Origin: Micromonospora purpureochromogenes
Lineage (GTDB): Bacteria > Actinomycetota > Actinomycetes > Mycobacteriales > Micromonosporaceae
DNA: 64,000 nt
Assembly (NCBI RefSeq): GCF_900091515.1
Contig: NZ_LT607410.1
Location: 930,001-994,000 of the forward strand
Direction of reading: 5' to 3'
The position numbers and the translations under genes were made by a program. The notes under the pieces are model-generated. The model had not been told where the DNA came from and did no database searches. It saw nothing but the letters and a program-made list of their open reading frames with translations. Positions 1 to 64,000 of the stretch are shown in pieces (position 1 is the stretch's first letter; each line of letters begins with the position of its first letter).

Positions 1-391
1 GGAAGTAGGTGAACGGGTTCTTCCAGACCGGCCCGGTGTAGTCGTTCGACCCGAAGACGAAGGCGCCCGGGTAGTCGAGCAGCGGTTGCAGGGCCCGCAG
101 CACTCCTCCGACGGCGTCGGGGTGGGCCATGTTGTCGCCGGTGACCACCACCAGGTCCGGGTCGAGGGCGGCCAGCGACGCCACCCACTGCTGCTTGCGT
201 GCCTGGTCGGGCATCATGTGCAGGTCCGACAGGTGCAGCACGCGCAGCGGCTCCGCGTCGGCCGGCAGCACCGGCACGTCGTACCGCCGCAGGGTGAACA
301 TGTTGCGCTCGATGAGCGACGCGTACGCCAGGGTGGCCGCGCCCGCGGCGACGGTTCCGGCGGCAAGGCGGAATAGTGTGCGCTTTCGCAT
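1..391 (-). CDS. Metallophosphoesterase (3' part beyond window)
   Basis: The first 130 residues of a calcineurin-like phosphoesterase; the gene continues past position 1. It starts at the ATG at 391-389 with a short basic N-terminus and a hydrophobic stretch (LFRLAAGTVAAGAATLAYA), a likely membrane anchor or signal. Metal-binding motifs follow in the family order: HLSDLH near residue 55, GDN near 85 and GSNDY near 117, the last replacing the usual GNHD. It probably hydrolyses a phosphodiester or lipid phosphate at the cell surface. The PBP gene lies on the same strand upstream of it with yqeY between on the other strand; the pair PBP/phosphoesterase is conserved in actinobacteria (from memory, Rv3682/Rv3683). 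Confidence 0.88.
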   Translation of the reverse strand, partial: MRKRTLFRLAAGTVAAGAATLAYASLIERNMFTLRRYDVPVLPADAEPLRVLHLSDLHMMPDQARKQQWVASLAALDPDLVVVTGDNMAHPDAVGGVLRALQPLLDYPGAFVFGSNDYTGPVWKNPFTYF

Positions 392-416
392 GCCGTTCAG
401 GGTAGTTTGACCGTCC

Positions 417-872
417 ATGAGCACGCTGAAGGACCGCCTCACTGCCGACATGCGCGCCGCTCTCAAGGCGCGCGACGAGCTGACCACCTCCACCCTGCGG
501 ATGGCCCTCGCGGCCGTCGGCACCGCCGAGGTCGCCGGCAAGGCCAAGCGCGAGCTCACCGACGACGAGGTGCTCGCGGTGCTGACCAAGGAGGCGAAGA
601 AGCGGCGCGAGGCCGCCACCGCCTTCGCCGAGGCCGGCCGGGGTGAGCAGGCCGCCAAGGAGACCGCCGAGGGCGAGGTGCTGGACCGCTACCTGCCCAA
701 GCAGCTCTCCGACGACGAGCTGGCCGAGCTGGTCGCGGGGGCGCTCGCGGCCGGCGGCTTCACCGGCAAGGCGCAGATGGGCCCGGCCATGAAGGCGGCC
801 CAGGCCGCGGTGGCCGGCCAGGCCGAGGGGGGCCGGGTGGCCGCCGAGGTACGCCGACAGCTCGGCCTCTGA
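417..872 (+). CDS. GatB/YqeY domain-containing protein
   Basis: A 151-residue protein of the YqeY family, the normal length for a stand-alone version of the tail domain found in GatB, a subunit of tRNA amidotransferase. It begins MSTLKDRLTADMRAALKARD, matching the usual helical start with conserved arginine and aspartate, and has the typical DRYLPKQLSDDEL linker near residue 100 between the two helical subdomains. It contains no catalytic motif. A tRNA-related role is inferred from the family only. The start lies 25 bp from the divergent metallophosphoesterase start, so both promoters must share that short gap. A strong hairpin follows 14 bp after the stop. Confidence 0.88.
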   Translation: MSTLKDRLTADMRAALKARDELTTSTLRMALAAVGTAEVAGKAKRELTDDEVLAVLTKEAKKRREAATAFAEAGRGEQAAKETAEGEVLDRYLPKQLSDDELAELVAGALAAGGFTGKAQMGPAMKAAQAAVAGQAEGGRVAAEVRRQLGL

Positions 873-886
873 CCCACGTACGCGAA

Positions 887-920
887 ACGGGCGGGCACCC
901 TCGAAAGGGTGCCCGCCCGT
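887..920. terminator. Bidirectional intrinsic terminator
   Basis: A perfect 15-bp stem (887-901 with 906-920) with a CGAA tetraloop, placed between the convergent ends of yqeY (872) and the PBP gene (935). There is no U-tract, as is usual in such GC-rich genomes, so it probably serves both strands. Confidence 0.8.
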
Positions 921-934
921 CGTTCGTGCGGAGG

Positions 935-3376
935 TCAGCCGCGGGGCCGAGGAGGTCGGCCCGTTGTCGGCGGGGTGGCGGTGCCGCCGGGGCCCGTGGT
1001 CGTCCCGGGCGGGGTGCCGCCGCCACTGCTCACCTGGATGGTGACCACGCCGCCCTTGATGGTCCGGCCCTCCGGGCTGGTGCCGGCGGCCTTGCCCGCC
1101 GGGCAGCTCGACGCGACCTTGACGTCCGAGACGACCGCCTCGAAGCCGGCCCCGTTGATCCGGGACTTGGCGGCGTCCAGGTCCTGGCAGGTCACGCTGG
1201 GGATGGAGCGCTGGTCGCCCTCGGAGATCTTCTTGCCGGGCGGCTCGAAGTTGATCCGCTCCTTGCCCTTCATCGCGTCCCGCAGCGTCTCCCAGACCGG
1301 CGGGTTGATGCCGTCGGGCTCGTTGTGCTTCATCTTGACGTTGGTCTGCGGCCAGTCCGGGTCGGCCATGATGCCGGCGACCGCGTACTGCTTGGTCATC
1401 GCGACCAGGGCGGCGGTCTTCTCCGAGTCGGTGGTGCCGGACTTGCCGGCCACCGGCGCGTTGACGATCGTCTTGACCTGGCGGGCGGTACGGCTGTTGC
1501 CGCACTTGCTGGTGGAGGAGTTGTCACCGACCGGGCAGCGGGCGGCGTCCACGGCGGCCCGGGCCACCTCGGTGCTGACCCGCTTCTCGCAGCGCGGGTT
1601 GGCGATGTCGAGCTTGTTGCCCTCCGGGTCCCTGATCTCCTGCACCGGGATCGGCTCGCAGTACTTGCCGTCCGCGGCGAGGGTCGCGTACGCGTTGGCC
1701 AGCTCCAGCGGGGTGGTCTGCGAGACGCCCAGGGTGAACGCGCCCCACTGGTGCGCCGCGTCCTTGGTGCCGGCGAACTTGGCGTCGTTGGCGGCCCGGA
1801 ACTGGATGCCGAGGCGCTTCGCCACGTCGACCACGTTCTCCCCCCCGACCTGCTGCTGGAGCGGGACGAAGTAGGTGTTGATCGACTGGGAGAAGGCGCT
1901 CCACATGTTCAGCACGCCGCCGGCCTTGCCGGTCGAGTTGGTCGGGCAGTAGAAGTGCGTGCCCGGGCAGGCGGCCGGGGAGCTGCTGTCGATGATGTAT
2001 TCCGACTTGAACTTCGCCTGCGCGTTGATGGTGTAGCTGAGCGGGATGCCCTTCTCCAGGGCGGCGACGATGGTGAAGATCTTGAAGGTCGAGCCCGCCT
2101 GGTAGCCGGTGATGCCCTGACCGCCGGTGAGCAGCGGGTTCACCGTGGCCGGGTAGTTGCCCCGGATCTTCTTCTTCGCCTTCGCCGGGTCGCTGGAGAT
2201 CTTGTTCTTCGGGTTCTTCGGATCGTCGATCTTGAAGGACCGGTTCACCGCGAGCGCCCGGACCCGACCGGTGCCCGGCTCCACCACGGCGACCATGGCG
2301 GCCTCCTTGGCGGTCTCCTTCTTGGCCTTGCGCACCGCCCGGTCCGCACCCCGCTGCGCCTGCGCGTCGAGGGTGGTGACGATGGTGTAGCCGCCGCTCT
2401 TGAGCCGCCGCTCCCGGTCGTACGTGGTCGAGCCGAACGTCCCCTGCTGCATCCACCAGCGGTAGAAGTAGTCGCAGAAGAAGCCCCAGCCCTTCTCGTT
2501 GGTGGAGACGCAGCCGTTCGGGGTTCGCTTGTCCTTCACCACCATCGGGGCAGCCTTGGCGGCGTCGGCCTCCGGCTGGGTGATGGCACCGATCTTGACC
2601 ATGTTGTCGATCACGTAGTTGCGCCGGTCGAGGGCGAGCGGGCGGCCGCTACGGGTGGTCGGGTCGTTGGTGGTCGGCGCCTTGACCATGCCGGCCAGCA
2701 TCGCCGCTTCCTCGATCTTCAGCTTGCTCGGCGGCTTGCCGAAGTAGACCTGGCTGGCGGCGTAGACGCCGTACGCGCCGTTGCCGAACGACGCGATGTT
2801 CAGGTAGCGCTCCAGGATCTCGTCCTTGGAGAACTCCTTGTCGATCTGGATCGCGTAGCGCATCTCGCGCAGCTTGCGGGCGCTGGTGTCCTCGGTCGCC
2901 GCGACCACGTCGGCCGGGTGGGTCGCCGAGTAGGCGATGGCCAGCCGGACGTACTGCATCGTCAGCGTCGAGGCGCCCTGCTGGGAGTTGGTGCCGGACT
3001 GGTTGTTGACGAAGGCACGGGCGACGCCGTTGAGGTCGACGCCGTTGTGCTTGTAGAAGTCGTGGTCCTCGGCGGCGATGATCGCCTTCGGCATGACCGG
3101 CGCGATGTCGGCCAGCTTCACGTCCCGCCGGTTCTCGTCGTACATGGTCGCCAGCGGTGTCTTGCCGTCGGAGGCGAGCAGGTAGCTGATCTGCGGCGCG
3201 CGGGCCACGGTCAGCTCCTTCGGCAACGCGCCGAAGGTCTCGGCGCCGGCCTTCGCGGCCAAGCCGGACATCGCCACCGCGGGGAAAGCCGCCGCCGCGA
3301 CCACCACGCCGGCGAGCAGGCCACAGACAAGCAGCGATGCGGCGTTGGTGAAGACATTGTGGTCACGTTTCCGCAT
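935..3376 (-). CDS. ponA2: Class A penicillin-binding protein with PASTA domain
   Basis: Bifunctional peptidoglycan synthase, 813 residues. I take ATG 3376 as start because GAGGTGA lies 7-8 nt before it, although the frame stays open upstream. A membrane segment covers about residues 14-36. The glycosyltransferase domain has EDHDFY at 103-108 and the SQQGASTLTMQ motif near 131-141. The transpeptidase has STFK at 429-432 (catalytic Ser429), SIN at 498-500 and KSGT at 645-648. A C-terminal PASTA domain spans about 724-783, followed by a Gly/Pro/Thr-rich tail. Numerous cysteines in the transpeptidase part (for example 470, 477, 573, 596, 614, 625) suggest extracytoplasmic disulfides. It lies next to wblA, divergently, the arrangement recalled for ponA2/whiB4 in mycobacteria. 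Confidence 0.93.
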   Translation of the reverse strand: MRKRDHNVFTNAASLLVCGLLAGVVVAAAAFPAVAMSGLAAKAGAETFGALPKELTVARAPQISYLLASDGKTPLATMYDENRRDVKLADIAPVMPKAIIAAEDHDFYKHNGVDLNGVARAFVNNQSGTNSQQGASTLTMQYVRLAIAYSATHPADVVAATEDTSARKLREMRYAIQIDKEFSKDEILERYLNIASFGNGAYGVYAASQVYFGKPPSKLKIEEAAMLAGMVKAPTTNDPTTRSGRPLALDRRNYVIDNMVKIGAITQPEADAAKAAPMVVKDKRTPNGCVSTNEKGWGFFCDYFYRWWMQQGTFGSTTYDRERRLKSGGYTIVTTLDAQAQRGADRAVRKAKKETAKEAAMVAVVEPGTGRVRALAVNRSFKIDDPKNPKNKISSDPAKAKKKIRGNYPATVNPLLTGGQGITGYQAGSTFKIFTIVAALEKGIPLSYTINAQAKFKSEYIIDSSSPAACPGTHFYCPTNSTGKAGGVLNMWSAFSQSINTYFVPLQQQVGGENVVDVAKRLGIQFRAANDAKFAGTKDAAHQWGAFTLGVSQTTPLELANAYATLAADGKYCEPIPVQEIRDPEGNKLDIANPRCEKRVSTEVARAAVDAARCPVGDNSSTSKCGNSRTARQVKTIVNAPVAGKSGTTDSEKTAALVAMTKQYAVAGIMADPDWPQTNVKMKHNEPDGINPPVWETLRDAMKGKERINFEPPGKKISEGDQRSIPSVTCQDLDAAKSRINGAGFEAVVSDVKVASSCPAGKAAGTSPEGRTIKGGVVTIQVSSGGGTPPGTTTGPGGTATPPTTGRPPRPRG

Positions 3377-3779
3377 CCAGGTCACCTCGACAGGGTACGC
3401 GAGTAGGGAACGAGGGGCGCTGGGGCGTTCTTTCCCCATTTCCTGCGCGCGCCGACCTCGTTGTGCTAAACGCACGACCCCCGGTACGTGGTTGCGTGTG
3501 ACCTGCCGCGAGTCTCCACCGAACGGTGGAGCCCCCGCAGCGTTTTCACGTACCCGGGCCGGGTAAGCGGCGGGCGAAGGCCCGGGAAGCCGGGAGTGTC
3601 CGGAATGATGGATTTCGCCGACAACGTTGCGTAATCAGGCGACTACAGAGCATGATGGTGGCGCGACAGGGCCACACGTCGTCCGTGCCTCCTTGGGGAA
3701 GGAACGGGCCGGACGACCGGGGGGACATCACGGCTGGTCGCACGAGGTCGGTAGGTACTGCAAGGGGGGACGTGTACAC
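3377..3779. other. Divergent intergenic region ponA2 / wblA
   Basis: Just over 400 bp with no convincing gene. It must hold promoters for both the PBP gene and wblA. I see an 18-bp palindrome at 3514-3531 and an AAGGGGGGA ribosome site just before wblA, but no promoter boxes I would defend. The long distance to wblA suggests a leader or several regulator sites. Confidence 0.6.
3514..3531. promoter_or_regulatory. Palindrome upstream of ponA2 and wblA
   Basis: CTCCACCG-AA-CGGTGGAG, 8-bp perfect arms with a 2-nt centre. It sits in the divergent control region, 138 bp from the PBP start and about 250 bp from the wblA start. The size suits a dimeric regulator; a short hairpin in a leader is the alternative. 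Confidence 0.4.
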
Positions 3780-4100
3780 ATGGGCATGATCACTGACTGG
3801 CCGTCACTGGCGGCGTGTCAGAACGGGGACCCGGACGCGTTGTTCGTACAGGGCGCCGAACAGAACGTGGCGAAGAGGATCTGCCGGAGCTGCCCAGTTC
3901 GGTACGAGTGCCTGGCCGACGCGCTCGACAACCGGATCGAGTTCGGGGTGTGGGGTGGCATGACCGAACGCGAACGCCGGGCGCTGCTGCGCCGGCACCC
4001 GCAGGTGACGAGCTGGCGCAAGATGTTCGAGGCCGCGATGAAGAAGAACGCCAAGGACAAGACCGGCAAGGACAAGGTCCTGGTCACCGCCGCCGGCTGA
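3780..4100 (+). CDS. wblA: WhiB-family iron-sulfur regulator (WblA/WhiB4 type)
   Basis: A 106-residue WhiB-like protein. Four cysteines, C13, C35, C38 and C44 (pattern C-x21-C-x2-C-x5-C), are placed to hold a redox- or NO-sensitive [4Fe-4S] cluster. The GVWGG turn at 56-60 and the following basic ERERRALLRRH stretch form the DNA-binding part; a lysine-rich tail ends the protein. The start ATG at 3780 has AAGGGGGGA about 10 nt before it; an in-frame ATG at 3786 is a less well placed choice. Assignment to the WblA/WhiB4 branch rests on the neighbours (class A PBP on one side, paired ArsA-like ATPases on the other), the order I recall in Streptomyces and Mycobacterium. In those genera the protein affects development and redox response. 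Confidence 0.9.
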   Translation: MGMITDWPSLAACQNGDPDALFVQGAEQNVAKRICRSCPVRYECLADALDNRIEFGVWGGMTERERRALLRRHPQVTSWRKMFEAAMKKNAKDKTGKDKVLVTAAG

Positions 4101-4106
4101 CGCCGG

Positions 4107-5255
4107 TCACGGCCGGCTGATCGCCGCGCCGATCGTCCGCAGCCCGTCGACGTCGTGTACGTCGGCGGGCTGCGCCGTCACCGACACCGCCGGCACCGTC
4201 GGGAACGCCTCGGTGAACCGGGTCGCCACCTGCTGTTCGCGTACCGCCTGCTGGGCCAGCGCGGCGTGCGCCCGCAGCACGTCGACGGTCGCGTCGTGCC
4301 CGCCCAGCTCCGCCAGCCGCCCCGCGGCGGCGACGCTCTCGGCCGCGCCCAGGTCGGGTACTGCCGGCCGGTGCACCCGGTTGAGCACCAGGCCGGCCAG
4401 CGGCATCCGCTCCTCGCGCAGCCGGCCGGCGAAGTAGGCCGCCTCCCGGACCGCGTCCGGCTCCGGCGCCGCGACCAGCAGGAAGGCCGTTTCCCGGGCC
4501 TGCAGGATGCGGTACGTCTGCTCCGCCCGCTGCCGGAAGCCGCCGAACATCGAGTCCAGCGCGGCGACGAAGCCGGAGAGGTCGGTGATCAGCTGCGCGC
4601 CGAGCACCTTCTGCACCACCTTCGAGAACATCCCGAAGCTGGCGGTGACGAGGCTGAACATGCTCCGCCCCCCGCTGCGCGCCGGCGCCAGCAGCAGCCG
4701 CAGCATCCGCCCGTCGAGGAAGCGGGAGAGCCGGGCCGGGGCGTCCAGGAAGTCCAGCGCCGAGCGGGACGGCGGGGTGTCCACCACGATCAGGTCCCAC
4801 TCGCCGCGGGCGTGCAGCTGGCCCAGCTTCTCCATCGCCATGTACTCCTGCGTGCCGGCGAAGGTCGAGCTCATGGCCTGGTAGAAGGGGTTGGCGAAGA
4901 TTTCCGCCGCCTTGGCCGGATCGGTGTGCTGGAGCACCACGTCGTCGAAGGTGCGCTTCATGTCCAGCATCATGGCGTGCAGCTCGCCGCCGCTGGCCTC
5001 GACGTCGAGCCCCTTGACCTGGCGGGGTGTGTTGTCCAGCTCGGTCAGGCCGAGCGACTGGGCCAGCCGGCGGGCCGGGTCGATGGTGAGCACCACCGTC
5101 CGCCGGCCGTGCCGCTCGGCCGCCCGTAGGGCGAGCGCGGCGGCCGTGGTCGTCTTACCCACACCGCCGGCGCCGCAGCACACGACGATCCGCACGCCGG
5201 GATCGGCGAGGATCTGGTCGAGGTTCAGCCGTGGCGCCGCGTCTTCGGAAGGCAC
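4107..5255 (-). CDS. ArsA/Get3-like ATPase (BagB/Rv3680 type)
   Basis: A 382-residue P-loop ATPase of the ArsA/Get3 group. The deviant Walker A motif GAGGVGKTTTA lies around residues 28-38, switch II shows VDTPPSRSALDF near 155, and a long helical insertion in the middle resembles the Get3 client-binding region. No arsenite-binding cysteine set is obvious, so an anion pump is unlikely. In mycobacteria the paired homologues are thought to act together as Get3-like proteins. The start is GTG 5255 (a TTG lies one codon earlier); no clear ribosome site precedes either. It is the second gene of a pair with the 5313-6290 gene and converges on wblA with only 6 bp between stops. Confidence 0.85.
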   Translation of the reverse strand: MPSEDAAPRLNLDQILADPGVRIVVCCGAGGVGKTTTAAALALRAAERHGRRTVVLTIDPARRLAQSLGLTELDNTPRQVKGLDVEASGGELHAMMLDMKRTFDDVVLQHTDPAKAAEIFANPFYQAMSSTFAGTQEYMAMEKLGQLHARGEWDLIVVDTPPSRSALDFLDAPARLSRFLDGRMLRLLLAPARSGGRSMFSLVTASFGMFSKVVQKVLGAQLITDLSGFVAALDSMFGGFRQRAEQTYRILQARETAFLLVAAPEPDAVREAAYFAGRLREERMPLAGLVLNRVHRPAVPDLGAAESVAAAGRLAELGGHDATVDVLRAHAALAQQAVREQQVATRFTEAFPTVPAVSVTAQPADVHDVDGLRTIGAAISRP

Positions 5256-5312
5256 CAATCGAGCGTATCGGGCCGGTGGGGTCCGTGCGCCCGTGCCGAG
5301 GTCAGGTGTGAG

Positions 5313-6290
5313 TCAATCCGCCCGGCCGAGGAGTTCGGCGAGCCGATCCAGCCCCGCCCGGTCCACCCCGTCGGGGAGCAGCGGCAGCTCGGTCAGGGGC
5401 AGCCCCAGCTCCACCAGGTCCGTCCGGAGGGAGTCCTCCAGATCGCGCCGGATCTGCTGGTCCCGGGCCTCGCCGGCCAGCCCGGCCACGGTGGCCCGGT
5501 CGGCCGGCAGCCCGGCGGCGAGCAGGCCCCGCTTCAGCTCGGCCTGGGTGACCTCACGCCCGGCCGGCACCGGCGGTCGGGCGCCGTTCACGATCACCCG
5601 CCCCACCGGGAAGCCCAACTGGTTCAGCTCGGCGATCGCGTCGACCGTCTCCTGGACCGGCATCTCCTCGAGCAGCGTGACCACGTGCACCGCGGTGATC
5701 GGGGAGCGCAGCAGCGCGGCGACCCCCTCGCTCTGGGTCTTGATCGGGCCGACCTTCGCCAGCCGGGCGGTCTCCGCGGTGACGTTGAGGAAGCGGCCGA
5801 TCCGCCCGGTCGGCGGCGCGTCCAGCACCACCGCGTCGTACGCCCGGCGCTGGCCGGTGGTGCGGGTGGTCGCCTCCTTCACCTTGCCGGTGAGCAGCAC
5901 GTCCCGCAGCCCCGGCGCGATGGTGGTGGCGAAGTCGATGGCGCCGAGCTTGCGCAGCGCCCGGCCGGCCGCACCGAGCTTGTAGAACATGTCGAGGTAC
6001 TCCAGCAGGGCCTCCTCGGCGTCCACCGCCAGGGCCCGTACCTCGCCGCCACCGGGAGCGTCGGTGAGGTGCCGCTCCTCGTACGGCAGCGGGTCGGTGC
6101 CGAAGAGCTGGGCGATGCCCTGCCGCCCCTCGACCTCGACCAGCAGGGTGCGCCGGCCGCCGTCGGCCAGGGCCAGCGCCAGGGCCGCCGCGACGCTGGT
6201 CTTGCCGGTACCGCCCTTGCCGGTGACCACGTGCAGGCGGGCCGGCCATCCGGTGGAGGCCGGGTCGGCCGGCCGCTCTGCTGCTCGCAC
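5313..6290 (-). CDS. ArsA/Get3-like ATPase (BagA/Rv3679 type)
   Basis: A 325-residue paralogue of the adjacent ATPase. The P-loop VVTGKGGTGKTS spans about residues 21-32 and the nucleotide-sensing motif DAPPTGRIGRFL sits near 160. It also has a helical middle part. Two different ArsA-like ATPases encoded side by side suggest a heteromeric complex. The start GTG at 6290 is the first good codon of the open frame. The downstream partner begins 57 bp after its stop, so co-transcription is likely. The upstream neighbour (6317-6898) is also on the minus strand with 26 bp spacing and may head the operon. Confidence 0.85.
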   Translation of the reverse strand: MRAAERPADPASTGWPARLHVVTGKGGTGKTSVAAALALALADGGRRTLLVEVEGRQGIAQLFGTDPLPYEERHLTDAPGGGEVRALAVDAEEALLEYLDMFYKLGAAGRALRKLGAIDFATTIAPGLRDVLLTGKVKEATTRTTGQRRAYDAVVLDAPPTGRIGRFLNVTAETARLAKVGPIKTQSEGVAALLRSPITAVHVVTLLEEMPVQETVDAIAELNQLGFPVGRVIVNGARPPVPAGREVTQAELKRGLLAAGLPADRATVAGLAGEARDQQIRRDLEDSLRTDLVELGLPLTELPLLPDGVDRAGLDRLAELLGRAD

Positions 6291-6316
6291 CCGTCGAGCC
6301 TATCCACCCGGCGGCG

Positions 6317-6898
6317 TCAGGCCACCTCGCAGACCCACCAACCCGTCTTCCGTACGACGGTGAAGCGCAGCGCCTGCTCGGCGACCTTCTCGTCGGCGGT
6401 GGTCATGGTGACCTTGGTGGTGACGGTGGCCCGATCCCCGGTCTGGTTGTCGACCTTCGGGCTGGCCCAGCGGAAGCGCGGGTTGGCGTAGCCGGCGGCG
6501 TACCTGCGCACCTCGGCCACCTTGGCGTCGAGCTTCTCCTGGTCCCGGGCGTTCGAGCAGACGTAGTCGGCCGCCTTCCTCGCGTCCTGGTCCAGGTAGA
6601 CGGCGGTGAGGAAGTTGTCGACCGCGACCGCTGGCTCCTTGGCGCCCTCGCCGTCCTCGGTGTTCCGCAGGGCCAGGAACGCGGCCGTCCCGCCCCCGCC
6701 GCAGAGCAGCAGCGCGCCGGCCAGCACGAGCGAGGCGATGAGCAGGCCGCGCCGGCGCCGGGCCACCGGCGCCTGGTACGCGGGGTAGCCGGGCGGGGGT
6801 GGCGGGATGGTGCCCGGCCCGGACTCGTCGGGGGTGGTGTCGCCCGGCGCGGGGGTGGCCGGCGATCCGGTCGCTCCGTCGTTCGGCGGTTGGGTCAT
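6317..6898 (-). CDS. Membrane-anchored protein with NTF2-like (DUF4878-type) extracellular domain
   Basis: 193 residues, start ATG 6898 with GGGGGA 5 nt before it. A proline- and glycine-rich cytosolic N-terminus of about 48 residues is followed by RRRR and one membrane segment (LLIASLVLAGALLLCGGGGTA, about 53-72). The outer domain starts with VDNFLTAVYLDQDARKA and ends GWWVCEVA, the shape of small alpha-beta lipoprotein-like domains of the NTF2 kind. Two cysteines (YVC and WVC) are spaced to form one disulfide. A paralogue with the same build lies at 61793-62365. Function unknown; its place before the ATPase pair hints at an operon. Confidence 0.72.
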   Translation of the reverse strand: MTQPPNDGATGSPATPAPGDTTPDESGPGTIPPPPPGYPAYQAPVARRRRGLLIASLVLAGALLLCGGGGTAAFLALRNTEDGEGAKEPAVAVDNFLTAVYLDQDARKAADYVCSNARDQEKLDAKVAEVRRYAAGYANPRFRWASPKVDNQTGDRATVTTKVTMTTADEKVAEQALRFTVVRKTGWWVCEVA

Positions 6899-7224
6899 CT
6901 GGTCCCCCGGGGATGGGCGTCCTCGCCGCCGCTGGGCGGGGAAGAGGGTTCGGGCGCGGCGGGCGACGTCGCTCGCCCGTCCGAGGCAGAAGGGTAGCGG
7001 TCGATGGGTCCTTCCGTGGCGCACCGTTCACGAGCCGCGGGCCCGCGTCGTCACGTTCCGGACGAGGCATCTGTCGCATATGTGACTCCAGGTGATCAAC
7101 CATGCGCGTCCCGTTGTGGCCGTCTGGGCTGCGGTCCTACGTTCGTGCCGGCGGGGGAGCGGGTCGGGCGGTGGGTCCGGTCCGGACGGCGGACAGTTCA
7201 TGGTTTGAGGCCCGGAGGCAGTAC
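6899..7224. other. Divergent intergenic region
   Basis: 326 bp between two divergent genes, with no credible coding. A possible promoter for the rightward gene is TTGTGG at 7114-7119 and TACGTT at 7138-7143 with 18 bp between them; this is a weak visual match only. A GGAGG ribosome site at 7214-7218 closes the region. Confidence 0.35.
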
Positions 7225-7701
7225 ATGCGCGACGCGGACAACATCGCTCGAGCCCAGTTCCCGCCCGGCGACCGGGCGGGCCGGCTCACCGATCGGGGGG
7301 AAGCGGACGGGCCGCTCGGCAGTCTCCCGATCAATGAGCGCTCGTACCGCCGGTGCGCCGAGCCGAACGAGGTGCTGCGCATCCTCAACCGCGGGGGCGG
7401 GCGGGACGAGGACGAGCCCGGGTACGTCATCCACCTGCCGATCCGGGTGGCCGACCTGTCGGCGGCCACCGCGCTGGCCGGCACGGTGGCGATCTCGCTG
7501 GGGTTCCTGCCCGAGCTGGACGCCGGGGAGACCACCGTCTCGACCGTCGACGACCAGAACAACCGGCACCGGGTCTTCTGCGACCTGCTGCTGCCCGACA
7601 AGTCCCGCTGCCCTCAGCCGTACGACCACGAGGGCCCGTGCGGGGAGGTGCCGACCGCCCCCGAGCAGCGTCCCGCGCCCCGGCCGACGCCCAAACCGTA
7701 G
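7225..7701 (+). CDS. Conserved hypothetical protein with C/H-rich C-terminus
   Basis: 158 residues; ATG 7225 is chosen because GGAGG lies 6 nt upstream, although the frame is open from 7102. The N-terminal half is polar. The middle shows alternating hydrophobic segments (IHLPIRVADLSAATALAGTV), suggestive of a small alpha/beta domain. Near the end a C-x8-C-x5-H-x3-C arrangement (within FCDLLLPDKSRCPQPYDHEGPC) could bind zinc. A Pro-rich tail closes the protein. I do not recognise the family. It lies just before the DUF4177 and RidA genes on the same strand. Confidence 0.7.
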   Translation: MRDADNIARAQFPPGDRAGRLTDRGEADGPLGSLPINERSYRRCAEPNEVLRILNRGGGRDEDEPGYVIHLPIRVADLSAATALAGTVAISLGFLPELDAGETTVSTVDDQNNRHRVFCDLLLPDKSRCPQPYDHEGPCGEVPTAPEQRPAPRPTPKP

Positions 7702-7748
7702 GCTGTGCCTGGAAACCAGTCCACGTCAGGCAAGGGAGCCTTCCACCG

Positions 7749-7904
7749 ATGCAGAAGTGGGAATACGCCACGGTCCCGCTGCTGGTCCACGCGACCAAGC
7801 AGATCCTCGACAACTGGGGCGAGGACGGCTGGGAGTTGGTCGCCGTGGTCCCCGGCCCGAACCCGGACCAGCTGGTCGCCTACCTGAAGCGTCCGAAGGG
7901 CTGA
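7749..7904 (+). CDS. DUF4177 domain protein
   Basis: A 51-residue protein that is nearly all one domain: it begins MQKWEYATVPLL, has NWGEDGWELVAVVPG in the middle and ends YLKRPKG. This is the signature of the DUF4177 family, short beta-rich proteins of unknown role. AGGGAG about 11 nt upstream marks translation start. It precedes the RidA gene by 5 bp, so the two are almost certainly translated from one message. The same pairing is recalled from mycobacteria (Rv3678A/Rv3678c). Confidence 0.85.
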   Translation: MQKWEYATVPLLVHATKQILDNWGEDGWELVAVVPGPNPDQLVAYLKRPKG

Positions 7905-7909
7905 CGGGC

Positions 7910-8371
7910 ATGAGCAACGGGCCTCACGCCAAGCTGGCGGAACTCGGGCTGGCCCTGCCCGAGGTCGTGCCGCCGGTGGCCAGCTACGTGCCGGCGGTGC
8001 AGTCCGGCCAGCACGTCTTCGTCTCCGGCCAGCTGCCGATCGCCGAGGGCAAGCTGCTCGCCACCGGCAAGGTCGGCGCCGGCGTCTCCGCCGAGCAGGC
8101 CAAGGACCTCGCCGAGCGGTGCGCGCTGAACGCCCTCGCGGCGGTCGACGCCCTGGTCGGCCTGGAGAACGTCGTCAAGATCGTGAAGCTGACCGGCTTC
8201 GTCGCGAGCGCGTCCGGGTTCACCGGTCAGCCCGGCGTGATCAACGGCGCCTCGGACCTCTTCGGCGCGGTCTTCGGCGAGGCCGGCCGGCACGCTCGCT
8301 CCGCGGTCGGCGTCGCGGAGCTGCCGCTCGACGCCCCGGTCGAGGTCGAGGTCATCGTCGAGGTCGCCTGA
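7910..8371 (+). CDS. RidA/YjgF family protein
   Basis: 153 residues, a little longer than classical RidA, as in the subgroup seen next to MBL-fold genes. The core motif VSGQLPIAEGKLLATGKVG occurs near residues 40-58 and the C-terminal ARSAVGVAELPLDAPVEVEVIVE forms the trimer strand. Members of the family remove reactive enamine/imine intermediates, although subgroups such as this one lack a proven substrate. The start ATG 7910 follows the DUF4177 stop by 5 bp. Downstream is a nested inverted repeat and then the MBL hydrolase, all on one strand. Confidence 0.87.
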   Translation: MSNGPHAKLAELGLALPEVVPPVASYVPAVQSGQHVFVSGQLPIAEGKLLATGKVGAGVSAEQAKDLAERCALNALAAVDALVGLENVVKIVKLTGFVASASGFTGQPGVINGASDLFGAVFGEAGRHARSAVGVAELPLDAPVEVEVIVEVA

Positions 8372-8383
8372 CCGCACCGCCCG

Positions 8384-8467
8384 CTCCCCGCGATCCCGCG
8401 GTTCGGTGGCCGCTGAAAGCCGCGAACGGCCACAAACCATCGGCTGAAGCTGCAAGATCGCGGGGAG
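8384..8467. repeat. Nested intergenic inverted repeat
   Basis: Outer arms CTCCCCGCGATC (8384-8395) and GATCGCGGGGAG (8456-8467) are a perfect 12-bp match. Inside them GTGGCCG (8406-8412) pairs with CGGCCAC (8427-8433). The element fills the gap between the RidA and MBL genes, which point the same way, so it is not an obvious terminator site. Confidence 0.7.
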
Positions 8468-8495
8468 TGGCGGGCGGGGTCGTACGATCGCAGCC

Positions 8496-9329
8496 ATGGG
8501 CGGGCATGTGACGGGGCCGGTGGCCGCGCTCGCGGACGGGCTGCCCGGCTGGGTGACCCTGTTGCGGGCGCCCAACCCCGGGCCGATGACGCTGGACGGG
8601 ACGAACACCTGGGTGCTGCGTGCCGCCCCGGGCGCGCCCGCCGTGGTGGTCGACCCCGGACCGGCGGACGAGGGCCACCTGGGCCGGATCGCCGCGCACG
8701 GCCCGGTCGGCTCGGTGCTGATCACCCACGGGCACCCCGACCACACCGAGGGCTCCGCCCGCCTCGCCGACCTGCTCGACGGGGCCGCCGTGCGGGCCGC
8801 CGACCCGGCGCACACCATCGGCGCGGCGCCGCTGACCCCGGACGCCCCGGTGGAGGCAGCCGGCTTCACCGTCCGCCTGGTGCCGACCCCCGGGCACACC
8901 GCCGACTCGGTCTGCTTCCTCGCCGAGCACGGCGACGAGCGGGTCGTGCTCACCGGCGACACCATCCTTGGCCGGGGCACCACCGTGGTCGCCCACCCCG
9001 ACGGGCACCTCGGCGACTACCTCGCCAGCCTCGAACTGCTCTCCGCGTACCGGGGGATCCCGGCGCTGCCCGGGCACGGCCCGGCGCTGGCCGACTGCGG
9101 CGCGGCGGCGGAGTTCTACCTGGCCCACCGGCGGGCCCGGCTCGACCAGGTCCGCGCGGCGGTCGAGGCCGGCGCGACCACCGCGCCCGAGGTGGTCGCC
9201 CGGGTCTACGCCGACGTCGACCGGTCGCTCTGGTGGGCCGCCGAGTGGTCGGTCCGGGCCCAGCTGGAGTACCTCGGGGTCACCCCCCGGGAATCCGGCG
9301 CCGGGGCCACGGAGTTGGAGCAACCGTGA
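8496..9329 (+). CDS. MBL-fold metallo-hydrolase (LACTB2-like)
   Basis: A 277-residue metallo-beta-lactamase-fold enzyme. The metal ligands are complete: H78-x-H80-x-D82-H83 in THGHPDH, H134 in PGHT, D155 in LTGD and H194 in PGHG. The C-terminal helical part (after about 200) resembles LACTB2-type hydrolases, some of which cut RNA or thioesters. It begins at ATG 8496. Its stop overlaps the GTG of the next gene (GTGA at 9326-9329), so the cyclase-like protein is translationally coupled to it. RidA followed by this hydrolase is a conserved pairing (Rv3678c/Rv3677c as recalled). Confidence 0.9.
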   Translation: MGGHVTGPVAALADGLPGWVTLLRAPNPGPMTLDGTNTWVLRAAPGAPAVVVDPGPADEGHLGRIAAHGPVGSVLITHGHPDHTEGSARLADLLDGAAVRAADPAHTIGAAPLTPDAPVEAAGFTVRLVPTPGHTADSVCFLAEHGDERVVLTGDTILGRGTTVVAHPDGHLGDYLASLELLSAYRGIPALPGHGPALADCGAAAEFYLAHRRARLDQVRAAVEAGATTAPEVVARVYADVDRSLWWAAEWSVRAQLEYLGVTPRESGAGATELEQP

Positions 9330-12300
9330 CCTGCCCCGTGTGCGGCACCGTCGCCGTGCCCGGCGCCCGCTTCTGCCACAACTGCGGCGCCGCGCTGCCG
9401 GCCGCCGCCAGCCTGCCCGCCGCCGAGCGGCGGGTCGTCACCGTGCTCTTCGGCGACCTGTCCGACTTCACCTCCTGGTCGGAGGACCTGGACCCGGAAC
9501 GCGTCGGCGCGGTCACCGACCGGGTGCTCGCCGCGCTCGCCGGAGCGGTCAAGACCTTCGGCGGCCACGTCGACAAGCTCACCGGCGACGGCATCATGGC
9601 GGTCTTCGGCGCGCCGGTCGCGCACGAGGACGACGCCGAACGGGCGGTCCGCGCCGCGCTGTCCATGCAGCGGGCGGTCCGCCGGGTGCTCGACGACGAG
9701 CGGGGCGGCGGCGCGCCGCTCGGCCTGCGGGTCGGCCTGAACACCGGCGACGTGATCGCCGGTATCCAGGCGGCCATCGAGTACACGGTCATCGGCGACA
9801 CGGTGAACACCGCCGCCCGGCTCGCCGACGCCGCCGCCGTCGGCGCGGTCTACGGCGGTGCGCGCACCTCCGCCGCCACCCGGCACGTCGCCTCCTGGCG
9901 GGCGCTGCGCCCGCTGCGGCTCAAGGGCAAGCGCGAGCCGGTGGAGGCGTACGAGCTGCTGGGGCTCCTGGACGCCCCGGGCACCCGCTCGGGCCTCGGC
10001 GACGAGGCCCCGTTCGTCGGCCGGGAGACCGAGATCGGCCGGGTCGCCGGCCGGCTCGCCGAGGTGATCGACCGGGGCGAGCCCCGGGTGCTGCTGATGA
10101 CCGCCGAGGCGGGGATCGGCAAGTCCCGCTTCGCCGCCGAGGTGGAACGCCTCGCCGCCGGCTACGACGTCGGCGCGGGCCGGTACGCCGCGCACACCGG
10201 CGCCCGGGTGCTCTCCGTCCGCTGCGCCGCCTTCGGCGAGCGGCGCCGGCTCGCCCCGCTGGCCGACCTGGTCCGGGCCGCGGTCGGCCTGCCCAACGAC
10301 ACGTCCACCGCGCTCACCCGCCCGGCCGTGGAGGAGCGGCTGCGCCGGCTCGGCCAGCGGCTCGGCCGGCAGGGCGGCACCCCGCTCGCCACCGACCAGC
10401 TGCTGGCCCTGCTCGGATACGCCGAGCTGCCCGGCGGGCACGGCAGCGCCACCGACAACGGGGAGTGGACCGCCGGCGGCCCGCCGGCCGACGCCGAGGC
10501 GGTGCCGAACGCGGTCGCCGGCCTGCTCAGCGCCCTGGCCACCGAGGCGCCGCTGGTGATCGTCGTGGACGACCTGCACGACGCCACCGCCGAGACGATC
10601 AGCGCGCTCGGGCTGACGCTGTCCCGGCTCACCGGCCCGGCGCTGGTGCTGCTGCTCGGCCGGCCGGAGCTGGTGCGCACCGCGGGGGCGCTGACCCGGG
10701 TCGCCGACGCCGAGGTGCACGCGCTGCCCCCGCTGCGCGGCGCCGACGCCGCCCGGCTGCTCACCACCTACCTCGGCGGCGGCCGGCTGCCGCAGGCCGA
10801 CGCGGACCGGCTCCTCGCCACCGCCCAGGGCAACCCGTTCTACCTCGCCGAACTGGTCACCCTGCTGATGGAGCGGGGCGCGCTCACCGCGGTCGCCGAG
10901 CGGAGCGCCGGCAACCCCGGCGGCTGGCGGCTGGCGCCCGGCTCGCTGGGCAGCCGGCTGCTCTCCCGCGACCTGGCTGCCGTGCTCGCCGCCCGCATCG
11001 ACGCGCTGCCGGCGGACGCCCGCTCGGTGCTGCGGGACGCCGCCGTGGTCGGCGACACCGTGCCGACCGGCACCCTGGAGGCGCTCCGCGAGCTCCGCGT
11101 CGGGCGGGACGGCCGGCCCGCCGCGGTGGCCGCGGTCGAGCTGGAGCGGGCCGTCGAGGAGCTGCTGCAACGCCGCATGCTGCACCGCACCCGCACCGGG
11201 TACGCCTTCGCCACGCCGCTGATGCGGGAGGCCGCGTACGCCGGGGTGAGCAAGGCCGAGCTGGCCGAGCGGCACGCCGCGCTGGCCCGGTGGGCGGCCC
11301 CGGTGCCGGACGCCGCGGCCACCCCGCCCGGCGGCTTCACCGACCCGGCCCGGGACGACTTCGTGGCCGAGCACGTCGAGCGGGCCGCCGTGCTCGCCGA
11401 CGCGGTCAAGCTCCGGCCGGACGCGCCGGCCCGCACGGTCGCCCCGCAGGGCGTGGCCGCGCTGGGCCGGGCCGTTCGCCGGTCGATGCACGCCGGCGAG
11501 CCGGCCCTGGCCGTCGAGTACGCCGAACGCGCCGCCGAGCTGGCCCGGGACGGGGTGCCCGCCGCCGACCGCGTGGTGCACGCCCGCGCCCTGCTCCAGG
11601 TGGGCCGCCCCGCCGACGCGCTCGCCTTCGCCGAGAAGATCGCGGCCAACGCCGGCGACGACGCGGCCACCCGGACGAGCGCGCTCCTGCTCGCCGGGCA
11701 GGCCCACCAGACCCTCGGCGACCAGGCCCGGGCGGTGACCTGCTGGCAGGAGGCGTTGCAGGTGGCCACCGCCGGCGAGCTGCCGACGCTGCGCGCCTCG
11801 GCGATGCGCCGGCTCGGGATGGCCGATTTCGTCGCCGGTCGGCTCGGCCAGGCCAGCAGCCGCCTCGCCGCGTCGTACCAGGTCAGCCTCGCCGCGCAGG
11901 ACCGGCGGGGGCAGGCCTGGTCGTTGCAGAACCTGGCCTGGGTGACCACCACCCGGGGCGACTTCGCCGGCACCGACGCGGTGCTCGGCCGGGCCGCCCG
12001 GCTCTTCGCCGAGCTGAAGGACCCGTACGGGCGGGCCTGGCTGCGCGGCACCACCGCGTTCGCCCGGCTGCTCGCCGGCCGGCTGAACGAGGCGTGCCGG
12101 CTGGCGAACGTCTTCCTGCCCTTCGGCGAGCGGGTCGGCGAGGCGTGGGCGGTCGGCACGCTGCGCGCGGTCGAGGCGTTCGCCGGCGCCGAGCTGGGCG
12201 AGATCGCCGAGGCGGACCGGTCGGCACGCCGGGCGTACCGGGACTTCGCCGAGGTCTCCGACGACTGGGGACGCGGCTTCGCCCTGGTGGTGCGGGGTGT

Positions 12301-12919
12301 GGTGGCGCGAGGCCTGGGCGAGCCGGAGCACGCCGCCGACCTGCTCACCGACGCCCTCGCGTACGGCGAGCGCACCTCGCACCCGCTGCTCACCGGGATG
12401 GCCGGCACGATGCGCGGCTTCGTCGCGCTGGACATGGGCGACTGCGAGACCGCCGAGCGGGACGCCCGGGCGGTGCTGACGGCCGTCGAACCGCACAACC
12501 CGCAGGCGCCGGCCCAGGTCGCGCCCCGGGTGCTGCTGGCGACCGCCCGGCTCGTCGCCGGCGACTCGGCCACCGCGGTCGGGCTGCTCGCCCCGGTGGC
12601 CACCACCGCCGCGAACGCCCCGACGCTGCTCTTCTCCCGCCGCCAGACGATGGCCCGGTACGCCTCCGCCCTGCTCGCCCACGGTCAGCGGGAGCAGGCG
12701 CTGGACTGGGCCCGCCGGGCGGTCGCCGCCCCCGCCGAGGACGTACGCAGCCAGGTGATCGGGGCGAGCGTGCTGGCCGAGGCGCTGGCCGCCTGCGGAA
12801 GGCCCGTCGAGGCGCTGGCCTGCGCCGAGGAGGCGGTCCGCCTGGCGTACGCGACCGAGCAGCGCAGCGAACGCGCCGCCGCCGACGCCCTCCGCGCCCG
12901 CCTCACACCTACCCCCTGA
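9326..12919 (+). CDS. Nucleotidyl cyclase-domain / AAA ATPase / TPR signalling protein
   Basis: A 1197-residue multidomain protein starting at a GTG that overlaps the MBL stop by 4 nt. A zinc ribbon uses C3, C6, C17 and C20. A class III cyclase homology domain (about 35-215) keeps FGDLSDFT, KLTGDGIMAVFGAP and IGDTVNTAARL, so the metal aspartates are present. A STAND/AAA-type ATPase follows, with AEAGIGKSRF as Walker A near 260 and VIVVDDLHD as Walker B. The last 500 residues are helical, TPR-like repeats rich in Ala, Leu and Glu. Such proteins are usually soluble sensors; the ligand is unknown. A Crp-type regulator is encoded about 18 kb away, but a link is only inferred. Cyclase activity is plausible, not shown. 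Confidence 0.85.
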   Translation: MTCPVCGTVAVPGARFCHNCGAALPAAASLPAAERRVVTVLFGDLSDFTSWSEDLDPERVGAVTDRVLAALAGAVKTFGGHVDKLTGDGIMAVFGAPVAHEDDAERAVRAALSMQRAVRRVLDDERGGGAPLGLRVGLNTGDVIAGIQAAIEYTVIGDTVNTAARLADAAAVGAVYGGARTSAATRHVASWRALRPLRLKGKREPVEAYELLGLLDAPGTRSGLGDEAPFVGRETEIGRVAGRLAEVIDRGEPRVLLMTAEAGIGKSRFAAEVERLAAGYDVGAGRYAAHTGARVLSVRCAAFGERRRLAPLADLVRAAVGLPNDTSTALTRPAVEERLRRLGQRLGRQGGTPLATDQLLALLGYAELPGGHGSATDNGEWTAGGPPADAEAVPNAVAGLLSALATEAPLVIVVDDLHDATAETISALGLTLSRLTGPALVLLLGRPELVRTAGALTRVADAEVHALPPLRGADAARLLTTYLGGGRLPQADADRLLATAQGNPFYLAELVTLLMERGALTAVAERSAGNPGGWRLAPGSLGSRLLSRDLAAVLAARIDALPADARSVLRDAAVVGDTVPTGTLEALRELRVGRDGRPAAVAAVELERAVEELLQRRMLHRTRTGYAFATPLMREAAYAGVSKAELAERHAALARWAAPVPDAAATPPGGFTDPARDDFVAEHVERAAVLADAVKLRPDAPARTVAPQGVAALGRAVRRSMHAGEPALAVEYAERAAELARDGVPAADRVVHARALLQVGRPADALAFAEKIAANAGDDAATRTSALLLAGQAHQTLGDQARAVTCWQEALQVATAGELPTLRASAMRRLGMADFVAGRLGQASSRLAASYQVSLAAQDRRGQAWSLQNLAWVTTTRGDFAGTDAVLGRAARLFAELKDPYGRAWLRGTTAFARLLAGRLNEACRLANVFLPFGERVGEAWAVGTLRAVEAFAGAELGEIAEADRSARRAYRDFAEVSDDWGRGFALVVRGVVARGLGEPEHAADLLTDALAYGERTSHPLLTGMAGTMRGFVALDMGDCETAERDARAVLTAVEPHNPQAPAQVAPRVLLATARLVAGDSATAVGLLAPVATTAANAPTLLFSRRQTMARYASALLAHGQREQALDWARRAVAAPAEDVRSQVIGASVLAEALAACGRPVEALACAEEAVRLAYATEQRSERAAADALRARLTPTP

Positions 12920-12979
12920 CCCCACCCCACCCCCCACCCCCACCCCACCCCCGCCCCGCGCCCCGCACCCCCCGCTTGG

Positions 12980-13043
12980 GCGCACTTTCGGAGAAAGAGT
13001 GGCTATTCCACTGCGGATAGCGACTCTTTCTCCGAAAGTGCGC
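12980..13043. repeat. Long inverted repeat flanked by C- and G-tracts
   Basis: Arms 12980-13000 and 13023-13043 match perfectly over 21 bp (start GCGCACTTTCGG, end CCGAAAGTGCGC); the loop itself holds a smaller stem, GGCTATTCC with GGATAGC. A C-rich tract (12908-12975) lies on the left and a G-rich tract (13049-13071) on the right, which could extend the stem. It follows the cyclase gene stop. Confidence 0.8.
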
Positions 13044-13048
13044 GCGAA

Positions 13049-13071
13049 GGGGGTGGGGGTGGGGGAGGGGG
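13049..13071 (+). other. G-quadruplex-forming tract
   Basis: Four runs of five G separated by single bases (G5-T-G5-T-G5-A-G5). This is a textbook dense G-quadruplex motif on the plus strand, about 100 bp upstream of the membrane protein start. The C-rich tract at 12908-12975 has the matching potential on the minus strand. Confidence 0.75.
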
Positions 13072-13172
13072 CAGGTCTGGCGGTTTCGGGGATGTGCGTG
13101 TCGGTGGGGGCGGTTAGCGTGTCCTTCCACGCGGTCGGTCACCCGGCCGTGCCCTGGGGGTGGGGAGGACAG

Positions 13173-13664
13173 ATGAGGCTGCCGCGTTCCGGCGCCGGCT
13201 GGACGATCGCGGTCTTCGGCGTCCTGGCGCTGCTGCTCGGCGCGCTCGGGTTGGTCTGGCCCGAGGCGCAGTTGCGGATGCTCGGCTTCGAGGTGCCCGC
13301 GCGGCGGGCGGCCGGCGACTACACCGGCACGTTCCTCACCGCCTCGTCGATGGCCTCGTTCAACATGGGCGTCTACTACCTGCTGGCGGTCGCCACCGAG
13401 TGGCGGGCCTTCTACCGGTTCACGGTGGTCTTCCGGCTGGTCACCTTCACCGTCTTCACCCTGACCGTGCTGGCCGACGTCGCGCCGGACCGCTTCTTCG
13501 GCGTCGCCCTCTGGGAGGGGCTCGGGGCGGTCGCCACCGCCGTCGGCCTGCGCTGGGACGCCCGCCGGGCGGTCGCCCCGACATCCGTCGATGGCCCGGA
13601 CGGCGTCGGGTCGGGTGCCGGTGAGAGCGCCGGTCCCGCACCGGCCGCCGGTACGGTCCGCTGA
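13173..13664 (+). CDS. Small integral membrane protein
   Basis: 163 residues starting at ATG 13173, which has GGGGAGGA 5 nt upstream. Four hydrophobic segments are visible: WTIAVFGVLALLLGALGLVW (about 9-28), SMASFNMGVYYLLAVA (about 57-73), FRLVTFTVFTLTVLADV (about 86-103) and GVALWEGLGAVATAVGL (about 109-126). A Gly/Ala/Pro-rich tail ends the protein. The layout recalls small polytopic proteins of unknown role; I cannot name the family. It lies 31 bp before the kinase gene on the same strand, so the two may be co-expressed. Confidence 0.75.
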   Translation: MRLPRSGAGWTIAVFGVLALLLGALGLVWPEAQLRMLGFEVPARRAAGDYTGTFLTASSMASFNMGVYYLLAVATEWRAFYRFTVVFRLVTFTVFTLTVLADVAPDRFFGVALWEGLGAVATAVGLRWDARRAVAPTSVDGPDGVGSGAGESAGPAPAAGTVR

Positions 13665-13695
13665 GCGCTCCGGCGGGACGGGTATTTTCAGAGCT

Positions 13696-15216
13696 GTGAC
13701 CGAGACCCCGCCCGGCGCCCTCCGGCTGCCCATCGTGCCCGGTCTGACCGATCTGCGGGTGTTCGCCCGGGGTGGCTACGCGACCGTCTACCGGGCCACG
13801 CAGATCTCGGTGGGGCGCGAGGTCGCCGTCAAGGTGGAGAACCGCACGCTGGACAGCGAGCGCGACCAGGCCCGGTTCCTCCGGGAGGCGCGCGCGGCCG
13901 GGAAGATGTCGTCCCACCCGCACGTGGTGGACCTCTTCGACGTCGGGGTCACCGTCGACCAGCACCCGTATCTGATCATGGAGCTCTGCGACGGCTCGTA
14001 CGCCGAGCGGATGCGCACCTCGCCGCTCGGCCCGGCGGAGACCCGCGACCTCGGCATCAAGATCGCCGATGCGCTGGCCCACTCGCACGCGGCCGGGGTG
14101 CTGCACCGCGACGTCAAGCCGGCCAACATCCTGCACTCGCACTTCAACCCGGCGGTGCTGGCCGACTTCGGGCTGGCGGTGCTGGCCGAGGTGCGCGACG
14201 CCTCGGTCACCCTGGAGGTGCTCACCCCGGCGTACGCCCCGCCGGAGATGTTCAGCCACAGCCCGCCATCGCCGGCCGTCGACGTGTACGCGCTCTGCGC
14301 CACCCTCTACGCGGTGATGCACGGCCGCCCGCCACGCTGGCAGTCGGAGCGGAACCCGAGCCTGGTCACCGTGCTGGAGATGTTCAACCAGCCCATCCCG
14401 GAGCTGCCCGGGGTGCCGACCGAGCTGGTCGACGTGCTGCGCGCCGGGATGTCCAACGACCCGGGCGCGCGTCCCTCCGCGCTCGAGCTTCGGGACCTGC
14501 TCACCGCGCTGCCGCTCGGCTCGGTCCCGTCCCCGGTCAGCGGGGCGCCGGTGAGTGGAGCGCCGATCTCCGGGGGCCCCTCCGGGCCGTACACCGTGGA
14601 CCGGTCCGGGCCGCCGCGGCCGGTGCCCGAGGACGCCCACCCGACCGTGCCGCACGGGCGACGCCGGCGGCGGCGGTGGTTCCTCGGCGGCGCCGGGGTC
14701 CTCGCCCTGGCCGCCTCGGCGAGCGCCGGTGCCTGGGTCGCCGGCAACGCCGCGTCCGTGGCCGCCCCCACGCCGACGCCGACCGCCACCGGATCCGCCT
14801 CGCCGGCCGCGTGGGGCTCGCTGCCGGGCTGCGTCGCCGGCTCGTCCCCGTTGACTTTGCCTCCCGGGGCGCACTGCGCGTCGGGGCTGGAGTGCTTCGG
14901 CCCGGTGCGGTTGCGCGGCGACCGGGCCGTGGCGCCGCAGGTGTCCTGCGACGGCCGGCACACCTGGGAGACCTATGTGGAGGGCGAGCTGCCTCCCGCG
15001 CTGGTCGGCGCGGGGCACACCGCGATCAGCGCGGACCCGGCCGTCCGCCGGGTCTGCAACACGCGTACCTTCCGGCTCACCAGCGGGCTGGCCTACCCCA
15101 CCGGCTGGAACCTGGAGGTCCTGCCGCCGAGCGGCACGGAGACCGGCCGGACGTACCGCTGCCTGGCCGGCAAGGGCGTGGACGCGCTCGCCTCGCCCAC
15201 CCTCATCGGTCCCTGA
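13696..15216 (+). CDS. Membrane serine/threonine protein kinase (PknB-like)
   Basis: 506 residues from GTG 13696. The kinase domain (about 17-285) has the glycine loop RGGYATVYRA near 26-34, catalytic Lys46 in VAVKVE, HRDVKPANI at 137-145 and DFGLA at 157-161, so activity is expected. A flexible Gly/Pro/Ser linker leads to a basic RRRRRR stretch and one membrane helix near 320-345. An outer domain of about 160 residues follows with several cysteines (GCVAG, HCASGLECFGP, SCDG, VCNT, RCLAG), probably disulfide-linked, in place of PASTA repeats. The outside signal sensed is unknown. Its 3' end overlaps the convergent small membrane gene by 14 bp. Confidence 0.9.
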   Translation: MTETPPGALRLPIVPGLTDLRVFARGGYATVYRATQISVGREVAVKVENRTLDSERDQARFLREARAAGKMSSHPHVVDLFDVGVTVDQHPYLIMELCDGSYAERMRTSPLGPAETRDLGIKIADALAHSHAAGVLHRDVKPANILHSHFNPAVLADFGLAVLAEVRDASVTLEVLTPAYAPPEMFSHSPPSPAVDVYALCATLYAVMHGRPPRWQSERNPSLVTVLEMFNQPIPELPGVPTELVDVLRAGMSNDPGARPSALELRDLLTALPLGSVPSPVSGAPVSGAPISGGPSGPYTVDRSGPPRPVPEDAHPTVPHGRRRRRRWFLGGAGVLALAASASAGAWVAGNAASVAAPTPTPTATGSASPAAWGSLPGCVAGSSPLTLPPGAHCASGLECFGPVRLRGDRAVAPQVSCDGRHTWETYVEGELPPALVGAGHTAISADPAVRRVCNTRTFRLTSGLAYPTGWNLEVLPPSGTETGRTYRCLAGKGVDALASPTLIGP

Positions 15217-15523
15217 GGTCGTCCAGCCCCTCCAGTTTCGCGCGGACGGCAGCGCTGTCCAGCGCGTCGAGGGTGTCCGCGTCGAGCACCGGGGGGCCGG
15301 CGTCCGGCGGCCCCGGCGGGGTGACGCCCGTCGTCGAGGGCTGCTCGCGCAGGGCGGCCACGGCGGTGCCGGCGACCGTGGCCAGCAGCACGCAGAGCAG
15401 CGCCAGCCCCACCGTCAGGATGTTGGCGGGGTGCCGCACGAGCAGGGTCACCAGCACCGCGACGGCGCCGAGCGACGCGACCGCCGCCACGGCGCGCGGG
15501 CCCGGCCTGAGGATTCGTCCCAC
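15203..15523 (-). CDS. Small membrane protein
   Basis: 106 residues with two adjacent hydrophobic helices (AVAAVASLGAVAVLVTLLV and ILTVGLALLCVLLATVAGTAV, about 11-55) and a polar C-terminal half ending LDDLRDR. It starts at ATG 15523. It converges on the kinase gene and overlaps its end by 14 bp. Family not recognised; the hairpin-like topology and acidic tail are all that can be said. Confidence 0.6.
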   Translation of the reverse strand: MGRILRPGPRAVAAVASLGAVAVLVTLLVRHPANILTVGLALLCVLLATVAGTAVAALREQPSTTGVTPPGPPDAGPPVLDADTLDALDSAAVRAKLEGLDDLRDR

Positions 15524-15604
15524 CCGACAAGCATCTCCGGGTGGGACGCGCTGTCAATCCGCGCACCGGATCCGCGGGGCGTCTGCTCGCTGGAGAAGGT
15601 CACC

Positions 15605-15778
15605 GTGGACGCCGGCACCGTGTACGCCGTCGGCGCGCCGTACAGCGAGATCGACGCCTTCCTGCTGCTGCGTTCCGACGCCGCCGGTTGGCGGGTGGTC
15701 GACGACCACGTGCCGCCGGAGCCGGGCGGGCCGACTGCCGGGCCGGAGCCGGACTGGTTCGAGGAGACGGGGTCCTGA
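15605..15778 (+). CDS. Short ORF, possible gene remnant
   Basis: 57 residues from a GTG with GGAGAAGG 5 nt upstream. The composition (VYAVGAPYSEIDAFLLLRSD, then GWRVVDDHVPP) looks like the end of a beta-rich protein. Protein-like codons continue upstream of the GTG to about 15542 in the same frame without another good start. It may therefore be the 3' remnant of a longer gene, or a small real gene. Function unknown. Confidence 0.35.
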   Translation: MDAGTVYAVGAPYSEIDAFLLLRSDAAGWRVVDDHVPPEPGGPTAGPEPDWFEETGS

Positions 15779-15947
15779 GGGCGGAAGGATGCCAAACAGC
15801 GTCGACAATGAAAATTTCGTTACATCGTCCGGATAATTGGTCCCTTTGGTGGCGTTTCGCCGGGCCGCGAGCATTGTCTGCCGCCCCTAGGGTGACGGAG
15901 GTCGAGGTTCACCTCGACAATCCCCGTCCTCCACCGGAAGGCAGCAC

Positions 15948-17750
15948 ATGCCACGTACTTCCCGGTCCCTGGCCGCGGCAGGAATCGCCGGCCTCTTCCT
16001 CGCCGGATCGGCGATCGCGCCCGCAACCGCGTCGCCCGTCACCACCGGCTGGGGTCGACCCACCACATCGGACCGCACCAGTCCCGCCGAGGCCCGGCGG
16101 GTCGACCGCGTGCCCACGCCCAAGCTCGACTGGTACGCCTGCTACGACTACGCCGAGTGCGCGACCACCCGGTTGCCGCTGGACTACGACCAGCCCAAGG
16201 GAGCCACCACCGAGATCGCGCTGCTCCGGGTCAAGGCCCGCGACCAGCAGAGCCGGATCGGCAGCCTCTTCCTCAACCCGGGCGGCCCCGGCGGCTCCGG
16301 CACCGACATCGCGCTCGCCGCGCCGTACTTCCTCTCCGACGAGCTGCTGGACCGTTTCGACATCGTCGGCGTCGACCCGCGCGGCGTCGCCGCCAGTGAC
16401 AACGTCAAGTGCTTCCCGTCGGTCAAGGACCAGACCAGGGCGTACGCCGGGCTGAACGTGGCGTTCCCGTGGACGAAGGCCGAGGAGAAGGCGTACATCG
16501 ACTCGTCGAAGGCGGTCGGCCGAGCCTGCTCCACCACCGGCAAGCCGCTGACCGGGGCGATGTCCACCGCCGAGGTCGCCCGCGACATGGAGGTGCTGCG
16601 CCGGGCGGTGGGCGACAAGAAGCTCAGCTACCTCGGCTTCAGCTACGGCACCGCGCTCGGCCAGTACTACGCCAACATGTTCCCGGACCGGGTCCGCGCG
16701 CTGGTCGTCGACGGGGTGCTCGACCCGAACGCCTGGGTCGGCCAGGGCAAGGCCCGCGGCGACCTGCAGGAGACCCGGCTGCGCAGCGCCGACGGCGCGT
16801 ACAAAGCGCTGCACGAGATCCTGCTCCGCTGCGACAAGGCCGGCGAGCAGGCGTGCCCGCTGGCGGCCGGCGACCCGGTCGCCTCGTACGAGCTGGTGGC
16901 GCAGCGGCTGCGCAAGAAGCCGGTGGTGATCGACGACCCGGACGCGGGCTCGTTCACCGTCAGCTACGCCGACTTCGTCGGCGCCAGCCTCAGCTCCCTC
17001 TACAGCCCGTACGGCTACGCCGACATCGCCTCGATCACCGCCGACCTGCTGGTGCTCACCGATCCGGGATCGGCCACCTCGGCCCGCCTGGCGCAGGCCC
17101 GCACGGCCGTCGCCAAGCGCGCCGAGCAGGCCCGGCAGCAGCGCCGGTACGACTTCCCGTACAACAACGGGCTGGAGACGTTCCTCGGTGTCGACTGCAC
17201 CGACGCGTACCACCCGACGGACGCGGGTGCCTGGCCGGCGCTGACGGCCAAGGAGGACAAGCGGGCCCCGTACTTCGGGCGGGCCTGGGGCTGGAGCGCC
17301 GCGCCGTGCGCCCGGAACACCTGGACGGTGCGCGACGAGGACGCCTACACCGGTCCGTTCAACCGGAAGACCAGCGCCCCGGTGCTGGTGGTCGGCAACT
17401 ACTGGGACCCGGCCACCAACTACGACGCGGCGGTCAGCTCGGCGAAGCTGCTGCCGAACAGCCGGCTGCTCAGCAGCGACAGCTGGGGGCACACCGCCTA
17501 CGGGACGTCCGCCTGCGTGACCGGTGCCGTCGACGCCTACCTGCTCAAGGGCACGTTGCCGAAGAAGGGCACCCGCTGCACCGGTGACGTGCAGCCCTTC
17601 GTCGAGGTGCCGGCCGAGCCGGAGACGTCGCGGGCCGCCGCGCCGAAGAGCGCGCTGGCCGCCGAGGGCGAGCCGGCCCCGGGTGAGCCGAAGCGGCTGC
17701 CGCCGGTCGTCGCGCCGCGGCCCGCCGTGGGGACGCTGACGGTGCGCTGA
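15948..17750 (+). CDS. Secreted alpha/beta-hydrolase peptidase (tripeptidyl aminopeptidase family)
   Basis: 600 residues with a Sec-type leader (RTSRSLAAAGIAGLFLAGS, cleavage near AxA at 26-29). It has the alpha/beta-hydrolase core of the TAP/SlpD family: an oxyanion loop NPGGPGGSG near 110-118, nucleophile elbow GFSYG at 230-234 (Ser232), and a C-terminal TAP-like part with GNYWDP and SWGHTAYG, the latter giving the catalytic His. It likely removes short peptides from protein N-termini outside the cell. The upstream 169 bp is relatively AT-rich, with GATAAT at 15832-15837 as a possible -10. A hairpin at 17768-17808 ends the unit. Confidence 0.9.
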   Translation: MPRTSRSLAAAGIAGLFLAGSAIAPATASPVTTGWGRPTTSDRTSPAEARRVDRVPTPKLDWYACYDYAECATTRLPLDYDQPKGATTEIALLRVKARDQQSRIGSLFLNPGGPGGSGTDIALAAPYFLSDELLDRFDIVGVDPRGVAASDNVKCFPSVKDQTRAYAGLNVAFPWTKAEEKAYIDSSKAVGRACSTTGKPLTGAMSTAEVARDMEVLRRAVGDKKLSYLGFSYGTALGQYYANMFPDRVRALVVDGVLDPNAWVGQGKARGDLQETRLRSADGAYKALHEILLRCDKAGEQACPLAAGDPVASYELVAQRLRKKPVVIDDPDAGSFTVSYADFVGASLSSLYSPYGYADIASITADLLVLTDPGSATSARLAQARTAVAKRAEQARQQRRYDFPYNNGLETFLGVDCTDAYHPTDAGAWPALTAKEDKRAPYFGRAWGWSAAPCARNTWTVRDEDAYTGPFNRKTSAPVLVVGNYWDPATNYDAAVSSAKLLPNSRLLSSDSWGHTAYGTSACVTGAVDAYLLKGTLPKKGTRCTGDVQPFVEVPAEPETSRAAAPKSALAAEGEPAPGEPKRLPPVVAPRPAVGTLTVR

Positions 17751-17767
17751 CGGTGCGTTGAAGGACG

Positions 17768-17808
17768 CCGGGGTACGGCGGGCGCTCGGGTCGCCTGTCG
17801 TACCCCGG
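17768..17808 (+). terminator. Hairpin after peptidase gene
   Basis: CCGGGGTACG (17768-17777) pairs perfectly with CGTACCCCGG (17799-17808) across a 21-nt loop, 18 bp after the peptidase stop. It is a likely terminator without a U-tract. Confidence 0.6.
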
Positions 17809-17900
17809 TCACTTTCCACGCGGTTCGGATGACCACCGAAGTGGTGGGAAGCCGCTACTGTCGGTGTCCCGCAGGCCGTGTCCGTCAGCGAGGTAGCCCG

Positions 17901-18839
17901 ATGAACGACAGCTCCTCCCCGAGGTTCCGCTCGGTCGCGACCACGCTGGCCGTGGCGCTGACCCTGACGCTGGCCGCCGCGGCCGGTTGCGACAACCGGC
18001 AGGATCCGCAGCTCCCCTCGGTGCTGGACAAGTTGCGCGAGTCGCACATCGACGGCCAGCCGAAGATCAGGATCGGGGTGGCGGCCACCGAGCCGCTGAT
18101 GGGCGAGCTGCGCAACGGCAGCTACGTCGGCTTCGACGTCGAGATCGCCCGGTACATCGCCGCCTCCCTCGGTTACGAGGGCGACCAGCGGATCGACTTC
18201 GTCTCGCTGGCCACCGAGGATCGCATCCCGGCCCTCCAGGGCGGCGTGGTCGACCTGGTGGTCTCCAGCTTCTCGATCACCGAGGAGCGCAAGAAGCAGG
18301 TCGGCTTCGCCGGGCCGTACTTCGTCACCACCCAGGAGGTGATGGTCCCGAACCGGCTGAAGGACAAGATCCGCACCATCGAGGACCTTCGCGACCCGGC
18401 GTACAAGATCTGCACCAGTGGCGGCTCCACCACCGAGGCCGAGCTGGAGAAACACCAGGTCAAGGCGCTGGTGGTGAAGCGGGTCGGCGACTGCGTCAAC
18501 GGCATCCGCGAGGGGCGGTACGACGCGGTCAGCTCCGACGAGACCATCCTCGCCGGCTTCCTCTCCCAGTACCCGACCGAGTTCGAGATCGTCGACATGC
18601 CGTTCGGCACCAGCGAGACGCTCGGCATCGGGGTGCCGATCGGCGACCCGGCCCTGCGCGACCTGGTCGCCTTCTTCCTCGACAAGAGCTACCAGCAGGG
18701 GCGCTCCGGGATCAGCAGTCCCTGGCTGACCGCGTACAACCGGACGCTGGGGCCCTGGATGAGGGGGCCGAAGTCGCAGCCGCAGCCGCTGGACGTACCC
18801 AAGCTGGTCGACTTCGACGACAAGGCGCCCCGGCGGTGA
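17901..18839 (+). CDS. Solute-binding lipoprotein (glutamate/polar amino-acid type)
   Basis: 312 residues. ATG 17901 follows GAGGTAG; the leader TLAVALTLTLAAAAGC ends in a lipobox with the modified Cys near residue 29. The mature part is a family 3 periplasmic-binding protein: IRIGVAATEPLMGEL, then YVGFDVEIARYIAASLGY, and GGVVDLVVSSFSITEERKK, where the Arg that grips the ligand carboxylate is expected. It probably binds glutamate or a similar amino acid. No ABC permease or ATPase lies nearby. Instead the stop overlaps (GTGA) a polytopic membrane protein, so it may serve as a sensor domain for that partner. Confidence 0.88.
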   Translation: MNDSSSPRFRSVATTLAVALTLTLAAAAGCDNRQDPQLPSVLDKLRESHIDGQPKIRIGVAATEPLMGELRNGSYVGFDVEIARYIAASLGYEGDQRIDFVSLATEDRIPALQGGVVDLVVSSFSITEERKKQVGFAGPYFVTTQEVMVPNRLKDKIRTIEDLRDPAYKICTSGGSTTEAELEKHQVKALVVKRVGDCVNGIREGRYDAVSSDETILAGFLSQYPTEFEIVDMPFGTSETLGIGVPIGDPALRDLVAFFLDKSYQQGRSGISSPWLTAYNRTLGPWMRGPKSQPQPLDVPKLVDFDDKAPRR

Positions 18840-19876
18840 GCGCCCCGGCGGTGCCCGCCCAGCGTGACGTGGGCCCCGCCGGGCCAGCGCGGGAGGGGAG
18901 CGACCCGGCCGAGCGGCGGGCCCGGGCCAGCCAGTCGTTCTGGACGGCCGTGGTCGGCGTGCCGGCGATCTTCTCCGTGCTCCGGCTCGGCGTCGAGGCC
19001 GGCGGCGAACTCCAGACCACCCTGCTCCTGGTGGCGAACGTCGGCCCGGTGAACCTGCTGGCCGGCTTCCTCACCACGGCCGCCCGACTGCTCTCCACGG
19101 GCCTGGTCGCGGTCTTCGCGCTCGGCGCGGTGCTCCGGGTGAGCGTGGAGCGGATGCCGGCCAGCTTCCGCCGGCCGCTCTTCGCCCGCTGGGTGGACAT
19201 CACCCCGGCCTGGTTCGTGGTCGCCAGCTTCCTGCTCGCCCTGGTCACCTGGCAGCTGCTCTACCTGCCGCTGCTGATCCCGGCGTTCGTCGCCGCGTTC
19301 CAGCTCACCCCGGCCCGGCTGCACGAGCAGGTCGCGCCCCGGCTGCTGCTGCTCGCCGCCCTGTTCGTCGGGTACGCCTGGCTGCTCGCGCCGACCCTGC
19401 GGGACGCCTGGCGGCAGGGGGAGTTGCTGGCCCTGCTGTTGCTCGTCGCGCCGCCGCTGCTCGCGCTCGGCGTCACCGGTCCGCTGCCGGCGGCGGTGAT
19501 CCGGCCACTGGCCTCGCTGACCGAGGCGGCCGTGCTCGCCATGCTGGTCTGGGCCGCGCTGCCGGTGATCAGCACGCCGGTGCTGCCGCTCACCGTCACC
19601 ACCGTGGAGTCGACGCCCGGCGTCACCGAGGACGTCCGCGGGCACGTGGTGACCGTGGACGACGTGAACGTGGTGCTGCTCCAGGAGCGCGGCGGCGTCC
19701 GCTACGTGCCGGTGGACCAGGTGCGCGCCCAGGTGCTCTGCCCCAGCGAGGAGGAGCTGCCCCGGCACCGGCTGCGCATCCGCGACTTCCACGTCGAGGA
19801 CTCGCTGCTGGAGGGGACGGGCCGGCGGGTGCGCCCGGTGCACCGCATCGACGCCGCCTGCCGCGCCGTGGGCTGA
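18836..19876 (+). CDS. Polytopic membrane protein coupled to binding lipoprotein
   Basis: 346 residues from a GTG that overlaps the lipoprotein stop by 4 nt. About seven hydrophobic segments run from residue 35 to 250 (for example ITPAWFVVASFLLALVTW, LLYLPLLIPAFVAAF, LLALLLLVAPPLLALGV, AAVLAMLVWAALPVIST). A soluble C-terminal part of about 85 residues follows (VESTPGVTEDVRGHVVTVDD, then RYVPVDQVRAQVLC), likely small beta-strand rich. It has no ABC-permease EAA motif. I do not recognise the family; coupling to the binding protein suggests that the two work together in sensing or transport. Confidence 0.72.
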   Translation: MSAPAVPAQRDVGPAGPAREGSDPAERRARASQSFWTAVVGVPAIFSVLRLGVEAGGELQTTLLLVANVGPVNLLAGFLTTAARLLSTGLVAVFALGAVLRVSVERMPASFRRPLFARWVDITPAWFVVASFLLALVTWQLLYLPLLIPAFVAAFQLTPARLHEQVAPRLLLLAALFVGYAWLLAPTLRDAWRQGELLALLLLVAPPLLALGVTGPLPAAVIRPLASLTEAAVLAMLVWAALPVISTPVLPLTVTTVESTPGVTEDVRGHVVTVDDVNVVLLQERGGVRYVPVDQVRAQVLCPSEEELPRHRLRIRDFHVEDSLLEGTGRRVRPVHRIDAACRAVG

Positions 19877-19916
19877 GCTGCCCGTAGCGGCCACCACGGG
19901 TACGACCGGCCCGCCC

Positions 19917-19956
19917 GGCGCCCGGGCCCGGCGTCGCCCCGCCGGCCCCGGGCGCC
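19917..19956. terminator. Bidirectional terminator hairpin
   Basis: 16-nt arms 19917-19932 and 19941-19956 with one mismatch and an 8-nt loop, lying between the convergent ends of the membrane protein gene (19876) and the DUF6528-like gene (19964). Confidence 0.65.
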
Positions 19957-19963
19957 CGGCCGA

Positions 19964-20954
19964 TCAGCCGAACGCGGTGGTGTAGTACCGCACCCGGTAG
20001 AAGCGGGCGCCGCTCTTGCTGTGGTTGCCGGAGCTGAAGTGGATGGTGCGGCTCCAGTCACCCTCGCCGGAGCCCGGCACCACCCAGGTCCGCACCCCGT
20101 TCGGCAGCCGGGTGTACGCCTTGACGTGGTCCGCCCCGCTGACCTGGCCGGAGGTGAACTGCCAGCTGTTGCCGGCGTACACCAGTTGCAGCGAGCGCAC
20201 GTTGTACGACGAGGTGAAGAAGTAGCCGCTGCCGTCGTGGTCGGGCAGGATGTCGTGCCCGACCTTCGCCCGCCCCGCGCCGTCGCTGAAGGTCAGCTTC
20301 GTCCGGTACGACAACCGGGTGCTGGACCCGTTGCCGGTGATCCCGTAGAGGCGCACCTCACCGGTGCCCACGGCGATGACGAAGCCGTTCTGGTGGTAGA
20401 TGACCCCGTGCGCGCCGGGAAAGCCGTAGAACTTGACGGCCCGGGTGCCCGGCTTGCCGCCGTTGGTCGACGGCACGAACAGGTGCAGGCCGCCGCCGCT
20501 GGCCGAGCCGGTCGGCCCCTTGGAGGGGGCCACCACGATCGCCCCCTTGCCCTCGATCCGCTCGATCGAGTGCGGGTTGCCGTCCACGGCGGCCTGCCAG
20601 ACGATCCCGCCGGTCCGCGAGGAGCCGATCGCGCTCTCGTCGATCATCGCGGCCCGGCCCAGGTAGTCGCCCACCCCGGAGGACGTCACCAGCATGACGT
20701 TGCCCCAGTTCGCGCTGCCCCGCCGCTTGACGTCGGAGAGGTTCGTCCACGTACCGGTGGTGCTCGGCGCCTTCCACAGCACCGTGCCGCTGCTCCAGGC
20801 GGCGGGGTTGAACCTGAGGATCCGACCGCTGGCCTGCTCGGTCGCCATCACGTAGTGGGTCGCGGCCTCGGCCGGCGCGGCGCCGAGCAGCCCGGCGGGC
20901 CGGCGCGGCCACCGCCGCGCCCGCGAGCCCCCTGAGTACGGCTCTTCTGTCCAT
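19964..20954 (-). CDS. Secreted DUF6528-like protein, frameshifted in its leader
   Basis: The body (about 300 residues, from THYVMATEQASGRI to RYYTTAFG) is a repeat-rich secreted protein resembling the DUF6528 family, probably a propeller-like fold. The natural start appears to be ATG 20954, with GGGGAGGG before it, giving MDRRAVLRGLAGAAVAAPA, a good Tat/Sec leader start. That frame does not run into the body. Removing one G from the GGG at 20897-20899 would join them as a leader ending GLLGAAPAEAAT. As it stands, the body is only open from upstream in another frame (from about 21013). This is either a real single-base frameshift that disables secretion or a sequence error in a G-run. Confidence 0.7.
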
Positions 20955-20972
20955 GACACCCTCCCCTGTGGT

Positions 20973-20994
20973 CTGTCACCGTCGATGGTGACAG
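20973..20994 (-). terminator. Terminator of the acyl-CoA operon
   Basis: CTGTCACC (20973-20980) and GGTGACAG (20987-20994) form an 8-bp stem with a 6-nt loop, about 70 bp after the end of the acyl-CoA dehydrogenase gene at 21063. It is also close to the ribosome site of the next gene on the same strand. Confidence 0.55.
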
Positions 20995-21062
20995 TGGGGA
21001 GTCGTCGGATCACGGTGTCGGTCCGGCCACCCTTTCCGGTCCGGCGCCCGGATCCACCCGGG

Positions 21063-22253
21063 TCAGTAGGACTTGTCCTGACCGAGGACGTGCTGGGCGA
21101 CGAAGTTGAGGATCATCTCCCGGCTGACCGGGGCGATCCGGCCGGCGCGTACCGCGCCGAGCAGGGTGGCGACGCCGTACTCGGTGGTCATGCCGGCCCC
21201 GCCGAGGGCCTGCACGGCGGTGTCCACGGCCAGCGCGGCGGCCTCGCCGGCGGCGTACTTGGCCATGTTGCCGGAGATGCCGGCCTCCAGGTCGCGGCCG
21301 GCGTCGTACAGGGTGGCCGCCTTGTGGATCATCAGTCGGGCCAGTTCCACCTGCACCGCCGCGTGCGCGAGGGGGTGCGCCACGCCCTGGTGCGAGCCGA
21401 TGCTCCGCCCGCCCCAGACCTTGCGGGTGGCGGTGTACTCGCTGGCCCGCTCGATCGCGTACCGGCCGGTGCCGGCGCCCATCGCGGCGACGGTGATCCG
21501 CTCCGGGTTGAGCCCGGCGAACAGCGCCGGCAGCCCGGCGTCCAGGGACTCGCCGACCAGCGCGTCGGCGGGCAGCCGCACGTCGTCGAGGTAGAGCAGG
21601 AACTGGTTCTCCGGGGAGAGGATCTCCATGTCCAGTTTGGAGCGGGTCAGCCCGGGCGCGTCGGTCGGCACGATGAACAGCGCCGGCTTCAGCTTCTGGG
21701 GAGACGCATCCCCTGAGCCGCCTTGGCCGTCTCCGACGGCGACACGGGCCACGACCAGCACGTACTGCGCCTCGTCGACTCCGGAGATGTAGCACTTGCG
21801 GCCGGAGAGCAGCCAGTCGTCGCCGTCGCGGCGGGCCACCGTGCCGAGCCGGTGGAAGTTCGAGCCGGCCTCCGGCTCGGTGATCGCGAAGACGATCTTC
21901 TGGGTGCCGTCGGCCAGGCCGGGCAGGTGGCGCTTGCGCTGCTCGTCGGTGCCGTGCTTGTTGATCACCGTGGCGGCGATGGCCGGGGAGACCACCAGCA
22001 GCAGCAGCGGGCAGCCGGCCGCCGCCAGCTCCTCGCAGACGAGGGCCAGTTCGGTGATGCCGCCGCCCCCGCCGCCGTACTCGGTGGGGATGTTGACGCC
22101 GAGGTAGCCGAGCCGGCCGGCCTCGCTCCACAGCTCGGCGGTGTGTTCCCCCGACTTCGCTTTCGCTACGAAATAGGAGTGGCCGTACCGCCGGCCCAGC
22201 GCGCGGACGGCGTCGCGGAGCTGGTCCTGCTCGGGGGTGAGGTCGAAGTTCAT
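21063..22253 (-). CDS. Acyl-CoA dehydrogenase
   Basis: A 396-residue flavoenzyme of the acyl-CoA dehydrogenase family that oxidises an acyl-CoA to the enoyl-CoA. It begins MNFDLTPEQDQLRDAVRALG. The FAITEPEAGSNFHR signature (about 130) and GGAGMTTEYGVATLL (about 350) mark the FAD-binding and C-terminal helical domains. The start ATG 22253 overlaps the stop of the upstream carboxylase subunit (ATGA), showing translational coupling. It is the last gene of the operon; a hairpin follows. The chain specificity cannot be read from the sequence. Confidence 0.9.
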   Translation of the reverse strand: MNFDLTPEQDQLRDAVRALGRRYGHSYFVAKAKSGEHTAELWSEAGRLGYLGVNIPTEYGGGGGGITELALVCEELAAAGCPLLLLVVSPAIAATVINKHGTDEQRKRHLPGLADGTQKIVFAITEPEAGSNFHRLGTVARRDGDDWLLSGRKCYISGVDEAQYVLVVARVAVGDGQGGSGDASPQKLKPALFIVPTDAPGLTRSKLDMEILSPENQFLLYLDDVRLPADALVGESLDAGLPALFAGLNPERITVAAMGAGTGRYAIERASEYTATRKVWGGRSIGSHQGVAHPLAHAAVQVELARLMIHKAATLYDAGRDLEAGISGNMAKYAAGEAAALAVDTAVQALGGAGMTTEYGVATLLGAVRAGRIAPVSREMILNFVAQHVLGQDKSY

Positions 22254-24286
22254 CGGGGGTCCTCCTCGGGGTTGACCACGGCCAGCACGGCGCCGGTGTC
22301 GACCTGGCCGCCGGCCGGCACCGGCAGTTCGGCGACCACGCCGTCGGTCGGGGCGAGCACGGGGTGTTCGAGCTTCATCGCTTCCAGGGTCAGCAGCAGG
22401 TCGCCGGCGGCGACCCGCTGACCGACCGCCACGTGCACCCGGCTCACCGCGCCGGGCAGCGGCGCCAGCAGCGACCCGGCCGCCAGCTCCGCGGTGGGCA
22501 GCGGGAACCGGGGCAGCTCGATCAGGCTCGTCGCCCCGTCCGGGCCGTCCACGAAGACCGCCGATCCCACCCGGTGTACGCGGAACGCCCGGCGCACGCC
22601 GTCCACCTCGAGCACCACCCGGTCCGGCCTCGCCTCGACCAGCGCCACCGTCGGCGGCTGCCCGGCCAGGCCGGCCTCGGCCGCGGGTCCGGCCTCCGTG
22701 GACGGCCCGTCGGCCGATGTCACGCCCGGGTCGGTGTGCCACTGCGCCAGCGCGCCGGCGCGGTCCAGCCGGTAGCGCACCTCGATCTCGCCGCCGTCCG
22801 GCCCGGCGTAGCGGGTGACCTGCGGGAACGCCGGCACGTTCCGCCAGCCGGAGGGGAGCCCGGCGAGCACGCCCGCCGCGGCGCGGCGGGCGGCGGCCGA
22901 GGCGAGCGCGGCGGCCAGCGCCGCCAGCGGCGACCGGTCGGCGGGGAGCAGCGGGGCGAAGACCTCGGGGTGCCGGTCCAGGAAACCGGTGTCCGCCTCG
23001 GCCGCCGCGAACTCGGCGCTGCGCAGTACCCGGACCAGCAGGTCCCGGTTGGTGGCGACGCCGTGGAACTGGGCCCGGGCCAGCGCACCCGCCAGCGCCC
23101 GGACCGCCTCCGCCCGGGTCGGCGCCCAGGCGACCAGCTTGGCCAGCATCGAGTCGTAGTGCACGCCCACCGTCGAGCCGTCCGTCACGCCGGAATCCAG
23201 TCGCAGCCCCTTCGTCGGGGCGAACGCCCCGGTCACCCCCGGGACGGCGAACCGGTGCAGGGTGCCGGTCGCGGGACGGAAGCCCTGGGCGGGGTCCTCC
23301 GCGCAGAGGCGTACCTCGATCGCGTGGCCGTCGACCGGCGGGGTCGCCGCCACCGGCAGCGGCTCGCCCTCGGCGACCAGCAGTTGCAGCCGGACCAGGT
23401 CCAGGCCGGTGACCGCCTCGGTGACCGGGTGCTCCACCTGGAGCCGGGTGTTCATCTCCAGGAAGTAGAACTCGGCGGTCGGGGCGAGCAGGAACTCCAC
23501 CGTGCCCGCGCCGACGTAGTCGACGGCCCGGCCGGCGGCGACCGCCGCCTCGTGCAGCCGCTGCCGCACCTGCGGCCCGACGACTGCCGGGGCCTCCTCG
23601 ACGATCTTCTGGTGCCGGCGCTGGATCGAGCAGTCCCGCTCGCCCAGCGCGACCATGGTGCCGTGGGTGTCGCCGAAAATCTGCACCTCGACGTGCCGGC
23701 CGCGCTCCACGTACCGCTCGATGAAGACCGTGCCGTCGCCGAACGCGGCGGCCGCCTCGCGGCGCGCGGAGGCGACGGCCTCGGCGAGGTCGGCGGCGTC
23801 GCGGACCACCCGCATGCCCCGCCCGCCGCCGCCGGCGGACGCCTTGACCAGCACCGGGAAGTCGGTGATCTGGTCGGGGTCGGTCCAGGTCGGCAGCATC
23901 GGCACGCCCGCCTCGGCGAGCAGCGCCTTCGCCTCCATCTTGTCGCCCATCGCGGCGATCGCCTTGGCCGGCGGGCCGACCCAGGTCAGCCCCGCGTCGG
24001 TCACCGCCGCGGCGAACTCGGCGTTCTCGGCGAGGAAGCCGTAGCCCGGATGCACGGCGTCCGCGCCGGTCCGCCGGGCCGCGTCCAGGATCTGCTCGAT
24101 CCGCAGGTACGTCTCGGCCGGCGTGTTCCCCGGCAGCCGCACCGCGTGGTCGGCCTCGGCGACGAACGGCGCGTCGGCGTCGGCGTCCGAGTGCACGGCG
24201 ACCGTCTCCACGCCGAGCGCCCGGCAGGTGGCGAAGACCCGGCGGGCGATCTCGCCCCGGTTGGCCACCAGCAGTCGGTTGATCAT
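22250..24286 (-). CDS. Acyl-CoA carboxylase alpha subunit (biotin carboxylase + BCCP)
   Basis: 678 residues. The N-terminal biotin carboxylase begins MINRLLVANRGEIARRV, carries the glycine-rich ATP loop KASAGGGGRGMRVV (about 148-161) and HVEVQIFGD. A BCCP domain closes the protein with EAMKLEHP, Lys638 being the biotin site. The length and order fit the alpha subunits of propionyl-, methylcrotonyl- or geranyl-CoA carboxylases. GAGGGG precedes ATG 24286. The beta subunit is encoded 11 bp upstream. Together they carboxylate an acyl- or enoyl-CoA; with two dehydrogenases and an AtuA-like protein, a branched-chain or terpenoid substrate is the best inference. Confidence 0.92.
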   Translation of the reverse strand: MINRLLVANRGEIARRVFATCRALGVETVAVHSDADADAPFVAEADHAVRLPGNTPAETYLRIEQILDAARRTGADAVHPGYGFLAENAEFAAAVTDAGLTWVGPPAKAIAAMGDKMEAKALLAEAGVPMLPTWTDPDQITDFPVLVKASAGGGGRGMRVVRDAADLAEAVASARREAAAAFGDGTVFIERYVERGRHVEVQIFGDTHGTMVALGERDCSIQRRHQKIVEEAPAVVGPQVRQRLHEAAVAAGRAVDYVGAGTVEFLLAPTAEFYFLEMNTRLQVEHPVTEAVTGLDLVRLQLLVAEGEPLPVAATPPVDGHAIEVRLCAEDPAQGFRPATGTLHRFAVPGVTGAFAPTKGLRLDSGVTDGSTVGVHYDSMLAKLVAWAPTRAEAVRALAGALARAQFHGVATNRDLLVRVLRSAEFAAAEADTGFLDRHPEVFAPLLPADRSPLAALAAALASAAARRAAAGVLAGLPSGWRNVPAFPQVTRYAGPDGGEIEVRYRLDRAGALAQWHTDPGVTSADGPSTEAGPAAEAGLAGQPPTVALVEARPDRVVLEVDGVRRAFRVHRVGSAVFVDGPDGATSLIELPRFPLPTAELAAGSLLAPLPGAVSRVHVAVGQRVAAGDLLLTLEAMKLEHPVLAPTDGVVAELPVPAGGQVDTGAVLAVVNPEEDPR

Positions 24287-24297
24287 GAGTGGCCCCT

Positions 24298-25895
<1,598 letters not shown>

Positions 25896-25899
<4 letters not shown>

Positions 25900-27092
25900 A
25901 GGCCCATGCCCTTCGCGATGATCTCGTTCATGATCTCGGTGGTGCCGCCGCCGATGCCGAGGATCCGGGCGTCCCGGTAGTGCCGCTCCACCTCGGCGTC
26001 GCGCAGGTAGCCGAAGCCGCCGTGCAGTTGCAGCGCCTGGTCGACCACCTGGTCGCAGGCGGCCACCGCGACGTTCTTCGCCATCGCCACCTCGGTCACC
26101 ACCGGCTCGCCGGCCGCGACCCGGGCGGCCACCTCGTGCACGTACGCCCGGGCCGCCTCGGTGCGGGTGTGCATCTCGGCGAGCCGGTGCCGGATCAACT
26201 GCCGACTGGCCAGCGGGCGGCCGAAGGTGGCCCGGTCCCGGCACCAGCGGGTGGCCAGCTCCACGCAGCGCTGCGCGGTCGCGTACGCCTGGGTGGCCAG
26301 CGAGAGCCGCTCCGCGGCGAAGTGCTGCATGATCGCGAGGAAGCCGGTGTTCTCCTCGCCGATCCGGTTGGTCACCGGCACCCGGACGTCGACGAACGAC
26401 AGTTCGGCGGTGTCCGAGCAGTGCCAGCCCAGCTTCTCCAGCCGGCGCCCGACGGTGAAGCCGGGCGTGCCCTTGTCGATGACGAGCAGGCTGAGTTCGC
26501 CGCTGCCCGGGACGTCGGTGCAGACCGCGGTGGTCACGAAGTCGGCCCGTACCCCGCTGGTGATGTAGGTCTTCGAGCCGTTCACCACGTAGTGGTCGCC
26601 GTCCCGGCGGGCGGTGGTGCGGATCGCGGCGACGTCCGAGCCGCCGTCCGGCTCGGTGATCGCCAGCGCGCCGATCATCGTCCCGGCCAGGGTGGGCCGG
26701 ACGTACCGGTCGACCAGGTCGTCGTCGCCGCGGAGCTGGCCGCCGCCGAGCCGGCCGCGGAGCAGGCCGCCGCTCTGGCCGCCGGCGGCGGCGACCATGT
26801 GCGGCAGCGCGATGCCGTGCGTGAAGAGCGCCGCGATCAGCCCCGACGAGCCGCCGGAGCGGATGATCTCCTCGGTGACGACGATGGAGTCGAGCAGGTC
26901 GCCGCCGCTGCCGCCGACCGACTCGGGGAACCCGATGCCGAGCAGCCCGATCTTCGCGGCGGTGGCGTGCAGCTCGCGCGGCACCTCGCCGGCCCGCTCC
27001 CAGTCGGCCAGGTGCGGCAGCACCTCCCGGGTGACGAAGGCCCGGGTCAGCTCGCGCAGCTGCCGCCGTTCCGGGGTGTCCACGATGCTCAT
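25896..27092 (-). CDS. Acyl-CoA dehydrogenase
   Basis: 398 residues, a second dehydrogenase of the operon. It has the ALAITEPDGGSDVAAIRT flavin motif (about 140), FMN/FAD loop and the C-terminal QLHGGFGYLRDAEVERHYRD stretch (about 355) that holds the active site helix. An insertion rich in glycine (AAGGQSGGLLRGRLGGG) near 103-119 is unusual compared with the first dehydrogenase. ATG 27092 overlaps the AtuA-like stop. The two dehydrogenases may act on successive intermediates around the carboxylase step, as in leucine or citronellol breakdown. Confidence 0.9.
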
Positions 27093-28810
27093 GCGCCGGC
27101 CTCCCCTACTCGTTCCGGTGCACCCGCCGGCAGGTCCGCGGGCAGGTCGACGATCGGGCAGCGCAACAGCTCCCCGAGCGCCTTGGCCTGCGGATCGAAC
27201 CGCGTGGAGGCGGCAACGCCCTGCCCGAGCAGCCCCCGCACCACGAAGTTGACCGCCCGCAGGTGGGGCAGCTCGTACCGCTCGACGGTCAGCGGGGCGG
27301 TCTCCGGCAGCAGTTCGGCCAGCCGCTCGACGGTGAGCCAGCCGCGCAGCCAGGCGTACGTGGCGTCGGTGCGGGCCCAGACGCCCAGGTTGGCGTCGCC
27401 GCCCTTGTCGCCGGAGCGCGCCCCGACCAGTTCGCCCAGCGGCGCCCGTCGGGTCGGGCCGGTACCCTCCGGCCGTGCCGGCGCACCGCCGGTGTCCGGT
27501 GCGACCTCCGTGGCCTGCGCGGCGGCGGTGCGGGTCGGCGGCGGGATCGGCACCCGCTCACCGCCGGGCAGCACCGCGATGTGCTCGACCGCGTCCTGCG
27601 GCACGGTGTCGGCGGTGAAGACCCCGTACGGGGTGGCGTCGCCGGGCAGCGTGGTCAGCGTGCAGCCGGGGTAGGAGGCCAGGGCCAGCTCCACCGCGGC
27701 CGCCGAGAAGGCCCGCCCGGCCCGCGCCTTGTCACCGTCGCGCAGGTGTACGTGCAGCAGCGCGCTCGCCGCCTCGGTGTCGGCCGCGTCCGGGTGGTCG
27801 GTGCGGGCCAGCGTGAACTCCAGCCCCTCCTTGCCGACCGCCTCCTCGATCTGCCCGCGCACCAGGGCCGCCTTGGCGGGGACGTCCAGTCCGCAGAGGA
27901 CGAACGTCATCGAGTTGCGGAACCCGCCGAGGTTGTTGACGCCGACCTTGAGGGTGTCCGGCGGTGGCGTGCCCCGGACGCCGGAGACGCGGACCCGGTC
28001 GGGTCCGTCCTGATGCAGCCGCACCGTGTCCAGCCGGGTCACCACGTCCGGCCCCAGGTACGCCGGGCCGCCCACCTCGTAGAGCAGTTGTGCGGTGACG
28101 GTCTCGACGGTGACCGCGCCGCCGGTGCCCGGGTGCTTGGTGAGCACCGAGGAACCGTCCGGGTGGATCTCCGCGATCGGGAAACCGGGCCGGTGGCCGC
28201 CGTCGGGCAGCTCCGTGAAGAAGCTGAAGTTGCCGCCGGTGACCTGCGCCCCGCACTCGATCAGGTGCCCGGCGACGGTCGCCCCGGCCAGCGCGTCCAG
28301 GTCGTCCCGGCCCCAGCCGAACCGGGCGATCGCCGGCCCGACGGCCAGCGAGGCGTCGGTGACCCGGCCGGTGACCACCACGTCCGCCCCGGCGTCGAGG
28401 CAGGCCGCGATGCCGAACGCGCCGAGGTAGGCGTTCGCGGTGAGCGCGTCGGGACGGGCGAGGGCGTCGCCCTCGACGTACCCGATCCGGGCGGGGAGAC
28501 CGAGCCGGTCGGCGAGCGAGCCGATCGCGGCGGCCAGGCCGGCCGGGTTGAGCCCGCCGGCGTTGGTCACGATCCGCACGCCCCGGTCCAACGCGGTGCC
28601 GAGGCAGCCTTCGAGTTGGCGGAGGAACGTCTTCGCGTATCCCAGCGCGGGGTCGCGCATCCGGTCGCGGCCGAGGATCAGCATGGTCAGCTCGGCCAGG
28701 TAGTCGCCGGTGAGCACGTCCAGCTCGCCGCCGTCGAGCATCTCCCGCCAGGCCGTGGAGCGGTCGCCGTAGAAGCCGGAGGCGTTGCCGACCCGCAGCG
28801 GCGCGCTCAT
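27089..28810 (-). CDS. AtuA-family (DUF1446) acyclic terpene utilisation protein
   Basis: 573 residues starting at ATG 28810 and overlapping the preceding stop (ATGA). The N-terminal AtuA domain (about 1-440) starts with LRVGNASGFYGDRSTAW and includes NAGGLNPAGLAAAI and TGRVTDASLAVGP. A small C-terminal domain (about 465-560, GARSGDKGGDANLGVWART) corresponds to the AtuA ferredoxin-like partner, here fused. AtuA proteins are needed for growth on citronellol and relatives in pseudomonads, but their reaction is unknown; homologues also occur in other acyl-CoA operons. The fusion and neighbours support a branched or terpenoid acyl-CoA pathway. Confidence 0.88.
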   Translation of the reverse strand: MSAPLRVGNASGFYGDRSTAWREMLDGGELDVLTGDYLAELTMLILGRDRMRDPALGYAKTFLRQLEGCLGTALDRGVRIVTNAGGLNPAGLAAAIGSLADRLGLPARIGYVEGDALARPDALTANAYLGAFGIAACLDAGADVVVTGRVTDASLAVGPAIARFGWGRDDLDALAGATVAGHLIECGAQVTGGNFSFFTELPDGGHRPGFPIAEIHPDGSSVLTKHPGTGGAVTVETVTAQLLYEVGGPAYLGPDVVTRLDTVRLHQDGPDRVRVSGVRGTPPPDTLKVGVNNLGGFRNSMTFVLCGLDVPAKAALVRGQIEEAVGKEGLEFTLARTDHPDAADTEAASALLHVHLRDGDKARAGRAFSAAAVELALASYPGCTLTTLPGDATPYGVFTADTVPQDAVEHIAVLPGGERVPIPPPTRTAAAQATEVAPDTGGAPARPEGTGPTRRAPLGELVGARSGDKGGDANLGVWARTDATYAWLRGWLTVERLAELLPETAPLTVERYELPHLRAVNFVVRGLLGQGVAASTRFDPQAKALGELLRCPIVDLPADLPAGAPERVGEAGA

Positions 28811-29610
28811 GCCGGGGCTCCGGCGCCGCTCGCCGCGCGCGGCTCCCGGCCGGTGCCGGGCGGCCCGGCGAAGGCCTGGGCCACGTCCAGCCACTCGTCG
28901 GCGGTGGCGCCGGTGGCGGTCAGGGCCAGGTCGGCGCGGTGCCGGCGCTGGGTGACCAGCAGGCAGAAGTCGAGCGCCGGGCCGGTGACCCGGTCCGCCG
29001 CGTCCGCCGGCCCGAAGGCCCAGGTGTCACCGTCGGGCGCGGTCAGTTCGACCCGGACCGGGGCCGTGGGCAGCGCCCGGCCGTGGGCGGCGAAGCCGTG
29101 CCCGAGGGTACGGAAGCCGAGGTGGGCGACGTGCCGCAGCCGGTCGGTCGGGGCCCGGGTGACGCCCAGCGCGTCGGCCACGTCCTCGCCGTGCGCCCAG
29201 GTCTCCATGATCCGCGCGGTGGCCATCGAGGCGGGCGACATCCGGGTGCCGTACCAGGGCAGCTTGTCTCCCGCGGGGACGGCGGTGAGGGCGTCGATGA
29301 GCGCGGCCCGGCCGGCACGCCAGCGGGCGAGCAGCTCGGCCGGCGGGGCCAGGAACTGCTCCGCGCCGTCGTCGACGAGCCGGCTGACGTCCGGCGCCGA
29401 GGTGACCGAGGCGTAGAAGGCGTCGACGTCGGTGGCGGCGAGCCGGGCCATCTCGTCGGTCCAGGCGAGGTGGGCGATCTGGTGACCGACCGTCCACCCG
29501 GGAGCGGGGGTCGGCCGCGTCCAGGCCTGCGGGGGCAGCGGCGCGACGAGGGCGTCGAGCTGCTCGGACTCGGCGGCCAGATCCGCGAGCAGTGCTGTCA
29601 GGTCGACCAT
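28807..29610 (-). CDS. TIGR03084-family DinB-like metal-binding protein
   Basis: 267 residues from ATG 29610, which follows GGAGG by 4 nt. The N-terminal half is a DinB/mycothiol-dependent isomerase-like four-helix bundle with the metal-binding HQIAHLAWTDE (about 50) and WAHGEDVADALG (about 140). The C-terminal part is SCP2-like beta/alpha. Proteins of this subgroup occur next to AtuA and acyl-CoA carboxylase genes in actinobacteria, so a thiol-dependent step in the same pathway is inferred. Stop and next start overlap. A long Pro/Ala tail closes the protein. Confidence 0.82.
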   Translation of the reverse strand: MVDLTALLADLAAESEQLDALVAPLPPQAWTRPTPAPGWTVGHQIAHLAWTDEMARLAATDVDAFYASVTSAPDVSRLVDDGAEQFLAPPAELLARWRAGRAALIDALTAVPAGDKLPWYGTRMSPASMATARIMETWAHGEDVADALGVTRAPTDRLRHVAHLGFRTLGHGFAAHGRALPTAPVRVELTAPDGDTWAFGPADAADRVTGPALDFCLLVTQRRHRADLALTATGATADEWLDVAQAFAGPPGTGREPRAASGAGAPA

Positions 29611-29650
29611 GTTGCCTCCGGGCGGGGTGTGCCGGTCAGGACGGACGGGG

Positions 29651-30316
29651 TCACTGCCTGTCGCGCTCAAGCCCCGCCCCGGCCGGCATGGCGCGCTCCG
29701 CTGGGCCGGCGTCGGGCGTGAGCAGGGCGGCGAGCTGGCGTTTCCAGGTGTGCAGCAGGGCGGTACGGCGGGCCGAGTCGTCATTGAGCAGGTTGGCCAC
29801 GCCCAGCCCGCGGAGCAGGTCGAGGGTGGCCTGCACGGCCTCCCGTACGCCGGGGCGGCGCTCGTCGACGCCGAGCAGCGCCACGGTCAGCCGGTGCATC
29901 TCCCGGCCGACCCGGGCCTCCAGCGGCACCAGGGCGCGGCGCAGCTCGGCGTCGGTGCGGGCGGCGACCCAGAGCTCCAGCGCGGCGACGAAGAGCGGCC
30001 CGGTGAAGGCCACGCCGAGCAGGTCGACCACCCGGTCGAGCCGCTGCGGCCCGGCCGGCAGGGCCTCCGCCTCGGTGCGCAGCTCCGCCGCCCGCCGGTC
30101 GGCGAGGTGCGCGACGGCGGCGGTCACCAGGGCCGCCTTGGTCGGGTAGTGGTGCAGCTGCGCGCCGCGCGAGACGCCGGCCCGGGCCGCGACCACCGTG
30201 GTGGTGGTGCCGGACCAGCCGTACTCCACCAGGCAGTCGACGGTCGCCTCCAGCAGCCGGGCCTGGGTGGCGCGGCTGCGCTCCTGCTGAGGGACGCGCG
30301 TCGATGCGGTGGGCAC
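29651..30316 (-). CDS. TetR-family transcriptional regulator
   Basis: 221 residues from GTG 30316 (an in-frame TTG at 30343 would add nine residues). The helix-turn-helix covers about 15-60, with TVVAARAGVSRGAQLHHYPTK as the recognition part. The rest is a helical ligand-binding domain of about 150 residues rich in Leu and Arg. It lies 40 bp upstream of the acyl-CoA operon on the same strand and most likely represses it, with an acyl-CoA or precursor as inducer. A small palindrome upstream may be its operator. Confidence 0.88.
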   Translation of the reverse strand: MPTASTRVPQQERSRATQARLLEATVDCLVEYGWSGTTTTVVAARAGVSRGAQLHHYPTKAALVTAAVAHLADRRAAELRTEAEALPAGPQRLDRVVDLLGVAFTGPLFVAALELWVAARTDAELRRALVPLEARVGREMHRLTVALLGVDERRPGVREAVQATLDLLRGLGVANLLNDDSARRTALLHTWKRQLAALLTPDAGPAERAMPAGAGLERDRQ

Positions 30317-30345
30317 GGGGACAGCGTGCCGCCCCCGAAACAAAC

Positions 30346-30359
30346 AGTCAAGCCTGACT
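30346..30359. promoter_or_regulatory. Possible TetR operator
   Basis: AGTCA-AGCC-TGACT, 5-bp perfect arms, located 30 bp upstream of the regulator GTG and within an AT-richer patch (ACAAACAGTCAAGCCTGACT). It is consistent with autoregulation, but the arms are short. Confidence 0.4.
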
Positions 30360-30407
30360 TTTTCTAGTCTCTGTCTGTCCGGCCCTCTGCGGGGGTGGTG
30401 TGGCGAC

Positions 30408-30469
30408 CCTTTCGAGCTGATGACGTGGGCGGATCGCCGCCGAGTCGTTCACGTCATCAGCTCGAAAGG
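30408..30469. repeat. Intergenic inverted repeat, 19-bp arms
   Basis: CCTTTCGAGCTGATGACGT (30408-30426) and its perfect complement ACGTCATCAGCTCGAAAGG (30451-30469), with a loop that contains GGCGGATCGCCGCC. It lies between a gene end (30490) and the TetR control region. Confidence 0.85.
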
Positions 30470-30489
30470 ATCCGCGTGCTCGGCGGTGG

Positions 30490-31233
30490 TCAGCGACCGT
30501 CCCGGGGGCCGAAGACGGTGAGCGCGTCGGCGTCGCTGTGCCGGGAGCGCAGGTACTCGTCGGCCCACTCGGCGGCTTCGGGGAAACCCGACTCGGCGGC
30601 GACCCGGACGCAGGCGGCATCCACGTCGAACGGGGTGCGGCGTAGTTGCACGCCCGGTCCGAGCAGGGCCCACCACGCCCCGGCGCCGCCGTACGGCATC
30701 CCGATGCTGCCCGGGTTGACCACCAGCCGCCGGTCGGCCAGGCGGGTGAACGGCATGTGGGTGTGCCCGCAGACGATCGTGCCCACCTCGGCCGGCACCC
30801 CGGCGAGCACCTCCGCCCAGCGGTCCATCCGGGAGTCCACCAGCACCACCTCCTCGTCGTCGCGGGGCGTGGCGTGGCAGAAGAGCACCGGACCGAGGCC
30901 GGCCACCTCCAGGGTCACCGTCAGCGGCAGCGCCGCCAGCCGGGCCGCCTGATCGTCCCGGAGCTGCTGGGCGGCCCAGTTCGAGACCGCGATGGGAGAG
31001 CTGCGACCGGCCCGCGCCTCGACCAGCTCGCGGTCGGCGTTGCCGCCGACCCAACAGGCTCGGTCGCCGAGGTCGGCGAGCAGGTCCAGCACCTCGACCG
31101 GCTGCGGTCCGGCGGCGATGTCACCGGTGAGCACGATCAGGTCGGCGGCGGCCACGTCCGGCTCGGCCAGCACGGCCTCCAGCGCGGGCAGCGCACCATG
31201 GATGTCGGAGAGGACGGCTACGCGTTCGAGCAT
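30490..31233 (-). CDS. Metallophosphoesterase (YfcE/MJ0936-like)
   Basis: 247 residues from ATG 31233. Full set of phosphoesterase motifs: LSDIHG at about 8-13, TGD near 37, GGNADRE near 63, FCHATPRDDEEV near 118 and CGHTHMPF near 160. The layout matches small cytosolic phosphodiesterases of the YfcE class, which have weak activity against many phosphodiesters. The C-terminal 60 residues after NPGSIGMPYG are variable. It lies downstream of the crp gene on the same strand. The substrate is unknown; a cyclic nucleotide would be attractive next to crp but is only a guess. Confidence 0.87.
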   Translation of the reverse strand: MLERVAVLSDIHGALPALEAVLAEPDVAAADLIVLTGDIAAGPQPVEVLDLLADLGDRACWVGGNADRELVEARAGRSSPIAVSNWAAQQLRDDQAARLAALPLTVTLEVAGLGPVLFCHATPRDDEEVVLVDSRMDRWAEVLAGVPAEVGTIVCGHTHMPFTRLADRRLVVNPGSIGMPYGGAGAWWALLGPGVQLRRTPFDVDAACVRVAAESGFPEAAEWADEYLRSRHSDADALTVFGPRDGR

Positions 31234-31302
31234 GCGCCCACCGTGCCGGGCGGCCGCCACGATGTCGAGGAATTCTGCGCCCGGCAGAGAGACCCCCGGA
31301 CA

Positions 31303-31346
31303 CGACGAGGCCAGGGACACCTGGGATGGCCCTGGCCTGGTCGTCG
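31303..31346 (-). terminator. Hairpin downstream of crp
   Basis: Core stem GGCCAGGG (31309-31316) with CCCTGGCC (31330-31337); flanking CGACGA and TCGTCG can extend it across a 3-nt bulge. It follows the crp stop by about 15 bp. Confidence 0.5.
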
Positions 31347-31352
31347 ATCGGG

Positions 31353-32030
31353 TCAGACCCGCGCGCGGCGGGCCAGACGCTCCGGGTCGAGGATGATGAT
31401 GCTCTTGCCGTCCAGCCGCAGCCAGCCCCGCGAGGCGAAGTCGGCCAGCGCCTTGTTGACGGTCTCCCGGGAGGCGCCGACGAGCTGGGCGATCTCCTCC
31501 TGGGTGAGGTCGTGGGTCACCCGCAGGACGCCGCCGTCACGGGTGCCGAAGCGGCCGGCCATCTGGAGCAGGTTCTTGGCGACCCGGCCCGGCACGTCGG
31601 TGAAGATCAGGTCGGCCAGCGAGTCGTTGGTCCGGCGGAGCCGGCGGGCCAGCACCCGCAGCAGCTGCTCGGCGATCTCGGGCCGGTTGTTCAGCCACGG
31701 CCGCAGCGCCTGCTTGCGCAGCCGCACCAGCCGGGTGTCGGTGACCGCGGTGGCCGTGGCCGTACGCGGACCGGGGTCGAAGAGCGACAGCTCACCGACC
31801 ATGTCCGACGGGCCCATGACGGCGATCAGGTTCTGCCGGCCGTCGGCCGCCCGACGCCCCACCTTGATCTTGCCGGACAGGAGGATGTAGAGACTGTCGC
31901 CGGGCTCGCCCTCGTTGAACACGATCTCGCCCTTGCGGACGTCGATCGTCTCCATCTCCTTGGCGAGCGCCTCGGCAGCCTCCGGGTCGACACCCTGGAA
32001 GATCCCGCTGCGGGCCAGTACCTCGTCCAT
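31353..32030 (-). CDS. crp: Crp/Fnr-family cAMP receptor-type regulator
   Basis: 225 residues, highly similar in pattern to the actinobacterial Crp/Cmr protein (Rv3676, SCO3571 as recalled). The cyclic nucleotide domain (about 1-120) contains [17 protein letters not shown] and [19 protein letters not shown], the phosphate-binding cassette with Glu and Arg preserved. The C-terminal winged helix has [20 protein letters not shown] as helix-turn-helix near 170-190. GGAGGTG precedes ATG 32030. It is expected to bind cAMP and regulate metabolism and germination or development. Divergent from cbiZ. Confidence 0.92.
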
Positions 32031-32172
32031 CGCGCACCTCCGGTTGCGCGCCGCCGTCCGTCGGCCGGGTCCGCCGTCCGCTTATCCCTCGCGCGCCGAC
32101 AAGTCTAGGCGCACGCGAGCACGAATCAGAGGCGCACCCCTGGAATCCTGATCCTTGGACTTAACCTTCCCG

Positions 32173-32184
32173 CCCTGATCAGGG
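32173..32184. promoter_or_regulatory. 12-bp palindrome between crp and cbiZ
   Basis: CCCTGATCAGGG is a perfect palindrome in the 213-bp divergent region, 60 bp from the cbiZ start and 143 bp from the crp start. It may be a regulator site. I found no TGTGA-N6-TCACA Crp box here. Confidence 0.35.
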
Positions 32185-32243
32185 GCTAGTATCGCGCGGC
32201 CGTGTCCGGGTGGTGACCGGGCGTCGCCGTCGATGGCCGTAGG

Positions 32244-32915
32244 GTGACGGACGTGCTGAGCGACCCCGCCCTGACCAGCCGTCCCGAGGACGGCCGGGAC
32301 ATCCCGCTGCTGGTGTGGCGCGCCGGGGCGCCCCTGCGGGCGGTCAGCTCCGGCCCGCTCGGTGGCGGGATCGGCGTCCGGAACTGGGTGCTGAACGCGA
32401 CCGTGCCGATGTCGTACCGCCGGGACGACCCGGCCGCCCACCTGGCCGCGCTGGCCGGCGGCCTCGGCCTGGCCGGCCCCGGGGTGGGCCTGCTCACCGG
32501 GGTGGACGTCGCCGAGGTGGTGGCCCGGGTCGACACCGGCGTGCGGGCCTGGGCGACGGTCGGGCTGGGCACGCCGGTCTGGGCCGCCGCGCCGGCCCCG
32601 GCGACGCCGGCCCAGCGGGTGGGCACGGTCAACATCGTCGTGTACGTCCCGGCGGCGCTCGGCGACGCCGCGCTGGTCAACGCCATCGCCACGGCCACCG
32701 AGGCGAAGGCCCAGGCGATCTGGGAGCTTGGCCTGCCCGCCACCGGTACGCCCACCGACGCGGTCACCGTGCTCTGCCCGGCCGACGGCCCCGCCGAGCC
32801 CTACGGCGGCCCCCGGTCCACCTGGGGCGCCCCGCTGGCCCGGGCCGTGCACGCCGCCGTCCGGGACGGCGGGGCGGTGCCCTGCGTGCCCTGGTCCGAC
32901 CGGCGGGCGGGATGA
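32244..32915 (+). CDS. cbiZ: Adenosylcobinamide amidohydrolase (CbiZ family)
   Basis: 223 residues from GTG 32244 (GTG 32253 is an alternative). The CbiZ signature is visible: SSGPLGGGIGVRNWVLNATV near 36-55, GLLTGVDV near 83 and VGTVNIVVYVP near 127-137. CbiZ cleaves adenosylcobinamide to adenosylcobyric acid, which allows salvage of incomplete corrinoids for vitamin B12. No other cobalamin gene lies nearby and no B12 riboswitch is apparent upstream, so it stands alone next to crp. The next gene, for a CapA lipoprotein, begins 57 bp later. Confidence 0.85.
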   Translation: MTDVLSDPALTSRPEDGRDIPLLVWRAGAPLRAVSSGPLGGGIGVRNWVLNATVPMSYRRDDPAAHLAALAGGLGLAGPGVGLLTGVDVAEVVARVDTGVRAWATVGLGTPVWAAAPAPATPAQRVGTVNIVVYVPAALGDAALVNAIATATEAKAQAIWELGLPATGTPTDAVTVLCPADGPAEPYGGPRSTWGAPLARAVHAAVRDGGAVPCVPWSDRRAG

Positions 32916-32971
32916 ACTTCGGTCCGAAAGGCCATCGTCGGGCCGTTACCTACCCGGTAGGGTCGCCAGCG

Positions 32972-34129
32972 ATGTCCGCTCCCGCGTCTGCCAGGACCCG
33001 CCGCCGTGCCGCACTCGCCGTCGGCGCGGTCCTCGCTGTGCTGCTCAGCGCCGGCTGCGGCACGTCGGACGACGACGCCGCGCCGGTCTGGCAGCGCGGC
33101 GGCGGCGGGGGCGCCACCGGTGCACCGGTCCCGTCCGGCGGCGCCTCGGAGCCGGCCGGCGAGGCCGTCTCGCTCTCGGCGACCGGCGACATCATCATGG
33201 GCAACGCCCCCTCCCGGCTCCCCGCCAACGGCGGGCGGGGCTTCTTCGACGAGATCTCCGACGCGCTCGACGCCGACCTGGTGATGGGCAACCTGGAGGA
33301 GCCGCTGACCGAGGACACCGGCACCGGCAAGTGCGGGGCCAACGCCACCGCCTGCTTCCAGTTCCGGGCCCCGCCCAGCTACGCCGCCCACCTCTCCGAC
33401 GCCGGCTTCGAGCTGCTCAACCAGGCCAACAACCACGGCTACGACTACGGCCCACAGGGGTACGCGAACACCCAGAAGGCGCTGGAGAAGCAGGGCCTCA
33501 AGCACACCGGCGCGCCGGACCAGATCACCGTGGTGGAGGTCAAGGGCGTCAAGATCGCGGTGGCCGGCTTCTCGTCGTACCCCTGGTCGAACAGCCTGAC
33601 CGACATCGACGCCGCGACGGCGGTCGTCGAGAAGGCCGCCACCATGGCCGATCTCGTGGTGGTGCAGGTGCACATGGGTGCCGAGGGGGCCGACCGGACC
33701 AAGGTCAAGCCGGGCACCGAGCTGTTCTACGGCGAGAACCGGGGCGACCCGGTGAAGTTCTCCCACGCCATGATCGATGCCGGGGCGGACCTGATCGTCG
33801 GGCACGGCCCGCACGTGCTGCGCGGCATGGAGTTCTACCAGGGCCGGCTGATCGCCTACAGCCTGGGCAACTTCGCCGGCGGCGGCCGGTCGCTCAACCC
33901 GAGCGGGCGGCTCGGCTGGGGCGGGGTGCTCAAGGTGTCGCTCAAGCCGGACGGCAGCTTCGCCGGCGGCTCCTTCACCTCCACCCGGATGAACTCCGTC
34001 GGCAAGCCGACCATGGACTCCGCCGACCAGGGCCTCGGGCTGGTCAAGCAGCTCAGCCGGGCCGACTTCCCGCGTACCGGGGCCCGGTTCGACGCGGAGG
34101 GCAGGATCGGCGCGCCGCAGGCCGGCTGA
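32972..34129 (+). CDS. CapA/PgsA-family lipoprotein
   Basis: 385 residues. The leader RRRAALAVGAVLAVLLSAGC ends in a lipobox with the modified Cys near residue 28, and a Gly/Ser/Pro linker follows. The CapA domain (about 70-340) shows SLSATGDIIMGN, VMGNLEEPLT, LLNQANNHGYDYG and LIVGHGPHVLRG, the metallophosphoesterase-like motifs of the poly-gamma-glutamate synthesis protein family. The bacterial role is uncertain; no capB/capC lies nearby, so polyglutamate capsule synthesis is unlikely from this locus alone. It may act as a surface phosphodiesterase. Confidence 0.88.
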   Translation: MSAPASARTRRRAALAVGAVLAVLLSAGCGTSDDDAAPVWQRGGGGGATGAPVPSGGASEPAGEAVSLSATGDIIMGNAPSRLPANGGRGFFDEISDALDADLVMGNLEEPLTEDTGTGKCGANATACFQFRAPPSYAAHLSDAGFELLNQANNHGYDYGPQGYANTQKALEKQGLKHTGAPDQITVVEVKGVKIAVAGFSSYPWSNSLTDIDAATAVVEKAATMADLVVVQVHMGAEGADRTKVKPGTELFYGENRGDPVKFSHAMIDAGADLIVGHGPHVLRGMEFYQGRLIAYSLGNFAGGGRSLNPSGRLGWGGVLKVSLKPDGSFAGGSFTSTRMNSVGKPTMDSADQGLGLVKQLSRADFPRTGARFDAEGRIGAPQAG

Positions 34130-34180
34130 GCCGGGCGTGGGCCCGGCGGGTGGTCGTCCCGGCGACGTAGGCTGGCCGGC

Positions 34181-34960
34181 GTGACCATCAGCTCCACCGA
34201 GACGGACCTCGGCCGGACCCGGCGCGCCCGGCGGATCGGCCGGGCGCTGACCGAGGCGCACCCCGACGCGCACTGTGAACTCGACCACTCCAACGCGTTG
34301 GAGCTGGCCGTCGCCACCATCCTCTCCGCGCAGTGCACCGACAAGAAGGTCAACGAGGTCACCCCGAAGCTCTTCGTGCGCTACCCGACGGCGGCCGACT
34401 ACGCCGGGGCCGACCGGGCGGAACTGGAGGAGCTGATCCGGCCGACCGGCTTCTACCGCAACAAGACCGACTCGCTGATCAAGCTGGGTCAGGCCCTGGT
34501 CGAGCGGTACGACGGCAGGGTCCCCGGCAGGCTGGCCGACCTGGTGACGCTGCCCGGGATCGGCCGCAAGACCGCCAACGTCATCCTCGGCAACGCCTTC
34601 GACGTCCCGGGGATCACCGTCGACACCCACTTCCAGCGGCTCGTGCAGCGCTGGAAGCTGACCGCGCAGACCGACCCGGTGAAGATCGAGCACGAGATCG
34701 GCGCGCTCTTCCCCAAGCGCGAGTGGACCATGCTCTCGCACCGGATCATCTTCCACGGCCGGCGGGTCTGCCACGCCCGCAAGCCGGCCTGCGGGGCCTG
34801 CACGCTGGCGAAGCTCTGCCCGTCGTACGGGACCGGCCCGACCGAGCCGGCCGCCGCCGCGAAGCTGCTCAAGGGCCCCCGGGCCCGGGACCTCGCGGCC
34901 GCCGCCGGGGTCGACCCCGAGCTGGTGCCGCGGCAGGCCGTCGCCGCGGAGGTGCCGTGA
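34181..34960 (+). CDS. nth: Endonuclease III
   Basis: 259 residues from GTG 34181. DNA glycosylase/AP lyase of base excision repair that removes oxidised pyrimidines. The helix-hairpin-helix [11 protein letters not shown] contains catalytic Lys130, VDTHF gives Asp148, and the iron-sulfur loop C197-x6-C204-x2-C207-x5-C213 is complete. The last 45 residues form an Ala-rich extension. The stop overlaps the GTG of the thioredoxin-like gene (GTGA). The order nth, thioredoxin-like, NUDIX, marP is conserved with mycobacteria (Rv3674c-Rv3671c as recalled). Confidence 0.95.
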
Positions 34961-35655
34961 ACCGTCGGCTGGCTGCCCTGCTCGTCCCCGCGCTGCTGGC
35001 CGTCGCCGGCTGCACCGCCACCGGTCAGGGCAGCGCCACCACCCCCACCGCCCGAGCCGAACGCCCCTCGCCGTTCGCCGACTGCGCGACGCTCACCCGC
35101 CCGCCGGCCACGATCGGTGACGCCACGCCTGGCGCTGCCGCGACCGGCACCGCGACGCCGGGCGCCGCCGCGACCGCCACTGCCACGCTCGATGCGGCCG
35201 CGCCGGCCGCCACCGGGACGGGGGGTGCCGGGCCGGTGCTGCCGGGCCTGATCCTCTCCTGCTTCACCGGCGGCACGCCGGTGGCGCTGCGGGACGTCCG
35301 GGGCCCCGCCGTGGTCAACGTCTGGGCCTCCTGGTGCCCGCCCTGCCGCAAGGAGCTGCCCGCCTTCCAGCGGCTCAGTGAGCAGACGGCCGGCCGGCTC
35401 CAGGTGATCGGCGTCAACAGCCGGGACACCCGCAGCGCCGCCCAGTCCATCGGCGAGGACTACGGCATCCGCTTCCCGATGCTGTTCGACCAGGGCGAGG
35501 CGCTGCAACGGGAGCTGGGGCGCAACGCCCTCCCACTGACCATCCTCGTCGACGCCCAGGGCCGGGTACGCCACACCGACGCCACCGGCGCCCTCGACCA
35601 CGCCCGGCTCGCCGCGCTGGTCCGGCAGCACCTCGGCGTGCAGGTGTCCCGATGA
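34957..35655 (+). CDS. TlpA/ResA-like thioredoxin-fold lipoprotein
   Basis: 232 residues from a GTG overlapping the nth stop. The leader [15 protein letters not shown] ends in a lipobox with Cys near residue 19. A low-complexity Ala/Thr/Pro stretch with two near-identical 10-residue units ([10 protein letters not shown] and [10 protein letters not shown]) spans about 53-85. The thioredoxin domain then has [19 protein letters not shown], active-site CxxC near 128-131, and a cis-Pro loop [13 protein letters not shown]. It likely reduces or oxidises thiols of exported proteins on the outer membrane face. Its stop overlaps an ATG that opens the repeat at 35652. Confidence 0.9.
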
Positions 35656-35832
35656 GCGCGAGGAGCGAGCCGGTCCTGCGAGTCCCGCAGTCGCGAACGA
35701 AGGTGGCACCGTGAGCGCGAGGAGTGAGCCGGTCCTGCGAGTCCCGCAGTCGCGAACGAAGGTGGCACCGTGAGCGCGAGGAGCGAGCCGGTCCTGCGAG
35801 CCCCGCAGTCGCGAATAGAGGTCACTCCGTGA
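35652..35832 (+). repeat. Three 59-bp tandem repeats, each an overlapping 20-codon mini-ORF
   Basis: Units 35653-35711, 35712-35770 and 35771-35829. Unit 2 differs from unit 1 at one base (a silent change); unit 3 differs mainly in its last third. Each holds a complete mini-ORF (35652-35714, 35711-35773, 35770-35832) that starts ATG or GTG, encodes [16 protein letters not shown] plus five residues, and stops at a TGA inside GTGA, where the next start lies. AAGGTGG (units 1 and 2) or GAGGT (unit 3) stands about 7 nt before the next start. The first ATG overlaps the thioredoxin-like stop and the last GTGA is the start of the NUDIX gene. Whether the peptides are made is unknown. Confidence 0.9.
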
Positions 35833-36524
35833 CCCGCCCGCCGGCCTGGATCGACCCGCTGCTCGGTCGGCTCGGCACCGCCCGGGTGGAGGACTTCACC
35901 CGGCTCACCACGCCCGAGGAGGGCGGCCGGGAGAGCGCGGTGCTGGTGCTGCTCGGCGAGGAGCCCGGCGCCGGCCCGGACGTGCTGGTGCTCCAGCGGG
36001 CCGCGACCCTGCGCAACCACGCCGGCCAGCCGGCCTTCCCCGGCGGCGCTGCCGACCCGGAGGACGCCGACGCCGCCGCGACCGCGCTGCGCGAGGCGAA
36101 CGAGGAGGTCGACCTCGACCCGGCCAGCGTGACCGTGCTGGCCGAGCTGCCCAGGCTGTGGATCCCGGTCAGCGACTTCGTGGTGACCCCGGTGCTGGCC
36201 TGGTGGCACGCGCCGCACCCGGTGCACCCCCGGGAGCCGGCCGAGGTCGCCCACGTCGCCCGGCTGCCCGTCGCCGAGCTGGTCGACCCGGAGAACCGGA
36301 TGCGGGTACGCCACCCGAGCGGCTGGATCGGGCCCGCGTTCTCCGTGCGCGGCATGCTGGTCTGGGGCTTCACCGCCGGGGTGCTCGCCACGCTCCTGGA
36401 GATGGGGGGCTGGGCCCGCCCATGGCCGCGTGGCCGGGTGATCGAACTGCCGCCCGCCGGGGCCACCCCGGCGCCCTCCGCCGGCACCGACGAGGTCGAC
36501 GAGATGGCTGGCCCGCTGACCTGA
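35829..36524 (+). CDS. NUDIX hydrolase (CoA pyrophosphatase type)
   Basis: 231 residues from GTG 35829, which overlaps the last mini-ORF stop and has GAGGT 7 nt upstream. The NUDIX box is around FPGGAADPEDADAAATALRE and ANEEVDL, residues about 73-98, with the REx2EE core intact. The preceding LRNHAGQPAFPGG is the hallmark of NudL/CoA diphosphatases, which split CoA to phosphopantetheine and 3',5'-ADP. It is probably cytosolic. The conserved neighbour marP starts 58 bp after its stop. Confidence 0.9.
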   Translation: MTRPPAWIDPLLGRLGTARVEDFTRLTTPEEGGRESAVLVLLGEEPGAGPDVLVLQRAATLRNHAGQPAFPGGAADPEDADAAATALREANEEVDLDPASVTVLAELPRLWIPVSDFVVTPVLAWWHAPHPVHPREPAEVAHVARLPVAELVDPENRMRVRHPSGWIGPAFSVRGMLVWGFTAGVLATLLEMGGWARPWPRGRVIELPPAGATPAPSAGTDEVDEMAGPLT

Positions 36525-36582
36525 CCGTCACGTTCAGCAAGCGCTACGCCCCCGCCGTGCCCGGTGCCCGTACCCTTGACGC

Positions 36583-37761
36583 GTGTCCGTCGTGGATCTC
36601 GTCCTGCTCCTGCTCATGCTCGTGTTCGCGATCAGCGGATACCGCCAGGGCTTCGCCATCGGGGCGCTCTCGCTCTCCGGCTTTTTTCTGGGCGCGCTCC
36701 TCGGCCTCCAGGTCGGCCCCATCTTCGCCCGGCAGTTCGTCGACAGCGGCACCCGGGTACTGATCTCCCTGGTCGCCGTCTTCGGGTTGGCCGTGCTCGG
36801 GCAGGCGCTCGCCGGCTGGCTCGGCTCGCACCTGCGCAGGACGATCACCAACGACGTGGCGAAGCGGGCCGACGACATCGGCGGCGCGTTCGTCTCGCTC
36901 TTCGCCGTGATGCTGGTGGCCTGGCTGGTCGCCGTCCCGCTGGCCTCCTCGCCGCTGCCCTGGCTGTCCGCCTCGGTCAAGAACAGCGCGCTGCTGACCG
37001 TGGTGGACCGGGTGCTGCCCGACCGCGCCCAGGAGCTCTCCACCGCCCTGCGCGACACGGTGGACACCGACGGCTTCCCGGACGTCTTCAACGGCCTGGG
37101 CCGCACCCAGGCGCGGCAGGTCTCCCCGCCCGACCCGGCCCTCGCCGGCTCCCAGGTGGTGGCGAACAGCCAGCGGTCGGTGGTCAAGGTGCTGGGTTCC
37201 GCGCCGAGCTGCGCGCGCCGCATCGAGGGCTCCGGCTTCGTGTACGCCGACGACCGGGTGATGACCAACGCGCACGTGGTGGCCGGTACCCGCTCCGTCG
37301 CCGTGGAGCTGCGCGGCGAGCGGTACGACGGCGAGGTGGTCGTCTACGACCCGGACCGCGACCTCGCCGTGCTGCACGTGCCCGGGCTGCCCGGCCCGTC
37401 CCTGCGCTTCGCCGCCGGGCAGGCCGGCAGCGGCTCGGACGCGATCGTGCTCGGCTTCCCCCTCGACGGCCCGTACGACGCCCGGCCGGCCCGGGTGCGC
37501 GACGTCGACCGGATCACCGGGCCGGACATCTACTCCTCCGGCGACGTGACCCGGGAGATCTACACGATCCGGGCGCTGGTCCGCAGCGGCAACTCCGGCG
37601 GTCCGCTGGTCTCCTCCAACGGTCTGGTGCTCGGCGTGATCTTCGCGGCGGCGGCGGACGACCCGAACACGGGTTTCGCGGTGACGGCGGCGGAGGCGCG
37701 GCCGGTGGCGTTGGAGGGCGCGGAGCGTACCCGTGGGGTGGGCACGGGCGACTGCACCTGA
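36583..37761 (+). CDS. marP: MarP-type membrane serine protease (CvpA + trypsin-like)
   Basis: 392 residues from GTG 36583. The N-terminal CvpA-like part has four membrane helices (about 3-20, 24-45, 57-80, 100-122). The extracellular chymotrypsin-like domain carries the triad His231 (TNAHVVAG), Asp260 (DPDRDLAVL) and Ser338 (RSGNSGGPL). Cys210 and Cys391 flank the domain, matching the disulfide described for mycobacterial MarP, which supports acid and oxidative stress resistance. The gene closes the conserved nth-to-marP run. A bulged hairpin follows at once. Confidence 0.93.
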   Translation: MSVVDLVLLLLMLVFAISGYRQGFAIGALSLSGFFLGALLGLQVGPIFARQFVDSGTRVLISLVAVFGLAVLGQALAGWLGSHLRRTITNDVAKRADDIGGAFVSLFAVMLVAWLVAVPLASSPLPWLSASVKNSALLTVVDRVLPDRAQELSTALRDTVDTDGFPDVFNGLGRTQARQVSPPDPALAGSQVVANSQRSVVKVLGSAPSCARRIEGSGFVYADDRVMTNAHVVAGTRSVAVELRGERYDGEVVVYDPDRDLAVLHVPGLPGPSLRFAAGQAGSGSDAIVLGFPLDGPYDARPARVRDVDRITGPDIYSSGDVTREIYTIRALVRSGNSGGPLVSSNGLVLGVIFAAAADDPNTGFAVTAAEARPVALEGAERTRGVGTGDCT

Positions 37762-37762
37762 G

Positions 37763-37796
37763 CCCCGCCGCGGCGGCCGGGTGACCGCGGCCGGGG
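37763..37796. terminator. Bidirectional terminator
   Basis: CCCCGCCGCGG (37763-37773) pairs with CCGCGGCCGGGG (37785-37796) with a single-nt bulge and 11-nt loop. It fills the gap between the convergent marP (37761) and PAP2 (37797) genes. Confidence 0.6.
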
Positions 37797-38519
37797 TCAG
37801 CTCCGGGCGCGGGCGGCGGCCACGTCCCCGCCCGACGGGGTGACCCCGGGCAGCCGGGCCCTGCCCCAGTTCAGCGTCCGGTCCAGCACCGCCCGGGCCA
37901 TGATCGCCACGCAGGTGCCGCCGTTGACGAAGGACGCCAGCACGTCGCTCGGATGGTGCATGCCCCGGTACATCCGGGTCAGCGCCACCCCGACCGGCAC
38001 CAGGACCAGCAGGGCCCACCAGGTGGCCTTGCCCGCGGTGCTCCTCGCCCGCAGCGCCAGCAGCAGCGCGATGCCGACGTAGAGCGCCACCGCCGCCGAG
38101 GTGTGTCCGGACGGGAAGCTGGAGGTGGGCGGCGAGACGTCCATGTGTTCGACGGCCGGACGACGCCGGTCGATGGCCATCGTGGTCAGCAGGAAGACCA
38201 GCGCCTGGGCGCTGACCGCGGCGCACAGGAACAGCGGCTCCCGCCAGCGGTGCAACACCAGCCGCAGGACCAGCGCCGCCACCACGGTGACCAGGAGGAT
38301 CACCTGGGTGCTGGCGAGCGTGCTGAACACCAGTGAGACGTCGTTCCAGCCGCCGGTGCGGTCGGCAGCCAGTTCCCGGTTGACCGCGTCCTCCACGGTG
38401 AACGGCCAGACCCGGTCCAGCACCCGGGTGACCAGCACCCCGAGCAGGACCATGAAGGTCAGCAGCAGGGCCACCGGCACCAGCACCCGCTTGATTACCT
38501 GCACCGCGAAGTCGGACAT
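37797..38519 (-). CDS. PAP2-family phosphatase
   Basis: 240 residues with six hydrophobic helices. The phosphatase motifs are ordered as in type 2 phosphatidic acid phosphatases: IDRRRPAVEH (motif 1), SFPSGHTSAA (motif 2, catalytic His) and TRMYRGMHHPSDV (motif 3). The active site faces outward. It may dephosphorylate undecaprenyl diphosphate, phosphatidic acid or a similar lipid. ATG 38519 is preferred although the frame stays open to 38549. A second PAP2 gene ends 30 bp upstream, so the two are probably co-transcribed. Confidence 0.88.
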   Translation of the reverse strand: MSDFAVQVIKRVLVPVALLLTFMVLLGVLVTRVLDRVWPFTVEDAVNRELAADRTGGWNDVSLVFSTLASTQVILLVTVVAALVLRLVLHRWREPLFLCAAVSAQALVFLLTTMAIDRRRPAVEHMDVSPPTSSFPSGHTSAAVALYVGIALLLALRARSTAGKATWWALLVLVPVGVALTRMYRGMHHPSDVLASFVNGGTCVAIMARAVLDRTLNWGRARLPGVTPSGGDVAAARARS

Positions 38520-38549
38520 GGGCCGCCCATTACCCCCGCCGGGCCACAA

Positions 38550-39350
38550 CTACGCGTCCGGCTCGTTCCGGTCGTCGGCCAGCTCCGGTTCCACGCCCTC
38601 GGCGGCAGGCCGGGCGGCGGGCCGGCCGGTCCGCTCCCGCCAGGTGGTGAACGCGGCGGAGGTCGCCGCCACCACCGCCACGCCGAGCAGCCAGCCGCCC
38701 AGCACGTCGCTGGTCCAGTGCACGCCGAGCGCCACCCGACTCAGCCCGGTCACCCCTGCGACCAGCACCGCCGCCACCCAGATTGCCACCTGCGCCGCCG
38801 TTCGCCTCCGGGCGTACGGCAGGAAGACCAGCAGCAGCACGCCGGCGGCCAGGGTGGCGTTCAGCGCGTGCCCGGACGGGAAGGAGAAGCCGGCCGCCCG
38901 GGCCACCGGGTCGAGCAGGTCCGGCCGGCCCCGGCCGACCAGCAGTTTCAGCAGCGCGCCGAGCAGCCCGCCGACGGTCATCGTGGTGACCACCCAGAGG
39001 GCCAGCCGGCGGGCCCGGCGGGTCCACAGCCAGACCACCACGGCCAGCGCCGCCACCCGCAGCGGCCCCGGACCGAAGACGGTGGTCCACCCGTTCATCA
39101 CCCGCACCCAGCCCCGGTGGTCGACGGCGTAGCGGAACAGCGCGTCGGTCACCACCGCGTCCAGGTGGTGCAGCGGCGGCCAGGCGCCCACCACCAGCAC
39201 GGCCAGCAGCGCGAACGGCACCAGCACCAGGAACGCCGCCGCCGAGGCCAGGGTCAGCCGCAGGCCCAGCGAGTGGTCGCGGTCCAGGCGTCGACCCCGC
39301 CAGGAGCGGGCCGACGGAGGTACGGAGGTGCGCTGGCCGGGGTTGCTCAT
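38550..39350 (-). CDS. PAP2-family phosphatase
   Basis: 266 residues, a paralogue of the adjacent phosphatase with a longer, basic N-terminus (about 30 residues). Motif 1 is KLLVGRGRP, motif 2 FSFPSGHALNA and motif 3 SRVALGVHWTSDV, all complete, with six helices. The C-terminal tail is acidic. Classical substrates are polyprenyl diphosphates or phosphatidic acid. It follows the mycosin gene by 42 bp on the same strand and so may belong to the eccC-mycP transcription unit. Confidence 0.88.
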   Translation of the reverse strand: MSNPGQRTSVPPSARSWRGRRLDRDHSLGLRLTLASAAAFLVLVPFALLAVLVVGAWPPLHHLDAVVTDALFRYAVDHRGWVRVMNGWTTVFGPGPLRVAALAVVVWLWTRRARRLALWVVTTMTVGGLLGALLKLLVGRGRPDLLDPVARAAGFSFPSGHALNATLAAGVLLLVFLPYARRRTAAQVAIWVAAVLVAGVTGLSRVALGVHWTSDVLGGWLLGVAVVAATSAAFTTWRERTGRPAARPAAEGVEPELADDRNEPDA

Positions 39351-39392
39351 GGCGTCAGCACTTACCCAGCGACGCGGCCGATCAGGCCGGGG

Positions 39393-40751
39393 TCAGCGAC
39401 CCCAGAGGCGGAACCGGCGGATCATCAGCGCGGTGCCGGTGACCAGGGCGACGAGGATGGCCACGCCGGTCCAGAGGCGGCGCGGCGCGCTGTCGTCCTC
39501 GGCGCCGGCCGGCTGCGCGGACCAGCGGGTGTGCTGCCGGGGCGCGGTGAAGCCGAGCGGGTCGGAGCCGGTGCCGCCGGCCTGGGCGTCGTCGGTCGAC
39601 CCGGGCGCCGGGCCGAAGCCGACCACGCCGGGGGAGTCGTTGTCGTCGAGCGGGTTGCGGTGCACCAGCGGCACGTCCGCGGTCAACGCGGCCACCGGGT
39701 CGACCATGCCGTACCCGAAGCGGTCGTCCCGACCGGTGGGGCCGATGTCCTTCGCGGTGGTCAGCAGCCGGTTGACCACGTCCCCCGCGGACATTTCCGG
39801 GAACCGGGCCCGCACCAGCGCGGCGGTCGCCGCCACCAGCGGTGCGGCGAAGCTGGTGCCCTGCACCCCCCAGTAGCCACCGGGGCGGGCCCCGACCAGG
39901 CGGGTGGCCGGCGCGGTGAGGGTGGTGGCGTGCCCGGTGATCGAGCCGGACCAAAGGTTCTCGCTGCTGCCCTCCAACCCGGCCACGGCGATCACGCCGG
40001 GCTCCCGTGCCGGGTACCAGACCTTGGGGCTGGACGAGGTGGCGAGGTTGCCGGTGCAGGCGACCACGACCACGTCCCGAGCGAAGGCGTAGTCGAGCGC
40101 GGCGGCCAGCGCCGGGCTGTCACCGCCGCCGCCCAGGGACAGGTTGATCACGCGGGCGCCGTTGTCGACCGCCCAGCGCACCCCCTTGGCGACGATCATC
40201 GCGTCGTCGTAGCGGTTCTCGTCGTCGAGCACCCGGACCGGCAGGATGCGGGCGCCCGGGGCCAGCCCCGCCACGCCCTTCCGGTCGTCGTTGCGCCCGG
40301 CGATCAGGCTGGCCACCGTGGTGCCGTGACCCACCGGGTCCGGCTCGTCGGCGCCGGCGGGGGAGACCAGGTCGATGCCGGGCAGCACCTGGCCGGCGAG
40401 ATCCGGGTGGGAGGCGTCCACACCGGAGTCGATCACCGCGACGGTGACCCCCCGGCCGGTGGAGGCGCTCCACGCGGTGCTGGCCCGCAACTCCTGGAGC
40501 TGCCACTGGTCGTCGCGGACCCGGTCGGCCCGGGTCGTGGTCTCCAGCGGGACGAAACCCGGCTCGGCCAGCGGCGCGCCGGCGGCCCACGCGGCGACGG
40601 TGACCGGTCGGGACGGGGCGGCCGACGCCGGTGGCGGCACCGCGCCGACGACCGTCACGGCGGTCGCCGCGACACCGAGCAACGCCCGGCCGGCGAACCG
40701 GTTGAGCGCGGTCGGGGAGCCGTGCCGAACCCTGGTCACATCCTCCGCCAT
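39393..40751 (-). CDS. mycP: Mycosin, type VII secretion-associated subtilisin-like protease
   Basis: 452 residues from ATG 40751 with AAGGA before it. A leader (about 20-46, ending ASAAP) precedes a subtilase domain with the triad Asp108 (VIDSGVD), His142 (GHGTTVA) and Ser300 (GTSFAAP). A Pro/Gly/Asp-rich linker and one membrane helix near 427-447, then RRFRLWGR, anchor it with the protease outside. This is the MycP layout, which stabilises ESX-type secretion complexes and trims substrates. It lies 75 bp after eccC on the same strand. Confidence 0.92.
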   Translation of the reverse strand: MAEDVTRVRHGSPTALNRFAGRALLGVAATAVTVVGAVPPPASAAPSRPVTVAAWAAGAPLAEPGFVPLETTTRADRVRDDQWQLQELRASTAWSASTGRGVTVAVIDSGVDASHPDLAGQVLPGIDLVSPAGADEPDPVGHGTTVASLIAGRNDDRKGVAGLAPGARILPVRVLDDENRYDDAMIVAKGVRWAVDNGARVINLSLGGGGDSPALAAALDYAFARDVVVVACTGNLATSSSPKVWYPAREPGVIAVAGLEGSSENLWSGSITGHATTLTAPATRLVGARPGGYWGVQGTSFAAPLVAATAALVRARFPEMSAGDVVNRLLTTAKDIGPTGRDDRFGYGMVDPVAALTADVPLVHRNPLDDNDSPGVVGFGPAPGSTDDAQAGGTGSDPLGFTAPRQHTRWSAQPAGAEDDSAPRRLWTGVAILVALVTGTALMIRRFRLWGR

Positions 40752-40826
40752 TCATCGTCCTTGACACGTGCTGCTCGGCAGATTACCGGTTTTCCCGTCC
40801 GCGGCGGGACGTTCCGCCGGACACGC

Positions 40827-43800
40827 TCACGGCGGGGGGAGATGTGCCAACTGGACCAGGCGTACGCCCTCACGCCGGGTGACCAGCCGGCCCCGCCCGG
40901 GCGGCAGCGGCCCGGGACGGACCTGACCGACCAGCGGCCCCTCGTCTGGGCTGCCGCTCATCACCAGCCCGGCGGTGGAGAGCTCGCGCAGCCGCTGCAC
41001 GATCGGCTCGTACTGGGCGCGGGCGGCGCCGCCGGAACGGCGGACCAGCACCAGGTGCAGCCCGATGTCGCGGGCCTGCGGCAGGTGCTCCTCCAGGCCG
41101 CGCAGTGGGTTCGCCGGGCCGCTGGACACCAGGTCGTAGTCGTCGACCAGCACGAACAGCTCCGGCCCGGACCACCAGGCCCGCTCCCGCAGTTGCGCCG
41201 GGGTCACGTCCGGCCCGGGCAGCCGGGCCTGCATGTAGCCGGCGACCGACTCGACCAGCTCGGCGGTGTGCGCCGCCGCGCTGCCGTACCCGATCACGTG
41301 CGGGTCGTCGATCAGGCTGTGCAGGCTGCGCCGGTAGTCGACCAGGATGATCCGGGCCTGCTCCGGGGTGAACCGGTCGATGATCGAGGTGGCCAGCGCG
41401 CGCAGGAACGAGGACTTGCCGCACTCCGCGTCGCCGAAGACCACGAAGTGCGGCTCGGTGGCGAAGTCCACCGCCACGGGGCGCAGGTCCGCCTCGCCCA
41501 CGCCGATCGGGAAGGCCAGCCCGGCGGCGGCGGAGGTGTCGAGGTCGGCGTAGGGAAGCACCGGCGGGAGCAGCCGCACCCGCGGGGCGGGCGGACCGGA
41601 CCAGGCTCCGGCGACCGCCTTCACCAGGTCGGTCGGCTCCATCCCGGCCAGCTGGGGCAGCGCGGTGAGGAAGTGCAGGCTCTGCGCGGTGATGCCCCGG
41701 CCGGGTGACTTCTCCGGCACGCCCGCCGCGGCCACCCGCTTCACCACCGAGTCCGACGGGTCGCCGAGGCGCAGCTCCAGCCGGGAGCCGAACAGGTCCC
41801 GGATGGCCGGCCGGAAGTCCATCCAGCGGACCGCGCTCGCCACCACGTGCACCCCGTACGACAGGCCGCGGGTGGCCAGGTCGGTGACCAGCGGTTCCAG
41901 GTCGTCGTACTCGCCGCGCAGGGTGGCCCAGCCGTCGACCACCAGGAAGACGTCGCCGAACGGGTCGACGGTCGGCTGGCCGGCCCCCGCCAACCCGGAC
42001 CGGCGCTGCCGCCAGGCCGCCATCGACTCGACGCCCAGCTCGGCGAAGCGACGCTCGCGCTCGGCGAGCAGGGTGGCGATCTCGCCGATGGTCCGGCGCA
42101 CCACGGTCGGGTCGGACCGTCCGGCCACCTGACCGACGTGCGGCAGGTCGCGCAGCGCGGCGAGCCCGCCACCGCCGAAGTCCAGGCAGTAGACCTGGGC
42201 CTCGGCCGGGGTGTGGGTGAGCGCCAGCGCGCAGATCAGCGTCCGGAGCAGGTGCGACTTGCCGCTCTGCGGCCCGCCGACCACCGCCACGTGCCCGGCG
42301 GCGCCGTCCAGCGCCAGCCAGAGCAGGTCGCGGCGCTGCTCGAAGGGCTTGTCCAGCACGGCCACCGGCACCTGGAGCGCGCCGTGCAGCTCCGGGTTGG
42401 CCACGGTGAGGCCGCGCTGCGGGTCGACGGCCGCGGGCCCGAGCAGCTCGTCCAGGGCGGGTGCGGTGTCGAGCGGGGGCAGCCAGACCTGGTGCGCCGG
42501 CGGGCCCTGCCCCGCGAGCCGGCCGACCAGCACGTCGAGCAGGTTCTCCGTCTCCTCCTCGACGGCCGGCAGCGCCGGGGTGGCCGGCTCCGGCACGGGC
42601 ACCAGGTGGGTGGAGAAGGTGAGCAGCCGGGTGCCGCCGCCCGCGCCGCCGCCGGCCGCCGCGCCCCGCCGGCGGACCGGCCCGGAAACGTACGCGGCCT
42701 TGAACCGGACCAGCGGGTCGGTGCCGGCCCGCAGGTAGCCGTGCCCGGGTGAGCGGGGCAGCTCGTGCGCGTCCGGCACCCCGAGCACCGTCCGGGACTC
42801 CAGCGCCGAGAAGGTGCGCAACCCGATCCGGTACGACAGGTGGGTGTCGAGGCCCCGGAGCCGCCCCTCCTCCAGGCGCTGGCTGGCCAGCAGCAGGTGC
42901 ACCCCGAGCGACCGGCCCAGCCGTCCGATCTGGACGAACAGGTCGATGAAGTCCGGCTTGGCGGAGAGCAGCTCGGAGAACTCGTCGCAGATCAGCAGCA
43001 GCGAGGGCAGCGGGGCCAGCGGGGTGCCGGCGGCCCGGGCCCGCTCGTAGTCGCGCAGGCTGGCGAAGTTGCCGGCCCGGCGCAGCAGCTCCTGGCGGCG
43101 CATCAGCTCACCGTTGATGGCGTCCACCATCCGGTCCACCAGCGGCAGCGCGTCGGCCAGGTTGGTGATCACGGCGGCGGTGTGCGGCAACCGGTCGAAG
43201 GACGCGAAGGTGGCGCCGCCCTTGAAGTCGACCAGCACGAAGTTGAGCTGTTCCGAGCTGTGCGTGGCGGCCAGGCCGAGCACCAGGGTGCGCAGCAGCT
43301 CCGACTTGCCGGAGCCGGTCGCGCCGATCAGCAGGCCGTGCGGACCCATGCCGTCCTGCGCCGACTCCTTCAGGTCCAGCTCGATCGCGCCGCCGTCGGC
43401 ACCGACCCCGATCGGCACCCGCAGCCGGTCCCGCCCCGAGCGGGGTGCCCAGCCCTGCTCGGCGGTGAAGCCCTCCGGGTCGCCGATGCCGAGCAGCTCG
43501 GGCAGGCCCAGCTCGGCCCCGGCCGCGGTCTCGCCCCCGCGTACGGTGGTGGCCAGCCGCAGCGGCGCGAGCCGGCGGGCCACCGCCTCGGCGTCGACGA
43601 CCTCCAGCCGGTCGGCGGTGCCCACCTCGGCGTGCCCCTCGGCCGACCGGGAGTGCAGCCGGTCGCCGTGCAGCTCCAGCAGCAGGGCGAAACGGTCGAG
43701 CAGCCGCGGCGGCGGGGTGTCCAGGTCGATCACGGTCACCGCGTCGATGCCGCCGTCCCCGGCCAGCTCGGTCGCCCCGGTCAGGTCGCCGCCGTCGAGC

Positions 43801-44780
43801 AGGACCACCACGTGCGGCCCGTCGGTGGCCGGGCCGGCCGGGCTGAACCGGGACCGGCTGGACAGCACCTCGTCGAGCAGGCGTTCCAGTTCGGCGGCGG
43901 AGCTGGTGACCAGCCGGACCGGGCCGAGCGCATCGGTGCGGCCGGGGTGGTGGGCGTGCGGCAGCCACTTGACCCACTCCCAGAGCGCCCGCCGTTCCGG
44001 CCCGGCGCAGACCGCGATGAGCAGTTCGTCCGGGGCGTGGAAGACGGCGAGCTGGGTGAGCATGGCCCGGGCCAGCGCCTGGGCGCCGGGCGAGCCGGTG
44101 CCGCCCCGTGCGTCCCCGGCCTCGCCGCGGACGAAGACCCGGGCGAAGCTGCGCATCGACAGCGCCACCGGCAGGTCCGGCACCACCGAGTACGCGTCGA
44201 GGAAGCGCCGCAGCGCCCCCGCGGTCATCGGTTCCAGCTCCTCCAGCGGCCGGGTGACCGGGGGGATCAGGGGGGTGGCCAGGGTCTGCGGGCCGACGGC
44301 CACCCGGACCACGGCGAAGTCCGGGTCACCCGGTCGGCGCTCCCAGACCCGGTGGCTGTCGACGGTCGACCAGAGCCGGCCCGGGTCCGGGTGCCGGTAG
44401 AAGAGCCCGGCCCGCTGCTGCCCGGCCGTCTGCCGGACCCGGCGGCGCAGCGCGGCCAGGTGTCGCAGGTACTCGCGGCGGGCGGCCATCATCTCCGACT
44501 TCTTCGGGGTGCCGGAGGCGCTGCCCCAGGAGGTCACCAGCATCGCCACCGAGGAGAGCCCGAACATGCCGCCCACCACGTACGAGTAGGCGCCGCCGCC
44601 CCGGCCGAACATCATCGCCATCGCCACCGTGCCGCCCAGCATGGGCAGCACCATCAGCGCCTGCTGCCAGCGACCGCCGGTCACCGCGGGGATTTCCGGC
44701 GGCGCCTCGACGGGCAGTTCACCGACCGGTATCTCCGGCGCCGGACGGCGCGGCGGTCGCTTGATGACGACAGTGGACAC
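40827..44780 (-). CDS. eccC: EccC, type VII secretion FtsK/SpoIIIE-type ATPase
   Basis: 1317 residues. GTG 44780 is taken because GGAGGGTCA stands directly before it; the frame continues to 44822. Two membrane helices near 45-85 follow a short cytosolic start. Three ATPase domains have Walker A motifs GATGSGKS (about 485-492), GGPQSGKS (about 833-840) and GDAECGKS (about 1115-1122), all with the P-loop Lys. Fused EccC of this type is the motor that drives export of WXG100 proteins. No esx, eccB or eccE gene lies near it in the window. It heads the minus-strand operon and diverges from eccD. Confidence 0.93.
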   Translation of the reverse strand: MSTVVIKRPPRRPAPEIPVGELPVEAPPEIPAVTGGRWQQALMVLPMLGGTVAMAMMFGRGGGAYSYVVGGMFGLSSVAMLVTSWGSASGTPKKSEMMAARREYLRHLAALRRRVRQTAGQQRAGLFYRHPDPGRLWSTVDSHRVWERRPGDPDFAVVRVAVGPQTLATPLIPPVTRPLEELEPMTAGALRRFLDAYSVVPDLPVALSMRSFARVFVRGEAGDARGGTGSPGAQALARAMLTQLAVFHAPDELLIAVCAGPERRALWEWVKWLPHAHHPGRTDALGPVRLVTSSAAELERLLDEVLSSRSRFSPAGPATDGPHVVVLLDGGDLTGATELAGDGGIDAVTVIDLDTPPPRLLDRFALLLELHGDRLHSRSAEGHAEVGTADRLEVVDAEAVARRLAPLRLATTVRGGETAAGAELGLPELLGIGDPEGFTAEQGWAPRSGRDRLRVPIGVGADGGAIELDLKESAQDGMGPHGLLIGATGSGKSELLRTLVLGLAATHSSEQLNFVLVDFKGGATFASFDRLPHTAAVITNLADALPLVDRMVDAINGELMRRQELLRRAGNFASLRDYERARAAGTPLAPLPSLLLICDEFSELLSAKPDFIDLFVQIGRLGRSLGVHLLLASQRLEEGRLRGLDTHLSYRIGLRTFSALESRTVLGVPDAHELPRSPGHGYLRAGTDPLVRFKAAYVSGPVRRRGAAAGGGAGGGTRLLTFSTHLVPVPEPATPALPAVEEETENLLDVLVGRLAGQGPPAHQVWLPPLDTAPALDELLGPAAVDPQRGLTVANPELHGALQVPVAVLDKPFEQRRDLLWLALDGAAGHVAVVGGPQSGKSHLLRTLICALALTHTPAEAQVYCLDFGGGGLAALRDLPHVGQVAGRSDPTVVRRTIGEIATLLAERERRFAELGVESMAAWRQRRSGLAGAGQPTVDPFGDVFLVVDGWATLRGEYDDLEPLVTDLATRGLSYGVHVVASAVRWMDFRPAIRDLFGSRLELRLGDPSDSVVKRVAAAGVPEKSPGRGITAQSLHFLTALPQLAGMEPTDLVKAVAGAWSGPPAPRVRLLPPVLPYADLDTSAAAGLAFPIGVGEADLRPVAVDFATEPHFVVFGDAECGKSSFLRALATSIIDRFTPEQARIILVDYRRSLHSLIDDPHVIGYGSAAAHTAELVESVAGYMQARLPGPDVTPAQLRERAWWSGPELFVLVDDYDLVSSGPANPLRGLEEHLPQARDIGLHLVLVRRSGGAARAQYEPIVQRLRELSTAGLVMSGSPDEGPLVGQVRPGPLPPGRGRLVTRREGVRLVQLAHLPPP

Positions 44781-44881
44781 TGACCCTCCAAGGTGGCGCT
44801 CGGTAACCCGAGCCTGGCTCATGGTAGGTAAAGTCCTGTCGTCCGTCAGCCACCGCTCCCGCTCGATATGGAGATCAGTCG

Positions 44882-46282
44882 ATGACTACCGGGCTGGCAA
44901 GGGTCACCATCAGCGCTCCGCAACGACGCGTCGACGTGGCCCTGCCGGAGCAGGTGCCCCTCGCCGAGCTGCTGCCGGAGGTGCTGCGGCACGCCGGCGA
45001 GGGGCTGGCCGACGACGGTGAGCGGCACGGCGGCTGGGTGCTGCGCCGCACCGACGGGGCGGTGCTGGCGACCGCGCAGGCGCTGCTCCCGCAGGGGGTG
45101 CGCGACGGCGAGGTGCTGCACCTCGCGCCGGCCCACGCCGAGTGGCCCGAGCTGGAGTACGACGACGTGGTGGAGGCCATCGCCGACGGCGCCCGTCGGC
45201 GCGGCAGTGCCTGGTCCCCGGCCGCCACCCGGGCCGCGGCGCTCGCCGGTGCGGGCGTGCCGCTGGCCGTCGGGCTGGTCGCCGTCCTGGCCGCCGGGCC
45301 GCAGCACCGGGCCGGCTGGCCGCTGGCGGTCACCGTCGCGCTGCTGCTCGCGCTCGCCGGCACGGTCGCCTCCCGCGCGTACGGGGACGGCCCGACCGGC
45401 GCCACCCTCGGCGGGTACGCGCTGCCGTACGCCGCGGCGGCCGGCGCCCTCGCGGTCAGCTCCGGCGACCCGGTCGGTGCGTTCCGGCCGCTGCCCTGGC
45501 TGGGCGCCCCCGAGCTGCTGGCCGGCGCGGTGGCGCTGCTGCTGGTGTCGGTGCTCGGCCTGCTCGGCACCGCCACCCGGCTGCGGGTCTTCGTGGCCGG
45601 CGCGACCCTCGGCGCGGTCGGCGCGGCCGCCGCCCTCGGCGGGCTCCTGCTCGGGCCGGCCGAGACCGCGGCGGTGCTGCTCTGCGTGCTGGTCTTCGCC
45701 CTCGGCGGGCTGCCGCTGCTCGCGATCCGGCTGGGCAAGATGCCGCTGCCGCCGATCACCCTGCCCACCGGCCCGACCGGCGGCCCGGACGGCGTGCGGG
45801 ACCTGCCCGACCGGGCGCGGGTGCACGCGGCGGTGGCCCGGACCGAGGAGATGCTGACCGGGATGCTGATCGGGCACGGCGCACTGGCGCTCGCCGCGGC
45901 GCTGGTGCTCGGCGTCACCGGCGGGCTGGCCGGGCGGCTGCTGGTGGCCGTCGTCTCGGCGGTGCTGCTGCTGCGCTCCCGGCTCTTCGTGGCGGTCCGC
46001 CACCGGGTGCCGCCGGTGCTCGCCGGGCTGGCCGGGTTCGCGGTGCTCGGCGTGGTGCTGGCCGTCCGGGCCGGCGATGCGGTGGTGCTGGCGCTGACCG
46101 TGGGCGGGCTGCTGGTGGCGCTCACCGCCGTGGCGGCCGGCACCACGTACGCCCGGCGGCCGGTGTCGCCGTACGTCGGTCGGGTGGCCGACCTGACCGA
46201 CACCGCGCTGGTGGTCTCCGTCGTGCCGGTGGCCTGCGCCGTGCTGGGCCTCTACGACGCCGCGCGCGGCCTGCTCGGCTAG
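44882..46282 (+). CDS. eccD: EccD-like type VII secretion membrane protein
   Basis: 466 residues. The first 85 form a ubiquitin-like YukD domain (TISAPQRRVDVALPEQVPLA). They are followed by a linker and about 11 hydrophobic helices, the EccD layout that lines the ESX pore. It starts at ATG 44882, about 100 bp from the divergent eccC start, so both could share one control region. Its 3' side has two hairpins before ppa. EccD here with EccC and MycP gives three of the five usual membrane parts. Confidence 0.88.
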   Translation: MTTGLARVTISAPQRRVDVALPEQVPLAELLPEVLRHAGEGLADDGERHGGWVLRRTDGAVLATAQALLPQGVRDGEVLHLAPAHAEWPELEYDDVVEAIADGARRRGSAWSPAATRAAALAGAGVPLAVGLVAVLAAGPQHRAGWPLAVTVALLLALAGTVASRAYGDGPTGATLGGYALPYAAAAGALAVSSGDPVGAFRPLPWLGAPELLAGAVALLLVSVLGLLGTATRLRVFVAGATLGAVGAAAALGGLLLGPAETAAVLLCVLVFALGGLPLLAIRLGKMPLPPITLPTGPTGGPDGVRDLPDRARVHAAVARTEEMLTGMLIGHGALALAAALVLGVTGGLAGRLLVAVVSAVLLLRSRLFVAVRHRVPPVLAGLAGFAVLGVVLAVRAGDAVVLALTVGGLLVALTAVAAGTTYARRPVSPYVGRVADLTDTALVVSVVPVACAVLGLYDAARGLLG

Positions 46283-46351
46283 GAGGCTGTCGGGAAACCT
46301 CGCGACGGCTGCGACTCCGCCTCGCTCGCCCCGAGGCTTCCCGACAGCCTC
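46283..46351. repeat. Intergenic inverted repeat, 20-nt arms
   Basis: Arms GAGGCTGTCGGGAAACCTCG (46283-46302) and 46332-46351 match with one mismatch around a 29-nt loop. It starts right at the end of eccD and precedes a separate terminator hairpin, so it is not needed as terminator. Confidence 0.8.
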
Positions 46352-46363
46352 GGGGGCAGACGA

Positions 46364-46395
46364 CGAAGGGCCCGGGGGTGAGCCCGGGCCCTTCG
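46364..46395. terminator. Bidirectional terminator eccD / ppa
   Basis: CGAAGGGCCCGGG (46364-46376) and CCCGGGCCCTTCG (46383-46395), a perfect 13-bp stem with 6-nt loop between convergent gene ends. Confidence 0.8.
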
Positions 46396-46407
46396 TGACG
46401 CGGTAGG

Positions 46408-46914
46408 TCAGTGCGCGGTGTCGCCGCGCTCCTCGGCGTCCTTGGCCCGCTGGTACGACGCGCGGACCTCGGCCTCGGCCTCGACCCGGCCGACCCAGGT
46501 GGCGCCCTCGACCGATTTGCCCGGCTCCAGGTCCTTGTAGACCTCGAAGAAGTGCTGGATCTCCAGCCGGTCGAACTCGCCCAGGTGGTGGATGTCGCGC
46601 AGGTGCTCCTGGCGCGGGTCCTCGTAGGGCACGCAGAGGACCTTGTCGTCGCCGCCCTTCTCGTCCGTCATCCGGAACATGCCGATGGTGCGGCACCGGA
46701 TGAGGCAGCCCGGGAAGGTCGGCTCGGGGACGAGCACCAGCGCGTCCAGCGGGTCGCCGTCCTCGCCCAGGGTGCCCTCGATGAACCCGTAGTCGGCCGG
46801 GTACTGGGTCGACGTGAAGAGGGTGCGGTCCAGCCGGATCCGGCCGGTCGCGTGGTCCACCTCGTACTTGTTTCGGTGACCCTTCGGGATCTCAACCGTG
46901 ACGTCGAAATCCAT
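46408..46914 (-). CDS. ppa: Inorganic pyrophosphatase
   Basis: 168 residues, a family I soluble pyrophosphatase that hydrolyses PPi to two phosphates and drives biosynthetic reactions. It begins [20 protein letters not shown] and has the metal-binding signature [11 protein letters not shown] near 51-61, and KDLEPGKSV near 137. The start ATG 46914 is chosen on homology; the frame is open to 47034. The length is typical of actinobacteria. It diverges from dacB, the arrangement also recalled in mycobacteria (Rv3628/Rv3627c). Confidence 0.95.
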
Positions 46915-47067
46915 CTCCCACGCTCCCTCGTCTGCCCACGCTGGCTGAACGGAACCACAGACGCCCCCGGTACGGGTGATTGGCCACCCACCGGCTCCGG
47001 ACGCCGCATAGTCTTCGGACCGAAGTAGTGTCACCCAGGCTGGTTCCGGAGGCGGGAGGAGGGGGTC

Positions 47068-48978
47068 GTGGGGAGGGAAGATTCACACTACCGCCCGGAG
47101 GGGGTTGACGGGCGCGGGTCCGGTGGATCCGCGAGCGGACGCGTCCCGGTGCCCGGTGCGCACCCGTCCGACCGGTCTGCCCCGCCCAGCGCCACGCCGT
47201 CGGGGCCGGTTCCGCCGGCCTGGCCGGGCGATCCCCGCAACACCGGCCGATTCCCCGAGGTGAACCCGCCCGGCCGCCCCGCCGCCGGCTCCGCCCGCGT
47301 GCCGTCCGGGCCCCCGCCGGCCGCCGGTTCGGCCCGGGTCCCGCCGCTGACCTGGGACGCCCCGGCCACCGGGCCCGGCCAGGTCCACCGCGCCGGCGCG
47401 GGCCACGTCTACGGCGCCGCGCCGGTCTCGCCCTCGGCCGGTCCGGTCTCCCCGGCCGCCGGCTCCGTGCCCGTCTCCCCGCCGCCGGCGGGCGCCGGAC
47501 CGCTGGCTCCGCCACCCCCCGCGCCGCGCCGGCGTCGCCGACTGCTGCCGGTCGCGGTGCTCGCCACGGTGCTGCTGCTCGCGCTGGCCGGGGTCACCGT
47601 GGTGCTCCGCCCCGGGCCGGTCGCCGGGTGGCTGGGCGATGACGCCGCCGCGCCGGCCGCCGCCGCCCAGGCGCCGGAGCCGGACCCGTCGCCGGTGCTC
47701 GCCGGCCCCGACGCCAACGCCCCGCAGCCCACCTCCGCCGGGGTACGCGCCGCGGTGGAGCCGCTGCTCGGGGCCGCCGCCCTCGGCGGCCGGGTGAACA
47801 TCTCGGTGGCCGACCTGACCACCGGGCAGTCCATCTACGCCAGGGGCGGCGACGACGGCACGGTGCCCGCCTCGGTGACCAAGCTGGCGACCGGCGTGAC
47901 CGTGCTGGAGGCACGCGGTCCCGGGTACCGCATCCCCACCCGGGCGGTGGCCGGGGCGAACCCGGGCGAGGTGGTGCTCGTCGGCGGCGGCGACCCGACC
48001 CTCGCGGTGGACGGCAAGGGCTTCTACCGCGGCGCCGCCCGCCTCGACACGCTGGCCAAGCAGGTGAAGCAGGCCCTCGGCGGCACCGCTGTGACCAAGG
48101 TCGTCGTCGACTCCACGCTCTTCCCCGGCCCGGTGCACGGCCCCGGCTGGGACGACGACATCCCGACCGGCGGCTACGGCGCGTCGATCACCGCGCTGAT
48201 GACCGACGGCGCACGCCGCGACCCCGAGGCGGCCCGGAAGACCTCCGACGACACCCACGGCGCGGCCGAGCGGGTTCCGGAGCCCGACCTGACCGCCGGC
48301 CGCTCCTTCGCCCGGCTCCTCGGCCTCGGCGGGGACGCCCAGGTCACCCGGGGCACCGCCCCGGCGGCCGGCGGCGCCACGGCCACCGGCGCCCCGGCAC
48401 CCGGCACCGAGCTGGGCAAGGCCGAGTCGCTGCCGATGATCCGCCTGGTCGACATCATGATCAGCGACAGCGACAACGTGATCGCCGAGGCGCTGGCCCG
48501 GCAGGTGGCACTGGCCCGCAACCAGCCGGCGAGCTTCGTCGGCGGGGCGGCGGCGATGGACGAGGTCATCGGCGAGCTGGGCCTGCCGGCCAACGAGATC
48601 AGCCTCTCCGACGGCAGCGGGCTGTCCCGGAACAACCGGATCAGCCCGTCCCTGCTCACCGACCTGATCGCGCTCGCCGGCAAGGGCGACCACCCGGAAC
48701 TGGGCGCCATCTTCGGCGGCCTGCCGGTCGGCGCCTGGTCCGGCACCCTGGGTGACCGCTACCGGGTCGACGCGACCGCCGCCGGCGCCGGGGTGGTCCG
48801 GGCCAAGACCGGCACGCTGACCGGGGTGCACGCCATCGCCGGGCTGGTCACCACGGCCGAGGGTCGGCTGCTCACCTTCGCGGTCCTCACCGACCGGGCC
48901 CCGGCCGGCGACTCGGACGTCAGCCGTCAGGCCCTCGACCGGATCGCCGGCGCCCTGGCCGGCTGCGGCTGCCGCTGA
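47068..48978 (+). CDS. dacB: D-alanyl-D-alanine carboxypeptidase/endopeptidase (PBP4 type)
   Basis: 636 residues from GTG 47068 with GGGAGGAGGGGG upstream. A Pro/Gly/Ala-rich cytosolic stretch of about 150 residues precedes RRRRRLL and one membrane helix (about 159-180). The peptidase domain has SVTK at 269-272 (catalytic Ser269), SDN at 468-470 and KTGTLTG from about 580. It trims stem peptides in the wall. The proline-rich intracellular part is much longer than usual and could bind other wall or division proteins. The DUF2342 gene and tilS follow. Confidence 0.92.
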
Positions 48979-49045
48979 CCCCGACCGCCGGGGCCCCCTG
49001 CTCGCACGCCGGGCCGGGGTGTTCCGGCGCGGGTACGGTGGGTGC

Positions 49046-50113
49046 ATGGCGCAGTTCGTGGACTGGGATCTGGCCGCCGCGACCGCGGGGGCGCTGGGCA
49101 AGTCGGGCCCCCGGGTGTCGTACGCCGAGGCCACCGACGTGGTCGTCGACCTGCGACGGCTCACCGAGGAGGCGGCCGGGCACGTCGCCGACTACACCGG
49201 GCTGCGCTCGCAGGTGACGCACCCGCCGGTGCGGGTGGTGGACCGCCGGGACTGGGCGGCCGCCAACATCGCCGGCCTGCGCGAGGTGATCACCCCGCTG
49301 GTCAACCGGCTCTCCGGTGACAAGCGTCCCGGGCCGCTCACCGAGGCGGTCGGCTCCCGGCTGACCGGGATGCAGGCCGGCACGGTGCTCGCCTACCTCT
49401 CCGGCCGGGTCCTCGGCCAGTACGAGGTGTTCTCCGCCGACCCGGGTCAGCTGCTGCTGGTCGCGCCGAACATCGTCGAGGTGGAGCGGAAGCTGGAGGC
49501 GAACCCCCGCGACTTCCGGCTCTGGGTCTGCCTGCACGAGGTCACCCACCGCACCCAGTTCACCTCGGTGCCCTGGATGCGGGCGTACTTCCTCGGCGAG
49601 GTGAACGCCTTCGTCGACGCCGCGCAGGGCAACGAGCACCTGCTGGAGCGGCTGCGCCGGGGCGTCGCCACGCTCTCCGACGCGATCAAGGACCCGGAGA
49701 GCCGCACCAGCGTGCTGGACATCGTGCAGACCCCGGCCCAGCGGGCCGTGCTGGACCGGCTCACCGCGCTGATGACCCTGCTGGAGGGGCACGCGGAGTT
49801 CGTGATGGACGGCGTCGGGCCGCAGGTCATTCCCAGCGTGGAGCGGATCCGGGCGGGGTTCAACCGACGCCGCGAGGCCGGCAACCCGCTGGAGAAGGCG
49901 ATCCGGCGACTGCTCGGCGTCGACGTCAAGATGCGCCAGTACGCCGAGGGCCGCAAGTTCGTGCACGGCGTGGTCGACCGGGTCGGCATGGACGGCTTCA
50001 ACAAGATCTTCGGCTCCCCGCTGACCCTGCCCCGGCTGGACGAGCTGGGCAACCCGGACGCCTGGGTGGCCCGGGTGCACGGGCCGGCCGGCGCCACCCC
50101 GACCGCCGGCTGA
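49046..50113 (+). CDS. DUF2342 zinc-dependent metalloprotease-like protein
   Basis: 355 residues from ATG 49046. The family (also called coenzyme F420 biosynthesis-associated) has a gluzincin-like fold. The HEVTH motif at 164-168 supplies zinc ligands and the general base, and EGHAEF about 95 residues later gives a third ligand. No leader or membrane segment, so it is cytosolic. Its substrate is unknown. It is encoded between dacB and tilS, 10 bp from tilS, and the order is widely kept in actinobacteria. Confidence 0.88.
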   Translation: MAQFVDWDLAAATAGALGKSGPRVSYAEATDVVVDLRRLTEEAAGHVADYTGLRSQVTHPPVRVVDRRDWAAANIAGLREVITPLVNRLSGDKRPGPLTEAVGSRLTGMQAGTVLAYLSGRVLGQYEVFSADPGQLLLVAPNIVEVERKLEANPRDFRLWVCLHEVTHRTQFTSVPWMRAYFLGEVNAFVDAAQGNEHLLERLRRGVATLSDAIKDPESRTSVLDIVQTPAQRAVLDRLTALMTLLEGHAEFVMDGVGPQVIPSVERIRAGFNRRREAGNPLEKAIRRLLGVDVKMRQYAEGRKFVHGVVDRVGMDGFNKIFGSPLTLPRLDELGNPDAWVARVHGPAGATPTAG

Positions 50114-50123
50114 GCGGACGGCC

Positions 50124-51119
50124 GTGGCCGCCCTCGCCCCGCCGGTCGCCGCGATCCGGATCGCCGTCCGCCGCGCGCTGACCGCGCTGCCGGCCGGCGG
50201 GCCGGTGCTGGTGGCCTGCTCCGGCGGGGCCGACTCGCTCGCGCTGGCCGCCGCGACCGCCTTCGTGGCGCCCCGGCTCGGCCGGCGGGCCGGCCTGGTG
50301 ACCGTGGACCACGGGTTGCAGGAGGGCTCCGCCGGGCGGGCCGGGGCGGTGGCCCGGTGGGCCGTCGAGGCCGGTCTCGACCCGGTCGAGGCGGTGCCGG
50401 TGACCGTGGCCGGGCGCCCCGGCGGCCCGGAGGCGGCCGCCCGCGAGGCCCGCTACCAGACGCTGGTCGACGCCGCCCGGCGGCACCGCGCGGCGGCGCT
50501 GCTGGTCGGGCACACCCGCGACGACCAGGCCGAGACGGTGCTGCTCGCGCTGGCCCGGGGCGCCGGACCGCGCGGACTGGCCGGCATGCCCGAGCGCCGC
50601 GAGCTGGACGGGGTGCCGCTGCTGCGTCCGCTGCTCGACCTCACCCGGGACGACACCCGCAAGGCGTGCGCCGCGCTCGGGCTGACCCCGTGGGAGGACC
50701 CGCACAACGCCGACCCGTCGTACGCCCGCGCCCGGGTACGCACCGACGTGCTGCCGGTGCTGCTGCGGGCGCTCGGCCCGGGGGTGCTGGACAACCTGGC
50801 CCGGACCGCCCGGCTGGTGGCCGCCGACACCGCCGCCCTGGACGACCTGGCCACCGCCGCGCTCGCCACCCCAACCGGGGTACGGGCCGCCGAGGGCGGA
50901 CTCTCCGTGGCGGCCCTGGCCGCGCTGGCCCCGGCGGTGCGTACCCGGGTGCTGCACGCCTGGGCCCGGGAACTGGGCGCTTGTCCGGCGGCGCTGTCGC
51001 ACCGGCACGTGGCCGCGTTGGACGCGCTGGTCACCGACTGGCGGGGGCAGGGCGCGACGTACCTGCCGGGCGGGCTGCGGGTGGCCCGTCGCGCCGGCCG
51101 CCTGCTCCGGGTCGACTGA
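50124..51119 (+). CDS. tilS: tRNA(Ile)-lysidine synthase
   Basis: 331 residues from GTG 50124. Converts the wobble cytidine of tRNA-Ile(CAU) to lysidine with ATP. The PP-loop CSGGADSLA lies at 32-40, VTVDHGLQEGS near 70 and GHTRDDQAETVLL near 130 are the expected motifs. The C-terminal region is helical and shorter than in E. coli, as in other actinobacteria. It begins 10 bp after the DUF2342 gene. In mycobacteria hpt follows directly; here two accessory genes intervene. Confidence 0.92.
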   Translation: MAALAPPVAAIRIAVRRALTALPAGGPVLVACSGGADSLALAAATAFVAPRLGRRAGLVTVDHGLQEGSAGRAGAVARWAVEAGLDPVEAVPVTVAGRPGGPEAAAREARYQTLVDAARRHRAAALLVGHTRDDQAETVLLALARGAGPRGLAGMPERRELDGVPLLRPLLDLTRDDTRKACAALGLTPWEDPHNADPSYARARVRTDVLPVLLRALGPGVLDNLARTARLVAADTAALDDLATAALATPTGVRAAEGGLSVAALAALAPAVRTRVLHAWARELGACPAALSHRHVAALDALVTDWRGQGATYLPGGLRVARRAGRLLRVD

Positions 51120-51140
51120 GGCGGGGCCGTGGCCGCCGGT

Positions 51141-51193
51141 CGCGCCATGATCGGGGGCTTCCGACGGTTTCCGCATTCCGATCACATGGCGCG
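51141..51193. repeat. Imperfect inverted repeat after tilS
   Basis: CGCGCCATGATCGG (51141-51154) and CCGATCACATGGCGCG (51178-51193) pair with a 2-nt bulge around a 23-nt loop. It may act as terminator of the dacB-tilS unit. Confidence 0.65.
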
Positions 51194-51238
51194 CGGCGGA
51201 CCCTCCCCGGGAGCCGCCGGAGGCGGTAGACATGGCGG

Positions 51239-52873
51239 ATGGCGTACCCCCGACAGCCGCTCTTCGCCCCGAACGGTGCCGTCGCGACCAGCCAGCCGCT
51301 CGCGGCGGCCGCGGGTCTGGCCGTGCTGCGGCGCGGCGGCAACGCCGTCGACGCCGCGCTGGCCACGGCGATCGCGCTGACCGTGGTGCAGCCGCCCTCG
51401 AACGACATCGGCGGTGACCTGTTCGCGATCGTCTGGGACGGCGAGCGGCTGCACGGGTTGAACGCCTCCGGCCGGTCCCCGGCCGCGCTGACCCGGGAGG
51501 TGGTGCTCACCGCGACCGGGGGGAACGGGCCGGCGGCGGTGGACGCGCTCGGGGGCGCGCAGGCGCGCGGTCCGGCGCTGCCGGCCCGCGGCTGGCTGCC
51601 GGTGACCGTGCCCGGCGCGCCGGCCGGCTGGCGGGACCTGCACGACCGGTTCGGGTCGCTGCCCTTCGCGGAACTCTTCACCGACGCGATCTCCTACGCC
51701 GAGCACGGCTACCCGGTCGCCACCGGCACCGCCGCCACCTGGGACCGGGCGCTGGCCGCGCGGGTCGAGCCGGGCGGCGAGGAGTACGCCGAGTTCGACC
51801 GGGTGTTCACCATCGGCGGGCGGGCGCCGCGCCCCGGCGAGCGGTGGCGCAACCCGGACGCCGCCCGCACCCTGCGCCGCATCGCCGAGACCGGCGCAGC
51901 GGACTTCTACCGGGGCGACATCGCCGCCGCGCTCGACGCCCACGCCGCCCGCACCGGCGGCCTGCTCACCGGCGACGACCTGACCAGGCACGCCTCCACC
52001 TGGGTGGACCCGGTCAGCGCCCGCTACCGGGGGCACGAGGTCTGGGAGCTGCCGCCCAACGGGCAGGGAATCGCCGCCCTGCTGGCGTTGAACATCCTGG
52101 CCGGCACGGACCTCGCCGCGCTCGACGCCGAGGAGCGGCTGCACCGCCAGATCGAGGCGGTCAAGCTCGGCTTCGCCGACGCCCACGCCCACGTGGCCGA
52201 CCCGGAGCGGGCCCGGGTGCCGACCGCCGCCCTGCTCGACCCCGGCTACGCGGCGGCCCGGCGGGCCCTGGTCACCGACCGGGCCGGCGACCCGGTGGCC
52301 GGCGACCCGGAGCGCGGCGGCACGGTCTACCTGTGCACCGCCGACGCGGGCGGGATGATGGTCAGCCTGATCCAGTCCACCTACCTGGCGTTCGGCTCCC
52401 GGGTGGTGCTGCCCGGGCACGGTTTCGCGCTGCAGAACCGGGGCCTCGGTTTCCGTCTCGACCCGACGCACCCGAACGTGGTCGGGCCGGCCAAGCGGCC
52501 CTTCCACACCATCATCCCGGGATTCCTGGCCCGCGACGGCGCGCCGGTCGGACCGTTCGGCGTGATGGGCGGGCACATGCAGCCGCAGGGGCACGTCCAG
52601 CTGGTCTCCGCCACCGTGGACGCCGGCCTCGACCCGCAGGCCGCGCTGGACGCTCCCCGCTGGTACTGGCACGCCGGCCGGACCCTGCTGGTCGAGCCGG
52701 CGCTGGCGGCGGTGCCCGGCCTGGTCGCGGGGCTGCGCTCGCGGGGGCATGAGGTCACCGTCGCGGAGGAGCCTTCGGTCTTCGGGTACGGGCAGGCGGT
52801 GTGGCGTGGCCCGTCGGGCGGCTATGTGGCGGGGTCGGAGTCTCGGGTGGACGGGGCTGCTGTCGGGTTCTGA
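51239..52873 (+). CDS. Gamma-glutamyltransferase family (Ntn-hydrolase)
   Basis: 544 residues from ATG 51239. It has the features of gamma-glutamyltranspeptidases: an N-terminal LRRGGNAVDAALATAIALTVVQP (about 30-52), SNDIGGD, and the autocleavage site where Thr362 in ERGGTVYLC would become the nucleophile of the small subunit. PFGVMGGHMQPQGHVQ near 440 is another conserved block. No leader is present, so it may work in the cytoplasm, hydrolysing gamma-glutamyl amides or a related acylated compound. The gene sits between tilS and hpt, apparently an insertion in a conserved order. Confidence 0.87.
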   Translation: MAYPRQPLFAPNGAVATSQPLAAAAGLAVLRRGGNAVDAALATAIALTVVQPPSNDIGGDLFAIVWDGERLHGLNASGRSPAALTREVVLTATGGNGPAAVDALGGAQARGPALPARGWLPVTVPGAPAGWRDLHDRFGSLPFAELFTDAISYAEHGYPVATGTAATWDRALAARVEPGGEEYAEFDRVFTIGGRAPRPGERWRNPDAARTLRRIAETGAADFYRGDIAAALDAHAARTGGLLTGDDLTRHASTWVDPVSARYRGHEVWELPPNGQGIAALLALNILAGTDLAALDAEERLHRQIEAVKLGFADAHAHVADPERARVPTAALLDPGYAAARRALVTDRAGDPVAGDPERGGTVYLCTADAGGMMVSLIQSTYLAFGSRVVLPGHGFALQNRGLGFRLDPTHPNVVGPAKRPFHTIIPGFLARDGAPVGPFGVMGGHMQPQGHVQLVSATVDAGLDPQAALDAPRWYWHAGRTLLVEPALAAVPGLVAGLRSRGHEVTVAEEPSVFGYGQAVWRGPSGGYVAGSESRVDGAAVGF

Positions 52874-52900
52874 CTCTTTCGGTTCGTCGGGCTCGGGGTG

Positions 52901-52974
52901 GGGTTTCGCCGGAGCCCGACCCGCTCCGGGCGGTCAGGCTTGATCCCTGCGCGGGTCGGGCTCCGGCGAAACCC
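52901..52974. repeat. Intergenic inverted repeat, 24-bp perfect arms
   Basis: Arms 52901-52924 (starts GGGTTTCGCCGGAGCCC) and 52951-52974 (ends GGGCTCCGGCGAAACCC) are exactly complementary with a 26-nt loop. This is the longest perfect stem in the window. It follows the gamma-glutamyltransferase gene and faces the end of a convergent regulator gene. Confidence 0.88.
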
Positions 52975-53021
52975 GGGTGGCCGGGCTGGGTGGGTCCCGC
53001 CGGTCGGGTGGGTGGATCTTT

Positions 53022-53054
53022 GGTGGTTGCGGTGGTTGCGGTGGTTGCGGTGGC
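53022..53054. repeat. 9-bp tandem repeat
   Basis: Three exact copies of GGTGGTTGC (53022-53048) and a fourth partial copy. It lies in the convergent gap at 52874-53168, where I see no gene; the rest of this gap is G- and T-rich on the plus strand. Confidence 0.6.
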
Positions 53055-53168
53055 GGGAACCGGCCTTCTCCGCAGGTCCGTGGCCCGAGGGATGGCCGCG
53101 GTCGTTCCGGTGGTGGCCGGGCTGGTGGCCGTGGGGCTGGTTGTGGTCGACGTGGGGCTGGGTGTGGG

Positions 53169-54131
53169 TCAGGTGGTGGTTACCCGGTCGCGGAAGGTGG
53201 TGCGGTAGGCGTGCGGGGTGGTGCCGACGCGGCGGGTGAAGTGGTGGCGTAGCGCGGCGGCGTCGCCGAAGCCGGCCCGGTCGGCGACGGTGTCGACGCT
53301 GAGCCGGGTCTCCTCCAGCAGCCGGCGGGCCAGCAGCACGCGCTGGTTGGTGAGCCAGTCGTGCGGGGTGGTGCCGGTCTCGGCCCGGAACCGGCGGGCG
53401 AAGGTCCGCGCCGACATGCCGGCCCGGGCGGCCAGCTCGTCCACCGTGGTCGGCCGGTCCAGGTGCCCGATCAGCCAGCTCAGCACCGGCTCCAGCGTGG
53501 GGGCCTCCGGCGTGACCGGGATCGGCGCCTCGACGTACTGGGACTGGCCGCCGTCGCGGTGCGGGGGGACGACCATCCGGCGGGCCAGCCGGGTGGCGAT
53601 GGCGGAGCCGTGCTCCTGGCGGACCAGGTGCAGGCAGGCGTCGATGCCGGCGGCGGTGCCGGCGCTGGTGAGCACCGGCCCGTCGGCGACGTAGAGCGAG
53701 TTGCACCGGACCCGGGCCGCCGGGTGGCGGCGTTGCAGCTCGTCGACGTACCGCCAGTGGGTGGTGCACTCGCGGCCGTCGAGCAGCCCGGCCGCGCCCA
53801 GCACGAACGCGCCCGAGCAGACGCTGAGCAGGTACGCCCCCCGGTCGGCGGCCCGGCGCAGCGCGTCCAGCACCGGCTCGGGCACCGCGCAGCCCTGGCT
53901 GTGCGCCGGCACGGCGACCAGGTCGGCCTCCTCGATCGGACCGAGGTCGGCGTGCGGGGTCAGCCCGAAGCCGGAGGAGGTTCGGACGGGGCCGCCGTCG
54001 GCGGTGCAGACGGCGAACCGGTAGCCGGGGAACCCGTCCGCCGTGCGGTCGGTGCCGAAGACCTCGGCGAGCACGCCGAGCTCGAACGGGGCGACCTGGT
54101 CGAGCGCGAGGACGGCGACGGATCGGAGCAT
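53169..54131 (-). CDS. GlxA-family AraC-type regulator (DJ-1/PfpI domain)
   Basis: 320 residues from ATG 54131. The N-terminal DJ-1/PfpI-like domain (about 1-180) has the nucleophile-elbow-like LLSVCSGAFVLG near 103-114. Two C-terminal AraC helix-turn-helix motifs follow: TVDELAARAGMSARTFARRF (about 226-245) and TVADRAGFGDAAALRHHF (about 275). Members control metabolism of amines, amino acids or envelope stress; the ligand here is unknown. It is flanked by an accessory gamma-glutamyltransferase gene, which may be a target, but no direct evidence is visible. Confidence 0.88.
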   Translation of the reverse strand: MLRSVAVLALDQVAPFELGVLAEVFGTDRTADGFPGYRFAVCTADGGPVRTSSGFGLTPHADLGPIEEADLVAVPAHSQGCAVPEPVLDALRRAADRGAYLLSVCSGAFVLGAAGLLDGRECTTHWRYVDELQRRHPAARVRCNSLYVADGPVLTSAGTAAGIDACLHLVRQEHGSAIATRLARRMVVPPHRDGGQSQYVEAPIPVTPEAPTLEPVLSWLIGHLDRPTTVDELAARAGMSARTFARRFRAETGTTPHDWLTNQRVLLARRLLEETRLSVDTVADRAGFGDAAALRHHFTRRVGTTPHAYRTTFRDRVTTT

Positions 54132-54281
54132 GTGACGAGGGTAACCCCGTCGGTGGCAGAAAATCGAGGGGCAATGGCATTCCTGCCACTGTCCGGCTTC
54201 CGGGTGCGGGCGGAAACTGGTACCAGTCCGGTGCGCACCGGCGGCGATAACAGTCCAAACAACGCGAAAGCGAGCGCCGCC

Positions 54282-54419
54282 ATGGAACTCCTGCTGCTTC
54301 TGCTCTTCCTCGTCGGTCTGGCCGTCGCCTCGGCCGCCGGCCTCACCGCGGACAGCCACGACTCGGCCGACTGGAAGCCGAGCGACCACGGCCGCCGCTG
54401 GCAGTCCCGTACCTGCTGA
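54282..54419 (+). CDS. Small single-pass membrane protein
   Basis: 45 residues. One N-terminal membrane helix (ELLLLLLFLVGLAVASAAG) is followed by a polar 24-residue tail, LTADSHDSADWKPSDHGRR plus WQSRTC. Codon third positions are G/C throughout. The ribosome site is weak (GCGAGCG). A small gene of this build in the gap between the divergent regulator and hpt is plausible; no function can be given. Confidence 0.5.
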   Translation: MELLLLLLFLVGLAVASAAGLTADSHDSADWKPSDHGRRWQSRTC

Positions 54420-54519
54420 GGTGAATGGTCCGGATTGCCGAAAAAATCCCTGGCGGGACCGCTCCAAAAGGGGCGGCCCCGCCGACGGAGGCCAGCCGGC
54501 GTACGGCAGGCTAGGAGTC

Positions 54520-55095
54520 ATGGCTGACGGCTCCTGGTACGACGCCGACATCGATCACGTGATCATCTCCGAGGCGCAGATCCGCGAGAAGACCGCGGAG
54601 CTGGCCAAGCAGGTCTCGGCGGACTACGCCGGCGTCGAGGACGGACTCCTGCTCGTCTGCGTGCTCAAGGGCGCGATCATGTTCATGGCCGATTTCGCCC
54701 GGGCGCTGGGCCGGAACGGCCCGCCGGCCGAGCTGGACTTCATGGCCATCTCCTCGTACGGCCAGGGCACCACCTCCTCCGGCGTGGTCCGCATCCTCAA
54801 GGACCTGGACCGGGACATCGCCGGCCGGCACGTGGTGGTGGTCGAGGACATCGTCGACTCCGGGCTGACCCTCTCCTGGCTGCTGCGATACCTGGAGTCC
54901 CGCTCCGCGGCCAGCGTCGAGGTGGTCGCCCTCTTCCGCAAGCCGGACGCGGTGAAGGTCCCCGTCCCGGTGAAGTACGTCGGCTTCGACATCCCGACCG
55001 AGTTCGTGGTCGGCTACGGCCTCGACTTCGGCGAGCGCTACCGCGAGCTGCCCTACGTCGGCGTGCTCAAGCCGGAGGTCTACGCCCGGGCCTGA
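54520..55095 (+). CDS. hpt: Hypoxanthine phosphoribosyltransferase
   Basis: 191 residues from ATG 54520 with AGGAG 3-4 nt upstream. Purine salvage enzyme that joins hypoxanthine or guanine with PRPP. The PRPP-binding motif VVVVEDIVDSGLTLSW lies near 106-121, LKGAIMFMADFARAL near 48-62, and VGYGLDFGERYRELPYVG near the end binds the base. The upstream small-gene region and downstream 440-bp gap separate it from neighbours, so it is probably monocistronic or leads ftsH. Order hpt-ftsH-folE is common in actinobacteria. Confidence 0.94.
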   Translation: MADGSWYDADIDHVIISEAQIREKTAELAKQVSADYAGVEDGLLLVCVLKGAIMFMADFARALGRNGPPAELDFMAISSYGQGTTSSGVVRILKDLDRDIAGRHVVVVEDIVDSGLTLSWLLRYLESRSAASVEVVALFRKPDAVKVPVPVKYVGFDIPTEFVVGYGLDFGERYRELPYVGVLKPEVYARA

Positions 55096-55537
55096 GCCCG
55101 TCGCCGGGCGGGTCCGCGCCCGCCGCCGGCCCGCGGTGGTCCCGCCCCGGTCGGGCCGAGAGCTGCTCGTATCGGTGTCCATCGAGCGGACGTTCAGCGG
55201 GCTCTCAGCAAATCGGACTACGGTAGGTGCCGGTGGCGTGGAGGCAATCTCCACCCCCGACCCCTCGACTGGTGTGTGACCGGCGGTCGGGTGGCCGGGT
55301 GCGGAGCTCCCGCCACGCCGGCTGAAACCCCGGTTCGCCGTCCGCGTAAGTGCTGGGCTCAGAAGCTCACTCCTGGCGCACACGGTGTACCGTCGAATGA
55401 CCGCGGCGCGGCAGTTCGCGCGCCTCGGGGTCGAGGCCGGCCCGCACGGCGGCTCGGCGCCGCCAACGCGGCGACACCATTCAGACGGTCAGGACGTCGA
55501 TCAGGAGGATGCGGGCGTCTCGGCGCTCGACAACAGC
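55096..55537 (+). other. Long leader/intergenic region before ftsH
   Basis: About 440 bp between hpt and the chosen ftsH start. The ftsH frame stays open back to a GTG at 55385 but reads as a non-conserved sequence. An AGGAGG at 55503-55508 stands before an out-of-frame ATG (55509), not before the ftsH ATG. A leader RNA or an upstream start for ftsH is possible. I see no riboswitch I can name. Confidence 0.45.
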
Positions 55538-57547
55538 ATGGAACGTACGCGTTTCTTCCGCCGACCGGTGGTCTGGATCATCCTGGTCATCCTCGGCGCC
55601 GTTGTGCTCAGTCAGCTGTTCACCGCTGGTCCCAGCTACCACCGCGTGGACACTTCCGTTGCGCTCGATCAGCTTCACACCGGCAAGCCCAAGATCGACA
55701 AGGTCGTCTTCCAGGACAAGGAGCAGACGCTCCAGCTCGACCTGGCCGAGAAGACCAAGTTCGGCGACACCACCACCGACCGTATCGAGGCCCAGTTCCC
55801 GTACGAGGTGGGCGACGAGGTCTGGAACGACGTCCTGGCGGCCAAGGCCGCCAACAACGTCACCGGCCCGGCCGACGCCAAGGTGTCGTCCGACAGCATC
55901 TGGGTGAGCCTGCTGGTCAACCTGCTCCCGATCGCCCTGCTGGTGCTCCTGCTGATCTTCTTCATGTCGCAGATGCAGGGCGGCGGCTCCCGGGTGCTCA
56001 ACTTCGGCAAGTCCAAGGCGAAGATGATCACCAAGGACACGCCGAAGACCACGTTCGCGGACGTGGCGGGGGCCGATGAGGCCGTCGAGGAGCTGCACGA
56101 GATCAAGGACTTCCTGCAGAACCCGGCGAAGTACCAGGCCCTGGGCGCCAAGATCCCGAAGGGTGTGCTGCTCTTCGGCCCGCCCGGTACCGGTAAGACG
56201 CTGCTCGCCCGCGCGGTGGCCGGCGAGGCCGGGGTGCCGTTCTACTCGATCTCCGGTTCCGACTTCGTGGAGATGTTCGTCGGTGTCGGCGCCAGCCGGG
56301 TCCGCGACCTCTTCGAGCAGGCCAAGGCGAACGCCCCGGCGATCGTCTTCGTCGACGAGATCGACGCGGTCGGCCGGCACCGTGGCGCCGGCATGGGCGG
56401 CGGTCACGACGAGCGCGAGCAGACCCTCAACCAGCTCCTCGTCGAGATGGACGGCTTCGACACCAAGGGCGGGGTCATCCTGATCGCCGCCACCAACCGG
56501 CCGGACATCCTCGACCCGGCGCTGCTGCGCCCGGGCCGCTTCGACCGGCAGATCCCGGTGGACGCCCCCGACATGGAGGGCCGCAAGGCGATCCTGCGGG
56601 TGCACGCCAAGGGCAAGCCGTTCACCCCCGACGTCGACCTCGACGCGGTGGCCCGGCGTACCCCCGGTTTCAGTGGTGCCGACCTGGCCAACGTGATCAA
56701 CGAGTCCGCGCTGCTCACCGCCCGCAAGGACCAGCGGGCGATCAACAACGACTCCCTGGAGGAGTCGATCGACCGGGTGATCGCCGGTCCGCAGCGCCGG
56801 ACCCGGGTGATGAGCGACCAGGAGAAGAAGATCACCGCGTACCACGAGGGTGGCCACGCGCTGGTCGCCTGGGCGCTGCCGCACGCCGCGCCGGTGCACA
56901 AGGTGACGATCCTGTCCCGCGGCCGCTCGCTGGGCCACACCCTGGTCCTGCCCACCGAGGACAAGTACACCCAGACCCGCGCCGAGATGGTCGACACCCT
57001 GGCGTACGCGCTGGGTGGCCGGGCCGCCGAGGAGCTGGTCTTCCACGAGCCGACCACCGGCGCCGGCAACGACATCGAGAAGGCCACCCAGCTGGCCCGC
57101 GCGATGATCACCCAGTACGGCATGAGTTCCAAGCTCGGTGCGATCAAGTACGGCACCAGCGGCGACGAGCCGTTCCTCGGCCGCAACATGGGCCACGAGC
57201 GGGACTACTCCGACTCGGTCGCCGCCGAGATCGACGGCGAGATGCGGGCCCTGATCGAGGTGGCCCACGACGAGGCCTGGGAGATCCTGGTGGAATACCG
57301 GGACGTCCTGGACAACATCGTCCTGGAACTGATGGAGAAGGAGACCCTCTCCACCGCCGACATGGCCCGGATCTGCGCCCGGGTGGCGAAGCGCCCGCCG
57401 ATGGCCCCCTACAACGGCTTCGGCAAGCGTCAGCCCTCCACCGAGCCCCCGGTGCTCACCCCGGCCGAGAAGGACAAGCTCAAGGCGCAGGCGCAGGCCG
57501 ACGGCGCGTCGGTCGGCGGCTCGAACAACTCGGACGGTACCCACTGA
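55538..57547 (+). CDS. ftsH: ATP-dependent zinc metalloprotease FtsH
   Basis: 669 residues from ATG 55538 ([13 protein letters not shown]), chosen because it fits the usual actinobacterial N-terminus; no good ribosome site precedes it and GTG 55385 would add 51 residues. Two membrane helices (about 10-29 and 124-146) flank an extracytoplasmic loop. The AAA domain has GPPGTGKT at 214-221, [10 protein letters not shown] (Walker B) and the second-region Arg pair in LLRPGRFDR. The protease has HEGGH at 436-440. It degrades membrane and regulatory proteins. The C-terminal tail is Ala/Ser/Asn-rich. Confidence 0.93.
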
Positions 57548-57558
57548 ACACGGACGCC

Positions 57559-57590
57559 GCGGCCAGCCCCGAGAACTCGGGGCTGGCCGC
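57559..57590 (+). terminator. Strong hairpin after ftsH
   Basis: 15-bp perfect stem (57559-57573 with 57576-57590) and a 2-nt centre, GCCCCGAG-AA-CTCGGGGC at its tip, starting 11 bp after the ftsH stop. It looks like a terminator, yet the folE reading frame is open across it. Confidence 0.65.
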
Positions 57591-57684
57591 CTCGTCGACC
57601 GAGCCCGACGGCGACGAGGCCCTGGACTACGTCGCGGCCCGGCTGATCAGCGGCAAGCTGACCGGCCGCCCGATCGAGGACACC

Positions 57685-58248
57685 ATGGACCTCGGCCGGA
57701 TCGAGAAGGCCGTCCGCGAGATCCTCATCGCGGTCGGGGAGGACCCCGACCGGGACGGACTCCAGCAGACCCCGGCCCGGGTGGCCCGGGCGTACGCGGA
57801 ACTCTTCGCCGGCCTCCGGGTCGACCCGGCGCAGGTGCTCAGCACCACCTTCGAGGCCAACCACCAGGAGCTGGTGCTCGTCCGGCACATCGACGTGATG
57901 AGCCTCTGCGAGCACCACCTGCTGCCGTTCCGGGGCAGCGCGCACATCGGCTACATCCCCGGGCCGGACGGCCGGATCACCGGCCTGTCCAAGCTGGCCC
58001 GGCTGGTCGAGGTCTTCGCCCGCCGCCCGCAGGTCCAGGAGCGGCTCACCTCGCAGATCGCCGACCTGCTGATGAACAAGCTGGCGCCGCGCGGCGTCGT
58101 CGTGGTGCTCGAGTGCGAGCACATGTGCATGGCGATGCGTGGCATCCAGAAGAGCGGCGCCCAGACCATCACCTCCGCGGTGCGGGGCACCCTCCAGCAC
58201 GACGCGAAGTCGCGGGCCGAGGCGATGGCCCTGATCATCCCGCGCTGA
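57685..58248 (+). CDS. folE: GTP cyclohydrolase I
   Basis: 187 residues from ATG 57685, with GAGG 6 nt before it. Converts GTP to dihydroneopterin triphosphate, the first step of folate synthesis. The zinc ligands are in [11 protein letters not shown] (Cys, His) and [12 protein letters not shown] (Cys); [23 protein letters not shown] is the family signature. The same frame is open upstream with good codons to a CTG at 57544 that overlaps the ftsH stop (CTGA), giving a 234-residue protein. No ATG, GTG or TTG exists in that extra stretch, so the true start is uncertain. Confidence 0.9.
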
Positions 58249-58265
58249 CCCGTAGCATCCCGACC

Positions 58266-58299
58266 GGCCGCGTCGCCCCCTCGTGAGGACGGCGCGGCC
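58266..58299. terminator. Hairpin between convergent folE and membrane gene
   Basis: GGCCGCG (58266-58272) pairs with CGCGGCC (58293-58299) around a 20-nt loop, between folE (58248) and the minus-strand gene end (58308). Confidence 0.5.
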
Positions 58300-58307
58300 G
58301 TCGCGTC

Positions 58308-59042
58308 TCAGCCGGCCAGCAGCGCCAGCATGATCACGCTCGCCGTCACCACCGCCGGGACCAGGCAGGTAAGCGCCCCCAACCGGGGCGTCCGGTCCAG
58401 CCGCTCGCCCGGGCGCGGCGGGAAGAGCCGACCCACCGTCACCCAACCCGCCCCGAAGGCCACCGCGGGCATCGGCAGCCCGACGACCAGCGCCACCAGG
58501 CTCGCCGCGCCCGTCCCGGCGACCGCGAGGACGATCAGCTGGATTATCGGCACCAGCAGCGCCAGCGGGCCGTACACCAGCAGGTTGCGGGCCCGGGGCG
58601 GCCAGGCCGCCGGCCGCAGCGGACCCCGCGCGGCCAGCGTCGCGTCGGCCGCGTCCGCCCAGCCGCGGGCCACCCGCAACGCCGCCAGCACGGCGGCCGG
58701 GCCACCGACCATCGACCGGGCCGCCTCGGTCAGCTCCGGCGGCGTCGGGGTCAGCGTGATCGCCGGTACGCCCAGCTCCCGCAGCCCGGCCTGTTGCGGC
58801 GCCAACCGGGCGTGCAGCCCGGTCAGCTCCTCCCGGGCCGCCTCCACCGCTCGGGCCTGCTCGGCGGCGGCGGTGGCGGCGGCCCGGCGTACCCCGTCCA
58901 GCTGCCGCGCGGCGGCCAGGTAGTCCGTCCAGGCGGCGGCCACCGCGCCGACCGGCTCGTTCCCGATCCGCTGCCGGACCGGCGCCGCCGGGGGCGCCTC
59001 GTCGATGCCCGCCGCGCCGGCCCGCTCGCTCCGCCCGCTCAC
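58308..59042 (-). CDS. Membrane protein with N-terminal coiled coil
   Basis: 244 residues from GTG 59042, overlapping the upstream stop by 4 nt. An Ala/Glu/Arg-rich helix with heptad-like pattern (about 35-85, QARAVEAAREELTGLHARL) suggests a coiled coil. It is followed by a short linker and then three membrane helices (about 152-175, 178-197, 220-243). No enzymatic motif is seen. The overlap with the FtsK-like gene shows coupled translation, so it is probably its membrane partner. Family not recognised. Confidence 0.72.
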   Translation of the reverse strand: MSGRSERAGAAGIDEAPPAAPVRQRIGNEPVGAVAAAWTDYLAAARQLDGVRRAAATAAAEQARAVEAAREELTGLHARLAPQQAGLRELGVPAITLTPTPPELTEAARSMVGGPAAVLAALRVARGWADAADATLAARGPLRPAAWPPRARNLLVYGPLALLVPIIQLIVLAVAGTGAASLVALVVGLPMPAVAFGAGWVTVGRLFPPRPGERLDRTPRLGALTCLVPAVVTASVIMLALLAG

Positions 59043-61591
59043 GCCGGCTCCTCCTCGTCGGCGAAGGGCACCAGCACCGTGCCCCGTTCACCCGGACCGT
59101 CCCAGAGCACCACCCGGCCGGGGCGGGGCCGCCACTCCACCGGTCGACCGAACACCGCGCCGAGCATCGCCCCCGGCACGTCCACCGCGGCGACCGCGGC
59201 CAGCTTGTCGACCTCGCCGTCCGGCTCCAGCAGCGCCGCGAACGGCGGCACCGTCCGCCACCAGCCCAGCAGGTGAATACCGGTCGGCGGACCCTCGCGC
59301 AGCAGGGTGCGCAGCCGCTCCACCGGCAGCTCCTCCGCCGTCGCCAGGTCCACCCCGAACACCACCAGGTACGCCGGCCCGTCGCCGTCCATCGCCGCCA
59401 GCAGGCCCGCCGCGTCGACCGTCTCCACCCGCTGCCGTTGCGCCAGCTCGGTCGCCAACCCGGCCGCCAGGGCGGCGGAGCCCTCGGCCAGCGGCGCGAG
59501 CACGAATCGGGCGGCACCCGGCGGATGGTGGGCAGCGGTGCTCCGCGCGGCGTTCGCCAGCAGCCCGGCCGCCCCCGTACCCGCCCCGAGGACGGCGAGG
59601 TTGCGGCCGGCCACCGGGCCGAGCGGGATGGCGACCGTCGTCCGGGCCACGTCCACCGCCCGGCCGAGCAGGGCCGCCGGCCCACCGGCCCGGCCGGCCA
59701 GGGCGGCCCGCAGCCGGGGGTCGTTGCGCAGCAGCGGCCGGGCCCAGCCCGCGAAGACCACCGGCGGGGTGGTCCCCTCCGGGCGGGCCTCGAAGAGCCG
59801 GTGCCGGAGCCGCTCGATCGTCTCCGGGGCGTCGTGCGGGTCGGGGAAGCGGACCAGCCGCTCGTGACCCCGGGTGGCGCCGCGCGGCCCGCCCAGCCCG
59901 CCCGCGGTGTTGACCACCGCGCTGCCCACCGCCAGGCCCGCCGCCGCGTCGTTGGTGGGCGCGAGCACCGCGCCGCCACCGGAGAGCGCCACCCGCACCG
60001 GGAACTGGCCCAGCACCGAGTCGCGCGGCGCCGGCCCCGCCCCGATGCCCAGGTCACCCGAGCCGGCCAGCACGAGGTGGATGCCGTACGCGCGCCCGGC
60101 GCGGGCCAGGCCGTCCAGCCGGGCGAGCACGTCCGCGGCGACCGGATCCCGGGTCGCCAGCAGCAGCGGGAAGTTGTCGATCACGCAGACGATCCGGGGC
60201 AGCGACTGGTGCTCCCGCAGCTGCGCGTAGCGCTGCCCGCCGGCCCGGGCGCTCGCCTCCTCCCGCCGGCGGGTCTCCGCCGCCAACTGGTCGAACAGGT
60301 CCCGCACGTACTCCGGATCGGCGGCCATCGCGGCGGCCCGGACCTGCGGCACCCATGAGCGGTCCCGCTCGGTCTGCAGGAACTCCACGAAGGACTCGCC
60401 GTCACCGAGGTCCACCAGGTGCAGCACCAGCTCGTCCGGGCCGTACCGCGCGGCGAGGCCGAGCAGCGCGTTGGTGAGGAACGCCGACCGGCCGGCGTCG
60501 GATCGACCGCTGACCAGCCAGTGCGGCGTCAGCTCGGTGAAGCCGACGGTCACCGGCCGCCCGTTGGCGTCGCCCACCGTGGTGGAGAGCCCGTCGGTCG
60601 AGCCGGCCTGCCAGAGCGGCTCCTCGGGCGGCGGCAGCAGCTCGGCGAGGCAGAGCCGGGAGCCTTCCTCCACCTGCGCGGCCAACCGCCGGCAGACCTG
60701 CCCGATCAGGTCCGGCCCCGGGTCCTCGTCCACGAAGACCGGAGAGTTCAGGCCCCCCGGTCCGTCGCCGCCCGGCCCGCCGAACGGGCTGCCGGGCGGA
60801 TCGCCGAGCAGCGCGTACGCGGTCCGCAGCTCCAGCCGGGTGGCCTCCGGCAGCGGCGGGCGGGCCGCGTACGGGCCGGGTGGGGGCCAGCCGGCGACGA
60901 CCAGGTGCAGGCCGGCGGGGCGGCCCTGGGCGGCCAGCGCCTCGATCCGGGCCAGGTCGCTCGGCCCGGTCAGCTCCGGCAGCCCGGCGATCACCAGCAG
61001 CAGCGTACGGTCGTGCCGGCGGGGCCGGCCGGTGCCTGGGGAGACCCACTGCTCGGCCTCGGTCAGCACCGCCCGCAGGCCGGCCACGTCCACCGCCGGC
61101 GGCGGCAGCAGACCCGCGTCGGCCAGCGGCGCGAAGGACGCGAAGGTGTCGCCGGCGCCGTCCACCGCGCGTACCAGCAGGCAGCCGGCCGGCGTCGCGG
61201 CCAGCAGCCGCAGCAGTACGGCCCGGAGCAGGCCGACCGCCCGGGGCTCCCGGGCGTCGACGTCGAGCGTCAGGTGGCCGGTGCCGAGCAGCGGCACCAG
61301 CGCGGGGAAGCGGGCGTCGTCCAGCGGTGCCGCGGTGCCGACCCGGACGAACGGCGGGTTCTCCTCGCCGGCCGGGGTGTCCGGCGCCAAGGTGTCCAGC
61401 GGGGCGCCGGCCCAGCCCGGCGCGAGCACCGCCGCCGCGGTCCGCAGCCGGTCGGCCAGCTCGTACTGCCGGCGCTGGTCGGCCGGGGCCGGGCGGGTTT
61501 CGTCGAGCACGCCGGCGGCGGCCACGGCGGTGGCGGCGGCCCGCCGGTGCAGGGCGGCGGCACGGTTCGTACGCGACTTCGGACCGGCCAC
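59039..61591 (-). CDS. FtsK/EccC-like protein with degenerate ATPase sites
   Basis: 850 residues. GTG 61591 has AGAGGGG 8 nt before it; GTG 61600 is an alternative too close to it. The fold pattern is that of FtsK/SpoIIIE ATPases: VSGRSDAGRSAFLTN near 361-375, followed by LVLHLVDLGDGESFVEFL and IVCVIDNFPLLL, then a second domain with LGAGTGAAGLLAN. In both P-loop positions the invariant Lys is missing (GRS and GAA instead of GKS/GKT), so ATP hydrolysis is doubtful. An N-terminal 340-residue part is related but more diverged. It may be a structural partner of an active EccC-type motor. Downstream membrane gene overlaps. Confidence 0.78.
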   Translation of the reverse strand: MAGPKSRTNRAAALHRRAAATAVAAAGVLDETRPAPADQRRQYELADRLRTAAAVLAPGWAGAPLDTLAPDTPAGEENPPFVRVGTAAPLDDARFPALVPLLGTGHLTLDVDAREPRAVGLLRAVLLRLLAATPAGCLLVRAVDGAGDTFASFAPLADAGLLPPPAVDVAGLRAVLTEAEQWVSPGTGRPRRHDRTLLLVIAGLPELTGPSDLARIEALAAQGRPAGLHLVVAGWPPPGPYAARPPLPEATRLELRTAYALLGDPPGSPFGGPGGDGPGGLNSPVFVDEDPGPDLIGQVCRRLAAQVEEGSRLCLAELLPPPEEPLWQAGSTDGLSTTVGDANGRPVTVGFTELTPHWLVSGRSDAGRSAFLTNALLGLAARYGPDELVLHLVDLGDGESFVEFLQTERDRSWVPQVRAAAMAADPEYVRDLFDQLAAETRRREEASARAGGQRYAQLREHQSLPRIVCVIDNFPLLLATRDPVAADVLARLDGLARAGRAYGIHLVLAGSGDLGIGAGPAPRDSVLGQFPVRVALSGGGAVLAPTNDAAAGLAVGSAVVNTAGGLGGPRGATRGHERLVRFPDPHDAPETIERLRHRLFEARPEGTTPPVVFAGWARPLLRNDPRLRAALAGRAGGPAALLGRAVDVARTTVAIPLGPVAGRNLAVLGAGTGAAGLLANAARSTAAHHPPGAARFVLAPLAEGSAALAAGLATELAQRQRVETVDAAGLLAAMDGDGPAYLVVFGVDLATAEELPVERLRTLLREGPPTGIHLLGWWRTVPPFAALLEPDGEVDKLAAVAAVDVPGAMLGAVFGRPVEWRPRPGRVVLWDGPGERGTVLVPFADEEEPA

Positions 61592-61792
61592 CGTGTCCAC
61601 CCCTCTTTCCGAGGTTGGAAACCTCCCGAGCCCCGACCGTATCCCAGGTCCGACCGCTCACTCGGGAAGCGCGGCGGTGCGGAATCGTCTTGTCGCAAAG
61701 CGTGGCGAAGTCTCACGTCCCGGGTTCGTCCTGTCACGATCCGCAGGATCTGGGGCATTGGGTGCGGGGCGCTCAGCCGATAGCCTCAGGGG

Positions 61793-62365
61793 GTGGAATC
61801 AGTGCAGCCCCCCGCCGGTTCCCAGGTCTCCCGCGTACCGGCGCAGCGGACCCCGCCGGACCAGTTGCCGCCCTCTGCCGCCCCGGCGGCGCCGCAGCAG
61901 CAGCCCCGGCGGACCCGCACCGTCCTCACCGTGGTCGCGGGGGTGCTGGCGCTGCTCTGCGTGAGCGGCGCGGTGATCGGCTACGTGCTGTACGACCGCG
62001 CCGCGACCCCGGACCGCAGCGCCCCGGACGTGGTGGTGGACAACTACCTGCGCGAATATCTCGTCAACCGGAACGATGCGCGGGCCAGCCTGCTCGTCTG
62101 CGAAGGAAATGCCGACCTCGGTGCGGTCAGGGCCCTGCGGAGCGAGGCGGAACAGCGCGAGGCCACCTTCAACGTCGTGGTCCGGGTGAGCTGGGGGCCG
62201 CTGGTCCGGGCGAAGTCGGCCGACGGCGAGTCGGTCAGCACCACCATGACCATCGCTGGGTCCTCGGACGGACAACAACGCAGCAGCCGGCGGGAGGACT
62301 GGACCTTCGAGGTCGTGGACATCAAGGACGGCTGGCGGGTCTGCGGTGCGCGGAAGGTCGCCTGA
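61793..62365 (+). CDS. Membrane-anchored protein with NTF2-like extracellular domain
   Basis: 190 residues from GTG 61793. A Pro/Gln-rich cytosolic start of about 38 residues, RRTRT, then one membrane helix (VLTVVAGVLALLCVSGAVIGYV, about 44-65). The outer part starts VVVDNYLREYLVNRNDARAS and ends GWRVCGARKVA, with two cysteines (LVC and RVC). Same plan and motifs as the protein at 6317-6898, so the two are paralogues. It is divergent from the FtsK-like gene and converges on the 62372 gene with 6 bp between. Function unknown. Confidence 0.7.
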   Translation: MESVQPPAGSQVSRVPAQRTPPDQLPPSAAPAAPQQQPRRTRTVLTVVAGVLALLCVSGAVIGYVLYDRAATPDRSAPDVVVDNYLREYLVNRNDARASLLVCEGNADLGAVRALRSEAEQREATFNVVVRVSWGPLVRAKSADGESVSTTMTIAGSSDGQQRSSRREDWTFEVVDIKDGWRVCGARKVA

Positions 62366-62371
62366 CCGCCC

Positions 62372-62974
62372 TCACTCGATCCACAAGAGATGCACCGGCA
62401 CCTCTAGGGTGGTCGGTGGCTGCCCGCGCCAGGCCCACCGGTACCACTCCAGCTCCGGAGTGACCCGGACGCAGATGTCGCCGTCGGCGCCGGAGTAGGT
62501 CTCGGTCACCGCGCGCAGATCCCGGTGCTCGACCAAATCCTCGACGTGCACCACCCGCCGGCCGCTGACCGTGTCGGCCTCGAAGACCGGCGTCGGTATC
62601 CGGTTGGCCGGCTCGTCCAACGAGACCAGCCGGATGCCCTGCTCGCGGGCGGCCGCCCCGGGCGACGGGCGCTCGCCGAGCGTCTCGACCCAGACCCGCT
62701 CCACCGGGATCAACGGCGCGAACACCTCGACCTGGTCGGACTCGGCCCGGTACCACTCGTGCTCGGGGATCACCGGCACGTAGGTGCGGCTGCCCTGCAC
62801 CACCCTCTCGTCGGCCCGCAGGTCACCCCGCCAGCCCAGGCCGGGCAGACCGACCAGGACCCGCCGGCCGCGCAGCTCGACCCGCCCGGTGGCGGGCACG
62901 ATCTCGACCGGCCGGGGGGTCAGTGGCGCCCAGTCGGGCTGCCCGGCGAAGGGATCCGGCAGCGGACCGCTCAT
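62372..62974 (-). CDS. Hypothetical protein with internal duplication
   Basis: 200 residues, no leader or membrane helix. Two copies of a motif of about 60 residues are visible: residues 36-97 and 138-200. Each begins GRRV, passes a DLRA-x-x-E segment, has P-E-x-E-W-Y-R near its centre and ends V-P (or A-P) followed by W-V/I-E. ATG 62974 overlaps the stop of the upstream cell-wall hydrolase gene (ATGA), so the two are translated together. The family is not recognised; the coupling suggests a partner or immunity-like role for the hydrolase, which is only a guess. Confidence 0.68.
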   Translation of the reverse strand: MSGPLPDPFAGQPDWAPLTPRPVEIVPATGRVELRGRRVLVGLPGLGWRGDLRADERVVQGSRTYVPVIPEHEWYRAESDQVEVFAPLIPVERVWVETLGERPSPGAAAREQGIRLVSLDEPANRIPTPVFEADTVSGRRVVHVEDLVEHRDLRAVTETYSGADGDICVRVTPELEWYRWAWRGQPPTTLEVPVHLLWIE

Positions 62975-64000
62975 CGTGCCGCTTGCCTCGGGCTCGACCC
63001 GTTGAGGGGCGCACCCCGCTGCAGCATGAACGGCACCGGGTCGATCGCCCCGAGCGAGCTGCGGTCACTGTCCCGGTGCACCTCGAAGTGCAGGTGCGGG
63101 CCGGAGGAGTTGCCGCTGCTGCCCACCCGCCCGATCACCTCACCGGCCCGCACCTCCTGACCGGGGACGACCAGCGGCTTCTCCACCATGTGGCAGTAGC
63201 GGGAGATGTACCCGCCGGCGTGCAGGATGTCGACGAACCAACCGCAGCCCCCCTTGCCGGGGTAGCCGTCCACGTCGCAGTCGAGCCGGCCCCGGTGGTC
63301 GGGGTCGCAGCGGGCCACCAGCACCCGCCCGGTGGCCGCCGCGTGGATCGGCGTGGTCCCCTTCGGCGCGGCGATGTCCACCCCGTTGTGCTGCGGTCGG
63401 CTCGCCGTCCGGAAGCCCGAGCCGACTCTGCCGGGGATCGGTGACGTCCAGCCGGAGGCGGCGATCGTCTTGGCGGACGCCCGGTCGCAGATGGTCTTGT
63501 CGGCGATCCGCACCGTCCGGGCGGCACCCTTGGCCAGCGCGTTCACGATCCGGCTGGCGGTGTCTTCGTGCTTGGCGTACGCGTCCGGATAGGCGCTGAT
63601 CTGGACCCGCTGGGCGGCGAGGGTCAGCGGGAGCCGCTCCCAACCGTCGACCTTGAGCAGCTTCTCGTAGAACTTGCGGGCGGCGTAGTCGGGGCTCATC
63701 CGCTGCGCCACGCTGCCCCACCCGGCCCGCTGCTGGAACAGACCGACCGAGTCGTGGTCGCGCCCCACCCCCTCGTTGGGGATGTCGCCGGATCCGGCGA
63801 CCGTGCTGTTCGCCAGGTTGCGCAGGGCCGACTCCTGCATCGCGGTCGCCACCGCGATCACCCAGCCGCGGGGTGGCACCTTCATCTCCTGCCCGACCTT
63901 GATGATGACGGCGGCGTTGCGCAGTTGGCTGTCGCCGTAGTCGGACATCCGCGGCATCCTGCCGGTGACGTCGACCCGGTGGTCCTCGCCGCACCTCTGT
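62971..64000 (-). CDS. M23 peptidase with lysozyme-like N-terminal part (5' end beyond window)
   Basis: At least 343 residues; the frame is open through position 64000, so the N-terminus is missing (an internal ATG lies at 63957). The first half contains RGWVIAVATAMQESALRNLA and VGLFQQRAGWGSV, the helical shape of transglycosylase-like domains with Glu in QES. The second half is an M23 (LytM) zinc peptidase: HNGVDIAAPKG gives His and Asp ligands, and SGPHLHFEVH the HxH. Extra cysteines suggest an extracellular enzyme. Two wall-cutting domains in one protein would cleave both glycan and peptide. It heads a coupled pair with the duplicated protein. Confidence 0.85.
   Translation of the reverse strand, partial: QRCGEDHRVDVTGRMPRMSDYGDSQLRNAAVIIKVGQEMKVPPRGWVIAVATAMQESALRNLANSTVAGSGDIPNEGVGRDHDSVGLFQQRAGWGSVAQRMSPDYAARKFYEKLLKVDGWERLPLTLAAQRVQISAYPDAYAKHEDTASRIVNALAKGAARTVRIADKTICDRASAKTIAASGWTSPIPGRVGSGFRTASRPQHNGVDIAAPKGTTPIHAAATGRVLVARCDPDHRGRLDCDVDGYPGKGGCGWFVDILHAGGYISRYCHMVEKPLVVPGQEVRAGEVIGRVGSSGNSSGPHLHFEVHRDSDRSSLGAIDPVPFMLQRGAPLNGSSPRQAAR

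Follow-up and report, generated by a model that had tools for sequence, protein, structure and literature searches.

A repeat array at a stop/start junction of Micromonospora purpureochromogenes as the probable local copy of a small mobile element of gene starts

A short tandem array lies between two genes in a 64,000-nucleotide stretch of Micromonospora purpureochromogenes DNA (contig NZ_LT607410.1, positions 930,001 to 994,000), hereafter the window, to which all coordinates refer. The genes and repeat units described here are all on the forward strand. An endonuclease III-like gene (34181..34960; HhH-GPD, from the list of open reading frames and Pfam PF00730) overlaps through a GTGA with a thioredoxin-like gene of the AhpC-TSA type (34957..35655; PF00578), within which a 30-bp tandem repeat is found (35121-35202). 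The stop codon of this second gene (35653-35655) provides the TGA of the array's first ATGA. The array was detected by Tandem Repeats Finder (35653-35815, period 59, 2.8 copies, 97% matches) and is directly followed by the GTG start (35829) of a NUDIX gene (35829..36524; PF00293), whose protein has relatives in every one of the 151 genus genomes searched, including that of the host. Each of the three repeat units has a 47-nt core and a 12-nt tail: unit 1 (35652..35710) with core 35652-35698 and tail 35699-35710, unit 2 (35711..35769) with core 35711-35757 and tail 35758-35769, and unit 3 (35770..35828) with core 35770-35816 and tail 35817-35828.

A preliminary description of this DNA had proposed that the three 59-bp units (35652-35828) are also three 20-codon mini-ORFs, and the coordinates of the open reading frames agree with it: the mini-ORFs of units 1, 2 and 3 occupy 35652-35714 (ATG), 35711-35773 (GTG) and 35770-35832 (GTG), respectively, and each encodes 20 amino acids. 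The four stop/start overlaps that it placed between the thioredoxin-like and NUDIX genes were also found, all of them of four nucleotides (NTGA). In addition, the purine-rich ribosome site that it assigned to every unit is present as a GAAGG or AGAGG that begins some 11-12 nt ahead of every next start; for example, the tail of unit 1 opens with the Shine-Dalgarno-like GAAGG. A single silent base separates units 1 and 2, as had been noticed, and the encoded peptide is therefore kept between these two. Unit 3 encodes a different one, so the peptide is not conserved across the whole array.

Copies of the repeat are dispersed through the host genome. The array gave 42 blast matches to its own 6.67-Mb genome, itself included, and a profile of the unit merged the host copies into 38 arrays with 72 units (19 single, 10 double, 5 triple, 2 quadruple, and 2 quintuple). 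Two short core patterns, allowing up to 3 mismatches, had 76 and 61 genome matches, and when read backwards they had 5 and 1. Two kinds of core have been distinguished, type A, which runs from D to Y over 47 nt (GTGAGCGCGAGGAGTGAGCCGGnnnTGCGAGCCCCGCAGTCGCGAAC), and type B, of 45 nt with GTGCAGCGCAGCGGAG in the middle; the tail that leads from the core to the next start is variable, mostly of 12-15 nt. Beyond the host, the array matched 37 of 37 genus genomes, and every genus genome among those listed in two wider searches (38/38 and 34/34); 95 and 193 further genomes of these searches, all unmatched, presumably lie outside the genus. At the family level, 85 of 200 genomes matched, and they represent 22 of 44 genera. 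At the order level (blastn, E ≤ 1e-6, in a sample from which mycobacteria are possibly absent), 36 of 249 genomes and 3 of 68 genera matched, all of them in the host's family. Two weak matches beyond this family, from the search that gave the 37 genus genomes (E 2.4e-4 and 6.8e-4), have been taken as chance. Micromonospora okii and M. terminaliae are among the carriers, and in another genus of the family (L328) the gene upstream of the array stops, as judged by eye, at the first DTGA. The element had no match in the phage records searched. One plasmid record did match, M. terminaliae pLB1 (24.9 kb), in four places; in one of them (L341), a one-unit copy lies between acyltransferase and glycerol-3-phosphate dehydrogenase genes, and its two ends agree with the annotated stop and start.

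The position of these arrays relative to genes was determined with gene calls from a simple codon-usage ORF caller. In the host, the upstream gene stops exactly at the first DTGA in 26 of the 38 arrays, with two more overlapping as TGATG, and a co-oriented downstream gene is present at 36. The reading frame leads into this downstream gene in 28 arrays, by relay in 25 and by in-frame fusion in 3 (in one case, L040, the first start of the array already reads in frame into the downstream gene), and both ends are right in 25. The 10 host arrays whose frame reaches no downstream gene comprise five without their first start codon (among the copies viewed, L031 is located within an open gene and has lost its start codon), three in which the relay leaves the array, and two (L012 and L045) that no co-oriented gene follows. 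A similar picture was obtained for 80 arrays from relatives, which were the best-scoring of at least 150 places and hence rich in multi-unit arrays: the upstream stop is at the first DTGA in 61, a co-oriented gene follows in 77, the frame leads into it in 71 (66 relays and 5 fusions), and both ends are right in 55. NTGA overlaps are also common where no array is present, joining 27 of 72 array-free same-strand adjacent gene pairs in the host stretches (Fisher p = 0.0026 against the arrays) and 27 of 96 adjacent pairs of any orientation (Fisher p = 2.8e-5). Arrays thus favour NTGA junctions, or survive best there, and the preference over same-strand pairs is moderate. One array (L029) sits on the start codon of a gene that lacks a co-oriented upstream neighbour, which suggests that the target is the start codon and not the stop.

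The relay with an exact 59-nt period, as proposed earlier, holds for the array of the window; it is not general, since among 197 internal periods a value of 59 was found 102 times, 60 was found 62 times, and the remainder were 62 (20), 61 (6), 56 (4), 58 (2), and 46 (1). Periods of 59, 62, and 56 produce the 4-nt hop from one mini-ORF to the next, and a period of 60 gives a single ORF that reads straight through the units. The exact relay is thus one of two ways in which the frame is solved. The third frame class (1 mod 3) accounts for only 4 of 105 array-level periods (binomial p = 1e-13 under equal thirds, a value that shared ancestry inflates). From this mixture of periods and the rarity of the third class, it seems that the delivery of a reading ribosome is kept and the 59-nt period is not. 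A Shine-Dalgarno-like motif precedes 154 of the 197 internal starts, compared with 40% in shuffled sequences.

Orthologous junctions with and without the insert have been identified at four sites in all. At the thioredoxin–NUDIX junction itself, stop and start lie within 9 nt of each other, with no insert, in 62 of 110 NUDIX loci, a set that in part consists of identical sequences under two records; one unit is present in G146 (L059) and in M. okii (L090), and degenerate or interrupted units were recognized by eye in L053, L054/L080, L063, and L074. At site L035 (30 relatives plus the host) 10 loci are filled, 20 are empty, and one is a paralogue. At site L009 (again 30 relatives plus the host) the figures are 3 filled, 26 empty, and 2 other, and at site L037 they are 4, 18, and 6 of 28 loci, after 3 of 31 were dropped for a missing downstream gene. 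For example, the host reads GGTGATCCGGTGA, the insert and GATCCGGTGACGAAG at L037 where the empty L218 reads GGTGATCCGGTGACGAAG; the filled allele has GATCCGGTGA both before and after the insert, and its 120-nt upstream flank is 97% identical to that of L218. Another example is site L035, where L176 repeats GCTCTGATGA and L178 is empty. Such a repeat is not present at every filled site; in L171 and L174, for example, the two sides of the insert differ. The preliminary description had considered, among its readings, a selfish element whose spread would proceed through insertion at start codons, and had asked whether copies elsewhere sit at starts in the same phase. They were found to do so, in the orientation of the gene, with the 26 host upstream stops at the first DTGA, and with empty sites in relatives. 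The interpretation given there is supported in part; its other reading, a cassette that might multiply coupling, is a hypothesis.

Other small sequences occur at the thioredoxin–NUDIX junction. A tandem repeat of about 24 bp (GTGAGGCCGACCCCCGGTGCCC...) is placed on the same GTGA in L056 and in M. antibiotica (L078), one diverged copy of which lies near the junction in M. wenchangensis (L083), and a different short unit (GTGAGCGAGCGGAGCGAG) is present twice at the stop/start in L064/L084. Small inserts of more than one kind thus occur at this junction. In L053, the element is itself interrupted by a near-palindromic insert (GCGCATTCCG...CGGAATGCGC).

A duplication of the target was sought by comparing the tail of each first unit with the 5' flank of the same locus, using 108 of 118 arrays (10 were dropped). 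The mean shared run before the TGA was 3.48 nt, against 1.48 nt in shuffled pairings, the highest of 2000 shuffles reaching 1.86. By position, the match was 0.82 at −2 (0.34 when shuffled) and 0.75 at −3 (0.55). On average, then, tail and flank share more than chance allows, as would be expected of target duplication; the signal covers only about 3–5 nt upstream of the TGA, and 22 of the 108 arrays share 0 or 1 nt. Duplications of 8–10 nt are single cases, and a duplication of 11–13 nt spanning the whole tail was rejected, because no excess of matches is left beyond about position −5. The window array, with ATGA at its front and GTGA at its end, shows no target duplication, and its history is therefore more complex.

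The ends of the core have been examined for pairing and structure. Six single-strand folds were not better than shuffled sequences as RNA hairpins (z −0.01 to 1.58), and Rfam gave no match at E ≤ 1 between window positions 35500 and 36000. Between the two ends, columns 1-47, 2-46, 5-43, 6-42, 7-41, and 8-39 are paired in 98% of the cells. This terminal pairing amounts to six interrupted pairs, two of them changed on both sides (C6-G42 in two sequences). None of 500 shuffles reached the observed paired share or the covariation score, 48 reached two pairs changed on both sides, and 297 reached the number of pair types; the copies descend from one another, and the pairing is thus weak evidence for a structure. 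A covariation also exists between the first base (D1) and the last core base (Y47) in the first units of 118 arrays, of which 10 were dropped and one C/T row was set aside: A/T was found 4 times, A/C 2 times, G/T never, and G with a base other than T 101 times (Fisher p = 2.9e-6), the first unit of the window being one of the two exceptions. This covariation may reflect inverted ends used in mobility, or descent from a few ATG-type source copies. It is conceivable, if quite improbable, that the target is chosen by base pairing, the last core base being complementary to D1 of the occupied start codon. If this were true, the element would be a minimal nucleic acid whose ends, by pairing with DTG, steer it to start codons, the cutting being left to a host enzyme. 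Among the half-core copies viewed, none revealed a larger autonomous element with these ends: the copy with only the 5' part (L338) is a short truncated insert at a stop/start, and L034 and L041 are devoid of the 5' core half.

The array is best explained, with a probability of about 0.78, as a copy, amplified in place, of a small and selfish mobile element that inserts at gene starts and survives there by preserving translational coupling. Its position, orientation, and frame, the empty sites and the short average target duplication can all be read from the genomes compared; mobility as such is the step that they would imply. According to the model, the element, a type A or type B core plus a variable tail, would insert at a start codon, most often one in an NTGA overlap, and a putative enzyme would duplicate a few bases in the process, the start codon included. 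The 5' copy of the start would then open the mini-ORF of the element, and the 3' copy would still start the gene, with a Shine-Dalgarno-like GAAGG or GGAGG provided by the 3' end of the element. A ribosome from the upstream gene would end on the element's start, read the mini-ORF, which is presumably translated, and proceed through the next DTGA, or through an in-frame run, to the downstream gene. Since upstream ribosomes would still be delivered, insertion should cost little and be nearly neutral for the operon; the element could therefore persist, and its tandem copies would expand and contract by local duplication.

Three other explanations have been weighed against this one. The array might be a functional regulatory cassette, kept by the cell as a means of tuning, through unit number, how the downstream gene is translated, and the units do stand in frame with Shine-Dalgarno-like sites in arrays of 1–6. 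In M. tuberculosis, a link between array length and expression has been reported for a MIRU-VNTR locus that lies upstream of fpg, according to the accessible part of the report (PMC2734929). However, many orthologous sites are empty, and site L035 has four units (L168), one (L176) or none depending on the species, so that we regard a cassette of this kind as unlikely. Simple replication slippage at one locus, with a frame that fits by chance, would account for the near identity of the units within an array, which indicates that tandem duplication does amplify them locally; as a full explanation it is contradicted by the dispersed copies (38 host arrays, 36 with a co-oriented downstream gene, and all 37 genus genomes), and it is extremely improbable.

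According to the remaining alternative, selection acts on a conserved small protein or leader peptide, and the DNA repeat would be no more than its consequence. In its favour, VSARSEPGLRAPQSRT and one other 16-letter peptide make up 161 of the 230 type A units, and third codon positions are on average the most variable in columns 23–48 of 75 distinct type A cores (means of 0.16, 0.14, and 0.19 for positions 1, 2, and 3, respectively). This excess is nevertheless due to two edge columns (0.61 and 0.56), and the seven third positions between them vary by 0.04–0.11, like first and second positions. Moreover, the 230 type A units encode 39 distinct peptides, in the 11 type B units the same 3' DNA is translated from a different frame (e.g., VSARSAAERSPAVAN), and 60-bp periods fuse the units. 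Judged from these sequences, the mini-ORF peptide is not what is conserved, and selection for it is very unlikely to explain the arrays. For annotation, the element carries a warning, as a predicted N-terminus that opens with MSARSEP or VSARSAA may, in these genomes, derive from the element.

Several families of small repeats resemble this element in part. REP/BIME-type palindromic repeats are small, dispersed, non-autonomous, and intergenic, and so is the present element; unlike them, it shows no stable hairpin in the six folds (z −0.01 to 1.58), and its target is the start codon. Rickettsia palindromic elements are small mobile DNAs inserted within coding sequences and tolerated when in frame. 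The element described here also stays in frame with the host gene, although most of its copies lie between a stop and a start, and fusion to the downstream gene is limited to 3 of 38 arrays in the host and 5 of 80 in relatives. MITEs are non-autonomous and have terminal inverted repeats and target-site duplications; the element has a short signal of target duplication and weakly complementary ends, but its end pairing comprises only the six interrupted pairs, whose two-sided changes were reached by 48 of 500 shuffles. The mycobacterial interspersed repetitive units (MIRUs), reportedly described by Supply and colleagues in 1997, are another such family.

A literature search, with most subscription journals outside its reach, returned MIRU papers and no description of the present element. 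In the accessible part of a 2025 review, MIRUs are presented as mobile units whose insertion sites are start codons and whose ORF is coupled, at a spacing of −4 nt, to the gene (PMC12548453). In the available text of another source, they are interspersed units of 40–100 bp found in 41 places in strain H37Rv, with a copy number that varies between isolates, and repeat length was linked to expression at one MIRU locus of M. tuberculosis (PMC2734929). To the extent that these partial texts describe them, MIRUs and the element are both short interspersed tandem repeats (38 arrays in the host, with 196 of 197 periods of 56–62 bp and one of 46), and both are placed at start codons with the −4 coupling (the upstream stop coincides with the first DTGA in 26 of 38 arrays, with 25 relays and 3 fusions into the gene that follows). 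MIRUs are described in these excerpts as mobile; for the element, movement is what we infer from filled and empty junctions at four sites. A difference is that many arrays of the element have 60-bp periods that fuse the units in frame. The likeness is by description of MIRUs, as far as the partial sources give it, and not by MIRU sequence. This analogy suggests that the element works like a MIRU, and would thus be of a known kind, carried by another family of actinomycetes. If so, the many filled and empty sites at hand could be used to measure what the coupling is worth to a gene and to trace how such elements move, and the MIRU way of life, that of a mobile DNA hiding in translational coupling, would extend to an element of another actinomycete family.
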